A DNA stretch of 64,000 nt from Pseudomonas beijingensis (GTDB taxonomy: Bacteria > Pseudomonadota > Gammaproteobacteria > Pseudomonadales > Pseudomonadaceae), in the NCBI RefSeq assembly GCF_030687295.1, contig NZ_CP117425.1:4468001-4532000 (forward strand). The letters run 5' to 3'. The notes beneath the pieces were generated by a model. It did not search any database. It worked only from the letters and a program-made list of their open reading frames with translations, and had not been told where the DNA came from. The position numbers and the translations under genes were made by a program. Positions 1-64,000 of the stretch are shown piece after piece. Numbering within the stretch: the first letter of the stretch is position 1; each line of letters begins with the position of its first letter.

Positions 1-578
1 CGGTAGGCGCCGCGCAACTCGCACCAGGCCACCACCACCCGCGCTTCATTGAAAAAGCCCAGGGCCAGCGGCCAGATCAGGCGTTGGCTCGGGGTCTTGT
101 TCACGTCGGCGTAGTCAATGTACAGCTTGGCCTGGGCGCGAATGGCCTGGCGGTACACATTCAATTCCACGGTGTTCTGCGGATAGCCATAACCCGGCGG
201 GCCAGGCAGCACCGTGGGGTTGCGCAGAGCATCCCGCACATCCGGGGCCAGTACCGCGGCGACCTTCGCCAGGGCGTCGGCGGCGGCCTTGCCCAGCACC
301 TCGTCGGCGCGTTGATCCACGTAGCGCAAGCCCAGCACAATGGCCTCTATTTCATCGGCGGTGAACATCAGTGGCGGCAGGAACAGGCCGCTGCGCAATA
401 CATAACCGATGCCTGCCTCGCCCTGGATCGGCGCGCCGAGGGCCGTGAGTTCGGCAATATCGCGGTACAAGGTGCGCTCGGAAACGTTCAGTTCGCCCGC
501 CAATGTCGCAGCGGTGACCGGGCAACGCTTGCCCCGCAAGACTTGCAGCAAAGTGAGCAGCCGAGTGGTACGCGACAC
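1..578 (-). CDS. YafY-type transcriptional regulator, HTH plus WYL domain (3' part outside window)
   Basis: The first 50 residues form a winged helix: RLLTLLQVLRGKRCPVTAATLAGELNVSERT-like text followed by LYRDIAELTALGAPI and a GIGY wing. The last visible residues (VYRQAIRAQAKLYIDY, then NEARVVVAWCELRG) match the WYL region of YafY proteins, which sense a small ligand and usually control a neighbouring gene. The start is taken as GTG at 578 because the GGACAG upstream is the only ribosome-site-like sequence; an ATG further upstream has none. About 192 codons are visible and the C-terminal end lies left of the window. The target gene is not visible, and the divergent neighbour (the lipoprotein at 851) is only a possibility. 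Confidence 0.8.
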   Translation of the reverse strand, partial: MSRTTRLLTLLQVLRGKRCPVTAATLAGELNVSERTLYRDIAELTALGAPIQGEAGIGYVLRSGLFLPPLMFTADEIEAIVLGLRYVDQRADEVLGKAAADALAKVAAVLAPDVRDALRNPTVLPGPPGYGYPQNTVELNVYRQAIRAQAKLYIDYADVNKTPSQRLIWPLALGFFNEARVVVAWCELRGAY

Positions 579-681
579 GATGGTCTGTCCGGGAAGAAAA
601 AAGATGACGCAGATTAGCAGAGGCTGGTGTCAGAAACTGTCAGGAGCCATAAGCCTTGTTAGGACCGAGAGCCTCGCAAGA

Positions 682-770
682 CTGTGGGAGCAAAGCTTGC
701 TCGCGAAAAAGACACCTCGGTTCCTGAAAGACCGCACCACCTTCATCGCGGGCAAGCCTTGCTCCCACAG
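682..770. repeat. REP doublet (inverted pair)
   Basis: Two REP units face each other: CTGTGGGAGCAAAGCTTGCT on the left and CAAGCCTTGCTCCCACAG on the right, about 45 bases apart. This is the common intergenic REP class of fluorescent Pseudomonas. It lies between the YafY-type regulator and the lipoprotein gene. Confidence 0.85.
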
Positions 771-850
771 CAGGGCACGGTTGTCGTCGGAACGCTGTGG
801 GGTATCGTGCTCAATCGCTGCCGGTTTTTTCATTCCTTGAGAGTTTATCC

Positions 851-1321
851 ATGCGCAGAATCCTCGGCCTTTCCGTTTTCCTGATGCTGCTCAGCCTAAG
901 CGCCTGCGCCCTCTTCCCCCACCGCGATCCGCTGAACATCAACGTGGTCGGCATCGAACCGCTGCCCAACCAGGGCCTGGAAGTGCGCTTCGCCGTGAAG
1001 CTGCGCGTGCAGAACCCCAACGAAACCGCCATCGACTACAACGGTGTGGCGCTGGACCTGGAGGTCAACGGCCGTACGCTGGCGACGGGGGTCAGTGACC
1101 AAACCGGCTCGATCCCGCGCTTCTCCGAAGCGATCCTGAGCGTGCCGGTGAGTATTTCGGCGTTTTCCGTGCTGCGCCAGACCCTGGGCCTGAGCCAGAC
1201 CCAAAGCCTGGACAACCTGCCCTACGTGCTCAAGGGCAAGCTCGCCGGCGGCGTGTTCGGCACGATGCGCTTCGTCGACCGCGGGACCCTCGAACTGCCG
1301 GGTTCCGCGGCGACGTGGTGA
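851..1321 (+). CDS. LEA14-like (LEA type 2) lipoprotein
   Basis: 156 residues. It begins with a short positive N-terminus and a hydrophobic stretch ending in the lipobox LSAC, so the mature protein should start at Cys20 and be membrane-anchored. The rest, with text such as GLEVRFAVKLRVQNPNE and VDRGTLELPG, is the LEA14/water-stress-hypersensitive fold, a small beta sandwich also found in outer-membrane-associated bacterial lipoproteins. The start at 851 gives a complete signal peptide; an upstream in-frame ATG at 797 would place extra charged and hydrophobic text in front of it and is rejected. The gene ends two bases before the stop of the convergent nitrilase gene. Biochemical role unknown. 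Confidence 0.8.
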   Translation: MRRILGLSVFLMLLSLSACALFPHRDPLNINVVGIEPLPNQGLEVRFAVKLRVQNPNETAIDYNGVALDLEVNGRTLATGVSDQTGSIPRFSEAILSVPVSISAFSVLRQTLGLSQTQSLDNLPYVLKGKLAGGVFGTMRFVDRGTLELPGSAATW

Positions 1322-1322
1322 A

Positions 1323-2246
1323 TCACGCCGTGAAGCGCACGCCGGGCTTGGCGCGCTCGTCCACCACCAATTCGAACACGTCCGGCCTGGCGTAATGTCC
1401 GACCACGTCATAATCGTAGCGCGCCCGCACCAGGTCATCGGTGTCGATTTCGGCGGTCAGTAACCCAGCGGTGTCTTTCAGCGGCCCGGCGAGCACATCG
1501 CCCATGGGCCCGACAATCACACTGCCACCGGCAATCAGCGGCCGCTCGGCCGGCCAGTGCGCAACGTCGATGCCCAGGGCCTGCGGCGAGGCCTGGACCT
1601 GACAGGCACTGACCACAAAACAACGCCCTTCGTGGGCGATATGGCGCATGGTCACCTGCCACATCTCCCGCTCATCCACCGTTGGCGCACACCAGACGTC
1701 CACCCCCTTGGCGTACATCGCGGTGCGCAGCAGCGGCATCATGTTTTCCCAGCACACCGCCGCGCCAACCCGACCAACCTGGCTGTCGATCACCGGCAAG
1801 GTCGAACCATCGCCCTTGCCCCAGATCAGCCGCTCGGTGCCGGTGGGCATCAACTTGCGGTGCCGGGCCACCAGGCCCGCATCGGGTTCGAAATACAGCG
1901 CGGTGCAGTACAGGGTGCTGCCGACACGCTCGATAACGCCCAGCACCAGGCTTGCCCCCGTACGCGCCGACAGTCCGGCCAGCGCTTCGGTTTCAACGCC
2001 GGGCACGTCAATAGCATTGGCAAAATAACGGGCAAACGCCTCGCGCCCCTCCGGCAACCGGTAACCCAGTTGAGTGCCGAACCCCTCGCCCTTGGGATAA
2101 CCACCGAGCAACGCTTCAGGCATCACCACCAGGCGTGCGCCAGCCTGGCGAATGGCGTCTTCATAGGAAAGGATCTGCGCCAGGGTCTCGCCCTTGCCAC
2201 CAGGCAACGAACCGATCTGCAGGGCAGCCACAATGGATTTGGGCAT
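1323..2246 (-). CDS. Aliphatic nitrilase (carbon-nitrogen hydrolase)
   Basis: 307 residues of the nitrilase superfamily, hydrolysing nitriles to carboxylic acids and ammonia in the cytoplasm. The catalytic triad is visible: Glu in [14 protein letters not shown], Lys in [15 protein letters not shown] and Cys in [14 protein letters not shown]. Sequence and length closely resemble the aliphatic (di)nitrilase described from P. fluorescens Pf-5 (recalled from memory, not aligned). The start at 2246 (MPKSIV) is preceded by AAGGAG at normal spacing; a longer in-frame extension to 2450 would run through the divergent regulator and is rejected. A LysR gene starts about 70-95 bases away in the opposite direction and probably controls it. 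Natural substrate not known from sequence. Confidence 0.9.
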
Positions 2247-2340
2247 GGTTTTCAACTCCTTGATCATCAGGTGTTGCTGATTCTCAAGGAGCGGCCGATC
2301 ATGAATAAAGCCCAAAATGCTGCTAAATGATATGAGCCTA

Positions 2341-3240
2341 ATGAATATCGCCGACATCGACCTCAACCTGCTCAAGACCTTCGAAGCCCTGCACGACGAA
2401 TCCAGCGCCAGCCGCGCCGCCGTGCGCCTGGGCGTGACCCAGTCGGCCATCAGTGCCGCATTGCGCAGGCTGCGCGATTTATACGGCGATCAATTATTCG
2501 TGCGCACGGGCCGGGGCTTGGCGCCGACGCTACGGGCGAACCAGCTGAAGCCGGTGATCAGCGAAGCACTGGACAAATGCCGCCAGAGCCTGGCGATGGT
2601 CGATCCGGATGCCAGCCATTACGAGGGCCGCTCGGTCATCGTCGGCCTGTCGGACGATTTCGAGATTGCCCATGGGCGCCGCCTGATCGAGGAGGTGGCC
2701 CGCCGCGCACCCGGCCTGCGCTTGATTTTCCGACAGACCCACAGCCAGATCGTCGGCCGGGCCCTGATGGAGCGCGACCTCGACCTGGCGATCACGGCGG
2801 GCGGTTTCGCGCAGCGCTTGCTCAGCCGCCAGGTATTGGGCGAAGGCGATTACGCTTGCCTGTTGGACGCGGCGAGCCTGGCGCAAGACCAGCAATCCCT
2901 CAGCCTGGAGGCGTTCGTGGCCCGTGAGCATCTGCTGGTGTCTTCGGGAGGGTTCATCGGTATCACCGACGAGGGGCTGGCCGGGCTTGGCCTGAGTCGG
3001 CGAGTCTGTGCCTCGACCACTCACTTTGCCGCGTTGCCGTTCCTGCTCAAGGGCAGCCAGGCCGTGGCGACGATTCCGGCCCATGCCGCCCGGGCCATCG
3101 CCGCCCTCAGCGGCCTGGCCTTGCTGCCCTGCCCCCTGGCCTTGCCCCGCTACCCCATCGAACTGGGCTGGCGGACCCACACGCAAATGGATCCGGCAGT
3201 GCTCAAGGTACGCGAGGCCATTACCGCGACGTTTGCCTGA
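2341..3240 (+). CDS. LysR-family transcriptional regulator (putative nitrilase regulator)
   Basis: 299 residues from the ATG at 2341 (307 from the ATG at 2317; neither has a good ribosome site). Residues 4-65 are the LysR winged helix: [46 protein letters not shown]. The rest is the periplasmic-binding-protein-like effector domain. Head-to-head arrangement with the nitrilase gene is the classic LysR layout, in which the protein controls both itself and the divergent gene from the shared intergenic DNA. Effector unknown; a nitrile or its product is an inference. Confidence 0.85.
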
Positions 3241-3243
3241 GGT

Positions 3244-3498
3244 TTACTTGTTGGCGGCCATCAGGCGATTGACTTCACTGCGCACCATGTTGGCGTATTC
3301 CGGCGGCGACATACCGTCCAGTTCGGCACGCACCCACTCGGCCCACTTGCCCTTGCGTTTGGAGCGCTCGCCGAACAGGCGGGCGGCATCGCCCTTGGCC
3401 TTGCCCAGGTTGTTTTGCCACAGTTCAAAGAGTCGGGATTTTTCGTCTTCCAGCGCGGCGCGCTCGGCCAGGGGCTTGTCAGCCAGATTGAAGCTCAT
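3244..3498 (-). CDS. Small conserved Pseudomonas protein of unknown function
   Basis: 84 residues, highly charged, no signal peptide and no membrane segment. Text such as ERAALEDEKSRLFELWQNNL and DGMSPPEYANMVRSEVNRL suggests mostly helical structure. An upstream GGTAATTCC on the coding strand gives only a weak ribosome site. It converges with the LysR gene, with stop codons a few bases apart. I recognise no family function; it looks like one of the small cytosolic proteins conserved across Pseudomonas. Confidence 0.65.
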   Translation of the reverse strand: MSFNLADKPLAERAALEDEKSRLFELWQNNLGKAKGDAARLFGERSKRKGKWAEWVRAELDGMSPPEYANMVRSEVNRLMAANK

Positions 3499-3660
3499 GG
3501 GAATTACCTGTTGCGTAAATAGGCGCCATCTTACACCTTGCTGGGAAACGTCTTAACCACGATTTGCGATGGACTGCCCTGCCAGCGCCCAGCGCTGCAA
3601 CTTTTTTAGAGCCGCAGCACTCCATTGTTCAATGCCATCATTCACACAAGGAGTACTTCC

Positions 3661-3978
3661 ATGGCCCGTAAAGGCACCGTGCAAGCGAACGGAGAGCAAA
3701 TCAAGGATCAAGCCTTCAGCGAATTGACGGCGCTGATTGAAGAATCGGAAAAGCTGCTCAAGAGCAGTGCCTCGCTGGTGGGCGAAGAGGCCGAGAACCT
3801 GCGAGGCCAGATATCCCAGAAACTGCAACAGGCGCGCGACTCGGTCACTAGCGCACGGGAGCGCACTCGTCCCATGGTCGATGCCACTGAAGTCTATATT
3901 GGTGGCCATCCCTGGCAGACCGTGGCGATTTCCGCTGGGTTCGGGCTGGTGGTGGGGTTGCTGCTGGGACGGCGTTAA
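3661..3978 (+). CDS. DUF883/ElaB/YqjD-family protein with C-terminal membrane anchor
   Basis: 105 residues. An N-terminal amphipathic helical region (about 15-75) is followed by a single hydrophobic segment near the C-terminus (HPWQTVAISAGFGLVVGLLLG) and a final RR. This is the layout of the ElaB/YqjD/DUF883 family, inner-membrane proteins of stationary phase reported in E. coli to bind ribosomes. The start at 3661 follows AAGGAG with normal spacing; an upstream ATG at 3625 is rejected. No operon partner is seen, because the next gene starts on the other strand behind a REP doublet. Confidence 0.85.
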   Translation: MARKGTVQANGEQIKDQAFSELTALIEESEKLLKSSASLVGEEAENLRGQISQKLQQARDSVTSARERTRPMVDATEVYIGGHPWQTVAISAGFGLVVGLLLGRR

Positions 3979-4023
3979 ACAACTGCCCCAGAACCCTCAC
4001 TGCGATTTTATGAGTGGTTAAAA

Positions 4024-4114
4024 CTGTGGGAGCGAGCTTGCTCGCGATGGCGGTATGTCAGGCAACATCAATGCTGCTGGACCACCGCTATCGCGAGCAA
4101 GCTCGCTCCCACAG
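4024..4114. repeat. REP doublet
   Basis: CTGTGGGAGCGAGCTTGCTC on the left and its inverse, GAGCAAGCTCGCTCCCACAG, on the right, separated by about 50 bases. It sits downstream of both flanking genes, where it may also help end transcription or stabilise mRNA ends. Confidence 0.9.
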
Positions 4115-4163
4115 GGATTTGTGAGTGACACAGGTACTGTGTGAACCCGCACAAGGTCTTGCC

Positions 4164-6041
4164 TTAAGCCACAGGCCCCGCCCGCAGGATCGAAGCATCC
4201 TCCCCGCGGTACAGCGCCTCGACCTTCCCCGCCCGCCACTGCAACACCGCTCGCTGGTTGATCGACCCCTTATCGGTGATTTCACCACGGTCGATGGACG
4301 CCGGTTCATCGAGCAAGGCAATCCACTCCACGCGACTGGCGTTGCCGCTGGCTTCGCGGTTCAGGCGTTGCAGCCAGTCGGCGAACCATTGGCGTACCGG
4401 CGGACTGGCGAGGACCTGGGTGTCGCTGGCCTCCGCACCCAGGCCAGACAGGCGTCGGCATTCAGCAAGCCGTGGAAACACCAGCGCGCCCAGGCATTCG
4501 CGATCCGGTGCGGTGATCACCAGGTCCTGAACATAGGGCGTGCCTTCCAGCACCGCCCGGTTGCGCAACGGCCCGACGCTGACGAAGACACCGGAAGACA
4601 ATTTGAAATCCTCGGCAATTCGCCCATCGAACATCAGCCCCAGTTGCGGATTGCTGGCATCGGCCAGCTTGATCGCATCCCCTGAACAATAGAAACCGTC
4701 CTCATCGAACACTTCGGCCGTCTGCTGCGCCGAACGCCAGTAGCCAGGCATGATGTGCGGCCCACGAAAACGCCCTTCGAACTTGCCGTCCACCGGCACT
4801 AGGCGGACCTCGCACCCGGGGGCCGGAAGGCCGATGTAGCCGGCCATGGACAAGGGGCCGGTGGTGAAGGTGCAGGACGGCGACGCCTCGGTCATGCCCA
4901 GGCCCGCCATCATGCGGATACGTTCGCCACAATGCTGCTCGGCGACCTTGTCGAGCCGGTCCCAGGTAGTTTGCGACAGACCCGCCGCGGCGAAGAAGAA
5001 CAGGCTGATGCGCTTGAAGAAACGCTCGCGCAATTCACCGTCCTGCTCCAGGGCGCTGACCAGTTCCTCCCAGCCCTTGGGCACGGTCAGGTAGGCGGTG
5101 GGCGATATTTCCTTGAGGTTGCGCAGGGTCTCGGCGAAGCCCTGGGCGGTGGGTTTGCCGTCGTCCAGGTAGAACGTGCCGCCGTTGTACAGCACGATGC
5201 CGAGGTTGTGGCTGCCGCCGAACGTGTGGTTCCACGGCAGCCAGTCCACCAGCACCGGCGGCACCTCACCGAACACTGGAAAGGTCTGCAGCAGCATCTG
5301 CTGATTGGCGCACAACATACGCTGGGTGGTGATCACGGCCTTGGGCAACTTGGTGGAGCCGGAGGTAAACAGGAACTTGGCGATACTGTCCGGGCCGGTG
5401 GCGGCGAACGCCTGCTCGGCCTCCGCGCCGCCGGGTTGGGCCAGCAGGCTGGCGAAGCTTGTCCTCGACCGGCCCGGCATCTCTCCACGCACGGTGATCA
5501 AGGGAACGTCCGCCGGCAATACGGCATTGATCGCCCGCTCGAACGGTGCGGCTTCGCTGACAAACACCAACCCCGGCTGCAACAGATCGCAGACGTGGCG
5601 CAGCTTGGCGAAATCCTGGGACAGCAATGAATAAGCCGGCGACACCGGGCAATAGGGAATGCCGGCGTACATCGCGCCGAGGGCCATTTGCAGGTGTTCG
5701 ATGTCGTTGCCGGAGAGCAACGCCAGGGGTTTTTCCGCCGATAAACCGTAACTGAGCAAACTTTGGGCTATGGCGCGGACACTGTCGAGCATCTGCGCAT
5801 AACTGACCCGGCGCCAGTCACCGCCCGCTTCACGGGCCGCGATAAACGTCTGCTGTGGGCGCACCTCGGCCCAGTGCACCAGGCGCTCTAGCAAACGCGC
5901 CGGCAACGGAGCCAGGGGTTCCAGGGAGCGCATGTGCAAGATGCCGTGCTCTTCCCGGACTTCGACGGCAGGGTGACCAATCGACACCTGGCGATACCGC
6001 CCGGCCTCGGGTCGGGAGGACGATCTGGACTCGGAACTCAC
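4164..6041 (-). CDS. fcs: Feruloyl-CoA synthetase (ATP-dependent)
   Basis: About 625 residues of the AMP-forming acyl-CoA synthetase class. Motifs include the phosphate-binding loop FLFTSGSTKLPKAV, the WLPWNHTFGGSHN region, GLGMTEASP and YWRSAQQTAEVFDEDGFYCSGD. It activates ferulate, p-coumarate and caffeate to CoA thioesters in the cytoplasm, the first step of the CoA-dependent non-beta-oxidative route. The start is uncertain: GTG at 6041 has GGAGG eight bases upstream, while the ATG at 6047 lies only two bases from it. Third gene of ech-vdh-fcs, 135-141 bases after vdh. The order matches the ferulate operon of P. fluorescens BF13/AN103. Confidence 0.93.
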   Translation of the reverse strand: MSSESRSSSRPEAGRYRQVSIGHPAVEVREEHGILHMRSLEPLAPLPARLLERLVHWAEVRPQQTFIAAREAGGDWRRVSYAQMLDSVRAIAQSLLSYGLSAEKPLALLSGNDIEHLQMALGAMYAGIPYCPVSPAYSLLSQDFAKLRHVCDLLQPGLVFVSEAAPFERAINAVLPADVPLITVRGEMPGRSRTSFASLLAQPGGAEAEQAFAATGPDSIAKFLFTSGSTKLPKAVITTQRMLCANQQMLLQTFPVFGEVPPVLVDWLPWNHTFGGSHNLGIVLYNGGTFYLDDGKPTAQGFAETLRNLKEISPTAYLTVPKGWEELVSALEQDGELRERFFKRISLFFFAAAGLSQTTWDRLDKVAEQHCGERIRMMAGLGMTEASPSCTFTTGPLSMAGYIGLPAPGCEVRLVPVDGKFEGRFRGPHIMPGYWRSAQQTAEVFDEDGFYCSGDAIKLADASNPQLGLMFDGRIAEDFKLSSGVFVSVGPLRNRAVLEGTPYVQDLVITAPDRECLGALVFPRLAECRRLSGLGAEASDTQVLASPPVRQWFADWLQRLNREASGNASRVEWIALLDEPASIDRGEITDKGSINQRAVLQWRAGKVEALYRGEDASILRAGPVA

Positions 6042-6182
6042 GTACATTTCCTCCACCAAGGCACACTCGGGTCGCGATGCGAGCGGAGCGTGGCAGCGCT
6101 GGGCTGCGGCCTTGTCATTGTTATTCTGGCCTGCATCCGGGCGACGGCTTTCAAGGCTCGACCGCCCGTGATGCAACGGGTT

Positions 6183-7631
6183 TCAGATCGGGTAATGCCG
6201 CGGACCGTTCTGCAGGGTCACCCAACGCAACTGGGTGAAATGTTCGATGGACGCCTTGCCGCCAAAGCTGCCGTAACCGCTGGACTTGACCCCGCCGAAG
6301 GGCATCTGCGCCTCGTCGTGCACGGTCGGCCCGTTGATGTGGCAAATGCCCGACTCGACCCGCTGGGCCAAAGCCAGCGCACGACTCGTGTCGCGGCTGA
6401 AGATGGCGGCCGACAAGCCGAACTCGGAATCGTTGGCCAGGCGCAGCAGTTCTTCATCGCCGTCACCGCGCAACAGCACCGCCACCGGCCCGAAGGATTC
6501 TTCGCGGTACAGGCGCATTTGCGCAGTGACGCCGTCGAGCAAAGTCGGCTGCAGGATGCTGCCTTCCAACTGGCCACCGGTGACCAGCGTTGCGCCTTTG
6601 GCCAAGGCATCGTCGATCAGCCCTTTGATGCGCTGGCCGGCACTGGCATCGACCAACGAGCCCAACACCGAATCACCTGCCGCCGGATCACCGGCACGCA
6701 AGGTGGCGATCTTGGCGCTCAGCCGGGCGATGAACTCATCCGCCACCCGGGCGTCGACGATCAGGCGCTCGGTGGACATGCAAATCTGGCCCTGGTTGAA
6801 GTAGGCCCCGAAGGCGGCCGCTTGCACGGCTGCATCCAGGTCGGCGTCGTCCAGCACCAGCAGCGGCGCCTTGCCACCCAGTTCCAGCAAAGCCGGTTTG
6901 AGATGGCGCGCCGACAGTTCGCCGACGATGCGCCCAACGTGGGTCGAACCGGTGAAGTTGACCCGGCGCACCGCCGGGTTGGCGATCAACCGTTCGACAA
7001 TGGCCGGCGCATCCGCCGGTGCGTTACAGATCACGTTGACCACGCCGTCACCCAGCCCGGCGTCCTGCAACACCTGGCCGATCAGCCGGTGCACGGCCGG
7101 GCTTATCTCGGAAGCCTTGAGCACCACGGTATTACCGCAGGCCAGGGGCATGGCGATGGCACGGGTGGCGAGAATCACCGGGGCGTTCCATGGCGCGATG
7201 CCCAGCACCACGCCACAGGGCTGACGCAGGGCCATGGCAAAACTGCCAGGCACGTCCGAAGGAATGATTTCACCGTTGATCTGGGTCGTCATCGACGCCG
7301 CTTCGCGGAGCATGTTCGCCGCCAGGTGCACGTTGAAGCCGTACCAGTTGGCCATGGCACCGGTCTCGCCGGCAGCAGCGACGAATTCACTGCTACGGGC
7401 CTGCAACTGTTCGGCCGCACGCAACAGACGCGTGCGGCGCTCGTTGGGCGCCAGCGCGGCCCAGGCGGGAAACGCCGCTTGGGCGGCGGCCACGGCGGCA
7501 TCGGCGTCTTCCAGGGTGGCGGCGGCCACGCGAGACACCACCTCACCCGTCACCGGGTTGCAGCGTTCGAAGGTCCGGCCGTCGCGGGCCGGGCACGACT
7601 GGCCGCCAATCAACAGGGGCACGTCCAGCAT
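6183..7631 (-). CDS. vdh: Vanillin dehydrogenase, NAD(P)+-dependent
   Basis: 482 residues of the aldehyde dehydrogenase superfamily, at the usual length for Vdh. The catalytic Glu lies in LLELGGKAPL and the catalytic Cys in NQGQICMSTERL; the cofactor-binding FTGSTHVGR text is present. It oxidises vanillin (and 4-hydroxybenzaldehyde) released by Ech to vanillate, relieving aldehyde toxicity. Second gene of the operon, 108 bases after ech. The start at 7631 follows AAAAAAGAGGAAT; the A-rich leader is one mismatch short of an AANAANAA Crc/Hfq site. Confidence 0.93.
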   Translation of the reverse strand: MLDVPLLIGGQSCPARDGRTFERCNPVTGEVVSRVAAATLEDADAAVAAAQAAFPAWAALAPNERRTRLLRAAEQLQARSSEFVAAAGETGAMANWYGFNVHLAANMLREAASMTTQINGEIIPSDVPGSFAMALRQPCGVVLGIAPWNAPVILATRAIAMPLACGNTVVLKASEISPAVHRLIGQVLQDAGLGDGVVNVICNAPADAPAIVERLIANPAVRRVNFTGSTHVGRIVGELSARHLKPALLELGGKAPLLVLDDADLDAAVQAAAFGAYFNQGQICMSTERLIVDARVADEFIARLSAKIATLRAGDPAAGDSVLGSLVDASAGQRIKGLIDDALAKGATLVTGGQLEGSILQPTLLDGVTAQMRLYREESFGPVAVLLRGDGDEELLRLANDSEFGLSAAIFSRDTSRALALAQRVESGICHINGPTVHDEAQMPFGGVKSSGYGSFGGKASIEHFTQLRWVTLQNGPRHYPI

Positions 7632-7739
7632 GGTGATTCCTCTTTTTTGTCTTTATCGGGAATACATCGCAGTGGTGTAACAGTAGCGCCAGGGCGAGGC
7701 AGCGAACAGCGGGATGCGGCCCGCCATTCGCCGGTCGAT

Positions 7740-8570
7740 TCAGCGCTTATAGGTCTGCAAGCCCGGCTTGATGCTCTTGTCGTCCAGGAACTGCTTCATG
7801 CCCTGCTCGCGGCCACCTTCGGTGTCGAGCAGGCGCGACTGGTCGAGCTTGGCGTACAGGTAATCCTCGTTCTGCTCCCAGGTCAGTTCGCGGCAGCGTT
7901 TGAAGCCATGCTTGGCCGCCCGCAGCACCACCGGGTTCTTTTCCAACAGGTTGCGCGCCAGTTCCACGGTGACTTCACGCAGCTGCGCCAAAGGCACGCT
8001 CTCATTGACCAGGCCCATTTCAGCGGCTTTCTGCCCGCCGAAGGTCTTGCCGGTCATGATGTAGTACAGCGATTGGCGATGGCCCACGGTATCGGCCATG
8101 GCCTTGCTGACGAGGTTGCCCGGCGGGATGCCCCAGTTGATTTCCGAGAGACCGAAGGTCGCTTCGTCGGCGCAGATCGCCAGGTCACATGCCACCAGCG
8201 GACTGAAACCGCCACCGAAGCACCAGCCGTTGACCATGGCGATGGTCGGCTTGGCGTACATGCGCAGCAATTTCCACTGCCACTGCGACGCTTCGCGACG
8301 GATTTTTTCCTGGAGGATTTCCGGCCCGGCATCCACTTCGCGGAAATATTCCTTGAGGTCCATGCCAGCGGTCCAGGCATCGCCGGCCCCGGTCAGCACC
8401 AATACGCCTGCGGCTGGATCCTGCTCCAGGGTCTCGAGCACGTCGATCATCTCGCGATTGAGGGTCGGGCTCATGGCGTTGCGTTTTTCCGGGCGATTGA
8501 GGGTGACCCAGGCGATGCCCTCCTCGATATCGACCTTGACCGTTTTCCAGCGACCTTCGTAATTGCTCAT
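7740..8570 (-). CDS. ech: Feruloyl-CoA hydratase/lyase (enoyl-CoA hydratase-lyase)
   Basis: 276 residues of the crotonase superfamily. It hydrates feruloyl-CoA and then cleaves it to vanillin plus acetyl-CoA. The N-terminal MSNYEGRWKTVKVDIEEGIA and the oxyanion-hole regions NRPEKRNAMSPTLN and GWCFGGGFSPLVACDLAICA are those of HCHL enzymes; the glutamate after the second region (ATFGLSEINWG) fits the catalytic acid. First gene of ech-vdh-fcs. It faces the MarR regulator across a 213-base AT-rich intergenic region, and its leader holds an AAGAACAA motif. Confidence 0.94.
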   Translation of the reverse strand: MSNYEGRWKTVKVDIEEGIAWVTLNRPEKRNAMSPTLNREMIDVLETLEQDPAAGVLVLTGAGDAWTAGMDLKEYFREVDAGPEILQEKIRREASQWQWKLLRMYAKPTIAMVNGWCFGGGFSPLVACDLAICADEATFGLSEINWGIPPGNLVSKAMADTVGHRQSLYYIMTGKTFGGQKAAEMGLVNESVPLAQLREVTVELARNLLEKNPVVLRAAKHGFKRCRELTWEQNEDYLYAKLDQSRLLDTEGGREQGMKQFLDDKSIKPGLQTYKR

Positions 8571-8583
8571 GATGCGTGCTCTC

Positions 8584-8591
8584 TTGTTCTT
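8584..8591 (-). promoter_or_regulatory. CA motif (AANAANAA) in the ech leader, possible Hfq/Crc site
   Basis: On the coding strand this reads AAGAACAA, about 13 bases before the ech ATG. AANAANAA next to the start codon is the known target of Hfq/Crc catabolite repression in Pseudomonas. The match is seen; function is inferred. Confidence 0.5.
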
Positions 8592-8624
8592 GGCTGAAGA
8601 TGATCAAAAATTAAACCGGAAATT

Positions 8625-8643
8625 TAGTTATGTCAATTAACTA
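8625..8643. promoter_or_regulatory. Candidate MarR operator between ech and the regulator gene
   Basis: A perfect six-base inverted repeat, TAGTTA and TAACTA, surrounds seven bases (TGTCAAT). The 19-base size and AT-rich character fit a MarR-family dimer site, and it lies 55 bases before ech in the only DNA shared by the two divergent genes. The adjoining AATTAACTA recurs in the porin/transporter intergenic region at 10861. Binding is inferred. Confidence 0.5.
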
Positions 8644-8783
8644 TTAATCTGTTTATCTGTATTTTTCCGGGGCTGGGTCGAAGGTTAAAAAATTCGAATA
8701 TGCACAAGCCCGTAGCCACGGCGCCGCAACCCCGGCAAACTGGATAGCCTTGTTAATCACTTATCTTGAGGAAGCTCACTTCG

Positions 8784-9269
8784 ATGGCCAAGTCTTCCAA
8801 GCTTGCCGAACCCGCCGAGCCCCTGGTCGCCGGTACCGACGCGCAGGCACCGCTGGACTCCGCGCTGGACGACCTGATCGGCTATGCCCTGCGCCGCGCC
8901 CAGTTGAAACTGTTCCAGAACCTGATCGGCCGGCTCGCCGTCCACGACCTGCGCCCCGCCCAGTTCTCGGCCCTGGCGATCATCGACCAGAACCCCGGGC
9001 TGATGCAGGCCGACCTGGCCAAGGCCCTGGCGATCGAACCGCCGCAAGTGGTGCCGCTGCTGAACAAACTGGAAAGCCGTGCACTGGCCGTGCGCGTGCG
9101 CTGCAAGCCGGACAAGCGCTCCTATGGGATTTTCCTGAGCAAGACCGGCGAAACCCTGCTCAAGGAACTCAAGCAAATCGCCGCGCAGAGCGACCTTGAC
9201 TCCACCGTGGCCCTCTCAGGGGCTGAGCGTGAGGAGTTGTTGCGGTTGTTGAAGAAGGTTTACCAGTAA
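8784..9269 (+). CDS. MarR-family regulator of the ferulate operon (FerR-type)
   Basis: 161 residues with a MarR winged helix: [48 protein letters not shown], then the wing [15 protein letters not shown]. The divergent position next to ech-vdh-fcs matches the MarR regulator (FerR) reported for P. fluorescens BF13, which represses or modulates the operon and responds to feruloyl-CoA. Start ATG 8784 (MAKSSK) was chosen; the alternative TTG at 8766 has no advantage. The GAGG upstream of 8784 is somewhat far. Confidence 0.87.
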
Positions 9270-9285
9270 CAGAACACCGCTCCCC

Positions 9286-9400
9286 CTGTGGCGAGGGAGC
9301 TTGCTCCCGCTATGTGAGAGCAAAGCTTGCTCGCGACGAAGGCACCTCGATTTCTGAAAAAACGCAGTGCGTTCATCGCGGGCAAGCCTTGCTCCCACAA
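9286..9400. repeat. Composite REP cluster
   Basis: A CTGTGGCGAGGGAGCTTGCT variant is followed by GTGAGAGCAAAGCTTGCTCG and, inverted, CAAGCCTTGCTCCCACA. Two REP subclasses are therefore adjacent in the spacer between the convergent MarR and porin genes. Confidence 0.8.
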
Positions 9401-9423
9401 AAGCTAGCCAGGCCACTCGAAAG

Positions 9424-10731
9424 TCACCAGATCGGCACGCTGTACGTCACCAGGAATCGGGTCTGGTTCTCATCGCGAAACGCCGCCGTGCCCGGAAAGT
9501 CGTTGCGATAGATCGACTTGCGCGCCAGCAGCCCGACGTTCTTCAATGGGCCGCTCTGGATCACGTACCCCAGCTCCATCTGGAACTCACGCTCCTTGCG
9601 ATCCTCGGCATTCAGGGCCGCCAGCTCGATGTGATCGCCACGCACATAACGCAGGCGAGTCCTCAGGCCCGGCACGCCCACGGCGGCGAAGTCGTAGTCA
9701 TGGATCGCCTGCCAGGTGCGCTCCTTGGCGTTGAGAAAGTCCGAGCTCATGGTCATTTCACTCAAGCCCATCAACTCGGTGCCGGACACATACGGCGTGG
9801 CCGTATCGCCACTGGCGTGCATGTAGCCCAGGCTCACGCGATGCCCGCCCAGGCGATAGCCGACCAGCGCCGAAACATTGCGGTTATCCACCTTTCCGGC
9901 CTTGGCCGCGCCGTCTTCGTCACTGAAAAAACTGCGCAGGTCGGTGGTCAGGACGCCGTCGCCCAGGGGCAGGTTATGCAGCAATGCCAGGGTGTTCTGC
10001 TGGTACAGGTCCGCCACTTCAGCGTGGTAGGCCCGCAGACTGAGGTCTTTGTTGACCTGATAGTCGCCGCCTACATACGCCATATGAGAAGAAGTCGCCG
10101 CGCCGTTGAATCGGCGGTTGGGCGAGGCGATGCTCATCGGCTGGTAATCGGTGGAATCGCGCCGGGCGATGCGATCGATATAACCGGTGTTCAACGTCAA
10201 ACCGTCGAAATCCTTGGAACTGAGCGTCGTCCCGCGAAAGGTCTGCGGCAGTAACCTCGACGGACTGGCAAAGGCAAACGGCAGGAAGATCGACACATCG
10301 CCGGTCTTCACCGTGGTTTGAGCGAAACGCAGCTTGCCGGTCACGCCCAGGCGCGAATACTCATCCGCCGCACGCTTGTCGCTACTGGAGACCGGCAACA
10401 GTTCGGTGCCGCTGCGATCCGGCGACGAATCCAGCTTGATGCCCAGCAATCCCCTGACATCCAGGCCGAACCCGACCGTGCCCGGGGTGAACCCCGACTC
10501 CATATTCATGAACACACCCTGAGCCCATTCCCGGGCTGCGGTTTTGGCGCCGTTGTCCTTGTAGTCGCGATCCATGTAGTAGTTGCGCAGGGTCAGGGTA
10601 CCGTGGCTGCCGTCGATGAAGCCTTCCGCCCACAATACGGGGGAACCGAGGCTCAGCCCGAGACAGGCCAGCAGAGGGACGAGAGATGAAACAGGGCGCG
10701 CCGTCAGCGTGTCCCGAGCAAGGTTTGGCAT
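9424..10731 (-). CDS. OprD-family outer membrane porin
   Basis: 435 residues with a signal peptide (LVPLLACLGLSLGSPVLWA) and the OprD opening text AEGFIDGSHGTLTLRNYYMDRDY; it ends with aromatic Trp as outer-membrane barrels do. OprD porins are 18-stranded channels for small carboxylates. The divergent aromatic-acid transporter and the nearby ferulate operon suggest aromatic acid uptake (the OpdK/vanillate type is one guess). Start ATG 10731 is chosen because an extension to 10854 places charged sequence before the signal. An A-rich CA motif lies just upstream. Confidence 0.87.
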   Translation of the reverse strand: MPNLARDTLTARPVSSLVPLLACLGLSLGSPVLWAEGFIDGSHGTLTLRNYYMDRDYKDNGAKTAAREWAQGVFMNMESGFTPGTVGFGLDVRGLLGIKLDSSPDRSGTELLPVSSSDKRAADEYSRLGVTGKLRFAQTTVKTGDVSIFLPFAFASPSRLLPQTFRGTTLSSKDFDGLTLNTGYIDRIARRDSTDYQPMSIASPNRRFNGAATSSHMAYVGGDYQVNKDLSLRAYHAEVADLYQQNTLALLHNLPLGDGVLTTDLRSFFSDEDGAAKAGKVDNRNVSALVGYRLGGHRVSLGYMHASGDTATPYVSGTELMGLSEMTMSSDFLNAKERTWQAIHDYDFAAVGVPGLRTRLRYVRGDHIELAALNAEDRKEREFQMELGYVIQSGPLKNVGLLARKSIYRNDFPGTAAFRDENQTRFLVTYSVPIW

Positions 10732-10743
10732 GTTCGGTGTCCA

Positions 10744-10760
10744 TTTATTGTTGTTGTTTT
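10744..10760 (-). promoter_or_regulatory. Extended CA motif in porin leader
   Basis: The coding strand reads AAAACAACAACAATAAA, containing several overlapping AANAANAA matches, 13 bases before the porin ATG. It is the longest such run in the window. Hfq/Crc control is inferred from the known motif. Confidence 0.55.
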
Positions 10761-10860
10761 GATCGACCCTGCCTTGGCGATGGAGGGCCGTGCGGACAAA
10801 GAATGGAAACGGCACGGGCGCTTCGTCAATCACGAACGTCCGATAATCGAACATTAATAT

Positions 10861-10883
10861 AATTAACTAATTTACTAATTAAT
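10861..10883. promoter_or_regulatory. AT-rich inverted repeat in the porin/MFS intergenic region
   Basis: ATTAACTAATTT continues into ACTAATTAAT, giving interleaved ATTA/TAAT and TTAGT/ACTAA symmetry. It shares the nine bases AATTAACTA with the ech/MarR operator region. A second related stretch, TTAGTTAGCTTTGTTAATC, lies at 10961-10979 before the transporter. The 314-base gap 10732-11045 otherwise holds only the two divergent leaders. Regulation by the same MarR protein is a hypothesis. Confidence 0.4.
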
Positions 10884-11023
10884 CCATGGATTGTTGCCAA
10901 GCACCTGATTTTCATCATGAACTGGCCGCATATTGACGTCCTCCTGGCACCCTTCATTTTTTAGTTAGCTTTGTTAATCTTAAAAGTACCCCGCCCGGTT
11001 TCCTCCGAGCCGGTGTCCCTCAC

Positions 11024-11034
11024 AAAAACAATAA
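11024..11034 (+). promoter_or_regulatory. CA motif in MFS leader
   Basis: AAAAACAATAA, two overlapping AANAANAA matches directly before the AGAGG ribosome site of the transporter. Candidate Hfq/Crc target. Confidence 0.5.
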
Positions 11035-11045
11035 GAGGATTTGCC

Positions 11046-12269
11046 ATGGACCGTCCGGCGCGTCGTGCGACGCTGACCATTGCCTTGTGTTTCATCGTTG
11101 CGTTGATCGAGGGTTTCGACCTGCAGTCAGCCGGTACCGCTGCCGCAGGGCTACGGCAGACGTTTGCCCTTGACCCGAAAATGATGGGTTGGGTGTTCAG
11201 CGCCGGCATCATCGGGTTGCTACCGGGGGCGTTTTTTGGTGGCTGGATCGCCGATCGCATCGGTCGCAAGAAAATCCTCATCGCGGCTGTCTTGCTGTTC
11301 GGCGTATTTTCCCTCAGTACCGCTTATGTCGAACACTTCTCCAGCCTGTTGCTGGTGCGCTTCATGACCGGCCTGGGCCTGGGCGCCGCCCTGCCCAACC
11401 TCATTGCCCTGTGTGCCGAAGCCGTGGGCGAACAGCGCCGGGGCACGGCCATCAGCGTGATGTATGCGGGGGTGCCGTTGGGCGGTGCGTTGGCCGCCGT
11501 GGTCGCGATGCTGTTTGGCGAGCATTGGCAGATGACGTTTTTCATCGGTGGGTTGGCGCCTTTGCTGGTAGTCCCGCTGATGCTTCTGTGGCTTCCCGAA
11601 TCCAGTGCCTTTCGCCAGGCCCGGGATGGCGGCTCCTCGCGGGGCTCCACCGCCCAGGCGTTGTTTGGTGAAGGTCGCGGCCGTACCACGGTGGCGCTCT
11701 GGCTGAGTTATTTCTTCACCCTGACGGTGATGTACATGTTGCTCAACTGGCTGCCGTCATTGCTGCTGGAACAGGGCTTCAGCAAACCCCAGGCTGGTCT
11801 GGTGCAGATGCTGTTCAACATCGGTGGCGCCCTTGGCTCGTTGCTGGGGGGGCTGTTGCTGGACCGTTGCAATGGCATCAAGGTGGTGCTGTTCGTCTAT
11901 GCCGGTCTGCTGAGTGCCCTGGCCGGGGTCGGGTTGTCCGTTGGTATCGTGCCCATGGCCATTGCCGGGTTTGCCGCCGGGTTGTTTGTCATGGCTGCAC
12001 AGTTGGTGCTCTATGCGTTGGCACCGCCCTCCTACCCGACGGCCGTGCGTGCGACGGGGGTGGGTGCAGCGGTGGCCATCGGGCGCCTGGGGTCGGTGGC
12101 CGGGCCTTTGGCCGCCGGGCAGATCCTCGCGGCCGGGGGTGGGACCACTGCTGTATTGCTGGCGACTTCCCCGGGGTTGGTGGTTGCTACGTTGGCTGTT
12201 CTTAGTGTGATTCGTTATTCGGCCGGGCCGCGGTTGGGTGCGGCGAAGTCGGTTGTGGGGAATTCCTGA
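11046..12269 (+). CDS. MFS aromatic acid:H+ symporter (AAHS type)
   Basis: 407 residues with about twelve hydrophobic segments. The signature loop between TM2 and TM3 reads GGWIADRIGRKKI, and TM1 carries the ALIEGFDLQSAGTAA text with the acidic residue typical of the aromatic acid:H+ symporter family (PcaK, BenK, VanK, MhpT). It likely imports ferulate, vanillate or related phenolic acids across the inner membrane. ATG 11046 follows AAGAGG; the extension to 10971 is rejected. It is divergent from the OprD porin, so outer- and inner-membrane steps of one uptake route are paired. Confidence 0.88.
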   Translation: MDRPARRATLTIALCFIVALIEGFDLQSAGTAAAGLRQTFALDPKMMGWVFSAGIIGLLPGAFFGGWIADRIGRKKILIAAVLLFGVFSLSTAYVEHFSSLLLVRFMTGLGLGAALPNLIALCAEAVGEQRRGTAISVMYAGVPLGGALAAVVAMLFGEHWQMTFFIGGLAPLLVVPLMLLWLPESSAFRQARDGGSSRGSTAQALFGEGRGRTTVALWLSYFFTLTVMYMLLNWLPSLLLEQGFSKPQAGLVQMLFNIGGALGSLLGGLLLDRCNGIKVVLFVYAGLLSALAGVGLSVGIVPMAIAGFAAGLFVMAAQLVLYALAPPSYPTAVRATGVGAAVAIGRLGSVAGPLAAGQILAAGGGTTAVLLATSPGLVVATLAVLSVIRYSAGPRLGAAKSVVGNS

Positions 12270-12280
12270 TTTTGGTGCGT

Positions 12281-12363
12281 ATATCCGTTGTTTAGGTCAC
12301 GGCGACTTATGGTTCCGCCGTAAGGGCGGAACCCTAAGCAGCCGTTACCTAAATAACGGATAT
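12281..12363. repeat. Long palindromic intergenic repeat
   Basis: Outer arms ATATCCGTTGTTTAGG... and ...CCTAAATAACGGATAT (23 bases each, two mismatches) enclose an inner perfect hairpin, GGTTCCGCC/GGCGGAACC with a five-base loop. I recall similar ATATCCGTTATTTAGG text as a dispersed repeat in P. fluorescens genomes, distinct from REP. It lies between the convergent MFS and RND genes and could also act as a terminator for both. Confidence 0.7.
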
Positions 12364-12385
12364 TCACCCCCCACAAAAAATGCCA

Positions 12386-14808
12386 TCACCCCCGAACCCA
12401 CCGCCCCTGCCGACTCAACTCAGGCTTTTTTAAAAACACCCTCTGCGGCAGCAACAACCAAGCCAAGGCCGGCAGCAGAATCAAAGCCCCAAGCATATTC
12501 ACCAAAAACATAAAGGCCAGCAAAACCCCCATGTCAGCCTGGAACTTGATCGGCGAAAACGCCCAGGTCGACACCGCCACCGCCAATGTCATACCCGTCA
12601 GCAACACCACCTTGCCGGTGAACAGCAGCGCCTGGTAATACGCCTGGGCCAAGGTGTCGCCGGCACGCATCCGCGCCAGGATCACACTCAACACATAGAG
12701 CGCATAATCGACGCCAATACCCACACCCAATGCAATGACCGGCAATGTTGCGACTTTCACCCCCATGCCCAGCCCTACCATCAGCGCCTCGCACAGGATA
12801 GAGGTAAGCATCAGCGGCAGCATCGCGCACAGAGTCGCCCGCCAGCTGCGGAAGGTCAGCAAACACAGCAGGCTGACCGCACCGTAGACCCAGAACAGCA
12901 TCTCGCGCATGGACTTCTTCACGACGATATTGGTCGCGGCTTCGATCCCTGCGCTGCCGGCCGCCAGCATGAACTTGACCTCCGGCATCTGATGGCCGGC
13001 GATGAATTGCTCGCTGGCCTCCACCACCCGGTTCAACGTGTCAGCCTTGTGATCGGCCAGGTAGACATACAGCGACAGCATCGAACAACCCTGGTTGAAC
13101 AATTCTCGCGGTGCACGGGTTTGCACGGCACCCAACGCGCCGTCATTGGGGATCAGTTCATACCATTTGAAGTTGCCTTTCGTTATACCCGGCCGTGGCA
13201 ATCTTGCTCAGCGCCGCCATCGAGGTGGTCGATTCCACGCCGGGCAATTGCTCCAGTTGCCAAGCCAGCGCATCTACCGCGGACAGACTGGCGTAACGGG
13301 TGCATTGATCTTCTGGGGTCTTGATCATGACCACGAAAATATCCGAGCTGGCCGCGTAGTTTTGGGTCATGAACAACGCATCGCGGTTGTAGCGCGAGTC
13401 GGCACGCAACTCTGGAGCGCCGGGGTCCAGGTCGCCGATTTTCAGGTGCAGGCTCACGGCAAAACCAAACGCGGCCAACAGCAAGCCCGCCAACATGGCA
13501 CCCATGGCCCAACGGCGTTGGGTGAAAAGATCGAGCACGCGCCACAGTGGATGCTTTGATCTGCGCCTGCTGCTCGGTGGTTTCCGCACTGAGGCTGCGT
13601 TGCGCCGCCGCCGGGCTGACGCCGATATAGCTGAGCAGGATCGGCAGCAGGATCAGGTTGGTGAAGATCAGCACCGCCACGCCGAGGCTGGCGGTGATCG
13701 CCAGGTCCTGGATCACCCGAATATTGATCAGCAGCAACACCGCAAAACCGACCGCGTCACAGAGCAACGCGGTGATGCCGGCAGCGAACAGTCGGCGGAA
13801 GGTGTAGCGCGCGGCGACCACCCGGTGGGTGCCACGGCCGATGTCCTGCATGATGCCATTCATCTTCTGCGCGCCATGGCTCATGCCAATGGCGAACACC
13901 AGGAACGGCACCAGTGCCGAGTAAGGGTCCAGCTCATAACCGAGCAAGGCCAGCAGCCCCAGTTGCCAAAGCACCGCCGCCAGAGAACAGGTCACCACCA
14001 CCAGGGTGCTGCGCGCGCAACGGGTGTAGCCAAACAGCACCAATACCGTCACCAGTACGGCCACCACGAAGAACAGCAGAACCTGGGTCATGCCCTCGAT
14101 CAAGTCGCCGACGATCTTGGTAAAGCCGGTGATATGGATGCGCAGGTCATCGGTCTGGTACTTGTCGCGCAACGCCTCCAGTTGCCGGGAAAACTCGCCA
14201 TAGTCCAGCACCTTGCCCGTCTGCGGATTGATTTCCAGCAACGGCACGAAGATCACGCTGGACTTGAAGTTGCCGGCGACCAATTGACCGACTTCCCCGG
14301 AGCGGGCCACATTGGTCCGCACCTGCTCGATGCTGGCGGCCGATCCGTCGTAGTCGTCAGGGATCACCGTGCCGCCGTCGAGCCCTTCCTCGGTCACGGC
14401 GGTCCAGCGCGTGGTCGGGGTCCATAACGATTTCATGTAGGGTCGGTCGACACCCGGCAGCAGATAGAGCTCGTCGTTGAGCTTGGCCAGGGTATCGAGG
14501 TAGTCCTTGGTGAAAATGCTCCCCTGCTTGACCTCCACGGCAATGCGCAGCGAGTTGCCCAGGCCGCTCAATTCACTGCGGTTCTCAAGGAAGTTGGCGA
14601 CGTAGGGATGCCCGGTGGGAATGGTCTTCTCATAGCTGGCATTGATGCCGATGCGCGTGGCTTGCCAACCCAGCACCAAGGTCACCAGCAGGCACAGCAG
14701 GATCACCAGCGGGCGATGGTTGAAGATCGCCCGCTCGGCGAAGTTGCCCGACGCCCGGTCGAAGTCTTCCTGGCGGCCGATCACGGTTTGGATTCTTTCG
14801 TCTTTCAA
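12386..14808 (-). pseudogene. MMPL/RND-family exporter, interrupted by two +1 frameshifts
   Basis: The conceptual protein is about 800 residues with two RND halves, each having a hydrophobic helix, a large periplasmic loop and a helix bundle; it resembles MmpL/HpnN-type lipid exporters rather than AcrB. The reading frame changes twice. At 13555-13557 an extra A in CAAAGC must be removed to join ...QQAQIK to HPLWRVLDLFTQRRW. Near 13172-13176 an extra A in GAAAGG must be removed to join ...IATAGYNE to GNFKWYELIPNDG. Both neighbouring frames encode conserved text, so the gene was intact recently or the bases are sequence errors. TTG 14808 is preferred as start (AGGAG seven bases upstream). Last gene of the calA operon. 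Confidence 0.8.
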
Positions 14809-14860
14809 GTTTGACTCCTGTTGCACGAGCCGTGGCCCGATAGCGCTACACCGTGAAGTT

Positions 14861-15964
14861 TCAAGGTTGACCGGAGGCCCGCGGATCCTGGTCAGCGGCC
14901 ACGCCGGTCAAACCGACGCTGGCCAGGCTGCCGTCGACCGCCTGTTGCATGGCAGCGACGGTCCCGCCGCTGCGGCTCTGACGCTTGTCAAAGCTGCGGC
15001 CCTGGTCATGACTGAAGAGAAGCTCGCCACTCTGGCTGGCCAGCAACAGGCCGCCGTCGCGCAGTTCGAGGGCGCTCGCCAGGGTTGATTCGATACCGGT
15101 ATCGAGGCGTCGCCAACTGCCGCCACGGTCATCGGACCACCAGGCGTTTCCGCGCAAGCCATAGATGATCAAGGCCCCATCGCGGGTGCCGAGCAGGCCG
15201 AAAAAGCTGCCCTCATAAGGTGACTTCAAGGCTTGGAATGACTGCCCGGCATCGGTCGAACGCAACAGCAGGCCGCGCTCCCCCACCAGCAGCAGGTCCT
15301 TGCCCACGGCGCGAATGCCATACAGGTTCAAACCCTGGGGATTTTCCACATGCCGCATCCACGGTTGCCAGCTTCGCCCGCCGTCATCGGTACGGTAGAT
15401 CTGGTTGTAGGCACCCACAACGTAGCCGTGCAGGCGGTCACTGAAATACAGGTCGAGAAACGGTTTGTCCGGTCCGTCATCGAGCATGTGCCGTGCCTGT
15501 GCCAGGTGGCTGGCACCGCCGGGTTGATTGGCATCGCGCTCAGCGACCTGCACCGCCAGGGCGATGGCGCGCTCACCGTCGAGTTGCTTTTGCCAGGTTT
15601 CCCCGCCGTCCTGGGTGTGCAGCACCACGCCCAGGTGACCGACCGCCCAGCCCTGCTCGGCATCGACGAATTGCACCGCCGTCAGGCTGACGCTGACCGG
15701 TACCTTGGCCTGGCGCCAACTCACGCCAGCGTCATCGGAGAGCAGCACGATCCCACGCTCCCCCACCGCCACCAGGCGTTCGCCGGCCCGGGCCAGCCCA
15801 AGCAATACCGCGCGCGGGGCCTTGGCCGTCGGCAGTGCCGGTTGCTGCAACACCGCCAATGTCGTGGCCTGTGCGCCCCAGGGCACGTTTGCCAACAAGC
15901 ACCCCACCAGGGCGCAAGCACCCCATAGCGAACCGCGGCGCGCAAAGATTTTTTCAACGTTCAT
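14861..15964 (-). CDS. YCF48/BNR-repeat beta-propeller, exported
   Basis: 367 residues with an N-terminal signal peptide ending near AQA. Six Asp-box repeats are visible, among them SDDAGVSWRQ, TQDGGETWQK, TDDGGRSWQP, STDAGQSFQA, SDDRGGSWRR and SHDQGRSFDK, which build a propeller of the YCF48/HCF136 family. In chloroplasts HCF136 is a photosystem II assembly factor; bacterial copies next to MMPL exporters, DUF1302 and DUF1329 have no settled role. Periplasmic scaffold or adaptor for the exporter is inferred. It lies 53 bases before the RND gene and 70 after DUF1329. Confidence 0.85.
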   Translation of the reverse strand: MNVEKIFARRGSLWGACALVGCLLANVPWGAQATTLAVLQQPALPTAKAPRAVLLGLARAGERLVAVGERGIVLLSDDAGVSWRQAKVPVSVSLTAVQFVDAEQGWAVGHLGVVLHTQDGGETWQKQLDGERAIALAVQVAERDANQPGGASHLAQARHMLDDGPDKPFLDLYFSDRLHGYVVGAYNQIYRTDDGGRSWQPWMRHVENPQGLNLYGIRAVGKDLLLVGERGLLLRSTDAGQSFQALKSPYEGSFFGLLGTRDGALIIYGLRGNAWWSDDRGGSWRRLDTGIESTLASALELRDGGLLLASQSGELLFSHDQGRSFDKRQSRSGGTVAAMQQAVDGSLASVGLTGVAADQDPRASGQP

Positions 15965-16033
15965 ATCGTTATTCCGCCTGGAAAATCGTAAGCGACCGTG
16001 GCGAACCTCCTCCTCGCCACGGCCACCACAGGT

Positions 16034-17395
16034 TCAGCGCATGTTTTCGTTGGCCATGGCATCTGGGGTGAAATAGGACGCCGAAGGCTTCGCGACCTTC
16101 TGGTACTGAACCGCCAGGTCGTTGCTCGATGAGTTGAGGAAGTAGGCCCCGGTGTCGAGGTTGTAGCTGCCCCACATGACCTGTGCGGTAAGGGCCGGCA
16201 GATCAGGTGCCAGCAGCGTCAGCGAGTACATCTGCCGGCCGAGTTTGCCCTGGGCGTCATAACCGTCGGCCATCAGGATCTGCCAGGAGTCTTCGTCGAC
16301 GTAGTAGGTCCGACGCGGCACGACATGGCGCTTGCCGGATTTGAGCGTGGCCTCGACCACCCAGACCCGATGCTTCTCCCAACGCACCAGATCAGGATTG
16401 AGGAAGTTCGCCTTGACCAGGTCGTCGCTCTTGGCGAGCGCGGCGCGGTTATTGTTGTAGCCGACGATCAACTCTTTCTTGCCCACCAGCTTGAGGTCAT
16501 AGCGATCGGTCGGCCCGAACAGCATGAACGCCTCGTCGAACAGGCCAACCCCGGAGGTCACGAAGTCCGGCGTGTCATAGGCAATGTTCGGCGCCCGGCG
16601 AACCCGGCGCTGGCCGACCAGATACTGCCAGGCCGCCCGATTGGCCGGGTCCAGGTCCCAATGAGTCATCAGGCCTTCGCCGGCCTTGGACGATGGCAAC
16701 TCTGTGAACAGCTTGCCCAGCAGGTACTTGCCCGAATAGTTTTCCAGGCTGCCGCCTTCGACGTAGTAGGGAAACTGGTAGGTGTATTGGGCCCGGGTCG
16801 CCTGGACTTTCTTGCCGCCGGCGGTCATCAGCCAGGTATCGAAAGGCGAGCTGATGGTGTCGCCGCCCTGCCACGACAAACGATAATTCCACAGCACCTG
16901 CGCACCGTTTTCCGGGATCGGGAACGGGATGCCGCCGTAGGCGTTGGAAACCTTCTCGCTGTCCACGTCCAGCGTGGCGCGGGTGGCATTCTTGCTGGTG
17001 TTGTCATACACCCATTGCGGCGCCGCGGCCGAACGATGGGTCGGGTACACGTCCAGGCGATAGTCCGGGTACTTCTTGAGCAGCAGCTTGGTGCCTTCGG
17101 CCAGTTCGTTGGCGTACTGCTCCATGTTCGCGGCTTTGATCGAATACAGCGGTTTCTCGCTGGCGAATGGATCGGGGCGCTTGTCTCCCGGTTTGTAGCC
17201 GGGCGTGACCTGGGTGTAACCGCCCTGCCACGCCGGGATACTGCCATCGGCATTACCGGCACGCTCGCCGCCCAGGGGGGTCAGATCGGTTTTCAAACGT
17301 GCGGCCTGTTCAGGCGATACGGCCGCCTGCGCCAGCCCCATGCCGGCCAGGGCCAGGGTCAGGACGCAGGTGTTCAGGAAAGCTGTGTTCTGCAT
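16034..17395 (-). CDS. DUF1329 periplasmic/outer-membrane-associated protein
   Basis: 453 residues with a signal peptide (TCVLTLALAGMGLAQA). Typical DUF1329 text includes LKTDLTPLGGERAGNADGS, IPAWQGGY, YGGIPFPIPENGAQVLWNYR and RRTYYVDEDSWQI. The C-terminal part resembles the LolA/LolB-like lipid-carrier fold assigned to the family, so binding of a hydrophobic ligand in the periplasm is plausible. It starts 16 bases after DUF1302, and DUF1302/DUF1329 pairs recur in proteobacteria near hydrophobic-substrate catabolism. Function not demonstrated. Confidence 0.88.
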   Translation of the reverse strand: MQNTAFLNTCVLTLALAGMGLAQAAVSPEQAARLKTDLTPLGGERAGNADGSIPAWQGGYTQVTPGYKPGDKRPDPFASEKPLYSIKAANMEQYANELAEGTKLLLKKYPDYRLDVYPTHRSAAAPQWVYDNTSKNATRATLDVDSEKVSNAYGGIPFPIPENGAQVLWNYRLSWQGGDTISSPFDTWLMTAGGKKVQATRAQYTYQFPYYVEGGSLENYSGKYLLGKLFTELPSSKAGEGLMTHWDLDPANRAAWQYLVGQRRVRRAPNIAYDTPDFVTSGVGLFDEAFMLFGPTDRYDLKLVGKKELIVGYNNNRAALAKSDDLVKANFLNPDLVRWEKHRVWVVEATLKSGKRHVVPRRTYYVDEDSWQILMADGYDAQGKLGRQMYSLTLLAPDLPALTAQVMWGSYNLDTGAYFLNSSSNDLAVQYQKVAKPSASYFTPDAMANENMR

Positions 17396-17410
17396 GGCGA
17401 ATCCACCTTA

Positions 17411-19060
17411 TTAGAATGAGGTTTTCACGTAGAGCGAGACGAAGTCGCGGTCGGCCAACGACTGTCCGTAACTGAAATTGCCGTCCTCGCGCAGCCCGGC
17501 TTTCGGTGCGCCGAAGAAGTTCACGTAGTTGAGGCCGACATCCCAGCGTTGCAGATAGGTGGCTTTGAGCCCGACACTCCAGTCACCGGAATGGGTGTTG
17601 CCGAAGCCGGATTTGTTGACCGCCGATGAACGCCCATCGAGCACTATCCCCATGCCAATCGGCACGGTCAGGTCGATCCCGTCGACAATCTGGAAGTACG
17701 CCGGCTCGATCAATACCCGCAGCGCCGTGGCATCGCGGGTGGTGTTGGAATCCAGCGCGGCAGCGTTCTTGGTCACGCTCAAGGTGCGGTTCCAAGCCAG
17801 TTCGGCCAGGGCCGAGCCGCCGTCCCAGAACGCGGTGGGCGATAACAGGTAAATCGCCGACAGGTTGGCATGGGCGGTCTTGCCCCTGGCGAACAACTCA
17901 TTGTCGCCACCATCGGCCTCCATGCCGGGGGTCACCACTTGCAGGTTGCTCACCAGCGGTGCGTTCCAGCGCACCGACGTTTCACCGGCAAAGTTGAACG
18001 GGCCGTAGGCGGTGGAGAAACTGACGCCGGCGGTCTTGATATCTTCGGCGTAGACCTGCCGATAGGAACCCAGGATCGGCAAGCCGGTGGCCGCTGCCGC
18101 CGGACCGTCCAAGTACGCGTACAACCCGATCGGCGCCTTGTCGTGATACTGGGCCGCGTAGAAACCCAGCTCCAGTTCGGTGCCGCTCGGCTTGTAGCGA
18201 ATCTGCATGCCGCCCTGCCCCGAATTGCGCGGTTTCAGATCGCCGCCATTGACCGTGTCGTTACCGAACACTTCGCGCAACGGACCACTGCCGTAACCGA
18301 TGGCATCGACATCGCTCAGGTAGCTGCCGGCACCGGGCAGGTTGGAACGCTCCCACTCAAACTGATAGTAAGCGCCCACCGACAGCTGCGGGTTGATCTG
18401 CAACTGCCCGGAGATTTGATTGACCGGGCGCAGGATCTCCTTGAACTGAGTCCCCGGCACGCTGAGCAACTTGACGACGTCGGTCGGGCCTTGGGCATTG
18501 GCAATGCCGTTGCCACCATAGAACAGGCTTTCCCCGTAGATCAGGCTGTGTCGGCCCAGGCGCGCCACGCCCTGGGAGTCTTCACCGAGGTCACCGCGCA
18601 AGAACACGAAGGCATCGAGAATTTCCGCGTCGCGACCGTGGAGCTTGCGGGTTTCGCTGAGGAAGTGCGGTTGCTCGTTGCTGTCGGTGTCCTGGTTATA
18701 GATATCGTCGTACCAGGCCGCGCCGCTCACGCGCAGGCCATAGTTTTGCCGGCTGAGGTCCATTTCGGAGAACAGATCCAGGCGGTTGGAGACCAGGCCA
18801 CGGCTGAAGTTCTTATCGCCCTGGCTCTGGATCGAGGGGTACAGGCCGTTGGCGGTTGGCGCGTTGACCAAGCGGCTGTCCTGCCCCTGCAAGCGCCAGG
18901 CCTGGCTGTACTTGATGGTGTTGTCCCAGCGCAATTTCCAATCGGAGTCACCCAGGTCCATTTGCATGGCCTCGACCCGATCGACCATCACACCGGTGCT
19001 GCATAACGCCAGGAACAGGGCGCAATGCTTGAAACGAAAGCTATCTTTGAGGTTATCCAT
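17411..19060 (-). CDS. DUF1302 outer-membrane channel-like protein
   Basis: 549 residues with a signal peptide (FKHCALFLALCSTGVMVDRVEA). Alternating short strands run throughout and the protein ends in LYVKTSF, the aromatic C-terminal signature of outer-membrane barrels. Text such as LRWDNTIKYSQAWRLQ and NRLDLFSEMDLSRQNYGLR is diagnostic of DUF1302. Likely an outer-membrane conduit for the operon's aromatic or hydrophobic substrate. A run of AANAANAA motifs precedes its ATG. It follows calA by 91 bases. Confidence 0.87.
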   Translation of the reverse strand: MDNLKDSFRFKHCALFLALCSTGVMVDRVEAMQMDLGDSDWKLRWDNTIKYSQAWRLQGQDSRLVNAPTANGLYPSIQSQGDKNFSRGLVSNRLDLFSEMDLSRQNYGLRVSGAAWYDDIYNQDTDSNEQPHFLSETRKLHGRDAEILDAFVFLRGDLGEDSQGVARLGRHSLIYGESLFYGGNGIANAQGPTDVVKLLSVPGTQFKEILRPVNQISGQLQINPQLSVGAYYQFEWERSNLPGAGSYLSDVDAIGYGSGPLREVFGNDTVNGGDLKPRNSGQGGMQIRYKPSGTELELGFYAAQYHDKAPIGLYAYLDGPAAAATGLPILGSYRQVYAEDIKTAGVSFSTAYGPFNFAGETSVRWNAPLVSNLQVVTPGMEADGGDNELFARGKTAHANLSAIYLLSPTAFWDGGSALAELAWNRTLSVTKNAAALDSNTTRDATALRVLIEPAYFQIVDGIDLTVPIGMGIVLDGRSSAVNKSGFGNTHSGDWSVGLKATYLQRWDVGLNYVNFFGAPKAGLREDGNFSYGQSLADRDFVSLYVKTSF

Positions 19061-19072
19061 GGACGCTTCTCA

Positions 19073-19086
19073 TTATTGTTATTTTT
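19073..19086 (-). promoter_or_regulatory. CA motif in DUF1302 leader
   Basis: Coding strand AAAAATAACAATAA holds three overlapping AANAANAA matches about 12 bases before the ATG. Candidate Hfq/Crc target inside the operon. Confidence 0.5.
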
Positions 19087-19151
19087 GGGCATGGCTTTGG
19101 CAGCCAACACGCTCAGGTCGCGGCTTGCGCCGCTTTCTACGGGTGCGCATT

Positions 19152-19919
19152 TCAGATGTAGGTAGAGGCCAATCCACCATCGACCGGCAGGTTGACGCCG
19201 TTGATCCAGCGCGATTCGTCGGCACACAGGAAAGCGATCACCGCCGCCACCTCATCGGCGTAAGCGGGACGTTTCATGCGGTGGGCATCGGCCTGGGTCC
19301 GGGCCTCGCCGAGCATGCTCACGAAGTCGTCGAGGATGGGCGTGAATACCGGGCCTGGGGCGACACTGTTCATGCGCACCGAATGCTCAAGGAACCAGGG
19401 TTGGGCCTGCAGGTAATTCCAGACGATCAAGGCTTCCTTAAAGTACTGGTAGCAGGTCTGGTTCGCCACCGGGTGGTCGGCCAGCCAGGCTTGCGCGGCG
19501 GCAAAATCGTCGATGCGCGCCAGCGCCTTGTGCTGTTCCAGGCGTAACGGCCATTCGGCGCCGAGGATCGAGGCGATATTGACGATGCTGCCGCCAGCGC
19601 TGATACGTGGCAGCAGCGCATGGCTCAAGTGACGCAGCCCAAGGTAGTTGACCCGCGCCAGCAGTTGCGGGTTGGCGGTGCCCGGCACGCCGGCAATGTT
19701 GCACAGGCTGTCGAGCCGTGCGGGCAGCTGTGGCAGCAACCGATCGATGTTCTCGGCGCTACTCAAGTCGCCCTGCACAAAACCGTCCAGGGTCATGTGG
19801 GGCGCCTTGAGGTCCACGCCAATCACTTGGGCGCCATGAGCGCGCAGCAGGCTCGCGGTGGCGGCACCGATACCCGACGAGACACCGGTCACCAGCACAA
19901 TCTTGTTGTCGAGTTTCAT
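19152..19919 (-). CDS. calA: Coniferyl alcohol dehydrogenase (short-chain dehydrogenase)
   Basis: 255-residue SDR. The nucleotide-binding TGVSSGIG lies at residues 11-18; the YxxxK active-site pair is in CYQYFKEALIVW, with an upstream Ser in VNIASILGAEWP. The whole protein, including NIAGVPGTANPQL, KRPAYADEVAAVIAFLCA and the ending NLPVDGGLASTY, closely matches what I recall of CalA from Pseudomonas sp. HR199, which oxidises coniferyl alcohol to coniferyl aldehyde with NAD+. It follows the aldehyde dehydrogenase gene by 69 bases in the sigma-54 operon. Product flow would be coniferaldehyde to ferulate and then Fcs/Ech/Vdh. Confidence 0.88.
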   Translation of the reverse strand: MKLDNKIVLVTGVSSGIGAATASLLRAHGAQVIGVDLKAPHMTLDGFVQGDLSSAENIDRLLPQLPARLDSLCNIAGVPGTANPQLLARVNYLGLRHLSHALLPRISAGGSIVNIASILGAEWPLRLEQHKALARIDDFAAAQAWLADHPVANQTCYQYFKEALIVWNYLQAQPWFLEHSVRMNSVAPGPVFTPILDDFVSMLGEARTQADAHRMKRPAYADEVAAVIAFLCADESRWINGVNLPVDGGLASTYI

Positions 19920-19930
19920 GTTGAGTCCTC

Positions 19931-19941
19931 TTATTATTTTT
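19931..19941 (-). promoter_or_regulatory. CA motif in calA leader
   Basis: Coding strand AAAAATAATAA, overlapping AANAANAA matches immediately before the AGAGGA ribosome site of calA. Candidate Hfq/Crc target. Confidence 0.5.
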
Positions 19942-19988
19942 GTGTACCCACGGGCCCTCAGCTCATCGGGCCCGGTAAAACCGACCTG

Positions 19989-21459
19989 TCAGAACGGGTA
20001 GACCGGCGCCGTATCCTTGACCGTCACCCACTGCCATTGGGTGTATTCGTCCCAGTCCGCCGGGCCGCCGACGCTGCCACCATTGCCCGAAGCGCCGCGC
20101 CCACCGAACGGGTTGACGCACTCATCGGCGACGGTCTGGTCATTGATGTGCAACATGCCGCACTGCAACCGCTCACCAATGGCCATGGCCCGGCCCACCG
20201 ACGGTGAAATGATCGCCGCCGCCAAACCGTACTCGGTGCGATTGGCCAACTCGATGGCTTCGTCATCGGTGGCAAAGCTGACCACCGTTGCCACCGGCCC
20301 GAAGACCTCCTCGTCAAAAGCGCGCATGCCCGGCTTCACGCCGCTGAGCACGGTGGCCTGGTAGAACAGCCGATCATGGTCGCCGCCTGCTTCCAGCCGG
20401 GCTCCGGCGCGCACGGTGTCACTGACGATGTCGTGGACCCGTTGCAACTGCCGCTGGTTGATCAGCGGCCCCATCGCGGCTTCTTGCCGGGCGGCGTTGC
20501 CGACGGTCATGGCCTGGGCCTTTTCCACCAGTTTGCGGGTCAGCTCGGCGGCGATGGATTCATGGGCGAGGATCAAGCCGGTGGCCATGCAAATCTGCCC
20601 TTGATGCAGCCAGGCGCCCCACGCCGCGTTTCGGGCGGCTAGGTCGAGGTCGGCGTCTTCGAGAATGATCAGTGGGTTCTTGCCGCCCAACTCCAGGGCG
20701 ACCTTCTTCAGGTTGCGCCCGGCCACCTCAGCAACTTTGCGACCCGCGCCGGTGGAGCCGGTGAAGGCGATCATGCGCACGTTAGGGTCACGGCACAGCG
20801 CCTCACCAGCATCCGCCGCGCCGGGCAACACTTGCAGCAAACCCTTGGGCAGGCCTGCTACTTCGAACAACCGGGCGATGAGGAAACCGCCACTCACCGG
20901 GGTCTGCGGATCCGGCTTGAGCACCACCGCGTTGCCCGCCGCCAGGGCCGGCGCGACGGAGCGCATGGACAGTACCAGGGGAAAATTGAAGGGCGAAATC
21001 ACTCCGACCACACCATGGGGTTGGCGCCGCGCAAAGGACAGACGCCCCGCCTCGCTGGGCAGGACCACCCCATGGGCCTGGGACAGCAGGCCGGCGGCCT
21101 GATGCAACAGCACGATGGCTTCGCGCACTTCGTGCTGGCCTTTGAACAGCGCGGCACCGGTCTCCCGCGCCACGTACAGCGCCAGCTCATCGAAGGACTG
21201 CTCGGCCACGTCGGCGGCCTTGCGGAAGATCGCCGCCCGTTGCCGCGGGCCCAGGGCCGCCCATGCCGGTTGGGCCAGGGCGGCGTCGCGACTGGCCTTG
21301 GCAATGTCGGCGGTGTCGGCGGTGGCACAGCGCATCAGTCGCTCACCAGTAGCCGGCTCGATGATCGATTGCAGCGGGCCCGAGGCAGGCACCCAATCCC
21401 CGTTGAAGACACATTCCGATTCGATCACCTGGGAGCAGGTGGCTTTTGGGTGCAGACAT
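19989..21459 (-). CDS. Aldehyde dehydrogenase, XylC/benzaldehyde-dehydrogenase type (probable coniferyl aldehyde dehydrogenase), apparent +1 frameshift near start
   Basis: About 489 residues. Catalytic Glu in ALELGGKNPLI and Cys in HQGQICMATG; FTGSTGAG cofactor loop. It resembles benzaldehyde dehydrogenases more than the known CalB, but its place directly before calA suggests it oxidises coniferyl aldehyde to ferulate. The best start, ATG 21459 with GGGAG six bases upstream (MSAPKSHLLPGDRI), is not in frame with the main body. Removing one base from CC at 21416-21417 joins it to ECVFNGDWVPASGP. Without that, no in-frame start with a ribosome site exists. First gene behind the sigma-54 promoter at 21540. 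Confidence 0.78.
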
Positions 21460-21539
21460 TTAACACTCCCGGCTCTTTGTTGGTTGTCATCGTTTGGCGC
21501 ACCTGGAAGGTATCGACGCAAACGCCGTGCAAGTGCTTG

Positions 21540-21556
21540 AGCAAGCGCTGTGCCGG
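21540..21556 (-). promoter_or_regulatory. Sigma-54 (-24/-12) promoter of the aldehyde dehydrogenase-calA operon
   Basis: The minus strand reads CGGCACAGCGCTTGCT. Against the consensus TGGCAC-N5-TTGC it keeps GG and GC separated by exactly ten bases, plus CAC and TTGCT. It points at the aldehyde dehydrogenase, leaving a leader of about 70 bases, and a sigma-54 activator gene lies divergently 190 bases away. Confidence 0.8.
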
Positions 21557-21578
21557 TTTTGCCCGCAGGCCTTGATAA

Positions 21579-21617
21579 ACCTGGCGAAAGGCTCTGGCTC
21601 AAGGTTCTTCGCCAGGT
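21579..21617. promoter_or_regulatory. Upstream activating sequence for the V4R-type activator
   Basis: A perfect ten-base inverted repeat, ACCTGGCGAA and TTCGCCAGGT, separated by 19 bases, starts about 23 bp upstream of the -24 element (centre about 42 bp). Another copy of TCGCCAGGT lies at 21701-21709 and a diverged ACCTGGCCG at 21642-21650. Paired inverted repeats upstream of a sigma-54 promoter are how XylR/DmpR/HbpR-type activators bind. Binding inferred. Confidence 0.7.
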
Positions 21618-21745
21618 ATGACGCACAGGACGCCTGCGCCAACCTGGCCGTTGGCCAGCTGCCGCTTGTTCATTTGATAAAGTTATGCTTAATAACTATC
21701 TCGCCAGGTGATCATTTCGATCATCCCGTCATCAGGGGCATAACA

Positions 21746-23521
21746 ATGAATAATCCCCACTGCCAGTTGCCGGATCACCGGATCACCACCGAGCATTACC
21801 ATCCACGGGGTGACAGCAACGAGCTGAGCGACAGCAGTTCGCCCACAACGGCAGAACTCACCGCGTGCCTGTTTTTCTCCCCCGACGATGGCCGTATCTG
21901 GCTCAACGACCAACGCATGTTGCTGCTGCACAGTTCATCCTTCGGTGCGTTACGCCGGGAAATCATCGAACGCCAGGGGCTGGAGCAGGCCCGAGGCATG
22001 CTCACCCGCACCGGCTATTCCTCCGGCGCCCGGGATGCCCGGCTGATTCGTGAACGCTGGCCTCACGCCGATGCCGCGGCGGTGTTCCGCGCCGGCACGC
22101 ATCTGCATACCCTTGAAGGCATGACCAAGGTCGAGCCGCTGCATTTCAAGTTCGACGCCGACTCGGGCTTCTATGAGGGGGAGTTTCTCTGGCATCACTC
22201 CTGCGAGGCCGACGAGCATGTCGCCGCCTATGGCATCGGGCAGGATCCGGTGTGCTGGACCGAACTGGGCTACGCCATCGGTTTCGTCAGCGGGTTGTTC
22301 GGGCAACTGGTGGTCTTTCGCGAAGTGGAATGCCGGGGCATGGGCCACGAACGCTGCCGAGTCGTCGGCAAGACCGCCGAACAATGGGGTGACATCGAGC
22401 AGGATCTGAATTACCTCAACGCCTCCCCGCCGACGGTCGTCGCGCGCGCCGACACTCAGTCCGACAGTGTGGCCGGAGCCGCCCTGCTGCCGGACAGCGA
22501 ACAGCCGCTGATCGGTGCCAGCGCCGCCTTCAACGCCGCGACCCAGGCTTTGCAACGGGTGGCCTTGACCCCAGCCACCGTGCTGGTCAGCGGCGAATCC
22601 GGCGTGGGCAAGGAGATGTTCGCCCGCCAGTTGCACCAACTGAGCCGGCGCCGTGACGGCCCGTTCATCGCCCTCAACTGCGCGGCCATCCCCGACAATC
22701 TGATCGAGGCTGAACTGTTCGGCGTCGAGCGCGGTGCCTACACCGGCGCCACCCATTCACGCCCCGGTCGTTTCGAGCGAGCTCACGGTGGTACGTTGTT
22801 CCTGGACGAGATCACCTGCCTGAGCCTGGCCGGGCAAAGCAAGTTGCTGCGTGCCTTGCAGGAGCGGGAAATCGAACGGGTCGGCGGCGGTCACGGCATC
22901 AAGGTCGACGTGCGGGTCGTGGCGGCCACCAACATCGACCTGCGCAAGGCAGTGGCGGACGGCGCGTTCCGTGAAGACCTGTTCTACCGGCTCAACGTCT
23001 ACCCCATCGCCCTGCCGCCCCTGCGCGAGCGCCGTGATGACATACCGTTGCTGATCAATGCCTTTCTCACGCGCTTTTGCCAGGAATACGGCCGCACACC
23101 GATGGGCCTGACCATGCGTGCGTTGAAGGTGTTGTTGCGCTACGACTTTCCGGGCAACGTGCGGGAATTGCAGAACCTCATCGAACGGGGCCTGATCGCC
23201 AGCGAGGAAGGCCAGGCGATTGACCTGGTCCACTTGTTTCGCAATGAGCAATTGCCGGTGGATGCGTACTCCGTGGACCACCTCGGCGGCCTCTCGCCGA
23301 TGGGCCTGGCCGCCAACGATGCCGCAGAAAAACCGGCGCTGCTCCAGTCCCTCAGCCAACTGGACTCGGACTTCTCCATTGACGGCCTGGAATCACGCCT
23401 GATCAACGAAGCTCTGCAACTGAGCAGCGGCAACCTGGCGGCGGCCGCGCGCTCGTTGGGACTGAGCCGGGCGCAGTTCGCGTATCGGTTGAAGAAGCAT
23501 CAACGGGGTGTCCCAGAGTAA
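21746..23521 (+). CDS. Sigma-54-dependent activator, XylR_N-V4R-AAA+-HTH (XylR/DmpR/AreR type)
   Basis: 591 residues. About 35-140 is the XylR_N aromatic-effector domain ([21 protein letters not shown]), followed by V4R ([48 protein letters not shown]). The AAA+ domain has Walker A GESGVGKE, the sigma-54 contact loop as GAYTGAT, and Walker [11 protein letters not shown] Fis-type HTH closes the protein ([21 protein letters not shown]). Such proteins bind an aromatic inducer directly and then activate sigma-54 promoters; here the inducer may be coniferyl alcohol or aldehyde. ATG 21746 is chosen, since a longer in-frame start at 21494 would overlap the promoter region. Confidence 0.9.
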
Positions 23522-23559
23522 ACACCGACCCAAGGGGGAATGCTGCAAAATTTGGGGCC

Positions 23560-23599
23560 GCTTCGCGACCCAGCGGGAGCAAGCTCCCTCGCCACAGGT
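23560..23599. repeat. Single REP-like unit, GCGGGAGCAAGCTCCCTCGC type
   Basis: GCAAGCTCCCTCGCCACAGG with its upstream TTCGCGACCCAGCGGGA belongs to the second REP subclass of this genome. It directly follows the sigma-54 activator gene. Confidence 0.6.
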
Positions 23600-23629
23600 T
23601 TGTCGACGGCCTTAAGTAAATAATATTAC

Positions 23630-24295
23630 CTGTGGGAGCGAGCTTGCTCGCGATGGCGGTGGGTCAGTTGGCATTGATGTCGACTGTGCTGACGTCATCG
23701 CGAGCAAGCTCGCTCCCACATTGGTTTCTGGGTGACTACAAGGTCTGTGTCAAGCTCGCTCCCACACGGGTCTCCGGGCGACTGCAAGGTCTGTATCCAC
23801 CACAAGTCCCCTGTGGGAGCGAGCTTGCTCGCGATGGCGGTGGGTCAGTTGGCATTGATGTCGACTGTGCTGACATCATCGCGAGCAAGCTCGCTCCCAC
23901 ATTGGTTTCTGGGTGACTACAAGGTCTGTGTCAAGCTCGCTCCCACACGGTCTCCGGGCGACTGCAAGGTCTGTATCCACACCACAAGTCCCCTGTGGGG
24001 CGAGCTTGCTCGCGATGGCGGTGGGTCAGTTGGCATTGATGTCGACTGTGCTGACATCATCGCGAGCAAGCTCGCTCCCACATTGGTTTTGGTGACTACA
24101 AGGTCTGTGTCAAGCTCGCTCCCACACGGGTCTCCGGGCGACTGCAAGGTCTGTATCCACCACAAGTCCCCTGTGGGAGCGAGCTTGCTCGCGATGGCGG
24201 TGGGTCAGTTCGCATTGAGGTTGGCTGTGCTGACATCATCGCGAGCAAGCTCGCTCCCACATTGGTTTCTGGGTGACTGCAAGGTATGTGTCCAA
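23630..24295. repeat. Tandem array, about 3.7 copies of a 178-182 bp REP-containing unit
   Basis: Units begin at 23630, 23811, 23993 and 24171 (spacings 181, 182 and 178). Each holds a REP doublet (CTGTGGGAGCGAGCTTGCTC and its inverse) plus a half unit CAAGCTCGCTCCCACACGG and shared spacer text such as ACTGCAAGGTCTGTATCCAC. Differences are single-base changes or indels (GTGGGGCG for GTGGGAGCG in copy three, an extra AC before CCACAAG). The 779 bases between 23522 and 24300 hold nothing else. Open frames crossing the array are spurious. Confidence 0.92.
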
Positions 24296-24300
24296 GCCGC

Positions 24301-24933
24301 TCAATCCGTCGTGCTCGCCGCCAGCACAGCAAGCGTTCGGCGCTTGGGGTTCCAGATGCTCAGGCACCAGACGCCCCACCACTCCAGGCCATCTTCGAAA
24401 TAATCGCTCCAGGGCTCCCGTGCTGAATCGTGCTCGTCGCTGGCGGTCCAGTTAACGTTGAAGTTGTCGACCCAATTCAACACCACGACATCAGCGTCGT
24501 CTTCGAGCCCGAGCAGGTCGAGCCATTCCTTGAACAGCGCTTGCGGGGTGTCGTCGGCGAAGCGAGTGCCATAGGGCGGTTCGCAGAAGGCAGCGTACAA
24601 GGCATAAGTATGCTGCTGATCATCTTTGTCGACGCGCATGAGTCGGGTCACTTCGTCCCGATTCAACGGCTTGGCGATAGCCTTGTTCAAATCCCAATCC
24701 ATGGTCGGGGGCGCAGCCTCGACATAGCGAGGGTCCAGGGTCAGTTGACGGTGACGCTCCAGCCATTGCGCCTCGATGTGCTGGAACAGCAGGCCCACGG
24801 CCTGGCGATGGCGCGCCTCGTCAACCGCCTCACTCGCCTCGGGCGCGAGCACCAGGAATTCGAAGGCGCACCCGGCCTTTTCCATTCGCTGGCGCAGGGA
24901 TGCGCTGGCTGCCTGTTCAACGACGGTCAACAT
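24301..24933 (-). CDS. Protein of unknown function overlapping the AraC-type gene
   Basis: 210 residues, acidic, no signal peptide or membrane segment. Notable text: LLFQHIEAQWLERHRQLTLDP, LNRDEVTRLMRVDKDDQQHTYALYAAFCEPPYGT, a Trp-rich C-terminal part (YFEDGLEWWGVWCLSIWNP). I do not recognise the family. Start 24933 has GGAG seven bases upstream and lies inside the last 17 bases of the AraC-type gene, so the two are translationally coupled. A longer start at 24957 is less likely. The gene ends directly at the REP array. Confidence 0.7.
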   Translation of the reverse strand: MLTVVEQAASASLRQRMEKAGCAFEFLVLAPEASEAVDEARHRQAVGLLFQHIEAQWLERHRQLTLDPRYVEAAPPTMDWDLNKAIAKPLNRDEVTRLMRVDKDDQQHTYALYAAFCEPPYGTRFADDTPQALFKEWLDLLGLEDDADVVVLNWVDNFNVNWTASDEHDSAREPWSDYFEDGLEWWGVWCLSIWNPKRRTLAVLAASTTD

Positions 24934-25846
24934 GGCAGGCTCCGTCAGGCAGGGCAAAAGCCCCCCGCCGATATTCGCTGGGGGTCTGGTTCATTTCGAT
25001 GCGGAAATGGCGGTTGAAGTTGGACAGGTTGTTGTAGCCCACTTCAAAACAGACGTCAGTCACCGGCATTTCACTCTGCAACAGCAAACGGCAGGCACGC
25101 TGGACCCGCAGCTTGCGCATCAAATCGATGAAACCGTGCCCGGTGATGCGCTTGAAGAACCGCGAGAAGCCCGGCTCGCTCATGTCCAGTTGGCGGGCGA
25201 TCACCGACAGGCGCAGGTCGCCAGTGAGTTCGGCTTGCAGGTACTCGAATGCTTTATGGATGCGCTCGGAACTGCGCGCATCCAGGATCGGCGCGTAGCA
25301 AGGGCTCGCCAGGCTCAGGGCCTCGTCGCCGGGAGCCTGGTTGAGGATGTGGAGCAGCTCCAGGAACAGCGTCAACCGCGCCAGCCCCTGGGCCGGACCG
25401 ATGGCTTCCAGCAGGTGCGCGGCTTGCTGCGCTGTATTGCCAGCGAAGGCCAGGCCACGGCGCGCGCGTTCGAACAGCCCCTGCAGATCCCCCAGTTCAG
25501 GCAGGGTGCGGCGCAAGGTCAGCAGCGTGGCGCCGTCGAATTGCAACACCACGTCGCGCCCCGCCAAATACTCGCCCGGTGCCAGGTCGCCCATCCAGTC
25601 ATGGGGCAAGTCCGGGCCGATCATCGCCACATTGCCTGGGCCAAACGGGCCGATGTAATCGCCCGCCAACAGTTTGCCGCTGCCCTGGCGGATGAGGTGG
25701 ATTTCAAATTCAGGATGATGGTTCCAGCGCGCCAGCGGGTACGGGTAGTCATGCTCGTACCAGCGAAAACTGTGTTCAGGCTCGGGCAGGATGACTTCCA
25801 GTTCGGCCGGTCGCTGCTCGAACAGGGGCGTTCGGTGATCAGGCAT
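24917..25846 (-). CDS. AraC-family regulator, MtlR-like (polyol utilisation)
   Basis: 309 residues. The N-terminal half is a cupin-like sensing domain (RWYEHDYPYPLARWNHHPEFEIHLI, GDYIGPFGPGNVAMIGPDLPHDW). The C-terminal ~100 residues are the double AraC HTH (LSVIARQLDMSEPGFSRFFKRITGHGFIDLMRKLRVQRACRLLLQ, VCFEVGYNNLSNFNRHFR). From memory the protein resembles MtlR, the activator of mannitol/sorbitol/arabitol genes in P. fluorescens; the nearby sorbitol dehydrogenase supports this, although the polyol ABC transporter genes are not in the window. AGAGGC precedes the ATG. Confidence 0.8.
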   Translation of the reverse strand: MPDHRTPLFEQRPAELEVILPEPEHSFRWYEHDYPYPLARWNHHPEFEIHLIRQGSGKLLAGDYIGPFGPGNVAMIGPDLPHDWMGDLAPGEYLAGRDVVLQFDGATLLTLRRTLPELGDLQGLFERARRGLAFAGNTAQQAAHLLEAIGPAQGLARLTLFLELLHILNQAPGDEALSLASPCYAPILDARSSERIHKAFEYLQAELTGDLRLSVIARQLDMSEPGFSRFFKRITGHGFIDLMRKLRVQRACRLLLQSEMPVTDVCFEVGYNNLSNFNRHFRIEMNQTPSEYRRGAFALPDGACHVDRR

Positions 25847-25928
25847 GTCGCGCCTCTTTTATCGTTATAGGGGGCACCTTACGCCGAGTGCGCAGCGTTT
25901 CGCCAGCCTCGGCCTGACCGCCCACCGA

Positions 25929-25975
25929 TACTTTTTTAACCCACACCTGGCGCACTCAAGGGCGTTAAAAAAGTA
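25929..25975. promoter_or_regulatory. 12-bp perfect inverted repeat upstream of the AraC-type gene
   Basis: TACTTTTTTAAC and GTTAAAAAAGTA are separated by 23 bases. It lies in the 474-base gap (25847-26320) between two divergent genes. It may be an operator or a hairpin; no typical AraC direct repeat was recognised. Confidence 0.4.
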
Positions 25976-26135
25976 CCAGCCCGCGATCCTCCCTGCGTTT
26001 GTCGGCCTCCACGGGCGCTGCTGTAATCGGCGTACCACAGATCACTGTCGACCAGGCACTGGCCTCGGCGCAATCGAGTACCGAGCAGGAGATGAAGCGG
26101 GCTGGGTATCCAAAGCAATAACGATTGGTACCCGC

Positions 26136-26272
26136 TCTGTGGCGAGGGGATTTATCCCCGCTGGGCTGCGCAGCAGCCCTCAAAAAAGCGCGACTTGATC
26201 AACCTGACACACCAATTGCCTGGTCTGGGGCTGCTGCGCAGCCCAGCGGGGATAAATCCCCTCGCCACAAAA
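26136..26272. repeat. REP doublet of the GAGGGGATTTATCCCC type
   Basis: TGTGGCGAGGGGATTTATCC followed by CGCTGGGCTGCGCAGCAGCC, then the inverse GGGATAAATCCCCTCGCCAC. This is a third REP subclass. The rest of the 25976-26320 gap shows no gene. Confidence 0.85.
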
Positions 26273-26320
26273 GATATCAGCGCTCTCTCGTTATTGATTT
26301 CACTCCAAGAGGACCAACCC

Positions 26321-27094
26321 ATGAAACGACTGGAAGGAAAAAGTGCCCTGGTGACCGGCGCCGCCCGTGGTATCGGCAGGACGTTTGCACAGGCCTATAT
26401 CAACGAAGGGGCCACAGTAGCGATCGCCGATATCGACCTTGAGCGGGCCCAGGCCACCGCCGCCGAACTGGGCGACAGTGCCTACGCGGTCAAAATGGAC
26501 ATAACCGACCAGGCCTCCATCGACCAGGCCATCGAAGCAGTGGTGGCTCGGGCGGGCAAGCTGGATATCCTGATCAATAACGCCGCGCTGTTCGACCTGG
26601 CGCCCATCGTGGAGATTACCCGTCAGAGCTACGAGCGGCTGTTTTCCATCAACGTCGCCGGCACGCTGTTCACGCTGCAGGCGGCAGCCCGGCAGATGAT
26701 CCGCCAGGGCCATGGCGGCCGGATCATCAACATGGCCAGCCAGGCCGGCCGGCGTGGCGAAGCCCTGGTGGCGATTTATTGCGCCACCAAGGCGGCGGTG
26801 ATCAGCCTGACCCAGTCCGCCGGGCTGGATCTGATCAAGCACCGGATCAACGTCAACGCCATCGCCCCCGGCGTGGTGGATGGCGAGCATTGGGACGGCG
26901 TGGACGCGCTGTTCGCCCGCCACGAAAACCTGCCGCTGGGGGAAAAGAAGCGCCAGGTCGGGCAGCAGGTACCCTATGGCCGGATGGGCACCGCGGAGGA
27001 CCTCACCGGCATGGCGATTTTCCTGGCCTCGGCCGAGAGCGAATACGTGGTGGCGCAGACGTATAACGTCGATGGCGGTAACTGGATGAGCTAA
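26321..27094 (+). CDS. Sorbitol (L-iditol) 2-dehydrogenase, SDR type
   Basis: 257-residue short-chain dehydrogenase: TGAARGIG cofactor loop at 14-21, NNAALFDLAPIVEITRQSYERLF, active-site Ser in INMASQAGRRGEAL, YxxxK in YCATK, ending VAQTYNVDGGNWMS. Almost every motif matches what I recall of SmoS from Rhodobacter sphaeroides, which oxidises sorbitol to fructose (and galactitol to tagatose) with NAD+. AGAGG lies ten bases before the ATG. Unusually, no polyol transporter or sugar kinase gene is adjacent, only the divergent MtlR-like regulator. Confidence 0.85.
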   Translation: MKRLEGKSALVTGAARGIGRTFAQAYINEGATVAIADIDLERAQATAAELGDSAYAVKMDITDQASIDQAIEAVVARAGKLDILINNAALFDLAPIVEITRQSYERLFSINVAGTLFTLQAAARQMIRQGHGGRIINMASQAGRRGEALVAIYCATKAAVISLTQSAGLDLIKHRINVNAIAPGVVDGEHWDGVDALFARHENLPLGEKKRQVGQQVPYGRMGTAEDLTGMAIFLASAESEYVVAQTYNVDGGNWMS

Positions 27095-27177
27095 TAATCT
27101 GTGTTTTTATGGCCTTGAAACGACGGAAATGGACTTATTCGCTTAAAAATTGATCCCACTACTTGAGGATTGTCCCG

Positions 27178-27199
27178 AACGGTACCCAACGGTACCGTT
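27178..27199. promoter_or_regulatory. Direct repeat and palindrome AACGGTACC
   Basis: AACGGTACC occurs at 27178 and again at 27188, ten bases apart, and the second copy is part of the perfect palindrome AACGGTACCGTT. One-helical-turn spacing suggests a protein-binding site about 90 bases before the CAP-domain gene. Binding protein unknown. Confidence 0.35.
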
Positions 27200-27288
27200 T
27201 CAAGGGATTTCAAGAGAGCGTGAATACCGTTGCCCCAGCGGGGCAAAAATTGCGCATCATAGGCGCCGTCCGCTCAAGGGAGATTTAC

Positions 27289-28143
27289 ATGCGTGCCATT
27301 TCATCCGTCATGGGTCTTGTCGTGCTGTCGCTGGGCCTGGTGTTCGCCAGCAATGCCACGGCCACCGAAGAGACGCAACTGGTCGAGTCCATCAACCTTT
27401 ACCGCAGCCAATCCCAAAGCTGTGCCGGCCAGGCCTCGCTGGAGTTGCCGCCGCTGGCGATGGACTCCCGGCTGATCCTGTCGGCCAATGGCATCGGCGA
27501 CCTGCAACAGGCGCTGGCGCGGGCGGCCTATCCCATGGTCAACGTGCAAGCCATCAGCCTGTCCGGGCCCCGCGATGCCCAATCGGCCATGAAAGCCGTG
27601 CAGGAAAGCTTCTGCCAGGTGGTGCTCGACCCACAGTTCGTCGACATCGGCGTCAGCCGCCTGGATCGCGAATGGCGCATCGTGCTGGCGCGCCCGTTGT
27701 TGTCGGCGCGCCTGGGTGATTGGCAAACCGAGGGCCAGAAACTGCTGAAGCTGATCAACAGTGCCCGCGCCCAGCCGCGTCGCTGCGGCACCGAAGCCTT
27801 CGCCGCCACCACGCCGCTGGCCTGGAACGCCACCTTGGCCCTGGCCGCCGTCACTCACACCCGGGCCATGGCCAACAACAACTTCTTCGACCACAAGGAC
27901 CGCGACAACCGCACGCCGGGCGACCGCGCCGAACTGGCCGGCTATCTGGGCCAATTGATCGGCGAGAACATTGCCGCCGGACAAGACACTGCGCTCAAGG
28001 TGGTGGACGGCTGGCTGGCCAGCCCGGGGCACTGCGCCAACCTGATGAACCCACAGTTTCGCGAATTGGGCGCCGGGTATGCGACCGATCCGAAAAGCGA
28101 TGCGGGGATCTATTGGACGGCGATGTTTGGTACTCAGCAGTAG
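27289..28143 (+). CDS. Secreted CAP-domain (SCP/YkwD-like) protein
   Basis: 284 residues with a signal peptide ending in SNATA. The N-terminal ~120 residues are a poorly conserved region with two Cys (SCAGQ, SFCQVV). About 150-284 is the CAP domain: LLKLINSARAQPRRCG, LAAVTHTRAMANNNFFDHKD, GENIAAGQD, GWLASPGHCANLMNPQFRELGAGY. Bacterial CAP proteins are extracellular or periplasmic with unclear activity. Start 27289 follows AAGGGAG; the upstream in-frame extension to 27163 lacks support. A single transcription unit. Confidence 0.87.
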   Translation: MRAISSVMGLVVLSLGLVFASNATATEETQLVESINLYRSQSQSCAGQASLELPPLAMDSRLILSANGIGDLQQALARAAYPMVNVQAISLSGPRDAQSAMKAVQESFCQVVLDPQFVDIGVSRLDREWRIVLARPLLSARLGDWQTEGQKLLKLINSARAQPRRCGTEAFAATTPLAWNATLALAAVTHTRAMANNNFFDHKDRDNRTPGDRAELAGYLGQLIGENIAAGQDTALKVVDGWLASPGHCANLMNPQFRELGAGYATDPKSDAGIYWTAMFGTQQ

Positions 28144-28149
28144 CGACGC

Positions 28150-28196
28150 CATCGCGAGCAGGCTCGCTCCCACAGGCCACTATCCTGTGGGAGCAT
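28150..28196. repeat. REP units between convergent genes
   Basis: ATCGCGAGCAGGCTCGCTCC followed at once by CCTGTGGGAGC, a tightly packed and partly degenerate inverted pair. Confidence 0.7.
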
Positions 28197-28204
28197 GGAT
28201 GCCC

Positions 28205-29101
28205 TCAGTGCGCGCCGAAGATCAACGATCGATGTACGCCTGATCCCGCCCTCACCCCATCGCCGACCGCCAACGCCACCGAGCCGAACGGCATCGCCGC
28301 ATCGCCACAGGCGAATACCCCCCGGACGCTGGTTTCACGCGTCATCGGGTCGGCCTGGATGAACGCCCCGAACGGGCCGTCTTCAAGCGCGCAACCCAAG
28401 GACGCCGCGAGTGAGCCGGCCACCTGGATACGCGGCAAGACAAACAGGCCGTCAATGGCGACCACACGTCCGTCGGCCAGCACCACATCGGCCCGTTCGC
28501 CTTCAAGACGTTCGACACGTTCCGGCACCACGACCACGCCGCGTCGCGCCAGGCTCTCCAGTTGTTCTGCATCGGGTTCGAACACGCCACGGGTGAAGAA
28601 CGTCGTCGGGCCCCAGTCGGGCAGCATCAAGGCATGGTGGAGCGACATCGGCGAGGTCGCCAACACGCCGATGGGGCCTTGTTCCAGCTCGTAGCCGTGG
28701 CAATACGGACAATGGAAGACGCTTTTGCCCCAGCGCTGCGTCAACCCTTCCACGTCTGGTAATTCATCGATGACACCGCAGGCAAGCAACAGGCATTGGG
28801 CACTGTAGCGTTGCCCATCGACGGTTTCCACGGCGAACCCTCCCGCCTCCTGGCTGGCCGCGATCGCGGTACTCGATACCCATTCCACCGTCGGATAGGC
28901 CAATAGCTGGCGACGGGCCTCTTCGACAATGTCCCCGGGGGCACGACCGTCCTGCCCGAGAAAACCATGGGAGCTGGCCGCGAACCGGTTGCGCCGCTGG
29001 CCGGCATCGATCACCAACACGTTGCGGCGGGCACGGGCCAGTTGTAAGCCTGCGGACATACCGGCGTAGCTGCCGCCGGCGATGATGACGTCGTAGCGCA
29101 T
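28205..29101 (-). CDS. Thioredoxin-reductase-like FAD/NAD(P)H oxidoreductase
   Basis: 298 residues. FAD-binding motif VIIAGGSYAGMSAGLQLARA at the N-terminus, redox-active CPYC in SVFHCPYCHGYE, and the C-terminal GVFACGDAA FAD motif. Enzymes of this size with CxxC reduce thioredoxin-like partners or act as stand-alone small oxidoreductases. ATG 29101 follows GGAG; the extension to 29149 is rejected. The divergent Rrf2 gene starts 145 bases away, an arrangement recurrent for this flavoprotein, so redox-responsive control is likely. Confidence 0.86.
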   Translation of the reverse strand: MRYDVIIAGGSYAGMSAGLQLARARRNVLVIDAGQRRNRFAASSHGFLGQDGRAPGDIVEEARRQLLAYPTVEWVSSTAIAASQEAGGFAVETVDGQRYSAQCLLLACGVIDELPDVEGLTQRWGKSVFHCPYCHGYELEQGPIGVLATSPMSLHHALMLPDWGPTTFFTRGVFEPDAEQLESLARRGVVVVPERVERLEGERADVVLADGRVVAIDGLFVLPRIQVAGSLAASLGCALEDGPFGAFIQADPMTRETSVRGVFACGDAAMPFGSVALAVGDGVRAGSGVHRSLIFGAH

Positions 29102-29246
29102 GATCAATCTCCAAGGTGGTTTGGCGGAATCGAAAAAGTCTCGACACATCGTAAGTTCCTTGAAAAGCCGCTGTCAACGATCTCGTAACTTTTGCAATTA
29201 CAGGCGATACTCACGCCCGTCTCCACCACAAAACACTGCAACGCTC

Positions 29247-29723
29247 ATGAGAACCGACACCCGCCTGTCCCGCATGCTCCACGTGCTGATCCACATGGAT
29301 CGCCACCAACAATCGGCCACGTCTGACACCCTCGCGCAGATGCTGGGCACCAACCCGGTGGTGGTGCGCCGGACCATGGCGCTGCTCAAGGAACAGGGGT
29401 ATGTCACTTCGGAGAAAGGCCATCGCGGCGGCTGGACCCTGAGCAAACCGTTGTCGGAGATGACGTTGCTGGATATCCACCAGGCCTTGGGCAGCACGTC
29501 GATCTTTGCCATTGGCCTGTCCACCGATCATCCGCAATGCCTGGTGGAACAAGCGGTGAATGCGGCGTTGACGGATGCGTTCGATGAGGCCCAGGCGTTG
29601 CTGCTCAAGCGTTTGGGGGCGATTACCCTGGCGCAGTTGGCGGAGGATTTTGATGCGCGGTTCAGGGAGATAGGCGGAACAAGCACAGATGATCTGACGC
29701 ACCGGGGGCAGATCGAGCATTGA
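29247..29723 (+). CDS. Rrf2-family transcriptional regulator
   Basis: 158 residues. The winged helix reads SRMLHVLIHMDRHQQ, TSDTLAQMLGTNPVVVRRTMALLKEQGYVTSEKGHRGGWTLSKP. The three closely spaced cysteines that hold the Fe-S cluster in IscR/NsrR are absent; only one Cys (HPQCL) is seen, so this is a cluster-free YwnA/CymR-like member. It probably represses the divergent flavoprotein gene. Start at 29247, from which the HTH begins directly; the longer frame to 29100 overlaps the divergent gene. Confidence 0.85.
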   Translation: MRTDTRLSRMLHVLIHMDRHQQSATSDTLAQMLGTNPVVVRRTMALLKEQGYVTSEKGHRGGWTLSKPLSEMTLLDIHQALGSTSIFAIGLSTDHPQCLVEQAVNAALTDAFDEAQALLLKRLGAITLAQLAEDFDARFREIGGTSTDDLTHRGQIEH

Positions 29724-29741
29724 TGCTGACTGACCGTGCAT

Positions 29742-29900
29742 CATCGCGAGCAAGCTCGCTCCCACAAGGGGTCGGTGGCCAATACAAAACTCGCAGACAG
29801 CCGGGAACATTGTGGGAGCGAGCTTGCTCGCGAAAGCGCCGGCACATTCAACATCACCTGTTCAGGTAAACCGTCATCGCGATCAGGCTCGCGCCCACAG
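29742..29900. repeat. Cluster of REP units
   Basis: ATCGCGAGCAAGCTCGCTCC, then TGTGGGAGCGAGCTTGCTCG, then a degenerate ATCGCGATCAGGCTCGCGCC. Three units, the last decaying. Confidence 0.8.
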
Positions 29901-29915
29901 GGTTTACCGAACCCC

Positions 29916-29947
29916 AAAAAAAACGCCGCTCAATGAGCGGCGTTTTT
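29916..29947 (-). terminator. Intrinsic terminator of mqo (bidirectional)
   Basis: Nine-base stem AACGCCGCT/AGCGGCGTT with loop CAATG, flanked by an A run on the left and a T run on the right, so it can end both mqo (minus) and transcripts from the Rrf2 side. Confidence 0.85.
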
Positions 29948-29971
29948 ATGCCTCACCAGACAGCGTCCGGC

Positions 29972-31615
29972 TTACAGCGCCATGTCAGCCGCTGGGTTGG
30001 CCTCAGGGGCTGGGCCCGGCTTGGCCGGTGCCGCTGGGGCGCCTGGCTTGCCGATCGCCGGTGGCGGGTCCAGTTGCAGGACCTCGCTGGTGTACGCCCA
30101 TTCCTGGGCTACGCGCTCAGGGCTTTCGTTGAGCTTGGTGCCGTAGCTCGGCACGATCTGGCGCAGTTTTTCCTGCCAGGCTGGGCTTGCGACCTTGTCC
30201 TTGAAGACCTTCTCAAGCACGGTCAGCATGATCGGTGCAGCGGTCGAGGCGCCAGGCGAGGCACCCAGCAGGCCGGCGATGCTGCCGTCCTGGGACGCGA
30301 CCACTTCGGTGCCGAGTTTCAGGACGCCGCCCTTCTCTTCGTCACGCTTGATGATCTGCACGCGCTGGCCGGCCTGCCACAGGCGCCAGTCTTCTTGCTT
30401 GGCCTCCGGGAAGTACTCTTTCAGGGCGTTGAAGCGGTCTTCATCCGACAGCATCAGCTGGCCGGCCAGGTATTCGACCAATGGGTACTGTTCGATACCG
30501 ACCTTGGTCATCGGCCACACGTTGTGGGTGGTGGTGCTGGTCAGCAGGTCGAAGTACGAACCGTTCTTCAGGAATTTGGTGGAGAACGTTGCGAACGGGC
30601 CAAACAGGATCACGCGCTTGCCATCGAGCACACGGGTGTCCAGGTGTGGAACCGACATCGGCGGAGCGCCCACCGAAGCCTTGCCATACGCCTTCGCCAG
30701 GTGCAGTTGGGCGACGGTCGGGTTTTCGGTGACCAGGAACGAACCACCCACCGGGAAACCTGCGTATTCACGCGCTTCCGGGATGTCGGACTTCTGCAGC
30801 AGGTGCAACGCACCGCCACCAGCGCCGATGAACACGAACTTGGCGTCGGTCTCGGTTTCGGTACCGTCTTTCAGGTTCTTGTACGAAACGCGCCAGGTAC
30901 CGTCTTCGTTGCGGGTAATCTCTTCCACTTCGCTGGACAGCTTGAGGGAGAAGTTCGGCTTGGTTTGCAGGTAAGCCGCGAATTGACGAGTGATTTCGCC
31001 GAAGTTCACGTCAGTACCCAGGGGACTCCAGGTAGCCGCGACTTTCTGGCTCGGGTCACGCCCTTGCATCATCAGCGGAACCCACTTGCTGATTTGCTCG
31101 CGATCTTCGGAATACTGCATGCCGGCGAACAACGGGCTGGCCTGGAGGGCTTCGTAGCGCTTCTTCAGGAACGCGATGTTCTCGTCGCCCCACAAAAAGC
31201 TCATGTGCGGGGTGGAGTTGATGAACGAACGCGGGTTCTTCAACACGCCGTTCTTGACCTGCCAGGACCAGAACTGGCGGGAGATCTGGAAGGCTTCGTT
31301 GATTTCGATGGCCTTGGAGATATCAACCTTGCCGTTCTTGTCTTCCGGCGTGTAGTTCAGTTCGGCCAGCGCAGAGTGACCGGTACCGGCATTGTTCCAG
31401 CCGTTGGAGCTCTCTTCGGCAACACCGTCCAGGCGCTCGACCATTTCCATGGTCCAGCCCGGCTCCAGCTCATTGAGCCAGACGCCGAGTGTCGAGCTCA
31501 TGATGCCCCCACCGATGAGCAAGACATCCACTTTTTTTGGCTCGGCGGCGTGCGTGGTCGCAAGACCCATCGCCATCGCCAGGCCCAGTAGCGCCGTGTG
31601 TGTTTTCTTCAACAT
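29972..31615 (-). CDS. mqo: Malate:quinone oxidoreductase
   Basis: 547 residues. It oxidises malate to oxaloacetate and passes electrons to quinone, replacing or complementing malate dehydrogenase. FAD motif [40 protein letters not shown], and long stretches of Mqo text. Two odd points: residues 1-24 look like a cleavable signal peptide ([20 protein letters not shown]), and the C-terminus ends with a Pro/Ala-rich tail of about 40 residues. ATG 31615 is the natural start for this signal; upstream text to 31744 is not conserved-looking. Confidence 0.93.
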
Positions 31616-32010
31616 GTGTGTATCCCTAGGATGAACGCCATTCCATCCACCGGTCCTGATCAAGGATAGACCACATCCACGGCCAGCAACGCCAGGGGGA
31701 TGGGATCGAGACGGACTGGAGGATGGACCTACAGGGCCGAGCACATTCGTCGACCTCTCGTTTATGTCTCTCCGGCGCTGACTTCTTGTAGGTCTTGGCT
31801 TCAGCTGGGTGAGGGACGCTGCAAACGGTGCTCATCGGGCCTGACGTGGCCGTGCCCGATTGTCGCAGCGGGGGGAGTTTACATAAGGAAATAAACAGAC
31901 CGAAGCGCATTTTTACATTCTGGGCAAAAACGCCGACCAAATGACGGCATTTTAATGGCCCTGGTCGGCAGTGAGCCTGATATCAATCCCCTTTGCCCGA
32001 TGCAGACCTC
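31616..32010. other. Gap without recognisable gene (mqo upstream region)
   Basis: No convincing open frame or RNA gene. It must hold the mqo promoter; no strong consensus -35/-10 pair was recognised. Several short GC-rich stretches only. Confidence 0.5.
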
Positions 32011-32104
32011 CTGTGGGAGCGAGCTTGCTCGCGATGAGGCCGGAACATTCAACAATGATGTTGACTGATCGGCCGCTATCGCGAGCAAGCTCGCTCCCAC
32101 AGGG
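32011..32104. repeat. REP doublet
   Basis: CTGTGGGAGCGAGCTTGCTC and inverse, separated by about 50 bases, just downstream of the ErcS-like kinase gene. Confidence 0.9.
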
Positions 32105-32136
32105 GTTCAGGGTTGATGGGATTTCCGGGAGTGGCG

Positions 32137-33507
32137 CTACCCAAGCATCTGACTCAACACCGCCCGCAACTTGCCAGGCTTGACCGGTTTGTTGAGCAGC
32201 GGTGCATCCAGCTTGCGCAGGGCGCGGCGGCACTGGTCGCTGCGGTCGGCGGTGATGATCACCGCCGGGATCGCCTGGTGGAAATGCTCGCGCAGGTGCT
32301 TGACCACTTCACAGCCCACGACCCCATGATCCAGGTGAAAATCCGCCAGGATCAGCTCCGGCGCACGGCCTTGCAGCACGTCAAGGGCACCCGCCTCGTC
32401 GGTGGCGGTCAACACGTCGCAGCCCCACTGCCCCAACAGCGCGGCCATGCTTTGCAGGATGCTCAGCTCATTGTCGATCACCAACAAGCGCCGCCCCGGC
32501 AGCGGGTTGCCGGCGACCGCCTGTACCGGGGCCAGCGCCATGGGCAGCGGTTTTTCATCCGACAGCGGCACCACGATACTGAACACCGAGCCTCGCCCCG
32601 GTCGCGAACGCACCTGCACCCGATAGCCGAGGATATGGGCGATGCGTTCGACAATCGCCAACCCCAGGCCCACGCCCTTGCGATCCGCCGCCCGGCCGAC
32701 GTCCAGTTGGTTGAATTCGAGGAAAATCGACTCCAGGCAATCGGCTGCGATGCCGCGCCCCGTGTCCCAGACTTCCAGGCTCAAGCGCCCTCCCCGCCGC
32801 CGGGCCGCCAGGAGAATGCCACCCTGGTCGGTATAGCGGCAGGCATTGCTCAGCAGGTTGCGCAGGATACGGCTGATCAACCGCAGGTCGGTCAGCACCG
32901 CTTCGTCACCAAACCGCGCCCGCAGCTCCAACCCGGCGGCACCGGCCACCGATTGAAACTCCGATACCAGTGGCCCCAGCAACTCATCCAGCCTATATGG
33001 CGCCAGGTCGGGCTTGACCGCTGCCTGGTCCAGCCGGGAAATGTCCAACAGGTCGGTGAGCAGGTCTTCGGCGCCTTCGAGCGCCTGGTGGGTGCGTTCC
33101 ACCAGCACGTGCTCGGCGGCAGGCAGTTGGCGCTCACGCAACGTGGCGATCAGCAGACGGGCCGCGTTGAGGGGCTGCAACAGATCATGGCTGGCGGCGG
33201 CCAGGTATTTGTCCTTGCTGCGGTTGGCGGCCTGGGCGACGTCCCGAGCGTCGCGTAATTGCTGTTCAACCAGCTCGCGCTGAGCAATCTGCTGCTGCAG
33301 GTTGTGGTTGGCTTCCAACAGCGCATCGGTGCGCTCGGCCACCCGCTGCTCCAGTTGGTCATTGAGCTGTTGCAGGTGTCGCCGGGCCTGTTCCAGCTCA
33401 TCGAGGCGCGCCGTCAGCTCCGGATAGTGACTCTTGCGCGTCGAGTGATTGCCCAGTCCCAGCAGCCCCTCCAGGGCTTTTTGCTGCTCGTCAGAGGGCT
33501 TCGCCAT
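32137..33507 (-). CDS. Hybrid sensor histidine kinase, ErcS-like
   Basis: 456 residues, no membrane segment. Coiled coil at about 25-85 (ARLDELEQARRHLQQLNDQLEQRVAERTD), HisKA with the phospho-His in AAASHDLLQPLNAARL, HATPase with NLLSNACRYTDQGG and GVGLGLAIVERI, then a receiver domain with its Asp in LILADFHLDHG and Lys in LLNKPVKPG. It resembles P. aeruginosa ErcS (PA1992) and P. putida PP_2683, cytoplasmic kinases of the ethanol-oxidation control network. Its ATG lies inside the end of the ErcA-like gene (17-base overlap), so the two are co-translated. No sensory domain is obvious. Confidence 0.85.
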   Translation of the reverse strand: MAKPSDEQQKALEGLLGLGNHSTRKSHYPELTARLDELEQARRHLQQLNDQLEQRVAERTDALLEANHNLQQQIAQRELVEQQLRDARDVAQAANRSKDKYLAAASHDLLQPLNAARLLIATLRERQLPAAEHVLVERTHQALEGAEDLLTDLLDISRLDQAAVKPDLAPYRLDELLGPLVSEFQSVAGAAGLELRARFGDEAVLTDLRLISRILRNLLSNACRYTDQGGILLAARRRGGRLSLEVWDTGRGIAADCLESIFLEFNQLDVGRAADRKGVGLGLAIVERIAHILGYRVQVRSRPGRGSVFSIVVPLSDEKPLPMALAPVQAVAGNPLPGRRLLVIDNELSILQSMAALLGQWGCDVLTATDEAGALDVLQGRAPELILADFHLDHGVVGCEVVKHLREHFHQAIPAVIITADRSDQCRRALRKLDAPLLNKPVKPGKLRAVLSQMLG

Positions 33508-34669
33508 AGACGACCTCGACATCCCGCTGGCTCGACTCCCGAGGATTGGTGAGGATGCACGGGTCGTGCATCGCATGTTGCGACAGGAACGGAATGTCCG
33601 AGGTGCTCACGCCGTGCAGGCCCAGGGTCTCGTGGAAGCCAATGGTGTGCTTGAGGGCAATCAGGTGCTCCACCAGGCGGCCGCGGATCTGCTGGTGGTT
33701 GAGCCCTCGGCAATCGATGCCCAGGGTCTCGGCTATCACCTTGAAACGCTCCGGTGCCGAGTTGTAGTTGAACGCCACCACGTGCTCCACCAGTACCGCG
33801 TTGCACAGGCCATGGGGCAAATCGAGGAAACCGCCCAGGCTGTGGGACATCGCGTGCACAGCCCCGAGGATCGCGTTGGAGAACGCCAGCCCGGCCTGCA
33901 TGCTGCCCAGCATGATTTTTTCCCGCAGGGCGATGTCCGCCGGGTTGGCGATCATCTGCACCAGGTTGCCATTGATCAGGCGCATGGCTTCCAGTGCATG
34001 GGGGTCGGTCAACGGGCCGTGACCGGTGGACACGAAGGCCTCGATGGCATGCACCAGCGCATCGATGCCGGTACAGGCGGACAGGAACGGGTCCATGCTC
34101 AGGGTGGTTTCCGGATCGATCAGCGACACGTCCGGCACCGCCGCCTTGCTGACGATGGAGAACTTCATGCGTTCTTGCTGGTTGGAGATGATCACGAACT
34201 GCGACACGTCAGCCGACGTCCCCGCCGTCGTGGGAATCAGGATCAGCGGCGGGCTGGGCACGTTCAGGGTATCGACACCTTCGAACTCGAGAATGTTGCG
34301 GCCGTGGGCAACGACAATGCCGATGCCTTTGCCGCAATCCATCGGGCTACCACCGCCCACCGCGACGATGACATCGCAATGGTTTTCCCGGTACAGGTCG
34401 GCCCCGAGCATCACTTCCTCGACCCGCGGATTGGGCGAGACCGCGCTGTAGATGCAGTAATCGATACCTTGGGCCTGGAGGCTGGCTTCGACGTCCGCCA
34501 CCCAACCGGCGGCGATGACCCCGGGGTCGGTGACGATCAGCACTTTGCGTGCGCCGAAGGTCTTGGCGTAGTTGCCGACATTGTGCCGACAACCGGCACC
34601 GAACATGATTTCAGGAGAAACGAACTTGCGCAGCGGGCTGAGGCTCATCTTTTCAGTTACGTGGCTCAT
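33491..34669 (-). CDS. ercA: Iron-containing alcohol dehydrogenase, ErcA-like
   Basis: 392 residues of the Fe-ADH family. NAD-binding GGGSPMDCGKG, TTAGTSADVSQF, and metal-ligand region with HAIEAFVSTGHGPLTDPH and SHSLGGFLDLPHGLCNAVLVEHV. The homologous ErcA of P. aeruginosa lies beside ErcS and affects expression of the quinoprotein ethanol system, so a regulatory rather than a purely catabolic role is plausible. Start 34669 (MSHVTEK) lies behind a CA-type leader and ACAGG; ATG 34648 is an alternative. Confidence 0.85.
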   Translation of the reverse strand: MSHVTEKMSLSPLRKFVSPEIMFGAGCRHNVGNYAKTFGARKVLIVTDPGVIAAGWVADVEASLQAQGIDYCIYSAVSPNPRVEEVMLGADLYRENHCDVIVAVGGGSPMDCGKGIGIVVAHGRNILEFEGVDTLNVPSPPLILIPTTAGTSADVSQFVIISNQQERMKFSIVSKAAVPDVSLIDPETTLSMDPFLSACTGIDALVHAIEAFVSTGHGPLTDPHALEAMRLINGNLVQMIANPADIALREKIMLGSMQAGLAFSNAILGAVHAMSHSLGGFLDLPHGLCNAVLVEHVVAFNYNSAPERFKVIAETLGIDCRGLNHQQIRGRLVEHLIALKHTIGFHETLGLHGVSTSDIPFLSQHAMHDPCILTNPRESSQRDVEVVYGEAL

Positions 34670-34680
34670 CGGTAAGCCTG

Positions 34681-34688
34681 TTGTTATT
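34681..34688 (-). promoter_or_regulatory. CA motif in ercA leader
   Basis: Coding strand AATAACAA, an exact AANAANAA match 11 bases before the ATG at 34669. Confidence 0.45.
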
Positions 34689-34749
34689 GTCAGGGGATAC
34701 CTTGAGCCTAAAGCATCCCGCTGTGAATGCAATCAGACCAATGGGGTAG

Positions 34750-34774
34750 CCCGGCCTGAACGTCCCAGGCCGGG
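34750..34774 (-). terminator. GC-rich hairpin after pqqA
   Basis: Perfect nine-base stem CCCGGCCTG/CAGGCCGGG with a seven-base loop, seven bases after the pqqA stop. No U run follows on the minus strand, so it may be an attenuator or mRNA-stabilising hairpin between pqqA and ercA rather than a strong terminator. Confidence 0.55.
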
Positions 34775-34781
34775 CCGGCAC

Positions 34782-34853
34782 TCATCGGTTAGCGAAGTAC
34801 ATCGTCACTTCAAAGCCGATACGCAGGTCGGTGTACGCGGGTTTAGTCCACAT
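34782..34853 (-). CDS. pqqA: PQQ precursor peptide PqqA (orphan copy)
   Basis: 23-residue peptide starting [19 protein letters not shown]. It holds the conserved Glu and Tyr four residues apart (EVTMY) that PqqE crosslinks to make PQQ. AAGAGGAAAG lies before the ATG. No pqqBCDEF genes are nearby, so this is an extra precursor gene placed among the enzymes that need PQQ. A TACTTTCG-containing stretch at 34922-34940 resembles the cluster's shared promoter box. Confidence 0.93.
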
Positions 34854-34996
34854 GGGTCTTTCCTCTTCTTGTACCGGGCGATTCCGGCAAGGTCATTAAT
34901 GCACGCCAAGCCTGGGGCTCGAATGCTACTTTCGAAGCGGTGGGTGGGGTGCGTTGGTATCAATTCAGGGGCATACATATTCAAATGTGGGGCCTG

Positions 34997-35104
34997 CTGT
35001 GGGAACAAAGCTTGCTCGCGATGAATCGCCCTCGGCCTGATCGGCTGACCGAGTCGTCTGTATCGCGGGCAAGCCTTGCTCCCACAGCAAGCTCGCTCCC
35101 ACAG
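34997..35104. repeat. REP units
   Basis: TGTGGGAACAAAGCTTGCTC, then inverted CAAGCCTTGCTCCCACAGCA followed directly by AGCTCGCTCCCACAGG. Doublet plus an extra half unit between exaC and pqqA. Confidence 0.8.
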
Positions 35105-35126
35105 GGGGTGGTGCTGTGGTCTCGGG

Positions 35127-36647
<1,521 letters not shown>

Positions 36648-36802
36648 GATGGGGCCTCTGCCTGGTCGATGCCTGTCACGGGACAGGCGATAGGCCGATG
36701 GTAGAGAGCCCCGCCAGCCGGACGAATGCGTCGTTGGCAGGGGGGACTCTCGTTATTTGGTCGTAGGTTTTGCCGCGATCCGGGGATGAACCGGAGCTTT
36801 TA

Positions 36803-36893
36803 TGTGGGAGCGAGCTTGCTCGCGATGGCGGCGGATCAGTCAACATCAATGCAAGATGTTCTGGCCCCATCGCGAGCAAGCTCGCTCCCACAG
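36803..36893. repeat. REP doublet
   Basis: TGTGGGAGCGAGCTTGCTCG and its inverse between pedH and exaC. Nothing else recognisable in 36648-36916. Confidence 0.88.
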
Positions 36894-36916
36894 GTTCTAC
36901 ATTTGCCAAGGTTGGC

Positions 36917-38692
36917 TCAGCGCTTGGCCACCAACTCTTTCGGCAACTTGAAGGTCCAGAGCATGCCGCCCTGGTTGAAGTCTTTCACGCGCTTGGCCAC
37001 CTCGCCGCCCCACAGCGGTACCGCGCCGCCCCAGCCGGAAACCACGGAGATGTATTGCTCGCCGTCCATTTCCCAGGTGATGGGGGAGCCGAGCACGCCG
37101 GAGCCGGTCTGGAATTCCCAGACCTTTTCCCCAGTCTTGGCGTTGAACGCCTGCAGGAACCCTTCAGGCGTGCCGGTGAACACCAGGTTGCCCTTGGTGG
37201 TCAGGACCCCGCCCCACAGCGGCGCGAAGTTCTTGTGGCGCCAGACTTCCTTGCCGGTCTTGGGGTCGATGGCCCGCAGCACGCCAATGTAGTCCTCGTT
37301 CAGCGGCTTGATGGTGAAACCGGCCCCGAGGAACGCCGCACCTTTCTTGTAGGCGATGCCTTCGTTCCAGATGTCCATGCCCCATTCGTTGGACGGCACG
37401 TAGAACAACCCAGTGTCCTGGTTGTAGGCCATCGGCATCCAGTTTTTCGCGCCGAGGAAGGCCGGTGCGACGAACACCGAGCTGCCCTTGGCTTCGCTGC
37501 CCGGCGCGCCCGGACGGCTGGCCTCGTTGTAGATCGGCCGCCCTTCCTTGTCTAGGCCAGTGGCCCAGGTGATCTTGTCGACAAACGGGAAACCGCGGAT
37601 GAATTTACCGTTGGTGCGGTCGAGCACGTAGAAGAAGCCGTTACGGTCAGCGGTCGCCGCCGCCTTGATGTCCTTGCCGCCTTCCTTGTAATTGAACGAG
37701 ATCAGTTCGTTGACGCCGTCATAATCCCAGCCGTCATGAGGCGTGCTCTGGAAGTGCCATTTGATGCTGCCGTCATCAGGATTCAGGGCCAGGCGCGACG
37801 ACGAATAGAGGTTGTCGCCAGGGCGCAGGTGGGAGTTCCAGGGCGCCGGGTTGCCGGTGCCGAACAGCAGCAGGTTGGTTTCCGGGTCGTAGTAGCCACC
37901 CAGCCAAGGCGCGGCACCGCCGGTTTTCCACAGATCGCCCGGCCAGGTCTTGCCGGCCTCGCCACCGGAGATACCATTCTCGACCGCCTTGCCGTCCTTG
38001 TAGACGTAGCCCATGTGGCCTTCCACGGTCGGACGGGTCCACAGCAGTTCGCCATTTTTCGGGTCGTAGGCGCTGATCTGGCCGACCACACCGAACTCGC
38101 CCCCGGCCACCCCGGTAATCAGCTTGCCGTTCACCACCATGGGTGCGGCGCTGATGGAATAACCTTCCTTGTGGTCGGCCACCTTCTTGCTCCACACCAC
38201 CTTGCCAGTGTCCTTGTTCAAAGCCACCAGTTTCGCGTCGAGGGTGCCGAAGAACACCAGGTCGCCATACAAGGCCACGCCGCGGTTGATCACGTCGCAG
38301 CAAGGGCGAATGTCATCGGGCAGGCGCGCATCGTATTGCCACAGCTTCTTGCCGGTGCGCGCATCCACCGCAAACACCCGCGAATAGGAACCGGTGAGGT
38401 ACATCACCCCGTCCTTGATCATCGGCTGGGCCTGCTGGCCACGCTGCTTTTCGCCGCCGAAGGAGAACGCCCAGACCGGCCGCAGGTCCTTGATGTTATT
38501 GACATTGAGGGTATCGAGCGGGCTGTAGCGCTGGCCCTGGACGCCCAGGCCGTTGGTCACGACCTGCTGCGGGTTTTTCGGGTCCTGGAGAATTTCCTGA
38601 TCGGTCACGGCTGCAAGGGCCGAACCGGACAGCAGCATGGCACTGAGCAGCAGGCTCACGGCGAAGGGTTGGCGACGTGCGGGATGACTCAT
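36917..38692 (-). CDS. pedH: PQQ alcohol dehydrogenase, lanthanide-dependent type (PedH)
   Basis: 591 residues with signal peptide ([14 protein letters not shown]). Eight-bladed quinoprotein propeller: vicinal disulfide Cys pair in [12 protein letters not shown], repeats such as [11 protein letters not shown] and [11 protein letters not shown]. The catalytic region reads [12 protein letters not shown]: the catalytic Asp is followed two residues later by a second Asp, the signature of lanthanide-binding enzymes (XoxF, PedH). It oxidises alcohols and aldehydes in the periplasm with cytochrome c as acceptor. A shared promoter box lies 106 bases upstream and an AACAATAA motif at the leader end. 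Confidence 0.93.
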
Positions 38693-38709
38693 GACGGCTA
38701 CCTCTGCGG

Positions 38710-38717
38710 TTATTGTT
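38710..38717 (-). promoter_or_regulatory. CA motif in pedH leader
   Basis: Coding strand AACAATAA, exact AANAANAA match, about 17 bases before the ATG and just before GCAGAGG. Confidence 0.45.
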
Positions 38718-38797
38718 ATACCCGGGAAATTTTCCCGGTCTGCCACAGATTCTTGGCCTCGGGGCCGTCGCCAACAATTGCCCGCTGTGTTGAGTTT

Positions 38798-38819
38798 TCT
38801 AGTTCCTTGGTACATGTGG
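38798..38819 (-). promoter_or_regulatory. Quinoprotein-cluster box before pedH
   Basis: TCTAGTTCCTTGGTACATGT on the plus strand. The core TTCCTTGGTA is identical to that between pedF and pedE (42131). Likely site for a LuxR-type response regulator of the cluster; inferred. Confidence 0.55.
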
Positions 38820-38835
38820 AGGAGCAGCGCCCCCC

Positions 38836-38965
38836 CGTGGCGAGGGAGCTTGCTCCCGCTGGGGCGCGCAGCGGCCCTGAAAATGGCCCAGTCAATATTG
38901 ATAGCCGGGGTGACTGATACAGGGGCTGCTGCGCAGCCCAGCGGGAGCAAGCTCCCTCGCCACGG
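38836..38965. repeat. REP doublet of the GCGAGGGAGCTTGCTCCCGC type
   Basis: CGTGGCGAGGGAGCTTGCTC, CTGCTGCGCAGCCCAGCGG and inverse. It separates pedH from the accessory operon. Confidence 0.85.
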
Positions 38966-38968
38966 GAA

Positions 38969-39904
38969 TCATTCGGGTTGGGTGTCCACCCGCTTCATCC
39001 CCGCCCGCTCATACCGCGGGTAAAGATGACTGACACTTCGAATCAACTCATAGCGACTCAAACTGATCCCGGCAAAACGCTCGGGGATGGGGCTGCGGAT
39101 CATCTCGGCCATGTCGTCGCCCCGCGCCGCGCCGTCGCGCATCAGTTGGTCGAGCCAGCCCAGGTAGTCGCGCATCTGCGAGAAAGGCCGGGCGTTGGTC
39201 GCAACCGGGCCATGGCCGGGCACGATCTGCTTCCAGGGCAACGCCTGCAAGGTGTCCAGGTCGTTGAGCCAGACCTCCAGCCCCGGGCTGTTGGGGGTTG
39301 TCAGGGCGCGCTCGTAGAACACCAGGTCGCCGGCGAACAGCACGCCGGTGGTTTCGTCGAGAATCGCCAGGTCGGCCCCGGTGTGCCCGGCCAGTTGCAA
39401 CAAGCGCAACGAGTGATTGCCCACCGTCAGCGTCCCGGCCGCCAGCGCCTGGGTCGGCAATACCACTTCAGTGCCACGCATCCAATCGCCCACCAGCCGA
39501 TACATGTTTTCCGCCAGCGCATCACCCTGTTGTCGCAGCAGATCGGTGGTGCCCGCCAAGGCACCGATGGGCACGTCGCTGAACGCCTGGTTGCCCAATA
39601 CATGGTCGGGGTGATGATGGGTCAGCAAGACCTGGATGACCGGCTTATCGGTGGTCGCCGCAACGGCCTGGCGCAGCGCCTCGCCGTAGCGCTTCGACGG
39701 CCCGGTGTCGATCACCACCACACCGACATCGGTGACGATGAACGCCGTATTGACGATATTGCCGCCGTTGGCCTTGGCAAAGTTCTCGGTGCTGCCTTCC
39801 AGCAGCCAGGTGCCTTCGGCGATCTGCCGGGGCTTGAGTGAATACTCGGTGGCGGACCATGCCGGCAGGCACAGGCCAAGACAGATCAGTAACAGCCAGC
39901 GCAT
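38969..39904 (-). CDS. Quinoprotein-associated zinc metallohydrolase (metallo-beta-lactamase fold)
   Basis: 311 residues with signal peptide (LLLICLGLCLPAWS). Metal-binding LLTHHHPDHVLGN (HxHxDH), then LAGHTGADLAI and PGHGPV supply the other ligands of a dizinc MBL hydrolase. It belongs to the family named quinoprotein relay system zinc metallohydrolase, always found near PQQ dehydrogenases. Substrate unknown. Last of four closely spaced genes (cytochrome, solute-binding, SoxYZ-like, this), 16 bases after the previous one. Confidence 0.87.
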   Translation of the reverse strand: MRWLLLICLGLCLPAWSATEYSLKPRQIAEGTWLLEGSTENFAKANGGNIVNTAFIVTDVGVVVIDTGPSKRYGEALRQAVAATTDKPVIQVLLTHHHPDHVLGNQAFSDVPIGALAGTTDLLRQQGDALAENMYRLVGDWMRGTEVVLPTQALAAGTLTVGNHSLRLLQLAGHTGADLAILDETTGVLFAGDLVFYERALTTPNSPGLEVWLNDLDTLQALPWKQIVPGHGPVATNARPFSQMRDYLGWLDQLMRDGAARGDDMAEMIRSPIPERFAGISLSRYELIRSVSHLYPRYERAGMKRVDTQPE

Positions 39905-39920
39905 GGTGCGCTCCTTCTGG

Positions 39921-40676
39921 TCAGGGAATGGCCGCCTCGAACGCGTTGCCACTGTTGTCGCGCAGCACCAGGCGGGTCTGTCCCAGGCCTTGGATGTCGA
40001 AGCCCAGGTTGGGGTTTTCGCTGACCGCCGGGAACAGCTCCAGGCGCGCCAACACCTGACCGTCAGCGTCCAGCAGTTGCGCCTGGTTGATGAAGAACTC
40101 CGGGATGCCGCTCACCAGGCCGTTGTCCATCGGATGGGCAATTTGCAGGCGCAAGCGACTCGAATCCCCTCGCGGATAACGACCGCCCAGCACCTCGCCC
40201 AAGTGTTCCTCCCAACCCGGCTGGGTGCGCACCACGCTGGGCGCAGTGCAGCCACCACCCGCCGCGTCGATCAAGGTCGAACCGACGTGCCACAGGCCAT
40301 CGCGGGTCTGCACGGCGGCGCGCAACGGCGTGGCCTGTTCGATGCGAATGCGGATCGACAGCCAGGGCAGCACCCGCTCCCCCGGTTGGAAGTCGACGAT
40401 TTTCGGCAACGGGTTCAGCTCCGCCCAGGCCAGCACCCGCACAACGTCGCCAGTAAATGCCCGGGCATCGATTTCCAGCGGCACCTGGCGCGCGTCTTCG
40501 GCAAAGGGTGGCGCCAGCAGTCGCACCCGGTCGTCGAACACGAACGGCGCGTCCCCCAGCAATTGTTTGTGATAAAAGGCCCACATCACCGACGGCACCG
40601 GATCCTTCCCTGGCTCGACCGCCATCGCCAGCCACGGCAGGCACCACAACAGCAGGCCATACGCTCGCCAGTTCAT
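39921..40676 (-). CDS. Quinoprotein-associated SoxYZ-like carrier protein
   Basis: 251 residues with signal peptide (YGLLLWCLPWLAMA). The N-terminal part is SoxY-like, and a conserved Cys sits in AGGGCTAPSV; the C-terminal part is SoxZ-like, with HPMDNGL. In sulfur oxidisers SoxYZ carries substrate on a Cys; here the fused form accompanies PQQ dehydrogenases, function unknown. It lies ten bases after the solute-binding gene. Confidence 0.85.
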   Translation of the reverse strand: MNWRAYGLLLWCLPWLAMAVEPGKDPVPSVMWAFYHKQLLGDAPFVFDDRVRLLAPPFAEDARQVPLEIDARAFTGDVVRVLAWAELNPLPKIVDFQPGERVLPWLSIRIRIEQATPLRAAVQTRDGLWHVGSTLIDAAGGGCTAPSVVRTQPGWEEHLGEVLGGRYPRGDSSRLRLQIAHPMDNGLVSGIPEFFINQAQLLDADGQVLARLELFPAVSENPNLGFDIQGLGQTRLVLRDNSGNAFEAAIP

Positions 40677-40686
40677 CCCTGCGCTC

Positions 40687-41562
40687 CTATTGGTACATCT
40701 CGGGTACTTCGTAGCGCAGGCCATAGCGGGCATACATTGCCTTGAGGCTGCCGTCGCGGATCAAGCCTTCCAGCGCCTCTTCCACCGCATAGGCCAACTG
40801 ACGGTTGCTTTCATGCACCGCCATGCCGATTTCCCAGCGTTGCTTGCCCATGTTCGGATAGGCATTCTCCGCCAGTGCCAGTTGCGGATCGGCCGCCTCA
40901 TGCACTTGCCAGTCGACTTCCCCGCGCATGGCCATGACAGCGTCGACCTCCCCGGCCTGCATGGCCCCAAAGGCTTTGGCAACGCTGGGGTAATGGCGGG
41001 TCCTGGCGCTGAGCATGCCATTGAACACCGAGGTCAGGTAGAACGACGGCACGCTGTCGACTTCCACCCCGATGGGGTGTTGCTGGAACACCGCGACGCT
41101 GCCCACCGAATCCAGTCGACGACGGTCATACGCGACCTGCCAGCACTCCTGCTGATAAGGCCCGAACATCACCACCTGGGCATTTTCCAGCTCACCGATA
41201 TCGTTGCGTTTTTGCACGTAGTCGTGATCGTACGGCACACGCATCATCAAGTCGGCCAGTTGTCGGTCGTGCAGCGGGCTGCTGCGCCAGATGTAGTCGC
41301 GTAGATCGTCATCGAGCTTCTCGCCGGGCGGTGCCCACATCAGTTTCAGACGCACGCCCATGGCCTTGGCCAAAGCCTGCGCCAATTCAACATCAACACC
41401 CCGGGGCTGGCCCTGGTCTTCAAAACTGTAGGGAGCGAAGTCCTTGTAAACCGCGACCTTCAACTCACCAGCGGCGATCATCTGGTCGTAGCTGCGCACC
41501 TGCGCCTGCACCGCCTGGACACATAGCAGCAGGCTGCAGATTACCCACGCGAACAGGCGCAT
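40687..41562 (-). CDS. Quinoprotein-associated periplasmic solute-binding protein
   Basis: 291 residues with signal peptide (VICSLLLCVQAVQA). Type II solute-binding fold: LKVAVYKDFAPYSFEDQGQPRGVDVELAQALAKAMG, ADLMMRVPYDH, EALEGLIRDGSLKAMYARYG. Family members near XoxF/PedE enzymes (XoxJ-like) are thought to help dehydrogenase maturation rather than transport. It starts six bases after the cytochrome stop, so one operon. Confidence 0.87.
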   Translation of the reverse strand: MRLFAWVICSLLLCVQAVQAQVRSYDQMIAAGELKVAVYKDFAPYSFEDQGQPRGVDVELAQALAKAMGVRLKLMWAPPGEKLDDDLRDYIWRSSPLHDRQLADLMMRVPYDHDYVQKRNDIGELENAQVVMFGPYQQECWQVAYDRRRLDSVGSVAVFQQHPIGVEVDSVPSFYLTSVFNGMLSARTRHYPSVAKAFGAMQAGEVDAVMAMRGEVDWQVHEAADPQLALAENAYPNMGKQRWEIGMAVHESNRQLAYAVEEALEGLIRDGSLKAMYARYGLRYEVPEMYQ

Positions 41563-41567
41563 GGCGA

Positions 41568-42029
41568 TCACTCCTCGACGTGCACGCTGTCGAGATAGGT
41601 GCGCACCGCCCACAAGGCTTCCTGACTCAGGTAGTCGGCCATTTTCGGCATGTAGACCCGGCCGTCGCGCACCGCACCGTGGCGCACGCGCTCGACAAAC
41701 CACTCATCGCCGGCTTCGGCGGCGTCGAGCATGCGCAGGTCCGGGGCGATCCCGCCGGACTTGGCCTCCAGGCCATGGCAGGCCGCGCAGTTCTGATTGT
41801 AGGCCGAGGCACCGATTTCCACGGCTTTGTCACGCTCGGGGGAATTGCGATACGGGTTCTGGGCAGCCCATCCATCGGCATCCAACGGCAAGTTGGTGTC
41901 CTTGATCGGAGTCAGACCCTTGGTTTCCACTGCTTGGGGCACTACGTTGCCATGGGCCCATGCGGAGCCTGCGCCGGTCAGCCCCATCAGTAATGCGGTC
42001 GCGATGATGGCGTTGCGTTTTGTTGTCAT
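41568..42029 (-). CDS. pedF: Cytochrome c550 electron acceptor of the quinoprotein dehydrogenases
   Basis: 153 residues with signal peptide (TALLMGLTGAGSAWA). Haem site CAACH in NQNCAACHGLEAK; axial Met in VYMPKMADYL. Equivalent to ExaB/PedF, which takes electrons from PedE and PedH and passes them to the terminal oxidases. First of the four-gene accessory operon, divergent from pedE over a 253-base region containing a shared box. Confidence 0.9.
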   Translation of the reverse strand: MTTKRNAIIATALLMGLTGAGSAWAHGNVVPQAVETKGLTPIKDTNLPLDADGWAAQNPYRNSPERDKAVEIGASAYNQNCAACHGLEAKSGGIAPDLRMLDAAEAGDEWFVERVRHGAVRDGRVYMPKMADYLSQEALWAVRTYLDSVHVEE

Positions 42030-42130
42030 TGTTATGCCCTCTGGATTGCACGCAAGACCTCTTGGCAGAGGCCGTGCCGTCATCTTAGGAACCCTGTGCC
42101 ACCAGCCGAATGCTGCTTTGGTGGCCGGGG

Positions 42131-42150
42131 TCTAGTTCCTTGGTAGCAGG
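42131..42150. promoter_or_regulatory. Quinoprotein-cluster box between pedF and pedE
   Basis: TCTAGTTCCTTGGTAGCAGG. Core TTCCTTGGTA is shared exactly with the pedH upstream box and differs by one base from TACCTTGGTA at 47285. It is roughly central between the two divergent starts. Confidence 0.6.
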
Positions 42151-42282
42151 CCATCCGACGCAAGTCGCAAAGACAGGCGGTTCGGGAAGTTTTCCCGGCA
42201 AAGGCGGGACTTTTTCCGTATCGGCGGGCCCCGGCGCGACCCAACCTAGTCAGGCCAAAACCTTTCACTGGGAACTGCCACC

Positions 42283-44148
42283 ATGAGAATAAAAACGCTA
42301 CCCGCCCTCTCCGCCCTGACCGTTGCCTTGCTGCTGGCCGGCAGTCTGTCGCTGAGCCCCTTGGCCAACGCCGCAGCATCAGGGGTCAGTTGGGAAGACA
42401 TCGCCAACGATCACCTGACCACCCAGGACGTGCTGCAATACGGCATGGGCACCAACGCCCAGCGCTGGAGCCCGCTGGCCCAGGTCAACGACAAGAATGT
42501 GTTCAAGCTGACCCCGGCCTGGTCCTACTCATTCGGCGACGAGAAACAGCGCGGCCAGGAATCCCAGGCCATCGTCAGCGACGGCGTGGTGTACGTCACC
42601 GGCTCGTACTCGCGGGTGTTCGCCCTCGACGCCAAGACCGGCAAGCGCCTGTGGACCTACAACCACCGACTGCCGGACAACATTCGCCCGTGCTGCGACG
42701 TGGTCAATCGCGGCGCAGCCATCTATGGCGACAAGATCTACTTCGGCACCCTCGACGCGCGGGTGGTCGCCCTGGATAAAAACACCGGCAAGGTGGTGTG
42801 GAACAAGAAATTCGGCGACCACGCCGGCGGCTACACCATGACCGGCGCCCCGGTGCTGATCAAGGACAAGACCAGTGGCAAGGTCCTGCTGATCCACGGC
42901 AGTTCCGGTGACGAATTCGGTGTGGTCGGGCAACTGTTCGCCCGCGACCCGGACACGGGTGAAGAAGTCTGGATGCGCCCATTCGTCGAAGGCCACATGG
43001 GCCGCCTCAACGGCAAGGACAGCACGCCGACCGGCGACGTCAAGGCACCCTCCTGGCCCGACGACAAAACCACCGAGACCGGCAAGGTCGAGGCCTGGAG
43101 CCACGGTGGCGGCGCACCTTGGCAGAGCGCCAGTTTCGATCCCGAGAGCAACACCATCATCGTCGGCGCGGGCAACCCCGGCCCATGGAACACCTGGGCA
43201 CGCACGGCCAAGGACGGCAACCCTCACGATTACGACAGCCTCTACACCTCGGGCCAGGTCGGTGTCGACCCAAGCACTGGCGAGGTGAAGTGGTTCTACC
43301 AACACACGCCCAACGACGCCTGGGACTTCTCCGGCAACAACGAGCTGGTGCTGTTCGACTACAAGGACAAGGACGGCAAGGTGGTCAAGGCCACCGCCCA
43401 CGCCGACCGCAACGGTTTCTTCTACGTGGTCGACCGCAACAACGGCAAGCTGCAGAACGCCTTCCCCTTCGTCGACAACATCACCTGGGCCAGCCACATC
43501 GACCTGAAGACCGGCCGCCCCGTGGAAAACCCCGGCCAGCGTCCAGCCAAGCCATTGCCCGGTGAGACCAAGGGCAAGCCGGTGGAAGTCTCGCCGCCCT
43601 TCCTCGGCGGCAAGAACTGGAACCCCATGGCCTACAGCCAGGACACCGGTCTGTTCTACGTCCCCGGCAACCAGTGGAAAGAGGAATACTGGACCGAGGA
43701 AGTGAACTACAAGAAAGGCTCGGCTTACCTGGGTATGGGCTTCCGTATCAAACGCATGTACGACGATCACGTTGGCAGCCTGAGGGCGATGAACCCCACC
43801 ACCGGCAAAGTGGTGTGGGAGCACAAGGAACCGCTGCCGCTGTGGGCCGGCGTGCTGGCGACCAAGGGCAACCTGGTGTTCACCGGCACCGGCGACGGCT
43901 TCTTCAAGGCCTTCGATGCGAAAACGGGCAAGGAGCTGTGGAAATTCCAGACCGGCAGCGGCATTGTCTCCCCGCCCATCACCTGGGAACAGGACGGCGA
44001 GCAGTTCATCGGCGTAACCGTCGGCTATGGCGGCGCCGTGCCGTTGTGGGGCGGCGACATGGCCGAACTGACCAAACCCGTGGCCCAGGGTGGCTCGTTC
44101 TGGGTGTTCAAGATTCCGAGCTGGGATAAGGCCACAGCGCAGAAGTAA
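42283..44148 (+). CDS. pedE: PQQ alcohol dehydrogenase, calcium-dependent type (PedE/ExaA)
   Basis: 621 residues with signal peptide ending in LANAAA. Disulfide pair in [12 protein letters not shown]; catalytic region [12 protein letters not shown], where the position two residues after the catalytic Asp is Ser, the calcium-enzyme state. Repeats such as [11 protein letters not shown] and [11 protein letters not shown] build the propeller. It oxidises ethanol and other alcohols in the periplasm. An AATAAAAA motif lies at codons 2-5. Paralogue of the pedH product, which carries the lanthanide signature instead. Confidence 0.94.
42288..42295 (+). promoter_or_regulatory. CA motif at pedE start codon
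   Basis: AATAAAAA, exact AANAANAA match within the first five codons, a position where Hfq/Crc blocks ribosome binding. Confidence 0.4.
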
Positions 44149-44168
44149 CTGAGCTAAAACACCCTCTC

Positions 44169-44259
44169 CTGTGGGAGCGAGCTTGCTCGCGATAGCGGCG
44201 ACTCATTCAGCAATGATGTTGACTGACACACCGCCATCGCGAGCAAGCCCGCCCCACAA
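44169..44259. repeat. REP doublet
   Basis: CTGTGGGAGCGAGCTTGCTC and a degraded inverse (GAGCAAGCCCGCCCCACA) between pedE and the pentapeptide gene. Confidence 0.85.
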
Positions 44260-44276
44260 TTGCCTGAGTTCATGCC

Positions 44277-44921
44277 ATGAAATCATTACCACTGCTGCTT
44301 CTGTTCATCGGCGCCTTTGCCAATGCCGATGACCCCGACACCCCGCTGACAATCAACGGCTGCCTCATCGCCGAATCCAGCCAATGCCCCGGCGCCAACC
44401 TGCGGGGCGCAAAACTGGCGAACCAGGACTTGCGCAAGATGAACCTCAGCGGCGCCGACCTGCGTGATGCCGACCTGCGGCACGCGCGGCTGGACCTGGC
44501 CAACCTTGAGAAAGCCCAGCTACAGGGCGCCAACCTGACCCGTGCCAGCCTGCAGCAAAGCAACCTGCGCCTGGCGGACTTCAGCGGTGCCAAGCTCACG
44601 GCAATCCAGGGTTGGGGCCTGTTCGCCCAGGGCGCGCAGTTCCAGCGTGCCGACCTGACGGCGGCCTACCTGCAGTTTGCCCGCCTGTCCGGCGCCCGCC
44701 TGCACGAGGCCAATCTGCAGGCGGCGGACCTGGAAATGGCCTGGCTGAGCAAGGCCGACCTCAAGGGCGCCGACCTGCGCGACGCCAACCTGCAGGAAGC
44801 CAAGCTCGGCGAAAGCAACCTGGAACAGGCCAACTTGAGCGGTTCTCGCCAGCATTATGGGAATTTCCAGGATGCGAATATGCAAGGCTGTACGGGGTGC
44901 CCGTCTTCCTGGGATCAGTGA
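44277..44921 (+). CDS. Exported pentapeptide-repeat protein
   Basis: 214 residues with signal peptide (LPLLLLFIGAFANA). From about 38 to 200 nearly every fifth residue is Leu or Phe in A(D/N)LXX repeats (ANLRGAKLANQDLRKMNLSG, ADLRDADLRHARLDLANLEK), giving a right-handed beta helix of about 30 repeats. It ends MQGCTGCPSSWDQ with two Cys. P. putida has a pentapeptide protein at the same place next to pedE (PP_2673, from memory). Function unknown. Confidence 0.88.
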   Translation: MKSLPLLLLFIGAFANADDPDTPLTINGCLIAESSQCPGANLRGAKLANQDLRKMNLSGADLRDADLRHARLDLANLEKAQLQGANLTRASLQQSNLRLADFSGAKLTAIQGWGLFAQGAQFQRADLTAAYLQFARLSGARLHEANLQAADLEMAWLSKADLKGADLRDANLQEAKLGESNLEQANLSGSRQHYGNFQDANMQGCTGCPSSWDQ

Positions 44922-44942
44922 AGGCTCTGGATCACATAAACC

Positions 44943-45078
44943 CTGTGGCGAGGGAGCTTGCTCCCGCTGGACTGCGAAACAGTCCTCAATAGGGTCAACT
45001 CAATGGACCTGATACACCGAGGTGCCGGGTTTTGGGGGCGCTCCGCACCCCAGCGGGAGCAAGCTCCTTCGCCACAGT
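44943..45078. repeat. REP doublet of the GCGAGGGAGCTTGCTCCCGC type
   Basis: CTGTGGCGAGGGAGCTTGCT, CGCTCCGCACCCCAGCGGGA and inverse, between the convergent pentapeptide and response-regulator genes. Confidence 0.85.
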
Positions 45079-45107
45079 GGATCGTCATCGCCTGGGCATG
45101 AGGGGTT

Positions 45108-45746
45108 TCAACCGGCCACCCGCACCACCCCCATATCAATCCCCAAATGCACCAATTCGGCATGGGAACTGACCCGCAACTTGCTCTTGAGCAGCGTCAG
45201 GTGGTTGGACACGGTCTTGGCGCTGATGCATAGCTGTTCGGCGATGGTACGGGCCGGGGTGCCCTTGGCGAGCATGACGAATATCTCCAACTCCCGTTGG
45301 GTCATGCATTGCAGGCGCGGGTCGACAGCCTGCCGGGAGCTGGCGCAGGCCAGTTGCGTGGCCAGGGACTGTTCGATGTAGGCATGGCCGGCCAGCACCC
45401 GGCGTACCGCTTCCACCAGCACCTGGGGCGCCGAATTCTTGGTCAGGTAGCCCGCGGCGCCGGCGTCCAATGCCTGGCGCACAAGCGGCAGTTCGTCATG
45501 CATGCTGAAGAACAACACCCGCAATTGCGGCAGACGCTGGCGCAGCCGGCGGGTGGTTTCCAGGCCACTGATACCGGGCAGGCCAAAGTCCATGATCACC
45601 AGGTGAGGCACCTGTTCCTGCACCTGGCTCAGCGCCTCTTCACCGCTGGCCGCTTCGCGGACCTGCAGGTCCGGCATCAGCACCCGCAGCAGGCTGGCGT
45701 AGCCTTGCCGAACCACCGCATGGTCATCCACCAACAAAATATTCAT
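45108..45746 (-). CDS. pedR2: LuxR/NarL-type response regulator, PedR2/ExaE-like
   Basis: 212 residues. Receiver domain with phospho-Asp in LVIMDFGLPGISG and Lys in GYLTKNSA; C-terminal LuxR HTH (MTQRELEIFVMLAKGTPARTIAEQLCISAKTVSNHLTLLKSKL). Its start overlaps the kinase stop by one base. In P. putida PedS2/PedR2 switches between pedE and pedH according to lanthanide supply; the same position and neighbours here support that role. It may bind the shared boxes. Confidence 0.85.
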   Translation of the reverse strand: MNILLVDDHAVVRQGYASLLRVLMPDLQVREAASGEEALSQVQEQVPHLVIMDFGLPGISGLETTRRLRQRLPQLRVLFFSMHDELPLVRQALDAGAAGYLTKNSAPQVLVEAVRRVLAGHAYIEQSLATQLACASSRQAVDPRLQCMTQRELEIFVMLAKGTPARTIAEQLCISAKTVSNHLTLLKSKLRVSSHAELVHLGIDMGVVRVAG

Positions 45747-46999
45747 CACGCCTCCAGGGCAATATTCAAAGCCAGCGCCCAACCGGCGCCAGGCTGGCTG
45801 ATGATGCGCAACTCACCGCCGAGGCTGCGCGCCCGTTCGGACATCGAGTGCAAGCCCACACCGGCGCGCGATGGTTGTGTCGCACCGCGGCCGTTGTCGC
45901 GCACCAGCAACCGCAGGCGCCCGGCGCGATGTTGCAGGCGAATCCGCACCTGGGTGGCACCGGCATGCCGGGCAACGTTGGTCAGCGCCTCCTGCAACAA
46001 GCGATACAGGTGGGTCTTGTCCGCCCCGGACATAGGCGGCAGGGCTTCGTCGATCCGCAGCTGACAGGCGATGCCCTGGGTTGCCTGCCATTGCCCGGCC
46101 AACAGCCCGATGGCCTCGCACAATGGCAGGTGCTGCAACACCACCGGGTACAAGTCATGCACCAGTGCCCGAAAACCGTGTTGCAAATGCTCGCAATGGT
46201 CTTCGAGCTGGCGGACGGTCTGCTCCAGCGCCGATGGCTGATCCATCACCAGCCGCAACAGGCAGGCGCGGGCACGAATGCCGGCCACGTATTGACCCAG
46301 GTCGTCGTGCAGGGTCTGGGCCAGCCGGGTGCGCTCCTGCTCCTGCACGGCCAGCAAGGCCTGGGTGAGCCGGGCGTTATCGGCCTGGGCCTCGGCCAAG
46401 GCAGCGGTCATGCGGTTGAAATGCCCTGCCAGCTGCTGCGCTTCCGGGAGACCGTCAGTGCCCAGGCGCACCTGCAGGTTCCCGGCAGACACCTGACGCA
46501 ACGCATGGAGCAACTCATCGAGCAGACGCATGCCCCGGCGGACCGCCCAGCGGATCACCAGCAAACTGAGCAACAACGCCAAGGCGCAGACATACAACAG
46601 TTGCACCAACGAATCGATAATCTCGTCGATTTCGTCCCGTGGATCGACCGCAATCCACGCCCGTCGACCGTCAGGCAACTCCACCACCTGGGCTGCGGGG
46701 CCGTCGTCCAGTAGACGGCGGCCGAACCAGGCCTTCATCCCGTCTTCATCCGCCCGGAACCGCTCCCCAGGGGCCAGCCAACGGACCCGCACATGACGCA
46801 GGCTGCCGGTCAACCGCGGCTGGAGACTGGCTGGGTCGCGCTCGGCGGTTTCGCGCAGGTAATGCACCACCGACTCGGCCGATTGCAGCTCTCGTTTCAC
46901 ATCGGCCGTGGCCTGATGCAACAACAGGACGGCACAGGCCAGGGTGACCAGGGCGAAGAAGGCTGACACCCAGAGGTTGATACGCCAGAGGGCTGACAT
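45746..46999 (-). CDS. pedS2: Membrane sensor histidine kinase, PedS2-like
   Basis: 417 residues. TM1 at about 8-28, periplasmic domain to about 133 with acidic stretches (WIAVDPRDEIDEIIDS), TM2 at about 135-155, HAMP, then HisKA_3 with the phospho-His in LAQTLHDDLGQYVAGI and an HATPase domain (LYRLLQEALTNVARHAGA, GVGLHSMSERARSLGG). P. putida PedS2 senses lanthanides in the periplasm; acidic residues here could do so, which is inference. It starts two bases after the stop of a short upstream frame (47002). Confidence 0.87.
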   Translation of the reverse strand: MSALWRINLWVSAFFALVTLACAVLLLHQATADVKRELQSAESVVHYLRETAERDPASLQPRLTGSLRHVRVRWLAPGERFRADEDGMKAWFGRRLLDDGPAAQVVELPDGRRAWIAVDPRDEIDEIIDSLVQLLYVCALALLLSLLVIRWAVRRGMRLLDELLHALRQVSAGNLQVRLGTDGLPEAQQLAGHFNRMTAALAEAQADNARLTQALLAVQEQERTRLAQTLHDDLGQYVAGIRARACLLRLVMDQPSALEQTVRQLEDHCEHLQHGFRALVHDLYPVVLQHLPLCEAIGLLAGQWQATQGIACQLRIDEALPPMSGADKTHLYRLLQEALTNVARHAGATQVRIRLQHRAGRLRLLVRDNGRGATQPSRAGVGLHSMSERARSLGGELRIISQPGAGWALALNIALEA

Positions 47000-47001
47000 G
47001 G

Positions 47002-47220
47002 CTAGCGTTCCACCCCTGAATTGATACCTACCCCCTGTGGGAGCGAGCTTGCTCGCGATAGCGGTGGTTCAGTCGGCCTCAGTATTGGCTGTGCCGTCGT
47101 CATCGCGAGCAAGCTCGCTCCCACAGGGGGGCTTGGGGGTTTCCAGGTTTTGGGACGGTCAACCCCGATCAAACTCAGGATCAGCAGCAACGGCAGCAGC
47201 AGGGTCTTGAGAATCCGCAT
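47002..47220 (-). CDS. Possible small membrane peptide, 3' part overwritten by REP
   Basis: 72-codon frame beginning MRILKTLLLPLLLILSLIGV, a plausible single hydrophobic helix, with GGAGG nine bases before the ATG. After about residue 35 the frame consists of a REP doublet (GASLLAM...SRASSLPQ is REP read as protein), and its stop lies two bases before the pedS2 ATG. It may be a real small gene whose end was replaced by REP, or only the remnant of a leader. Low confidence. Confidence 0.4.
   Translation of the reverse strand: MRILKTLLLPLLLILSLIGVDRPKTWKPPSPPVGASLLAMTTAQPILRPTEPPLSRASSLPQGVGINSGVER
47035..47127. repeat. REP doublet
   Basis: CTGTGGGAGCGAGCTTGCTC and inverse, immediately upstream of pedS2 and inside the small frame. 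Confidence 0.88.
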
Positions 47221-47284
47221 GGTCTGTCCCCTCCTGGTCAATGACGATTGCCTTGCATCCTAAAACCCCGGCCTCCACGGCGAG

Positions 47285-47304
47285 GTTACTACCTTGGTAC
47301 TGCC
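47285..47304. promoter_or_regulatory. Quinoprotein-cluster box
   Basis: GTTACTACCTTGGTACTGCC; core TACCTTGGTA has TACC/GGTA symmetry. It lies between the small frame/pedS2 unit and the divergent solute-binding gene, 75 bases before the latter's start. Confidence 0.6.
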
Positions 47305-47378
47305 CCGGCGGTACTTTCTGCATATTTCCCCAGGGCCATCGCCTTCCTATGCTGGCGCTACCCGCAATGGAGGACGTC

Positions 47379-48546
47379 ATGCGCCGGCTCGTCAGTTACG
47401 CCCTGGTTATTCTGCTGGCAGCGGCAACCGCTCACGCAGGCGAGGCCACGCCGCTGCAAGTGCGCATCGGCTACCTGGGTTATCGTCCCGACCGCGGGCC
47501 CGCTGCTCTCCAACGTCATTGCCGAACCGGCCGATGCCGGGTTGCGCGGCGCTGAGCTGGCGATCGTCGACAGCAACAGCACTGGGCGTTTTCTCAAGCA
47601 CGACTACCGCCTGGAAAGCGCCAGCGTCGACAGTCCCGAAGCTTTGCTCCAGGCCGCCCGTGCCCAACACGACCAGGGCCTGCGGCTGTTCGTGGTCAAC
47701 GCACCGGCCGCCAGCCTGCGCCAGCTCAGCGCCGCCCTGCCCGACAGCCTGCTGTTCAACGCCGGCAGCCCCGACGACAGCCTGCGCACCACCGACTGTC
47801 TGGGCAACGTGCTGCACAGCCTGCCCGACCGCGCCATGCTTGCCGATGCCCTGGTGCAGTTCAGCGTGGTGCGCAAATGGCAGCGGACCTTGCTGATCGT
47901 TGGCCAGACGCCCGAGGACCAGGCCTATGCCGCCGCATTGCGCCGAGCCATGAAACGCTTCGGCATGAAGATCGTCGCCGAGAAAGCCTGGCAGTTCGAC
48001 AACGACCAGCGCCGCAGCGCCCAGGCCGACATGCCGCTGTTCACCCAGACTGCCGAGTACGATGTGGTGCTGGTGGCCGACGAGCGCGGCGACTTCGGCG
48101 AATACCTGCCCTACCAGACCTGGTACCCGCGCCCAGTGGCCGGCACCCAAGGGCTGACGCCCACCGGCTGGCACAAGACCGTTGAAACCTACGGCGCGGC
48201 GCAATTGCAAAAACGCTTCGAAGCCCTGGCCGGACGCTGGATGAACGACCGTGACTTCGCCGCCTGGATCGCCGTGCGCAGCATCGCCGCCGCCGTGAGC
48301 AAACTGCGTCAGGACGACCCGTTCGCCATCCGCCAACTGGCCCTCAGCGACCAGTTGCCCCTGGACGGTTTCAAGGGTCGCAAGCTCAGCTACCGGCCGT
48401 GGAACGGCCAGTTGCGCCAGCCGATTCCCCTGGTCCAGCCCCGGGCACTGGTGAGCACCTCGCCCCAGGACGGTTTCCTGCACCCTTCCAATGAAATGGA
48501 CAGCTTGGGCCATGACCGGCCCGAAGTGAGCTGCCGTTACCCCTGA
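47379..48546 (+). pseudogene. Quinoprotein-associated ABC-type substrate-binding protein, +1 frameshift
   Basis: Conceptual protein about 388 residues, type I periplasmic-binding fold. ATG 47379 (ATGGAGGACGTC upstream) begins a signal peptide LVSYALVILLAAATAHA and reads to IGYLGYRPDRGP. Conserved text then continues in the next frame (GPLLSNVIAEPADAGLRG onward to the stop). Removing one C from GGGCCC at about 47496-47501 restores one frame. The body includes ALLQAARAQHDQGLRLFVVNAP and GQTPEDQAYAAALRRAMKRFG. First gene of the propeller/ABC operon. Sequence error or true mutation cannot be told apart here. Confidence 0.8.
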
Positions 48547-48551
48547 TCGAT

Positions 48552-48562
48552 AACAACAATAA
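48552..48562 (+). promoter_or_regulatory. CA motif in propeller-gene leader
   Basis: AACAACAATAA, exact AANAANAA match, directly before AAGGAAAA and 11 bases before the ATG. Confidence 0.5.
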
Positions 48563-48573
48563 GGAAAACCGCC

Positions 48574-49559
48574 ATGCGCCGCTCCCTGCTCCAACCGGCC
48601 CAGTTGTGCAAAGCCCTCGCCCTGGGCGCTGCGTTGCTCGCCGCCGGCCCCGCGGCCGCCAGCATCGCCTGGGTGTCCAACGAGAAAGACAACAGCCTCA
48701 GCCTGATCGACATGCAAAGCCTGGAAGTCATCGAGACCCTGCCGGTGGGCCAGCGTCCCCGGGGTCTGTTGCTGTCCCACGACAGTCGCCTGCTGTACAT
48801 CTGCGCCAGCGATTCGGACCGAGTCCAGGTGATGGACGTCGCCACCCGCAAGATCATCAAGGAACTGCCCTCCGGCAAGGACCCGGAGCAGTTCGCCCTG
48901 CACCCCAACGACCGCTGGCTCTACGTGTCCAACGAAGACGACGCCCTGGTCACGGTGATCGACACCCAGACCTCCGAAGTGCTGGGCCAGATTGGCGTGG
49001 GTGTCGAGCCCGAAGGCATGGCCGTCAGCCCCGACGGCAAGTGGGCGGTCAACACCAGTGAAACCACGAACATGTTGCACTGGATCGACACCAGCACCCA
49101 GACCCTGGCCGACAACACCCTCGTCGACCAACGGCCGCGCTTCGTCGAATTCAATCGCGACGGCACGCAGCTCTGGGCCTCGGCGGAGATCGGCGGGTCG
49201 TTGACCATTCTCGACGTCGCCACGCGCCAGGTGCTCAAGACCCTGACGTTCCAGATCAAGGGTGTGCACCCGGACAAAGTGCAGCCGGTGGGCATCAAGC
49301 TCAGTGCTGACGGCAAGCTGGCGTTCGTCGCCCTGGGCCCGGCCAACCATGTGGCGGTGATCGACGCCAAGACCTTCGAAGTACTGGATTACCTGCTGGT
49401 GGGTCGACGGGTCTGGCAACTGGCGTTCACCCCGGACCAGAAGCAATTGCTGGCGACCAATGGCGTGAGCGGCGATGTTTCGGTGATCGATGTAGAGAGC
49501 CGCAAAGTCCTGAAGTCGGTGAAAGTCGGGCGCTACCCTTGGGGCGTGGTGGTCACGCC

Positions 49560-49563
<4 letters not shown>
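48574..49563 (+). CDS. PQQ-catabolism-associated YVTN beta-propeller protein
   Basis: 329 residues with signal peptide ending in GPAAA. YVTN-type repeats of about 42 residues: WVSNEKDNSLSLIDMQSLEVIETLPVGQRPRGL, LYVSNEDDALVTVIDTQTSEV, VDVESRKVLKSVKVGRYP-like end. The family is always near PQQ alcohol dehydrogenases. Periplasmic; possibly a metal- or cofactor-handling partner of the ABC system. Its stop overlaps the ATPase start (ATGA). Confidence 0.88.
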
Positions 49564-50287
<724 letters not shown>

Positions 50288-50291
<4 letters not shown>

Positions 50292-51079
50292 ACGCGTATT
50301 GGCACTGTTTCAGCGGCATCGTCATGCGCGAATGGCTGCGCTTTGTGCTGCAACGTACCCGGCTGCTCAGCGCCCTGGTCCGACCACTGCTGTGGCTGCT
50401 GGTGTTCGCCGCCGGTTTTCGCGCGGCATTGGGCATCGCCATCATCGCGCCCTACGACACCTACATCCCCTACGAGGTGTACATCGTACCGGGGCTGGCC
50501 TGCATGATCCTATTGTTCAACGGCATGCAGGGCTCGCTGTCGATGGTCTACGACCGGGAAATGGGCAGCATGCGCGTCCTGCTCACCAGCCCCCTACCGC
50601 GGGCTTTCCTGCTGGCGAGCAAGTTGCTGGCGACGTCGCTGATCTCGCTGTTGCAGGTCTACGCCTTTCTCGCCATCGCCTGGCTGTACGGCATCCAACC
50701 GCCGGCCATGGGCCTGCTGCTGGCCTTGCCGGCCCTGCTGCTGGTGGCCCTGATGCTCAGCGCCCTGGGCTTGTTGCTGTCCAATGCCATCCGGCAACTG
50801 GAGAACTTTGCCGGGGTGATGAATTTCGTGATTTTCCCGCTGTTCTTCCTGTCTTCGGCGCTATACCCGCTGTGGAAAATGCAGGAAGCCAGCCCGTGGC
50901 TGTATTGGCTCTGCGCGGTCAGCCCGTTCACCCATGGCGTGGAATTGGTGCGTTTTGCGCTGTATGAGCAGTTCAACCTGCTGGCGATGGTGGTGTGCGT
51001 GGGGTTGACCCTGGTGTTCGCGCTGTTGGCGGTGTGGACGTTCAATCCGCAGCATGCGGCGTTGCGCAAGGCCAATTGA
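50288..51079 (+). CDS. ABC-2 type permease of the quinoprotein cluster
   Basis: 263 residues with six hydrophobic segments typical of ABC-2 permeases: LLSALVRPLLWLLVFAAGF, GLACMILLFNGMQGSLSMVYDREMGSMRVLLTSPLPR (the conserved motif), and FVIFPLFFLSSALYPL. Start 50288 overlaps the ATPase stop (ATGA). Direction of transport is uncertain: the family is usually export, whereas a lanthanide-uptake role was proposed for the P. putida system. Confidence 0.9.
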
Positions 51080-51114
51080 ACCTGCCCCATCCCAATATCC
51101 CTGTGGGTAAAGAC

Positions 51115-51205
51115 CTGTGGGAGCGAGCTTGCTCGCGATAGCGGCGGATCATTCAGCAATGATGTTGACTGACACACCGCTATCGCGAGCAAGCTCGCTC
51201 CCACA
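51115..51205. repeat. REP doublet
   Basis: CTGTGGGAGCGAGCTTGCTC and inverse, between the ABC operon and the CXXCW-type gene. Confidence 0.88.
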
Positions 51206-51245
51206 TGGGTATCCACAAGGGTTCTGCGCAGGGCCCATGGCTCAA

Positions 51246-51265
51246 ATTACTACTTTAGTACCGGT
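51246..51265 (+). promoter_or_regulatory. Quinoprotein-cluster box
   Basis: ATTACTACTTTAGTACCGGT, a diverged TACYTTGGTA core (TACTTTAGTA) 75 bases before the CXXCW-type gene. Confidence 0.5.
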
Positions 51266-51322
51266 TTTCCTGTCTATGGTCGCATTCACAAGACCTCGAC
51301 CCTGGCATGTAATGGGCGCATA

Positions 51323-51330
51323 ACAAAAAG
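51323..51330 (+). promoter_or_regulatory. CA motif in CXXCW-type gene leader
   Basis: AACAAAAA, exact AANAANAA match, adjoining AGGAT ten bases before the ATG. Confidence 0.45.
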
Positions 51331-51340
51331 GATAAATCCT

Positions 51341-51874
51341 ATGCCCCGTTTGCTGGCGATCCTCTTGCTGGGCCTGGCGCTGAATGTCGCCCAGGCCGAG
51401 ACCGTGCTGTTTTCGGCGCAAGGCTATCGCATCGCCCAATACCGCAGCCCGACGCCCGCCACGGTCGACGGCGCCCAGACCCTCGACACCCAGGCCCTGC
51501 AACGCCTGCTCGACCAAGCCCAACCCCCCCAGCTGATCGACGTTTATCGTCGCCCGTGGCTCCAGGGGCGTTTCATCGACAACGAACCCCATGCCAACCT
51601 CCCCGGCAGCTTATGGCTGGCCAATACCGGAGACGGCGATCTCGACCCGACCTGGCAGGACTACTTCAGCCATCACCTGCGCACGGCCACCGACGGGCGG
51701 TTGGATCGACCGCTGGTCTTTTATTGCCGCGCCGATTGCTGGTTAAGCTGGAACGCGGTAAAACGCGCCGCTGCCATGGGCTATAAGCATTTGTATTGGT
51801 ACCGCGATGGCCTCGATGCCTGGGAGGCGGCCAACCTGCCCCTGCAAGCGGCCCGGCCCGAACCCTTTCCCTGA
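51341..51874 (+). CDS. PQQ-dependent catabolism-associated CXXCW-type (rhodanese-like) protein
   Basis: 177 residues with signal peptide (LLAILLLGLALNVAQA). Rhodanese-like fold: LIDVYRRPW, then FYCRADCWLSWNAVKRAAAMGYKHLYWYRDGLDAW. The active loop CRADCW is the family's namesake Cys-Cys-Trp motif. Periplasmic; perhaps thiol chemistry on the dehydrogenase disulfide or on sulfur carriers such as the SoxYZ-like protein, which is inference. Confidence 0.87.
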   Translation: MPRLLAILLLGLALNVAQAETVLFSAQGYRIAQYRSPTPATVDGAQTLDTQALQRLLDQAQPPQLIDVYRRPWLQGRFIDNEPHANLPGSLWLANTGDGDLDPTWQDYFSHHLRTATDGRLDRPLVFYCRADCWLSWNAVKRAAAMGYKHLYWYRDGLDAWEAANLPLQAARPEPFP

Positions 51875-51934
51875 TTTTGCACAGAAATGCGCGTAACTGC
51901 CCTGCCCCACACGACAATAACGAGGTGAATGGCC

Positions 51935-52600
51935 ATGTATAAAATCCTGATAGCCGACGATCACCCACTGTTTCGCGAAGCCATCCACAACGTCATCAGC
52001 GACGGTTTTCCGGGCAGCGAGGTCATGGAGACCGCCGACTTGGACAGTGCCCTGGCATTGACCGCCGAGCACGACGACCTGGACCTGATCCTGCTGGACC
52101 TGAACATGCCCGGCATGCACGGGCTCAATGGCCTGATCAACCTGCGCAACGAGGCACCGACCATCCCCGTGGTGATCGTCTCCGCCGAGCAAGACAAACA
52201 AGTGGTGCTGCAAGCCATTACCTATGGCGCGGTGGGCTTCATCACCAAATCCTCGCCACGCTCGCAGATGACCGACGCCATCGAGCAGATCCTCAACGGC
52301 AACGTGTACCTGCCGCCCGACATCATCCGCACGCAGAAAAGCCCGATGGGCCGCCGCCTGAACGAAACCCCGGCCTTCCCACCGGAACTGCTCCAGGCCT
52401 TGACCCGCAAGCAACTGCTGGTGCTCGAACGCATGACCAAGGGCGAGTCGAACAAGCAGATCGCCTACACCCTGGACATCGCCGAAACCACGGTCAAGGC
52501 CCACGTCTCGGCGATCCTGCGCAAGCTCAATGTGCACAACCGGGTACAGGCTATCCTCAGTGCCGGGGATATTGATTTCGGGGCTTATTTGCGGCGTTGA
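51935..52600 (+). CDS. agmR: LuxR-type response regulator AgmR/ErbR (PedR1)
   Basis: 221 residues. Receiver with phospho-Asp in [13 protein letters not shown] and Lys in GFITKSSP; LuxR HTH at the C-terminus ([45 protein letters not shown]). It closely resembles AgmR of Pseudomonas, the activator of quinoprotein ethanol oxidation and glycerol-related genes. ATG 51935 with GAGG nine bases upstream is preferred over 51929. Its partner kinase is likely the PAS hybrid kinase encoded convergently. Confidence 0.9.
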
Positions 52601-52617
52601 ATAACCAACGCATCTCC

Positions 52618-52740
52618 CTGTGGCGAGGGAGCTTGCTCCCGCTGGGGCGCGAAGCGGCCCTAAACCCTGACAACTCGATATGCCAGACAGACCCTGGGGG
52701 CTGCTTCGCAGCCCAGCGGGAGCAAGCTCCCTCGCCACAA
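52618..52740. repeat. REP doublet of the GCGAGGGAGCTTGCTCCCGC type
   Basis: CTGTGGCGAGGGAGCTTGCT, GCTGCTTCGCAGCCCAGCGG and inverse, between convergent agmR and kinase genes. Confidence 0.85.
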
Positions 52741-52752
52741 AAGCCATTCGGC

Positions 52753-55395
52753 TCAATGACTCTGGGTTTGGCCCAACAAATGACTCATCGCGATCTTGAG
52801 CTTCATCGGCCGCACCGGCTTGTGCATCAGGGTGTGCCCGCGCTCGCGGATCTGCTGCTTGAGTTCGTTGCTGTAGTTGGCGGTGATCATCATGGCCGGG
52901 ATCGGTGAAGCCCGGCGGGCATTGATCCGGGCCACCGCGTCCATGCCGTTCTGATCATGGTCCAAGTGATAGTCGGCAATCAGCAGGTCGGCCTCGGCGT
53001 GGTAGTTGTCCACCTGGCAGGCCAGGTCCTGTTCCGACAACGCGGTCACGACCTGGCAACCCCAACCCTCCAGCAAGGTGCGCATGCCCGCACAAATCGC
53101 CGCGTCGTTATCCAGCACCCAGACCCGCGCCCCGCGCAGACGTTCGAGCATCGGCTCGCTCATGTCCAGGCACGGCAACGGCTTGGGCGCGGTGGCGCTC
53201 AGCGGTACGTCGATGGCGAACATCGAGCCCTTGCCCGGCCAGGAGCGCACCTGGATCCGGTGCCCGAGGATCCCGGCGATTTTCTCGACAATTGCCAGGC
53301 CCAGGCCCAACCCACGGTCTTGGTTCGGACGCTGGACGTCGCCGCGCTTGAACTCCTGGAATATTTCCTCCAGGCGGTTCTCGGCAATGCCGATGCCGCT
53401 GTCCCAGACTTGGATCGACACCCGCTGGCGATGCCGGCGGCAGCCCAGCACCACCCGGCCGCTGGGGGTGTAGCGAATGGCATTGCTCAGCAGGTTGCGC
53501 AATATCCGCGCGAGCAATTGCATGTCGCTGCGCACCAGCACCGAACAACCGACAAAGTGCAACTCCAGCCCTTCGCTGCGGGCGATCTGAGCGTATTCGG
53601 CGGCCAGATTGTCCAGCAGCTCGCTGAGGCCGAACGGCGCGACATCGGCCTTGATCACCCCGGCGTCCAGCTTGGAGATGTCCACGAGGGTGCCCAACAA
53701 GTTCTCCACGTCCTGCAGCGAGTTGCTGACGTTGCGCACCAGTTGCGCATTGGCGACCGGTTCGCGGCGCTCAAGCAAGGCACTGGTGAACAACCGGGCG
53801 GCGTTGAGCGGTTGCAGCAGGTCATGACTGACCGCCGCGAGGAATTTGGTCTTCGACAGGTTGGCCTGCTCGGCCTCGCGCTTCGCCTCTCGCAGGCGCA
53901 ACTCCACCCGGCTGCGCTCGTCGATCTCGCGTAGCAACTGGTCGTTGAGGGTGGTCAGTTCGGCCGTGCGTTCCTGGACCCGCTGTTCCAGGTTCTGATA
54001 AGCCTGGTGCAGTGCTTCGGCGGTGCGGCGGCGCTCGGTGATGTCGCGGATCAGCACGAAAATCCCCACCACTTCGCCATTGGCCAAACGGTTAGGCACG
54101 TAAGAGCGCAGCATGTAGCGCTCCTGGTTGTTGATGTTGGTCTCGGCGAATTCAAAGGTGACGCTCTCCCCCGCCAACGCCCGCGCCACATAGGCTTCCA
54201 GGCGCTGGTAATGCTGCTCGCTATGGGCTTCGCGCAGGCTCTGGCCGAGCATCACGCCACGAGGCCAGCAATACCATTGCTCGTAGACCTTGTTGGTGAA
54301 CTCGTAGACCAGGTCGGCGTTGAGGTAGGCGATCAGCGCCGGCACATGGTCAGTGATCAGGCGGATCCAGCGCTCGCTTTCGCTCAGTGCCTCGGCGTGC
54401 TGGTAGCGCTCGGTGATGTCGGTGAAGGTGTTGACGTAGCCGCCGGTGGGCAACGGATGCGTGCGAATCTCCAGGACCCGGCCATCGGACAGGCGCTGCT
54501 CGCATTCGTGGACCAGCCGGCCGTTGCTGTCGCGACTGGCCGGGGTCAGCAGCTGCAACTCACTGTCGCCGATCACCTCATTGAATGGTCGATGGGCCGC
54601 CACCGGTGCCAGGCCACTGAGTTCGAGGAAGCGCCGGTTCCACAGCTCCAGCACGCCTTGGGCGTTGACCATCGCCACGCCTTGGGACAGGTTGTCCACT
54701 GCCCGCTGCAACAGGTGGGATTTCTGCGCGATGGCCTGCTCGCGACGCACGGTTTCGCTGAGCTTGACGTCGGTAATGTCGGTAAACAGGATCACCCGCC
54801 CGCCTTCCTGGGTCGGCCGCTCGCTGACTTGCAGCCAGCGCCCGTTCTGCAAGCGATACAACACGTGCTCGTCGGCCTGGCCGCGGGGTTCTTCGCTGAA
54901 CAGCCCGTTGGCGGTCATCAAGCGCTTGACCTCGCAAAGGCGCATCCCGGCGATGATGCGCACCCGGCTGTTGGCCCAGAAGGCCTTGAAGCGGCTGTTG
55001 AACAGGACGATGCGTTGCTGCTCATCGAACAGCACAAATGCATCGGAGATGCTTTCGATGGCGTCGATAAGGTGTCGGTGGGCGGTTTCCGCCCGCAGCC
55101 GCGCCTCGCCCAGCAAGTGATTGCCGGCCTTGAGTTCAGCCATGGCCTGGTTCAGGGCGTCGGTGCGCTCACGCACCTGCTCGGCCAACACCACCGAGTG
55201 CTGGAACGCCGCATAGGGGTCGTTGCCCCGGGTGGCGCCGGACTCCACCCGCTCGATCAGCGCCTCGTTGATGCGCCGCAACTTGCGGTTTTCATGTTGC
55301 AGGCTGGCAAGCTGGGCCTGTAGGTCAGCGATGGCCGGGGACGCGATGTCGGGCAATGGCAACTCCGGTGAACGTCTGGTTGATGTGCATGCCAT
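52753..55395 (-). CDS. PAS-domain hybrid histidine kinase, ErcS'/NahK-like (PedS1)
   Basis: 880 residues, cytoplasmic. Coiled coil at about 15-55, three PAS regions (AIESISDAFVLFDEQQRIVLF; AVDNLSQGVAMVNAQGVLELW; ITDHVPALIAYLNADLVYEF), a second coiled coil, HisKA with phospho-His in AAVSHDLLQPLNAARL, HATPase (NLLSNAIRYTPSG, GLGLGLAIVEKI), then a receiver with Asp in LLIADYHLDHD. It matches P. aeruginosa PA1976 (ErcS', also called NahK) and P. putida PP_2664 in layout. ATG 55395 lies inside the FIST gene (71-base overlap) with GGAG upstream, so the two are coupled. Confidence 0.87.
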   Translation of the reverse strand: MACTSTRRSPELPLPDIASPAIADLQAQLASLQHENRKLRRINEALIERVESGATRGNDPYAAFQHSVVLAEQVRERTDALNQAMAELKAGNHLLGEARLRAETAHRHLIDAIESISDAFVLFDEQQRIVLFNSRFKAFWANSRVRIIAGMRLCEVKRLMTANGLFSEEPRGQADEHVLYRLQNGRWLQVSERPTQEGGRVILFTDITDVKLSETVRREQAIAQKSHLLQRAVDNLSQGVAMVNAQGVLELWNRRFLELSGLAPVAAHRPFNEVIGDSELQLLTPASRDSNGRLVHECEQRLSDGRVLEIRTHPLPTGGYVNTFTDITERYQHAEALSESERWIRLITDHVPALIAYLNADLVYEFTNKVYEQWYCWPRGVMLGQSLREAHSEQHYQRLEAYVARALAGESVTFEFAETNINNQERYMLRSYVPNRLANGEVVGIFVLIRDITERRRTAEALHQAYQNLEQRVQERTAELTTLNDQLLREIDERSRVELRLREAKREAEQANLSKTKFLAAVSHDLLQPLNAARLFTSALLERREPVANAQLVRNVSNSLQDVENLLGTLVDISKLDAGVIKADVAPFGLSELLDNLAAEYAQIARSEGLELHFVGCSVLVRSDMQLLARILRNLLSNAIRYTPSGRVVLGCRRHRQRVSIQVWDSGIGIAENRLEEIFQEFKRGDVQRPNQDRGLGLGLAIVEKIAGILGHRIQVRSWPGKGSMFAIDVPLSATAPKPLPCLDMSEPMLERLRGARVWVLDNDAAICAGMRTLLEGWGCQVVTALSEQDLACQVDNYHAEADLLIADYHLDHDQNGMDAVARINARRASPIPAMMITANYSNELKQQIRERGHTLMHKPVRPMKLKIAMSHLLGQTQSH

Positions 55396-56488
55396 TGAAC
55401 TGTTCTCCATAGGTGTTGAACCCCATCACCCGTTGTTCGCGCAGGAACTGGCCGATCTGCTCCAGGCCGCCGCGATCTTCCAACTCCAGGCGCCTGAGGA
55501 AGCAATCGCAGCCGATGGTCAGCAGCAAATCGCCGAGGCGCGCCTGCAAGCCCTCGAACAGCGTTTGCAGGTTGTGCAGCAAGGGACCGGGGGTCATCGC
55601 GGTGAGGACGATGCCGTTCTCCACCGCACAGTAGAAACTCAGGCTCAGGTCCGGATGCACCTGCTGGATCGCCCGCACGTAGTACTGGTCGTTGATGCGC
55701 ACCGCCAGTGGATGGGCGGCAAAAACCCGATAGTCGAGGGCGCTCACCGGCACGCCGATGTGCCGGGCGTATTCCTCGGCGGCGGGTTCGGCGTTGAGCT
55801 CATAGACCCGCCGCGAAGCACTGTCGGCGCCAGTCACCACCAGTTTCTCTTCCCTGGGCAGGATGTGATGGGTGGTGAAGACTTCGAATTCCAGCCAGGT
55901 GTTGATCAACAGCACCACGGCGGCGCCACTGTGGAACTGGCCTTCGAAGTAGACGTGGGTGTGGGTCAGGTAGTTGTCATCGCCGGCCGAACCGCCGAAA
56001 TGCGGGATGTCCCCCAACGCGGCACTCAAGGCCGCCAGCACCATTTCCTCGCGACTGGACAGGCCATCGAGCAGGGTCAAGGCGAAACTGTGACCCTTGA
56101 TCGGCGCCAAGGCGTTGCTGCGACAGCCGCTGGCCAGGCGCTCGACCATTTGCTGGGCGTCGATCAGGCTGAAGTGTTCCATTTCGCCGATCAACTCGGC
56201 GGCGATGGAAAAGTGCCGATGATCGAACCCCACCGCCGTCACGCAGTTGCGACCGTAGCCCTGGGAGGTGATTTCCCCGGCGCTGGTGCAGCCCACCAGG
56301 CGAATCCCGCCGAAACTCTGGGACAGCGCCTGGCCCAGGGCCGGCAAGTCGTATTCGGCGGAACAGAAAAACAGCACGAACCCCAGGTGCGGGTGCAACA
56401 ACTGCCGCGCCAGCGCCTGGGCCACCTGCTGGACGTCGGTCGCCTGGGACATGGCGCTCACCACACCTTCGCTCTGGGCCTGCTGCAT
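55325..56488 (-). CDS. FIST-domain sensor protein, NosP-like
   Basis: 387 residues with FIST N-terminal (LGFVLFFCSAEYDLPALGQALSQSFGGIRLVGCTSAGEI) and C-terminal (YGEQFNGMHINQTFTGVAI) domains, no signal peptide. In P. aeruginosa the FIST gene PA1975 directly before nahK encodes NosP, a haem protein reported to sense nitric oxide and control NahK. The gene pair here has the same order and overlap. Haem binding cannot be shown from sequence alone. GGAGG precedes ATG 56488. Confidence 0.83.
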   Translation of the reverse strand: MQQAQSEGVVSAMSQATDVQQVAQALARQLLHPHLGFVLFFCSAEYDLPALGQALSQSFGGIRLVGCTSAGEITSQGYGRNCVTAVGFDHRHFSIAAELIGEMEHFSLIDAQQMVERLASGCRSNALAPIKGHSFALTLLDGLSSREEMVLAALSAALGDIPHFGGSAGDDNYLTHTHVYFEGQFHSGAAVVLLINTWLEFEVFTTHHILPREEKLVVTGADSASRRVYELNAEPAAEEYARHIGVPVSALDYRVFAAHPLAVRINDQYYVRAIQQVHPDLSLSFYCAVENGIVLTAMTPGPLLHNLQTLFEGLQARLGDLLLTIGCDCFLRRLELEDRGGLEQIGQFLREQRVMGFNTYGEQFNGMHINQTFTGVAIARHRVPGHR

Positions 56489-56549
56489 CGTCGCCTCCGG
56501 CGGGTGCGTGATAGGAACCCTGAGTGTACGAAGCCGCGCCGGGTCGACG

Positions 56550-56569
56550 AATGCTACTTGGGTAGCGGG
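56550..56569. promoter_or_regulatory. Quinoprotein-cluster box before the FIST-kinase operon
   Basis: AATGCTACTTGGGTAGCGGG; core TACTTGGGTA. It lies 62 bases upstream of the FIST gene start. A similar AATGCTACTTTCGAAGCGG lies before pqqA at 34922-34940. Confidence 0.5.
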
Positions 56570-56603
56570 TGGACGCTTCCATGGGATGAGATTGCTCCCG
56601 CTA

Positions 56604-56690
56604 TGTGGGAGCAAGGCTTGCCCGCGATAAAGGCGATGCGGTCTGGCAGAATCGAGGCGCCTCTATCGCGAGCAAGCCTTGCTCCCACAA
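56604..56690. repeat. REP doublet
   Basis: TGTGGGAGCAAGGCTTGCCC and inverse CAAGCCTTGCTCCCACAA, marking the border between the quinoprotein and nos clusters. Confidence 0.85.
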
Positions 56691-56729
56691 GCGTCCTTGC
56701 CACAAGAGCCGTTCGGCGTGCAGGCAGTA

Positions 56730-57257
56730 TCAGTGGTTCATCGGCGCCATGGCGCTCGCCTGCCCCAGCAGTTTCTGGTCGATGTCTTCCAGGCGCAGCA
56801 CCCGGCCGCCGGTATCGCTCGCCAGTTTTTGTGCCGCCTGGGGATCGGAGAACGAAGCCAGGACCACGCCCATGGCGCCTTTGAGCCCACTGCCGATGAC
56901 GAAGTAGGCGCTACGAGCGTCGATCAGGTGGGCGTCATCCGGCGTGTCCCAATGGCTGCGGCCCATGTCGTGGACATACAGCTTGACGTCGGACCGATGG
57001 TTTTCCGGCTGCAGCCACCAGCCCAGCATCTCCGCCGGCGAGCAGAACTTCTTCACGCCGCTCGCCGCGACCGCCGCACCCTTGGGGCCGGGAAAATCGG
57101 TGATGATCATGCCGCACACATGACACTCGTCACTGGGATGGAACCCCGGCGCCGCCTCGCTGGCCGCAGGTGGCTCGGCTTTGTCGCAAGCCGCCAGCGC
57201 CAGGCACATCAATAACCCGGCCAGGAGGCGGCTCCCCTTGAGGTACACCTTGTTCAT
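56730..57257 (-). CDS. nosL: Copper chaperone lipoprotein NosL
   Basis: 175 residues. Lipobox LAAC at about Cys24 after a short signal peptide; metal-binding CHVCGM in DECHVCGMIITDFPGPKG, which holds Cu(I) for assembly of the NosZ CuZ centre. ATG 57257 follows GGGAGC; the alternative at 57278 is rejected. Last gene of the leftward nos operon, 30 bases after nosY. Confidence 0.92.
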   Translation of the reverse strand: MNKVYLKGSRLLAGLLMCLALAACDKAEPPAASEAAPGFHPSDECHVCGMIITDFPGPKGAAVAASGVKKFCSPAEMLGWWLQPENHRSDVKLYVHDMGRSHWDTPDDAHLIDARSAYFVIGSGLKGAMGVVLASFSDPQAAQKLASDTGGRVLRLEDIDQKLLGQASAMAPMNH

Positions 57258-57287
57258 CGTTGCATGCTCCCTTATCAAGATTGAAAT

Positions 57288-58118
57288 TCACGGGCTCCGG
57301 CGATTGAACAACCGATAGGCCAGCCATAACGGGACCGCCATCCATAAACCCAGGCACAACCAGAGCCAAGGCCCCGACACCGGCAGGTCGCTGCCCAAGG
57401 TCAGCACCGCGGCGCCGCTGGACACCGCATCGAATCCGGACAGATTGATCAGCCGATAGACATCGGTAGGGTTGAACAACAGCAGCCATGGCAATAGCTG
57501 CGGGCTGAAGCGCCCCTCGCTCAGCACCAGCAGCGCCAGCAACGCCAGGTCGAACACCAGCACGAAGAAAAACCACACCCCCAGCGCCAGCCCGGCCGCG
57601 GTGGATTTCTCTGCCGACAAACTGCTCAGCACATAGGCCAGCCCAAGGAACACCCAGCCCAACAGCGTGCTGGACAGCATGAAGCGACCGAAAGCCCAGA
57701 GCAGCAGGCTCAACTGGACATCATCCACCAACAGGGCGATGGCCAGCATGGCGCAGCCAAAACCGATGAACGTGGCCAGGGCCAGGATCAAGCCGTGGCC
57801 GACAAACTTGCCCAGCAGCAATTGGCCGCGCCCCAACGGATAGGTCAGCAACAGCAGCAAGGTGCCGTTCTCGTCCTCGCCGACAATCGCGTCGTAGGCC
57901 AGCAGCAAGGCAATCAGCGGCATCAGGAAGGTCGCCAGGCTGGACAGGCTCGCCACCGTCGCGGGCACCGAGGTAAACCCCAGTTGACCGGACGCCGCAG
58001 CGCCGAGCCAGGCAATGCCAATCGCCAGCACCGCGAACAACAAACTGATCGCCAACAACCAGCGATTGCGCAGGCCATCGCTGAACTCCTTGCGGGCCAT
58101 GTTCCAGACCGGATTCAT
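57288..58118 (-). CDS. nosY: ABC permease NosY
   Basis: 276 residues with six membrane segments ([79 protein letters not shown]). NosDFY is the periplasm-facing ABC complex needed to build CuZ and release copper from NosL. The start overlaps the nosF stop by four bases. Confidence 0.92.
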
Positions 58119-59032
58119 AGGCTGACCTCCTCGGCCGCGGCACGGAGCATGTAATGACGGTACAAATCCTCAAGCGACGGCGGCTTGATCTCGACATCCG
58201 TCGGGTCGTCCTGGGCCAGTAACTGGCGCAGCAATTTCAGTTTGCTGCCGTCCGGCGCGCACACTTGCACCCCTTCCGCCCCCCAACCCTGGGTGGCATG
58301 CCCTTCGCTGCGCCAATGCTGGCGAAGCCAATCGGCCCGTGACAGGCCCGAGGCTCGGATCAGCGTCGGCAGCCCCGCCTCCTCCCGCAACCGAGCCAGG
58401 CTGCCCAGGGCCAGCAGGCGACCTTGGGTAAGAATCGCGGCGCGGTTGATGTGCGCTTCCACACCAGGCAAGACGTGGGAACAGAGAATGATGCTGGTGC
58501 CCTGCCAACGCAGGCGGTCGAGCAATTGATAGAGGTCCTGGGTGGCGATGGGGTCCAGGCCCACGGTCGGTTCGTCCAGCAATAACAGGCGCGGCTGGCC
58601 AAGCAGGGCCTGGGCCAGGCCGAGGCGTTGGCGCATGCCCTTGGAGTAGGTCCTTACCCGCCGTTGAGCAGCGCCCGCCAACCCCACTTCGTCCAGTAAA
58701 CGCTCGACCTGCTCCGGTGCCGCGCCTTTGAGCCGGGCAAAATGGCGCAAGGTTTCCAGCCCGCTCAATTGCGGGTAGAACATCACGTTCTCGGGCAGAT
58801 AACCGAGCATCTGTCGCACGCCCGGGTCGCTGGGCGCGCGGCCGAAGACACGCACCTCGCCCTCACTGGCCCGCAGCAAACCGAGGATCAACTTCATGGT
58901 GGTGGTCTTGCCCGCGCCGTTGTGCCCGAACAGCCCGAGCACCTCGCCTTGGGCCAGGTTCAAGTCCAGCCCGCGCAGTACGGTGACATCGCCATAGCGC
59001 TGGCTGACCCCTTCGATCTCGACGACGTTCAA
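58115..59032 (-). CDS. nosF: ABC ATPase NosF
   Basis: 305 residues. Walker [11 protein letters not shown], signature [19 protein letters not shown], Walker [14 protein letters not shown], plus a C-terminal domain of about 95 residues. The start is TTG at 59032: AGGAGG lies seven bases before it, no ATG is near, and TTGA overlaps the nosD stop. Energises NosDFY in copper-centre maturation. Confidence 0.9.
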
Positions 59033-60339
59033 GACGCGTCCTCCTGGGTACTGTTGCGTGACGGGGGCTGGACAGGGGTTTGCATCAGCGGATGACTGTC
59101 CATCACCCCGGGGGATTTCATCACCGGGAAGGCCCGCTGCACCCAGCGCAGCAGTTCGATCCCCGGGCTGTTCATCAGCAATCGCACCTGGGGATACAGC
59201 CACAGCAGGCGATCGACGTTGTCGTTGGGTTCATAGGCCACATCCCCCATACCGTCACCATTACGATCCCAGCCCAGGTAGTCGCTCCAGTAATTGCCAC
59301 GCCCATCCGCCGACCATTCCTGCAACCGCGTGGCCACGTATTTGACCTGGCGCTGGTTATGGACGAAGGCATTGCCGGCGATGCGGTTATCCTCCGAGCC
59401 GGCCGTCAGGTGGATACCCACGGCGCTGCGCTCGAAATGATTGCCTTCGATGCGGTTGAACAACGAGTTGTAAATGAACAGGGCCTTGCCCTCGGCACCG
59501 GTGATCATGGTGTCGCCGGTGGACCCGTCGCGCACGTCGCTGACGAAGTTGTCGCGCAGGGTGGAATAAGTGATGTAGTTCATCAGGATCCCGTAGTTCT
59601 GATCCTGTTCGGAGCGATTGCCGATGACCGTCAACTGGCGGCTTTGCATCAAGGCATAACCGGTGCGGGTACGCCGGGTGACGTTATCCAGCAGGCGGTT
59701 ATCGTTGGCGAACATGTAATGCACGCCGTAGCGCAGGTCTTCGAGGACGTTGCCCTGGAGCAGGTTGCCGCTGGAAGTGTCGATGTAGATGCCATCGCGG
59801 GTTTCGCGCACCTGGTTGCCGATGACCCGGGCGCCGTGTACGGCATACAAATGGATGCCGTTGCCGCGGTCCTGGGAGCGCAGGCTGGGGTCGCCCTGGA
59901 TGTGGTTGTCGATCAGGCTGACGTCCCGCGTGCCATCGACCCAGATACCGAAGCCCTGGCCCTGCATCCGGTTCCCACGAACCACGGCCCCTTGGGCGAC
60001 CGGTTGGATGAAGACGGCCGCGTTCATGGCCGTGAGGTCGTGGCCCCAGTCCAGGAAGGTACAGCCCTGGACCTGGACGTTCGGGGCGCGAATGATCAAC
60101 CCATTGCCCTCGCCCTGCCCCTGGAATACTGCATCCGGCGCGCACGTGAGGGTCATGGGCTGGTCGATGCTGAACGAGCCCCGGTAGTGGCCCGCAGGCA
60201 GGCGCCATTGCTGGGTGCCCTCGGCCTGCAAAGGCAAATCGGTGATCGGCTGCGGTGCGCCGAACGCCCCGCCCGATAACAGGCAAAGCACCAGCGCAAT
60301 GACCGGTTGGCGGGCGTGTTGCGGCTTTTTCCCGGTCAT
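59029..60339 (-). CDS. nosD: Periplasmic copper-centre maturation protein NosD
   Basis: 436 residues with signal peptide ([15 protein letters not shown]). Right-handed beta-helix (CASH/NosD) repeats: [76 protein letters not shown]. It works with NosFY and NosL to deliver copper to NosZ. It ends with a 25-residue tail after the repeats. 26 bases after nosZ. Confidence 0.92.
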
Positions 60340-60365
60340 TGCACCTGTCTCCTTGATGAACCGAC

Positions 60366-62285
60366 TCAGGCCTTTTCAACCAGCATGCGCCCGACCATTT
60401 CCATGTGCAGGGCGTGGCAGAACCAACTGCAGTAGTACCAGTGCAAGCCGGCCTTGTCGGCGGTGAAGGTGATGGATGAGGTCTGTTGCGGGCTGATCTC
60501 CATGCTGGCGCCGTGGTTGGTCATGACAAAGCCGTGGGACACGTCTTCGATCTGATCGATGTTAGTGATGGTCACCGTCACCTCGTTGCCTTGCTTGACG
60601 GTGAACTCCGTCAGGCCATAGGCCGGCGCCATCGAGGTCATGTACACCCGCACCTTGTTGCCGTCGCGGATGACCTTGTTGTCGGTTTCCAGGTTGATGC
60701 CGTCCTTCTTCGCCAGGGCCACGGTGTCGGCAAAGAACGGATCATTGCGGTTCCAGATTTTCTGGGTCTTGATCTGGTCGCGCCGCGCGAGAATGCAGTC
60801 ATGGGGTTCGGCGAAGGCCGGCCCGTCGTGCACCAGCTTCATTTCATCACCGGAAATGTCGATCAACTGATCGTTCTCCGGATGCAATGGGCCGGTGGGC
60901 AGGAAACGGTCCTTGGAGAATTTGCACAACACCACCAGCCACTTGCCGTCCGCCTCACTGGTTTCGGTGAGGGACGCGTGGTTGTGGCCGGGTTGGTACT
61001 GGACGTCGAGTTTCTGCTTGATGTAATTGACCTTCTCGCCCTTGTAGGCGCGGATGGCCTCGTCCATGTTCCACTTCACCACCTGGCTGTCGATGAACAA
61101 CGTCGTATAGGCATTGCCACGCCCGTCGAAGGTGGTGTGCAGCGGCCCCAGCCCCAGTTCCGGTTCGGCGACGATCACTTCGCGTGGGTCCTTGAAGCGG
61201 TCGGCGAACAAGTCGTCCAGGCGGTCGATGGCGATCATCGAGACCGTCGGCGACAGCTTGCCGTTGGCGATGAAGTATTTGCCGTCCGACGAGGTATTGA
61301 GCCCATGGGGGTTCTTCGGCACTGGAATGTAGCGGGTAAACTCGGAGTCCTTGCCATCGGTCTTGCGACCATCGACCACCGGCACCTTGGAGCCGTCCAG
61401 GGTGATGAATTTGCCGGCCTTGATCGCCGCCTCGATGCGCGGGATGTTGAACACCACCACCCAGTCGCGCTCGTTGCGCATCATGCCGCCCAGGTCATAG
61501 GCCTTCTCGGAGTTGTAGCAGGTACTGGCGGCGTATTTGCCAGTGTAGTCGGCGTCGGAATTGTCCAGGTTGCCGTCGACGATCACCTGGAACGCCATTT
61601 CCATTTTCTCGGCATCGATGGCGTTGAACATCGTGAAGCTGTTTTTGTCTTGCAGGTCGAAGGTGTGGCCGTCATTGGGGTGCGGGATCACGAACTCGGC
61701 GTTGGCGAATACGTACTTGGTGTACGGCACCTTCTGCAATCGCAGGCCGTGAATGGCTTGCACGTTGGGCACGGTGAGGATCTTGTCGCACTTCATGATG
61801 TCCAGGCGGATGCGCGCGACCCGGGAGTTGGCCTTGTCGTTGATGAACAGGTATTTACCGTCGTACTTGCCGTCGGTCATGGAGATGTGCGGATGGTGGC
61901 AGTCGCCGTTCTGGTATTTGGCGCTGTCGCCGAGAATGCGCTTGCTCTCGTTGGTCAGGCCCCAACCGGTGGCCGAGTCGACGTTGAACACCGGGATGCG
62001 CATCAGCTCGCGCATCGACGGCACGCCCAGCACCCGCACCTCGCCTTGGTGGCCGCCGCTCCAGAAACCGTAATACTCATCGAGTTCACCTGGGCCGACG
62101 TGGATCTTGGACTTGGCCTCCTTGGCCGCCGCGGCCCAGGACTCACGGGTGAACGTCCCGGCCCCCAGCGCCGTCGCGCCGGCCAGTACCGCCCCCGTTA
62201 CCGCACCGGTGCCGAGAAAACTGCGCCGGCTGAAACCCCGGGGTTCTTCCACCGCGCCAGGGGTTTGGTCTTTTTTGTCGCTCAT
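60366..62285 (-). CDS. nosZ: Nitrous oxide reductase NosZ, clade I (Tat-exported)
   Basis: 639 residues. Twin-arginine signal at about 18-25 (GFSRRSFLGTGAVTG), then the seven-bladed propeller with CuZ His residues in DCHHPHISMTDG, NPHGLNTSSDGKY, LGPLHTTFDGRG, PGHNHASL and AEPHDC, and the cupredoxin domain with CuA ligands WYYCSWFCHALHMEM. It reduces N2O to N2 in the periplasm. ATG 62285 starts just before the Tat region; the frame extension to 62624 is not needed. 53 bases after nosR. Confidence 0.95.
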   Translation of the reverse strand: MSDKKDQTPGAVEEPRGFSRRSFLGTGAVTGAVLAGATALGAGTFTRESWAAAAKEAKSKIHVGPGELDEYYGFWSGGHQGEVRVLGVPSMRELMRIPVFNVDSATGWGLTNESKRILGDSAKYQNGDCHHPHISMTDGKYDGKYLFINDKANSRVARIRLDIMKCDKILTVPNVQAIHGLRLQKVPYTKYVFANAEFVIPHPNDGHTFDLQDKNSFTMFNAIDAEKMEMAFQVIVDGNLDNSDADYTGKYAASTCYNSEKAYDLGGMMRNERDWVVVFNIPRIEAAIKAGKFITLDGSKVPVVDGRKTDGKDSEFTRYIPVPKNPHGLNTSSDGKYFIANGKLSPTVSMIAIDRLDDLFADRFKDPREVIVAEPELGLGPLHTTFDGRGNAYTTLFIDSQVVKWNMDEAIRAYKGEKVNYIKQKLDVQYQPGHNHASLTETSEADGKWLVVLCKFSKDRFLPTGPLHPENDQLIDISGDEMKLVHDGPAFAEPHDCILARRDQIKTQKIWNRNDPFFADTVALAKKDGINLETDNKVIRDGNKVRVYMTSMAPAYGLTEFTVKQGNEVTVTITNIDQIEDVSHGFVMTNHGASMEISPQQTSSITFTADKAGLHWYYCSWFCHALHMEMVGRMLVEKA

Positions 62286-62338
62286 GCTGTGTGCTCCATG
62301 AAGAATGAAACGGTCAAGGGACAGGCCATTGGGGTGCC

Positions 62339-64000
62339 TCAAGGCGCCGGGTTCACCTGCACCACGGGAATCAGTTGCGCATCGGTCACGCTCGCCTTGC
62401 CGCGCTTCTTGCGCTTGTTGATCAGCGGCGGGCATTTGTTTTCGTTGTGCCAGGTCATCTGGCAGTCGAGGCAGTAATGGCATTCGTTGGCATTGATCCG
62501 GCCATCGGGGTGAATCGCCTGGATCTCGCATTCCTTGGCGCACAGTTGGCAGGGGTTGCCACATTCCTTGCGGCGCTTGAGCCAAAGCAGTCGACAGGAA
62601 GCGCGGCGCAGAATACAGGACCATTGCGGGTGAACAGATTGATCAGCAGCAGGCCCACCGCGTACGCCACGAACCACCACTGGCGGTCGAACTTGAGGGT
62701 GATGGCGGTCTTGAAGGGCTCCACTTCGGCCAGCCGTTCGGCGCTGGACATCGACTCCAGCGAGACGCCGAACAGCACCAGCAAGATGATGTACTTGATC
62801 GCCCACAGCCGCTCATGGACGGCGAACGGCAACTCGTATTGCGGCACCTTGAGCGTGCGCGCCAGTTCGTTGAGCAACTCCTGCAACGCGCCGAACGGAC
62901 ACAACCACCCGCAGAACACCCCGCGCCCCCACAACAGAATGCTGGCGGCGGTGAACACCCAGAGGATGAAAATCAGCGGATCGGTGAGGAACAGCTCCCA
63001 GCGAAAGCCTTCGAACAAGGCGTGGACGAAGGTCAGCACGTTCACCACCGACAGTTGCGCCAGCGCAAAGCCGCCCAGGAACACCACGGTGAACAACAGG
63101 TAACCGCGACGCAGCCAATGCAGCAGCCTCGGTCGCCGGGCCAGTGAGTCCTGGAAAAACAGGATCATCGTGAGCGCCAGCAGCGCCGCTGCGAGTACGG
63201 AGATCTCGACGCTTTTCTGATACCAGAGCGTCAGCCACATTGGCCGGCTGGCTTCCTCGGCGGCCGCCAGTTGCTCGGCGGTTGGCAATGGCCGTTCCAG
63301 GTAGGGTTCGGGCAGTTGATAGGCCAGTTCGAAACTGCTGAAGGTGCCGCTGACCGGGCCGGTCTGGCGGCGCACCAGCAGCTCCAGGGTCCAGGGCGAG
63401 CCGGGGTCGAAACGGTGGGAGGCGCGGATGATAAAGATCGCCATTTCGTCGAAGTCCGGCATGTCGTCGAGGGCCACATCATTCAGGCGCTGGAAATCCA
63501 GGTCGCGAAAGCTGATGGTGTCGCCCGACTGGCGCAGCTGCACCCGGTCGAAGATGCCGCCACGCACGTAGCCCGACCCCTTGAAGGAATAACGCCCACT
63601 GCCGATCACCGCGATGGCGTGTTCACCGGGTTTGAGCTCGCTCATCAGCGCGCGGTACTGCGCATCGCCCAGCAGGCTGCGGCCAATGGTGGGAGGGTTG
63701 AGGTGGGTGGCGTAGAGGTCGATGAAGGTGTCATTCACCTGCTCGCCGCTGGCGGTTTCGACCTGCTCGGCTTCGGTGCCCTTGAAGGACGCATCGACTT
63801 GGCCACGGGTCAGGTGCAGGCGACGGACAGCGCCGTTGCCAGTCAGGGTCTTCCAGTCGGCAGGTTGGTAGATATCCTCGCGCACCCGGGCCGGCGCCAC
63901 GGCCAACCCTGCGTCACCCTTGACCAGGCCCAGGGACACCGCGACATCGTGAGCGGCGCGCATGATCACTTCGTTGACCACCATGGCCGTCACAGTGGCG
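62339..64000 (-). pseudogene. nosR: Nitrous oxide reductase regulator/electron donor NosR (5' end outside window), net deletion and frameshift
   Basis: The visible part starts within the periplasmic FMN-binding region and continues through the membrane part (ISVLAAALLALTMILFF; GVFCGWLCPFGALQELLNEL with the first CX3CP motif) and the ferredoxin-like tail ECGNPCQLCAKECEIQAIHP, NECHYCLDCQ. Between LLINLFT and WLKRRKECG only about 44 bases are present, where family members as I recall them need about 75. The expected second CX3CP motif (CRYLCPLG-like) is missing and the tail is in another frame. The 31-base net loss explains the shift. As read, NosR would be truncated and lack two 4Fe-4S sites. 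Confidence 0.85.

Follow-up and report, generated by a model that had tools for sequence, protein, structure and literature searches.

The operon around calA in this region of the Pseudomonas beijingensis chromosome is best read as a sigma-54-activated operon for the oxidation of a coniferyl-type alcohol, with an AmeABCD-type transporter that would be dedicated to the substrate or product of CalA. We put the probability of this reading at about 0.6, outward movement being slightly favoured. The window, i.e. the whole stretch of DNA that was analysed, comprises 64,000 nucleotides. The reading is consistent with the conserved gene order, the linkage of the quartet (DUF1302, DUF1329, YCF48 and MMPL) to calA, the PF13557 gene that takes its place in sister operons, the exchange of calA and its module beneath a shared head, the sigma-54 elements, the fold models and the phenotype of an ameABCD deletion. 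Counted against it are the broken MMPL gene, two loci (L177 and L178) with a nested quartet that lacks calA and the HAE3 score of an intact relative's MMPL, which stays below the cut-off; a result on perillyl alcohol also told slightly against it. The compound concerned is derived from lignin and relevant to vanillin production.

Operon layout and its sigma-54 head

The gene layout of the preliminary description was confirmed by Pfam and NCBIfam matches: an activator with XylR_N, V4R, AAA and HTH domains is divergent from the genes for an aldehyde dehydrogenase (ALDH), CalA and the quartet, and the six structural genes, by their coordinates, are all read from the minus strand (Table 1). The gaps between successive structural genes, which had been given as 16-108 bases, are 69, 91, 15, 69 and 34 bases, the fourth becoming 174 instead of 69 bases if YCF48 starts at 15859. 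No terminator-like site was found in these gaps on the minus strand. The ALDH gene departs from the frame of its relatives at the 5' end, shortly before the called start, near 21.43 kb. Of the ferulate route (fcs/ech/vdh) ech was found in the window at 7740-8570, and neighbouring size-matched ORFs are candidates for fcs and vdh. Two more DUF1302-DUF1329 pairs and one separate YCF48-MMPL pair are present elsewhere in the same genome. The activity of CalA in the window is taken from its family name; according to the available part of PMC7054097, the product of 'calA' (PP_2426) in P. putida KT2440 proved to act as an aldehyde reductase, so that the name alone is weak evidence.

Table 1. Features of the calA operon and its divergent activator (positions in the window).
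Feature	Position	Strand	Basis
XylR/DmpR-type sigma-54 activator	21746..23521	+	Pfam XylR_N, V4R, Sigma54_activat (AAA+), HTH_8
UAS palindrome 1, TGATC-N5-GATCA	21709..21723	-	perfect in 6/8 aligned loci, 7/28 overall (raw counts)
UAS palindrome 2, AGTTAT-N5-ATAACT	21681..21697	-	perfect in 8/8 aligned loci, 12/28 overall (raw counts)
-24/-12 (sigma-54) promoter element, aimed at operon	21540..21555	-	pattern match
ALDH (Aldedh)	19989..21428	-	Pfam/NCBIfam
calA, short-chain coniferyl-alcohol dehydrogenase subfamily	19152..19919	-	NF009092, 394 bits, cut-off 242
DUF1302 (AmeA-like), predicted outer-membrane barrel	17411..19060	-	385 bits, cut-off 23.2
DUF1329 (AmeB-like), predicted periplasmic LolA-like carrier	16034..17395	-	414 bits, cut-off 23.1
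PSII_BNR/YCF48 propeller (AmeC-like), probable periplasmic protein	14861..15964	-	85.5 bits, cut-off 27
MMPL/RND permease (AmeD-like), N-terminal piece	13183..14826	-	in-frame homology to ~13.55 kb
MMPL/RND permease, middle piece, another frame	13158..13589	-	no Pfam match of its own
MMPL/RND permease, C-terminal piece, third frame	12386..13201	-	Pfam and relatives

The ORF 21494-23521, originally assigned to the activator, is too long. Coding signal and the onset of the relatives' matches place the start at about 21746, and the promoter sits within 21494-21745, the stretch formerly counted as part of this ORF. All 28 intergenic regions that were compared contain the -24/-12 element, which came up in 38 of 5600 shuffled sequences. 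Of 45 named loci, 42 offered a testable pair, and 40 of these have the element, L145 and L147 being the exceptions. The strict pattern was not found in L208 and L228, the latter having a near match. The two palindromes stand 100-200 bases upstream of the promoter with 27 bases between their centres, a little below the 29-42 bases quoted in PMC6449761. These boxes are weak or absent at several loci, and the shuffle control applied to the -24/-12 element alone. The conserved promoter element and the paired palindromes thus support the sigma-54 control suggested earlier. Judged by its domains (XylR_N, V4R, sigma-54 AAA+, Fis-type HTH) and the promoter layout, the regulatory unit is of the XylR/DmpR type.

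The interrupted MMPL gene

The MMPL gene had been described as a single open frame and is actually in three pieces, the frame being broken near 13.55 and again near 13.18 kb. In all 15 calA-linked relatives, and in all 76 named loci that hold both halves, it is read in a single frame. Among 20 further loci without calA, apart from the named ones, L117, L120 and L122 show one stop each in the MMPL stretch that was read; these stops possibly lie beyond the end of the gene.

Comparison of 55 other genes with one relative (63.6 kb of aligned coding sequence) gave 7 genes in which the length difference was not a multiple of three; three of them have a net shift (one in a poorly aligned stretch), and in the other four the difference is compensated. 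Over the operon and its activator (about 11 kb), comparison with L136, with L137 and with L138 gave three such differences each, and L136 and L137 show one more in the 5' part of an OprD-like ORF; for the more distant L179 eight are listed. In this strain the module may be non-functional or may use the second MMPL encoded at 4600 kb, or the break may be a sequencing error. Since the MMPL gene is interrupted in the assembly, the AmeABCD-type assignment covers the lineage of the operon and not a working unit in the present strain.

Linkage to calA and the PF13557 sister operons

In a sample of 149 Pseudomonas genomes, this quartet lineage adjoins calA in 16 of the 16 genomes that carry it, and at named loci with a DUF1302 identity of at least 67% the linkage was found in 43 of 45, which bears out the proposed tie to calA for this lineage. 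Gene order is conserved across the relatives' operons. A calA-linked quartet also occurs in Ideonella (L208) and in another gammaproteobacterial order (L228), and across the three lineages calA is 60-100% identical to that of the window. Quartets in general partly match the situation that the preliminary description had named as contrary to its proposal, namely occurrence mostly without catabolic genes or sigma-54 activators: a XylR-like activator lay within the stretch in only 3 of 33 named loci without calA (43-47% DUF1302 identity; one of them, L186, has neither YCF48 nor MMPL), and clear degradative enzymes were seen at 5 of 15 non-calA loci, the neighbours of which were partly scanned. 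The 20 further non-calA loci comprise 19 full quartets and L131, without detectable DUF1329.

Conversely, 14 of the 30 CalA-positive genomes of the sample have no quartet beside calA. For two of the 14, G117 and G003, the only CalA is a distant one (45%); an activator of the XylR type is absent from their stretches, and they were treated separately as another kind of arrangement. Outside the genus sample, CalA was found in 1 of 369 genomes of the class, which is the genome studied here, and in 13 of 398 of the phylum at E <= 1e-50, three of these being other Pseudomonas of the 149-genome sample; the class sample thus under-represents CalA. Neither the quartet nor a PF13557 module was detected in G655 (L225), where calA, ALDH and activator are arranged otherwise, or in G747 (L227), where calA accompanies an MFS gene, and no module was found at L229-L231, three of six further CalA-like matches of 42-46% in the phylum sample.

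In the quartet-less operons with activator, ALDH and calA, a PF13557 (Phenol_MetA_deg) gene directly follows calA in 12 of 12 cases of the 149-genome sample, and it stands beside calA in 0 of 16 quartet operons. The slot after calA, the activator type and the promoter type are the same in both kinds of operon. The occupant differs, being four genes including a pump in one and a single gene of about 315 aa without a pump in the other, which we take to encode a passive outer-membrane protein. In approximately unbiased tests a single clade of quartet rows was rejected for ALDH (AU p 0.0024) and for the activator (0.0054) and not for calA (0.738). The conflict between the ALDH and activator trees and the calA tree indicates that calA and its transport module were exchanged beneath a shared head. 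Trees were quick IQ-TREE runs with SH-aLRT support only, and the long branches of L225-L228 were flagged. When 18 of the 46 calA-linked quartet loci were entered, a single clade of all calA-linked quartets, L208 and L228 included, was rejected for DUF1329 (AU 0.032), and the MMPL result was borderline (0.059). The reason is that L177 and L178 nest among these quartets.

That the quartet might sit behind calA as a passenger without joint function would agree with the 14 genomes in which calA does not need it. The near-complete linkage, the occurrence in three lineages with calA at 60-100% identity and the fact that calA travels with its own module under a changing head make this very improbable. 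Quartet and PF13557 channel might be interchangeable entry modules, each matched to its own CalA variant, the quartet then being an energised, RND-driven path across the envelope, which would carry phenylpropanoid alcohols inward or recover the ligand from the envelope. We regard this as doubtful; if true, such a direction would be unusual for an MMPL/RND protein. The difference in the slot and the natural exchange of cassettes provide a clean comparison for direction and substrate, as otherwise comparable operons with the same kind of promoter carry either a pump system of four genes or a lone channel gene. The constancy of this quartet lineage beside calA and the PF13557 gene in its slot are apparently new, and so is the exchange under the activator/ALDH head. 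No report of the calA-quartet linkage or the PF13557 replacement was found in the open-licence journal literature that was searched.

Direction of the proposed transport and comparison with known systems

Searched by sequence, neither DUF1302 nor DUF1329 had a meaningful match among solved structures; fold comparison did give matches, the DUF1302 model resembling an OprD/Occ-like barrel and the DUF1329 model a LolA-like fold. These models fit the idea of a trans-envelope complex put forward earlier; we infer its assembly, as well as its substrate and direction. For the MMPL protein of an intact relative, the best NCBIfam match was TIGR00921 (HAE3), with 150 bits against a cut-off of 351.9. In the preferred reading, a coniferyl-type phenylpropanoid alcohol would be oxidised by CalA and then by the ALDH. 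Driven by the proton gradient, the MMPL/RND protein would capture the alcohol or aldehyde, both hydrophobic, in the inner membrane or the periplasm, YCF48 would hold the periplasmic complex, DUF1329 would shield the ligand in transit and the DUF1302 barrel would serve as outer-membrane port. The net outward flow would clear the membrane-toxic alcohol and aldehyde during catabolism.

The same proteins could serve uptake of poorly soluble or bulky coniferyl compounds (e.g. dimers, esters or glycosides), with DUF1302 as a substrate-selective entry port from which DUF1329 hands the ligand on. The PF13557 family of the sister operons suits uptake at least as well as export. Coniferyl alcohol itself is small enough to diffuse without help, which argues against a need for uptake. 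P. putida needs PP_0765, PP_0766, PP_2018 and PP_2019 to grow on Tween 20 (PMC10866462), a result that can likewise be read as uptake. On the other hand, the available part of PMC6394551 describes HAE3-type RND pumps as carrying substrates into the periplasm and reports that cells without ameABCD tolerated monoterpene hydrocarbons less well and, when treated with a protonophore, accumulated slightly more Nile Red. We therefore consider uptake possible though somewhat unlikely, and outward movement remains slightly favoured over inward.

A module that remodels the outer membrane or forms vesicles ('nanopods') would alter the envelope under hydrophobic load and carry no substrate. DUF1302 and DUF1329 proteins occur in a protein table of the Delftia nanopod paper (PMC3110197), and deletion of a Delftia DUF1329 gene is said in the accessible text of PMC13101534 to impair growth on phenanthrene. 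The main text of the source cited, PMC3958437, contains neither 'DUF' nor '1722', however, and so gives no confirmation of that gene. A transport role also accounts better for the single PF13557 gene that takes the quartet's place, and we hold this explanation to be improbable.

DUF1302 and DUF1329 are without an agreed function, and published readings of AmeABCD-like systems differ, some favouring export of toxic compounds and others a transport that serves growth. As far as the available part of PMC13101534 (2026) goes, the 'Nanopod' cluster of the benzene degrader ORM2a resembles the quartet in a porin-like protein, DUF1329, a YCF48-related protein and an MMPL transporter, the authors leaving the direction of movement open; it differs in its anaerobic Desulfobacterota host and its extra stress-protein genes, and DUF1302 is not named for it there. 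The P. putida set consists, like that of the window, of DUF1302, DUF1329, a periplasmic protein and an RND transporter, and was proposed as a transport system with predicted contacts from weak to strong (PMC10866462); by its locus numbers it is split over two loci, whereas the window quartet is contiguous. In Betaproteobacteria, DUF1302, PF07044, COG1033 and COG4447 genes were assigned in 2019 to the AphR/AphS/AphT regulons, with a proposed role in coping with toxic aromatics (PMC6449761). AphR belongs to the XylR/DmpR group like the window activator, but those regulons serve phenol and related pathways, and 'coniferyl' appears nowhere in that main text.

The quartet had been put forward as an undescribed system. 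This does not hold, given the Aph-regulon assignment and AmeABCD of Castellaniella defragrans, described in 2018 with a matching set and order of four genes: DUF1302 (A), DUF1329 (B), a COG4447/YCF48-type protein (C) and an RND permease (D), according to the part of PMC6394551 available. This order on a single strand is present in the window and kept in its relatives, the likeness being one of gene families and order by description. Both sets adjoin genes for the breakdown of a hydrophobic compound from plants; AmeABCD, as that part of the paper places it, is in a monoterpene island, whereas the window quartet belongs to a calA operon with a sigma-54 head and a frame-broken D gene.

Gene content and promoter of the calA operon

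The window covers positions 4468001-4532000 of G000:C1. In this 6.45-Mb genome, the genes for an aldehyde dehydrogenase (ALDH), CalA, DUF1302, DUF1329, YCF48 and MMPL lie on the minus strand, divergent from an activator gene encoding XylR_N, V4R, sigma-54 AAA+ and HTH_8 domains. Domain and family matches in the window bore out this gene set and the divergent activator, as given in the preliminary description. The calA product, a short-chain dehydrogenase, reaches 394 bits with the NF009092 model, whose cut-off is 242. The close spacing on one strand was confirmed, the gaps between the six structural genes measuring 15-91 bases rather than the 16-108 first given, and no terminator-like site was found on the operon strand within them. 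The coding signal placed the activator start at 21746, the listed start being too early. Among named loci, the closest in DUF1302 (98% identity) belong to P. zanjanensis, P. thivervalensis and P. kilonensis, which are also the nearest neighbours by calA phylogeny. Past the end of the activator gene, the translation of one open reading frame repeats a phrase several times, which suggests clustered intergenic repeats.

The proposed sigma-54 control agrees with a scan of the spacer between the operon and its divergent activator gene at 28 loci, of which 16 have the quartet DUF1302-DUF1329-YCF48-MMPL and 12 do not. GGCAY-N5-TTGC faces the operon in every one of the 28, versus occurrence in 38 of 5600 dinucleotide shuffles. 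The element was also present in 40 of 42 testable named loci, some from genomes shared with the 28-locus set. The layout of two candidate palindromes agrees with the XylR/DmpR sites described in excerpts of PMC6449761, but their centres are 27 bases apart here, compared with 29-42 there.

The family identity of the MMPL gene stood, but here the gene is interrupted: its coding sequence is spread over three frames, the breaks falling near 13.55 and 13.18 kb. In all 15 calA-linked relatives from the genus sample it reads as a single open frame, and so it does in 76 of 79 named loci; the remaining three lack one or both halves. The breaks may reflect sequencing error or decay. The ALDH gene also differs in frame from its relatives near the 5' end, and among 55 other genes compared to one relative three had a net shift of frame, one of these where the alignment is poor. 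Separately, a second YCF48 gene of the genome is likewise spread over several frames, which makes two broken parts of this kind of system in one genome; the second MMPL gene that it adjoins (791 aa, at 4600 kb) is intact.

Features and loci (coordinates of the window or of the locus named)
Feature	Location	Coordinates	Remarks
GGCAY-N5-TTGC element	window	21540-21555	directed at operon
Candidate palindrome 1	window	21709-21723	perfect in 6/8 aligned loci, 7 of all 28
Candidate palindrome 2	window	21681-21697	perfect in 8/8 aligned loci, 12 of all 28
Repetitive open reading frame	window	23732-24403	
Second YCF48 gene	G000:C1	about 4602.4-4603.3 kb	L101 8434-9305
DUF1302-DUF1329 pair	G000:C1 (L007)	278-281 kb	
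DUF1302-DUF1329 pair	G000:C1 (L008)	2066-2069 kb	
PF13557-like match, 33%	L087	about 17867-18802	1.5 kb past MMPL
Quartet without calA	L116	13438-16511	XylR_N activator (Pfam) and chemoreceptor gene adjoining
Quartet without calA	L119	3929-7228	XylR-type activator (tblastn only) and chemoreceptor gene adjoining
Quartet beside second, divergent DUF1302-DUF1329 pair	L132	7104-19998	
Non-calA locus	L118		CoA ligase, thiolase
Non-calA locus	L126		flavin monooxygenase
Non-calA locus	L128		Rieske oxygenase, fumarylacetoacetate hydrolase
Non-calA locus	L131		acyl-CoA dehydrogenase
Non-calA locus	L135		keto-acid oxidoreductase

Two alternative modules after calA

Comparison of neighbourhoods with and without calA upheld the linkage. 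Among 149 Pseudomonas genomes, YCF48 was found at at least 60% identity in 16 and CalA (E <= 1e-60) in 30; in all 16, the window included, the quartet immediately follows calA. Of the 14 other CalA-positive genomes, 12 have calA together with activator and ALDH genes but no quartet; the two whose CalA is 45% identical are differently arranged and were left out. In the best 79 of 122 named DUF1302 matches, identity split sharply into 45 loci at at least 67%, with calA upstream in 43, and 34 at 43-47%, with calA in one (Ideonella sp. B508-1, L208). Outside Pseudomonas, the phylum sample added four loci whose CalA exceeds 57% identity: L228, from another order of the class, has the full quartet operon, L226 has calA with a PF13557 gene, and two have neither module.

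In the 12 operons of the genus sample that lack the quartet, calA is followed by a gene of one family: it is PF13557 (Phenol_MetA_deg) in the four scanned, and all 12 match one scanned gene at 67-100% identity. Such a gene adjoins calA in none of the 16 quartet operons. We take PF13557 proteins to be outer-membrane channels. One quartet operon, L087, has a weaker PF13557-like match beyond its MMPL gene.

Exchange beneath differing heads, and quartets away from calA

Tree groups were defined by gene content, when pairwise identities were known and the trees still unseen. In the calA tree, a branch (99) separates the 13 PF13557-type rows from all others, and a single clade of Pseudomonas quartet-type rows was not rejected (AU 0.738). 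The ALDH tree rejected that clade (AU 0.0024), nesting the window's group of 8 with 9 PF13557-type rows (99); the activator tree, of 31 rows with ALDH of the window's type, concurred (AU 0.0054). Another set of quartet operons (L093, L095, L096 and L098-L100 of the genus sample; L159-L168, L175 and L176 of the named set) have a more distant activator (54-56%) and lack ALDH of the window's type beside calA. Because the calA tree differs from the ALDH and activator trees and other quartet operons have other heads, we infer from these sequences that calA moves together with its own transport module under different heads. In DUF1329 and MMPL trees, which took in 18 of 46 calA-linked quartet loci, the 16 of these from Pseudomonas formed one clade with L177 and L178 (97, 98), two quartet loci without calA, L177 having LysR and chemoreceptor genes nearby; L208 and L228 were nearest each other, then nearest to this clade.

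Twenty non-calA genus loci were drawn from more than 100 YCF48 rows, and neighbours were partly scanned at 15. The full quartet was present in 19 of the 20, and clear degradative enzymes in 5 of the 15 (table); the others had regulatory genes, chemoreceptors, MFS carriers or enzymes of less obvious bearing (a sulfatase, a nitroreductase, a decarboxylase). The preliminary description had asked whether quartets occur mostly without catabolic genes or sigma-54 activators. The calA lineage is linked to them; judged from the scanned neighbours of non-calA loci, sigma-54 control is a trait of that lineage and a few others, not general to quartets. L116 and L119, with quartet, chemoreceptor and XylR-type activator, recall the Azoarcus arrangement in the accessible part of PMC6449761. 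Elsewhere, Pseudomonas genome G129 has 13 YCF48 matches over many contigs, the highest number among the matches listed for the genus sample, and L132 pairs a full quartet with a second DUF1302-DUF1329 pair. The window's genome holds two further such pairs; neither YCF48 nor MMPL was matched in the stretches retrieved around them, an organisation resembling the split arrangement reported in P. putida.

Transport direction and known systems

Most likely, this operon links the oxidation of a coniferyl-type alcohol to a putative AmeABCD-type transporter. Outward clearance, which is slightly favoured, fits RND pumps and the tolerance phenotype of ameABCD, whose deletion lowered tolerance to monoterpene hydrocarbons and slightly raised Nile Red accumulation in protonophore-treated cells (PMC6394551, in part). 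Against it, that deletion left growth with perillyl alcohol, a monoterpene alcohol, and with perillyl aldehyde unchanged (same excerpts). The quartet may instead serve uptake, given the PF13557 gene that takes its place in sister operons and the P. putida growth data accompanying the proposal, in sections of PMC10866462, that PP_0765, PP_0766, PP_2018 and PP_2019 form a transport system. The finding is of value because nature supplies two alternative transport modules as a pair, so that their direction can be tested directly.

The quartet had been put forward as the strongest candidate for an undescribed system. The observation is real, but the system has been described before: AmeABCD has the same four parts in the same order (PMC6394551). 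As far as the accessible text of the following papers goes, DUF1302, PF07044, COG1033 and COG4447 are assigned to the AphR, AphS and AphT regulons (PMC6449761), DUF1302 and DUF1329 accompany a sigma-54 regulator in a phenol-hydroxylase cluster (PMC7012976), and a similar gene set is termed a benzene 'Nanopod' cluster, its transport direction left open (PMC13101534). HR199 is named among the first sources of CalA in portions of PMC7054097, where KT2440 PP_2426, formerly called calA, is shown to be an aldehyde reductase; CalA of the window is a short-chain dehydrogenase.
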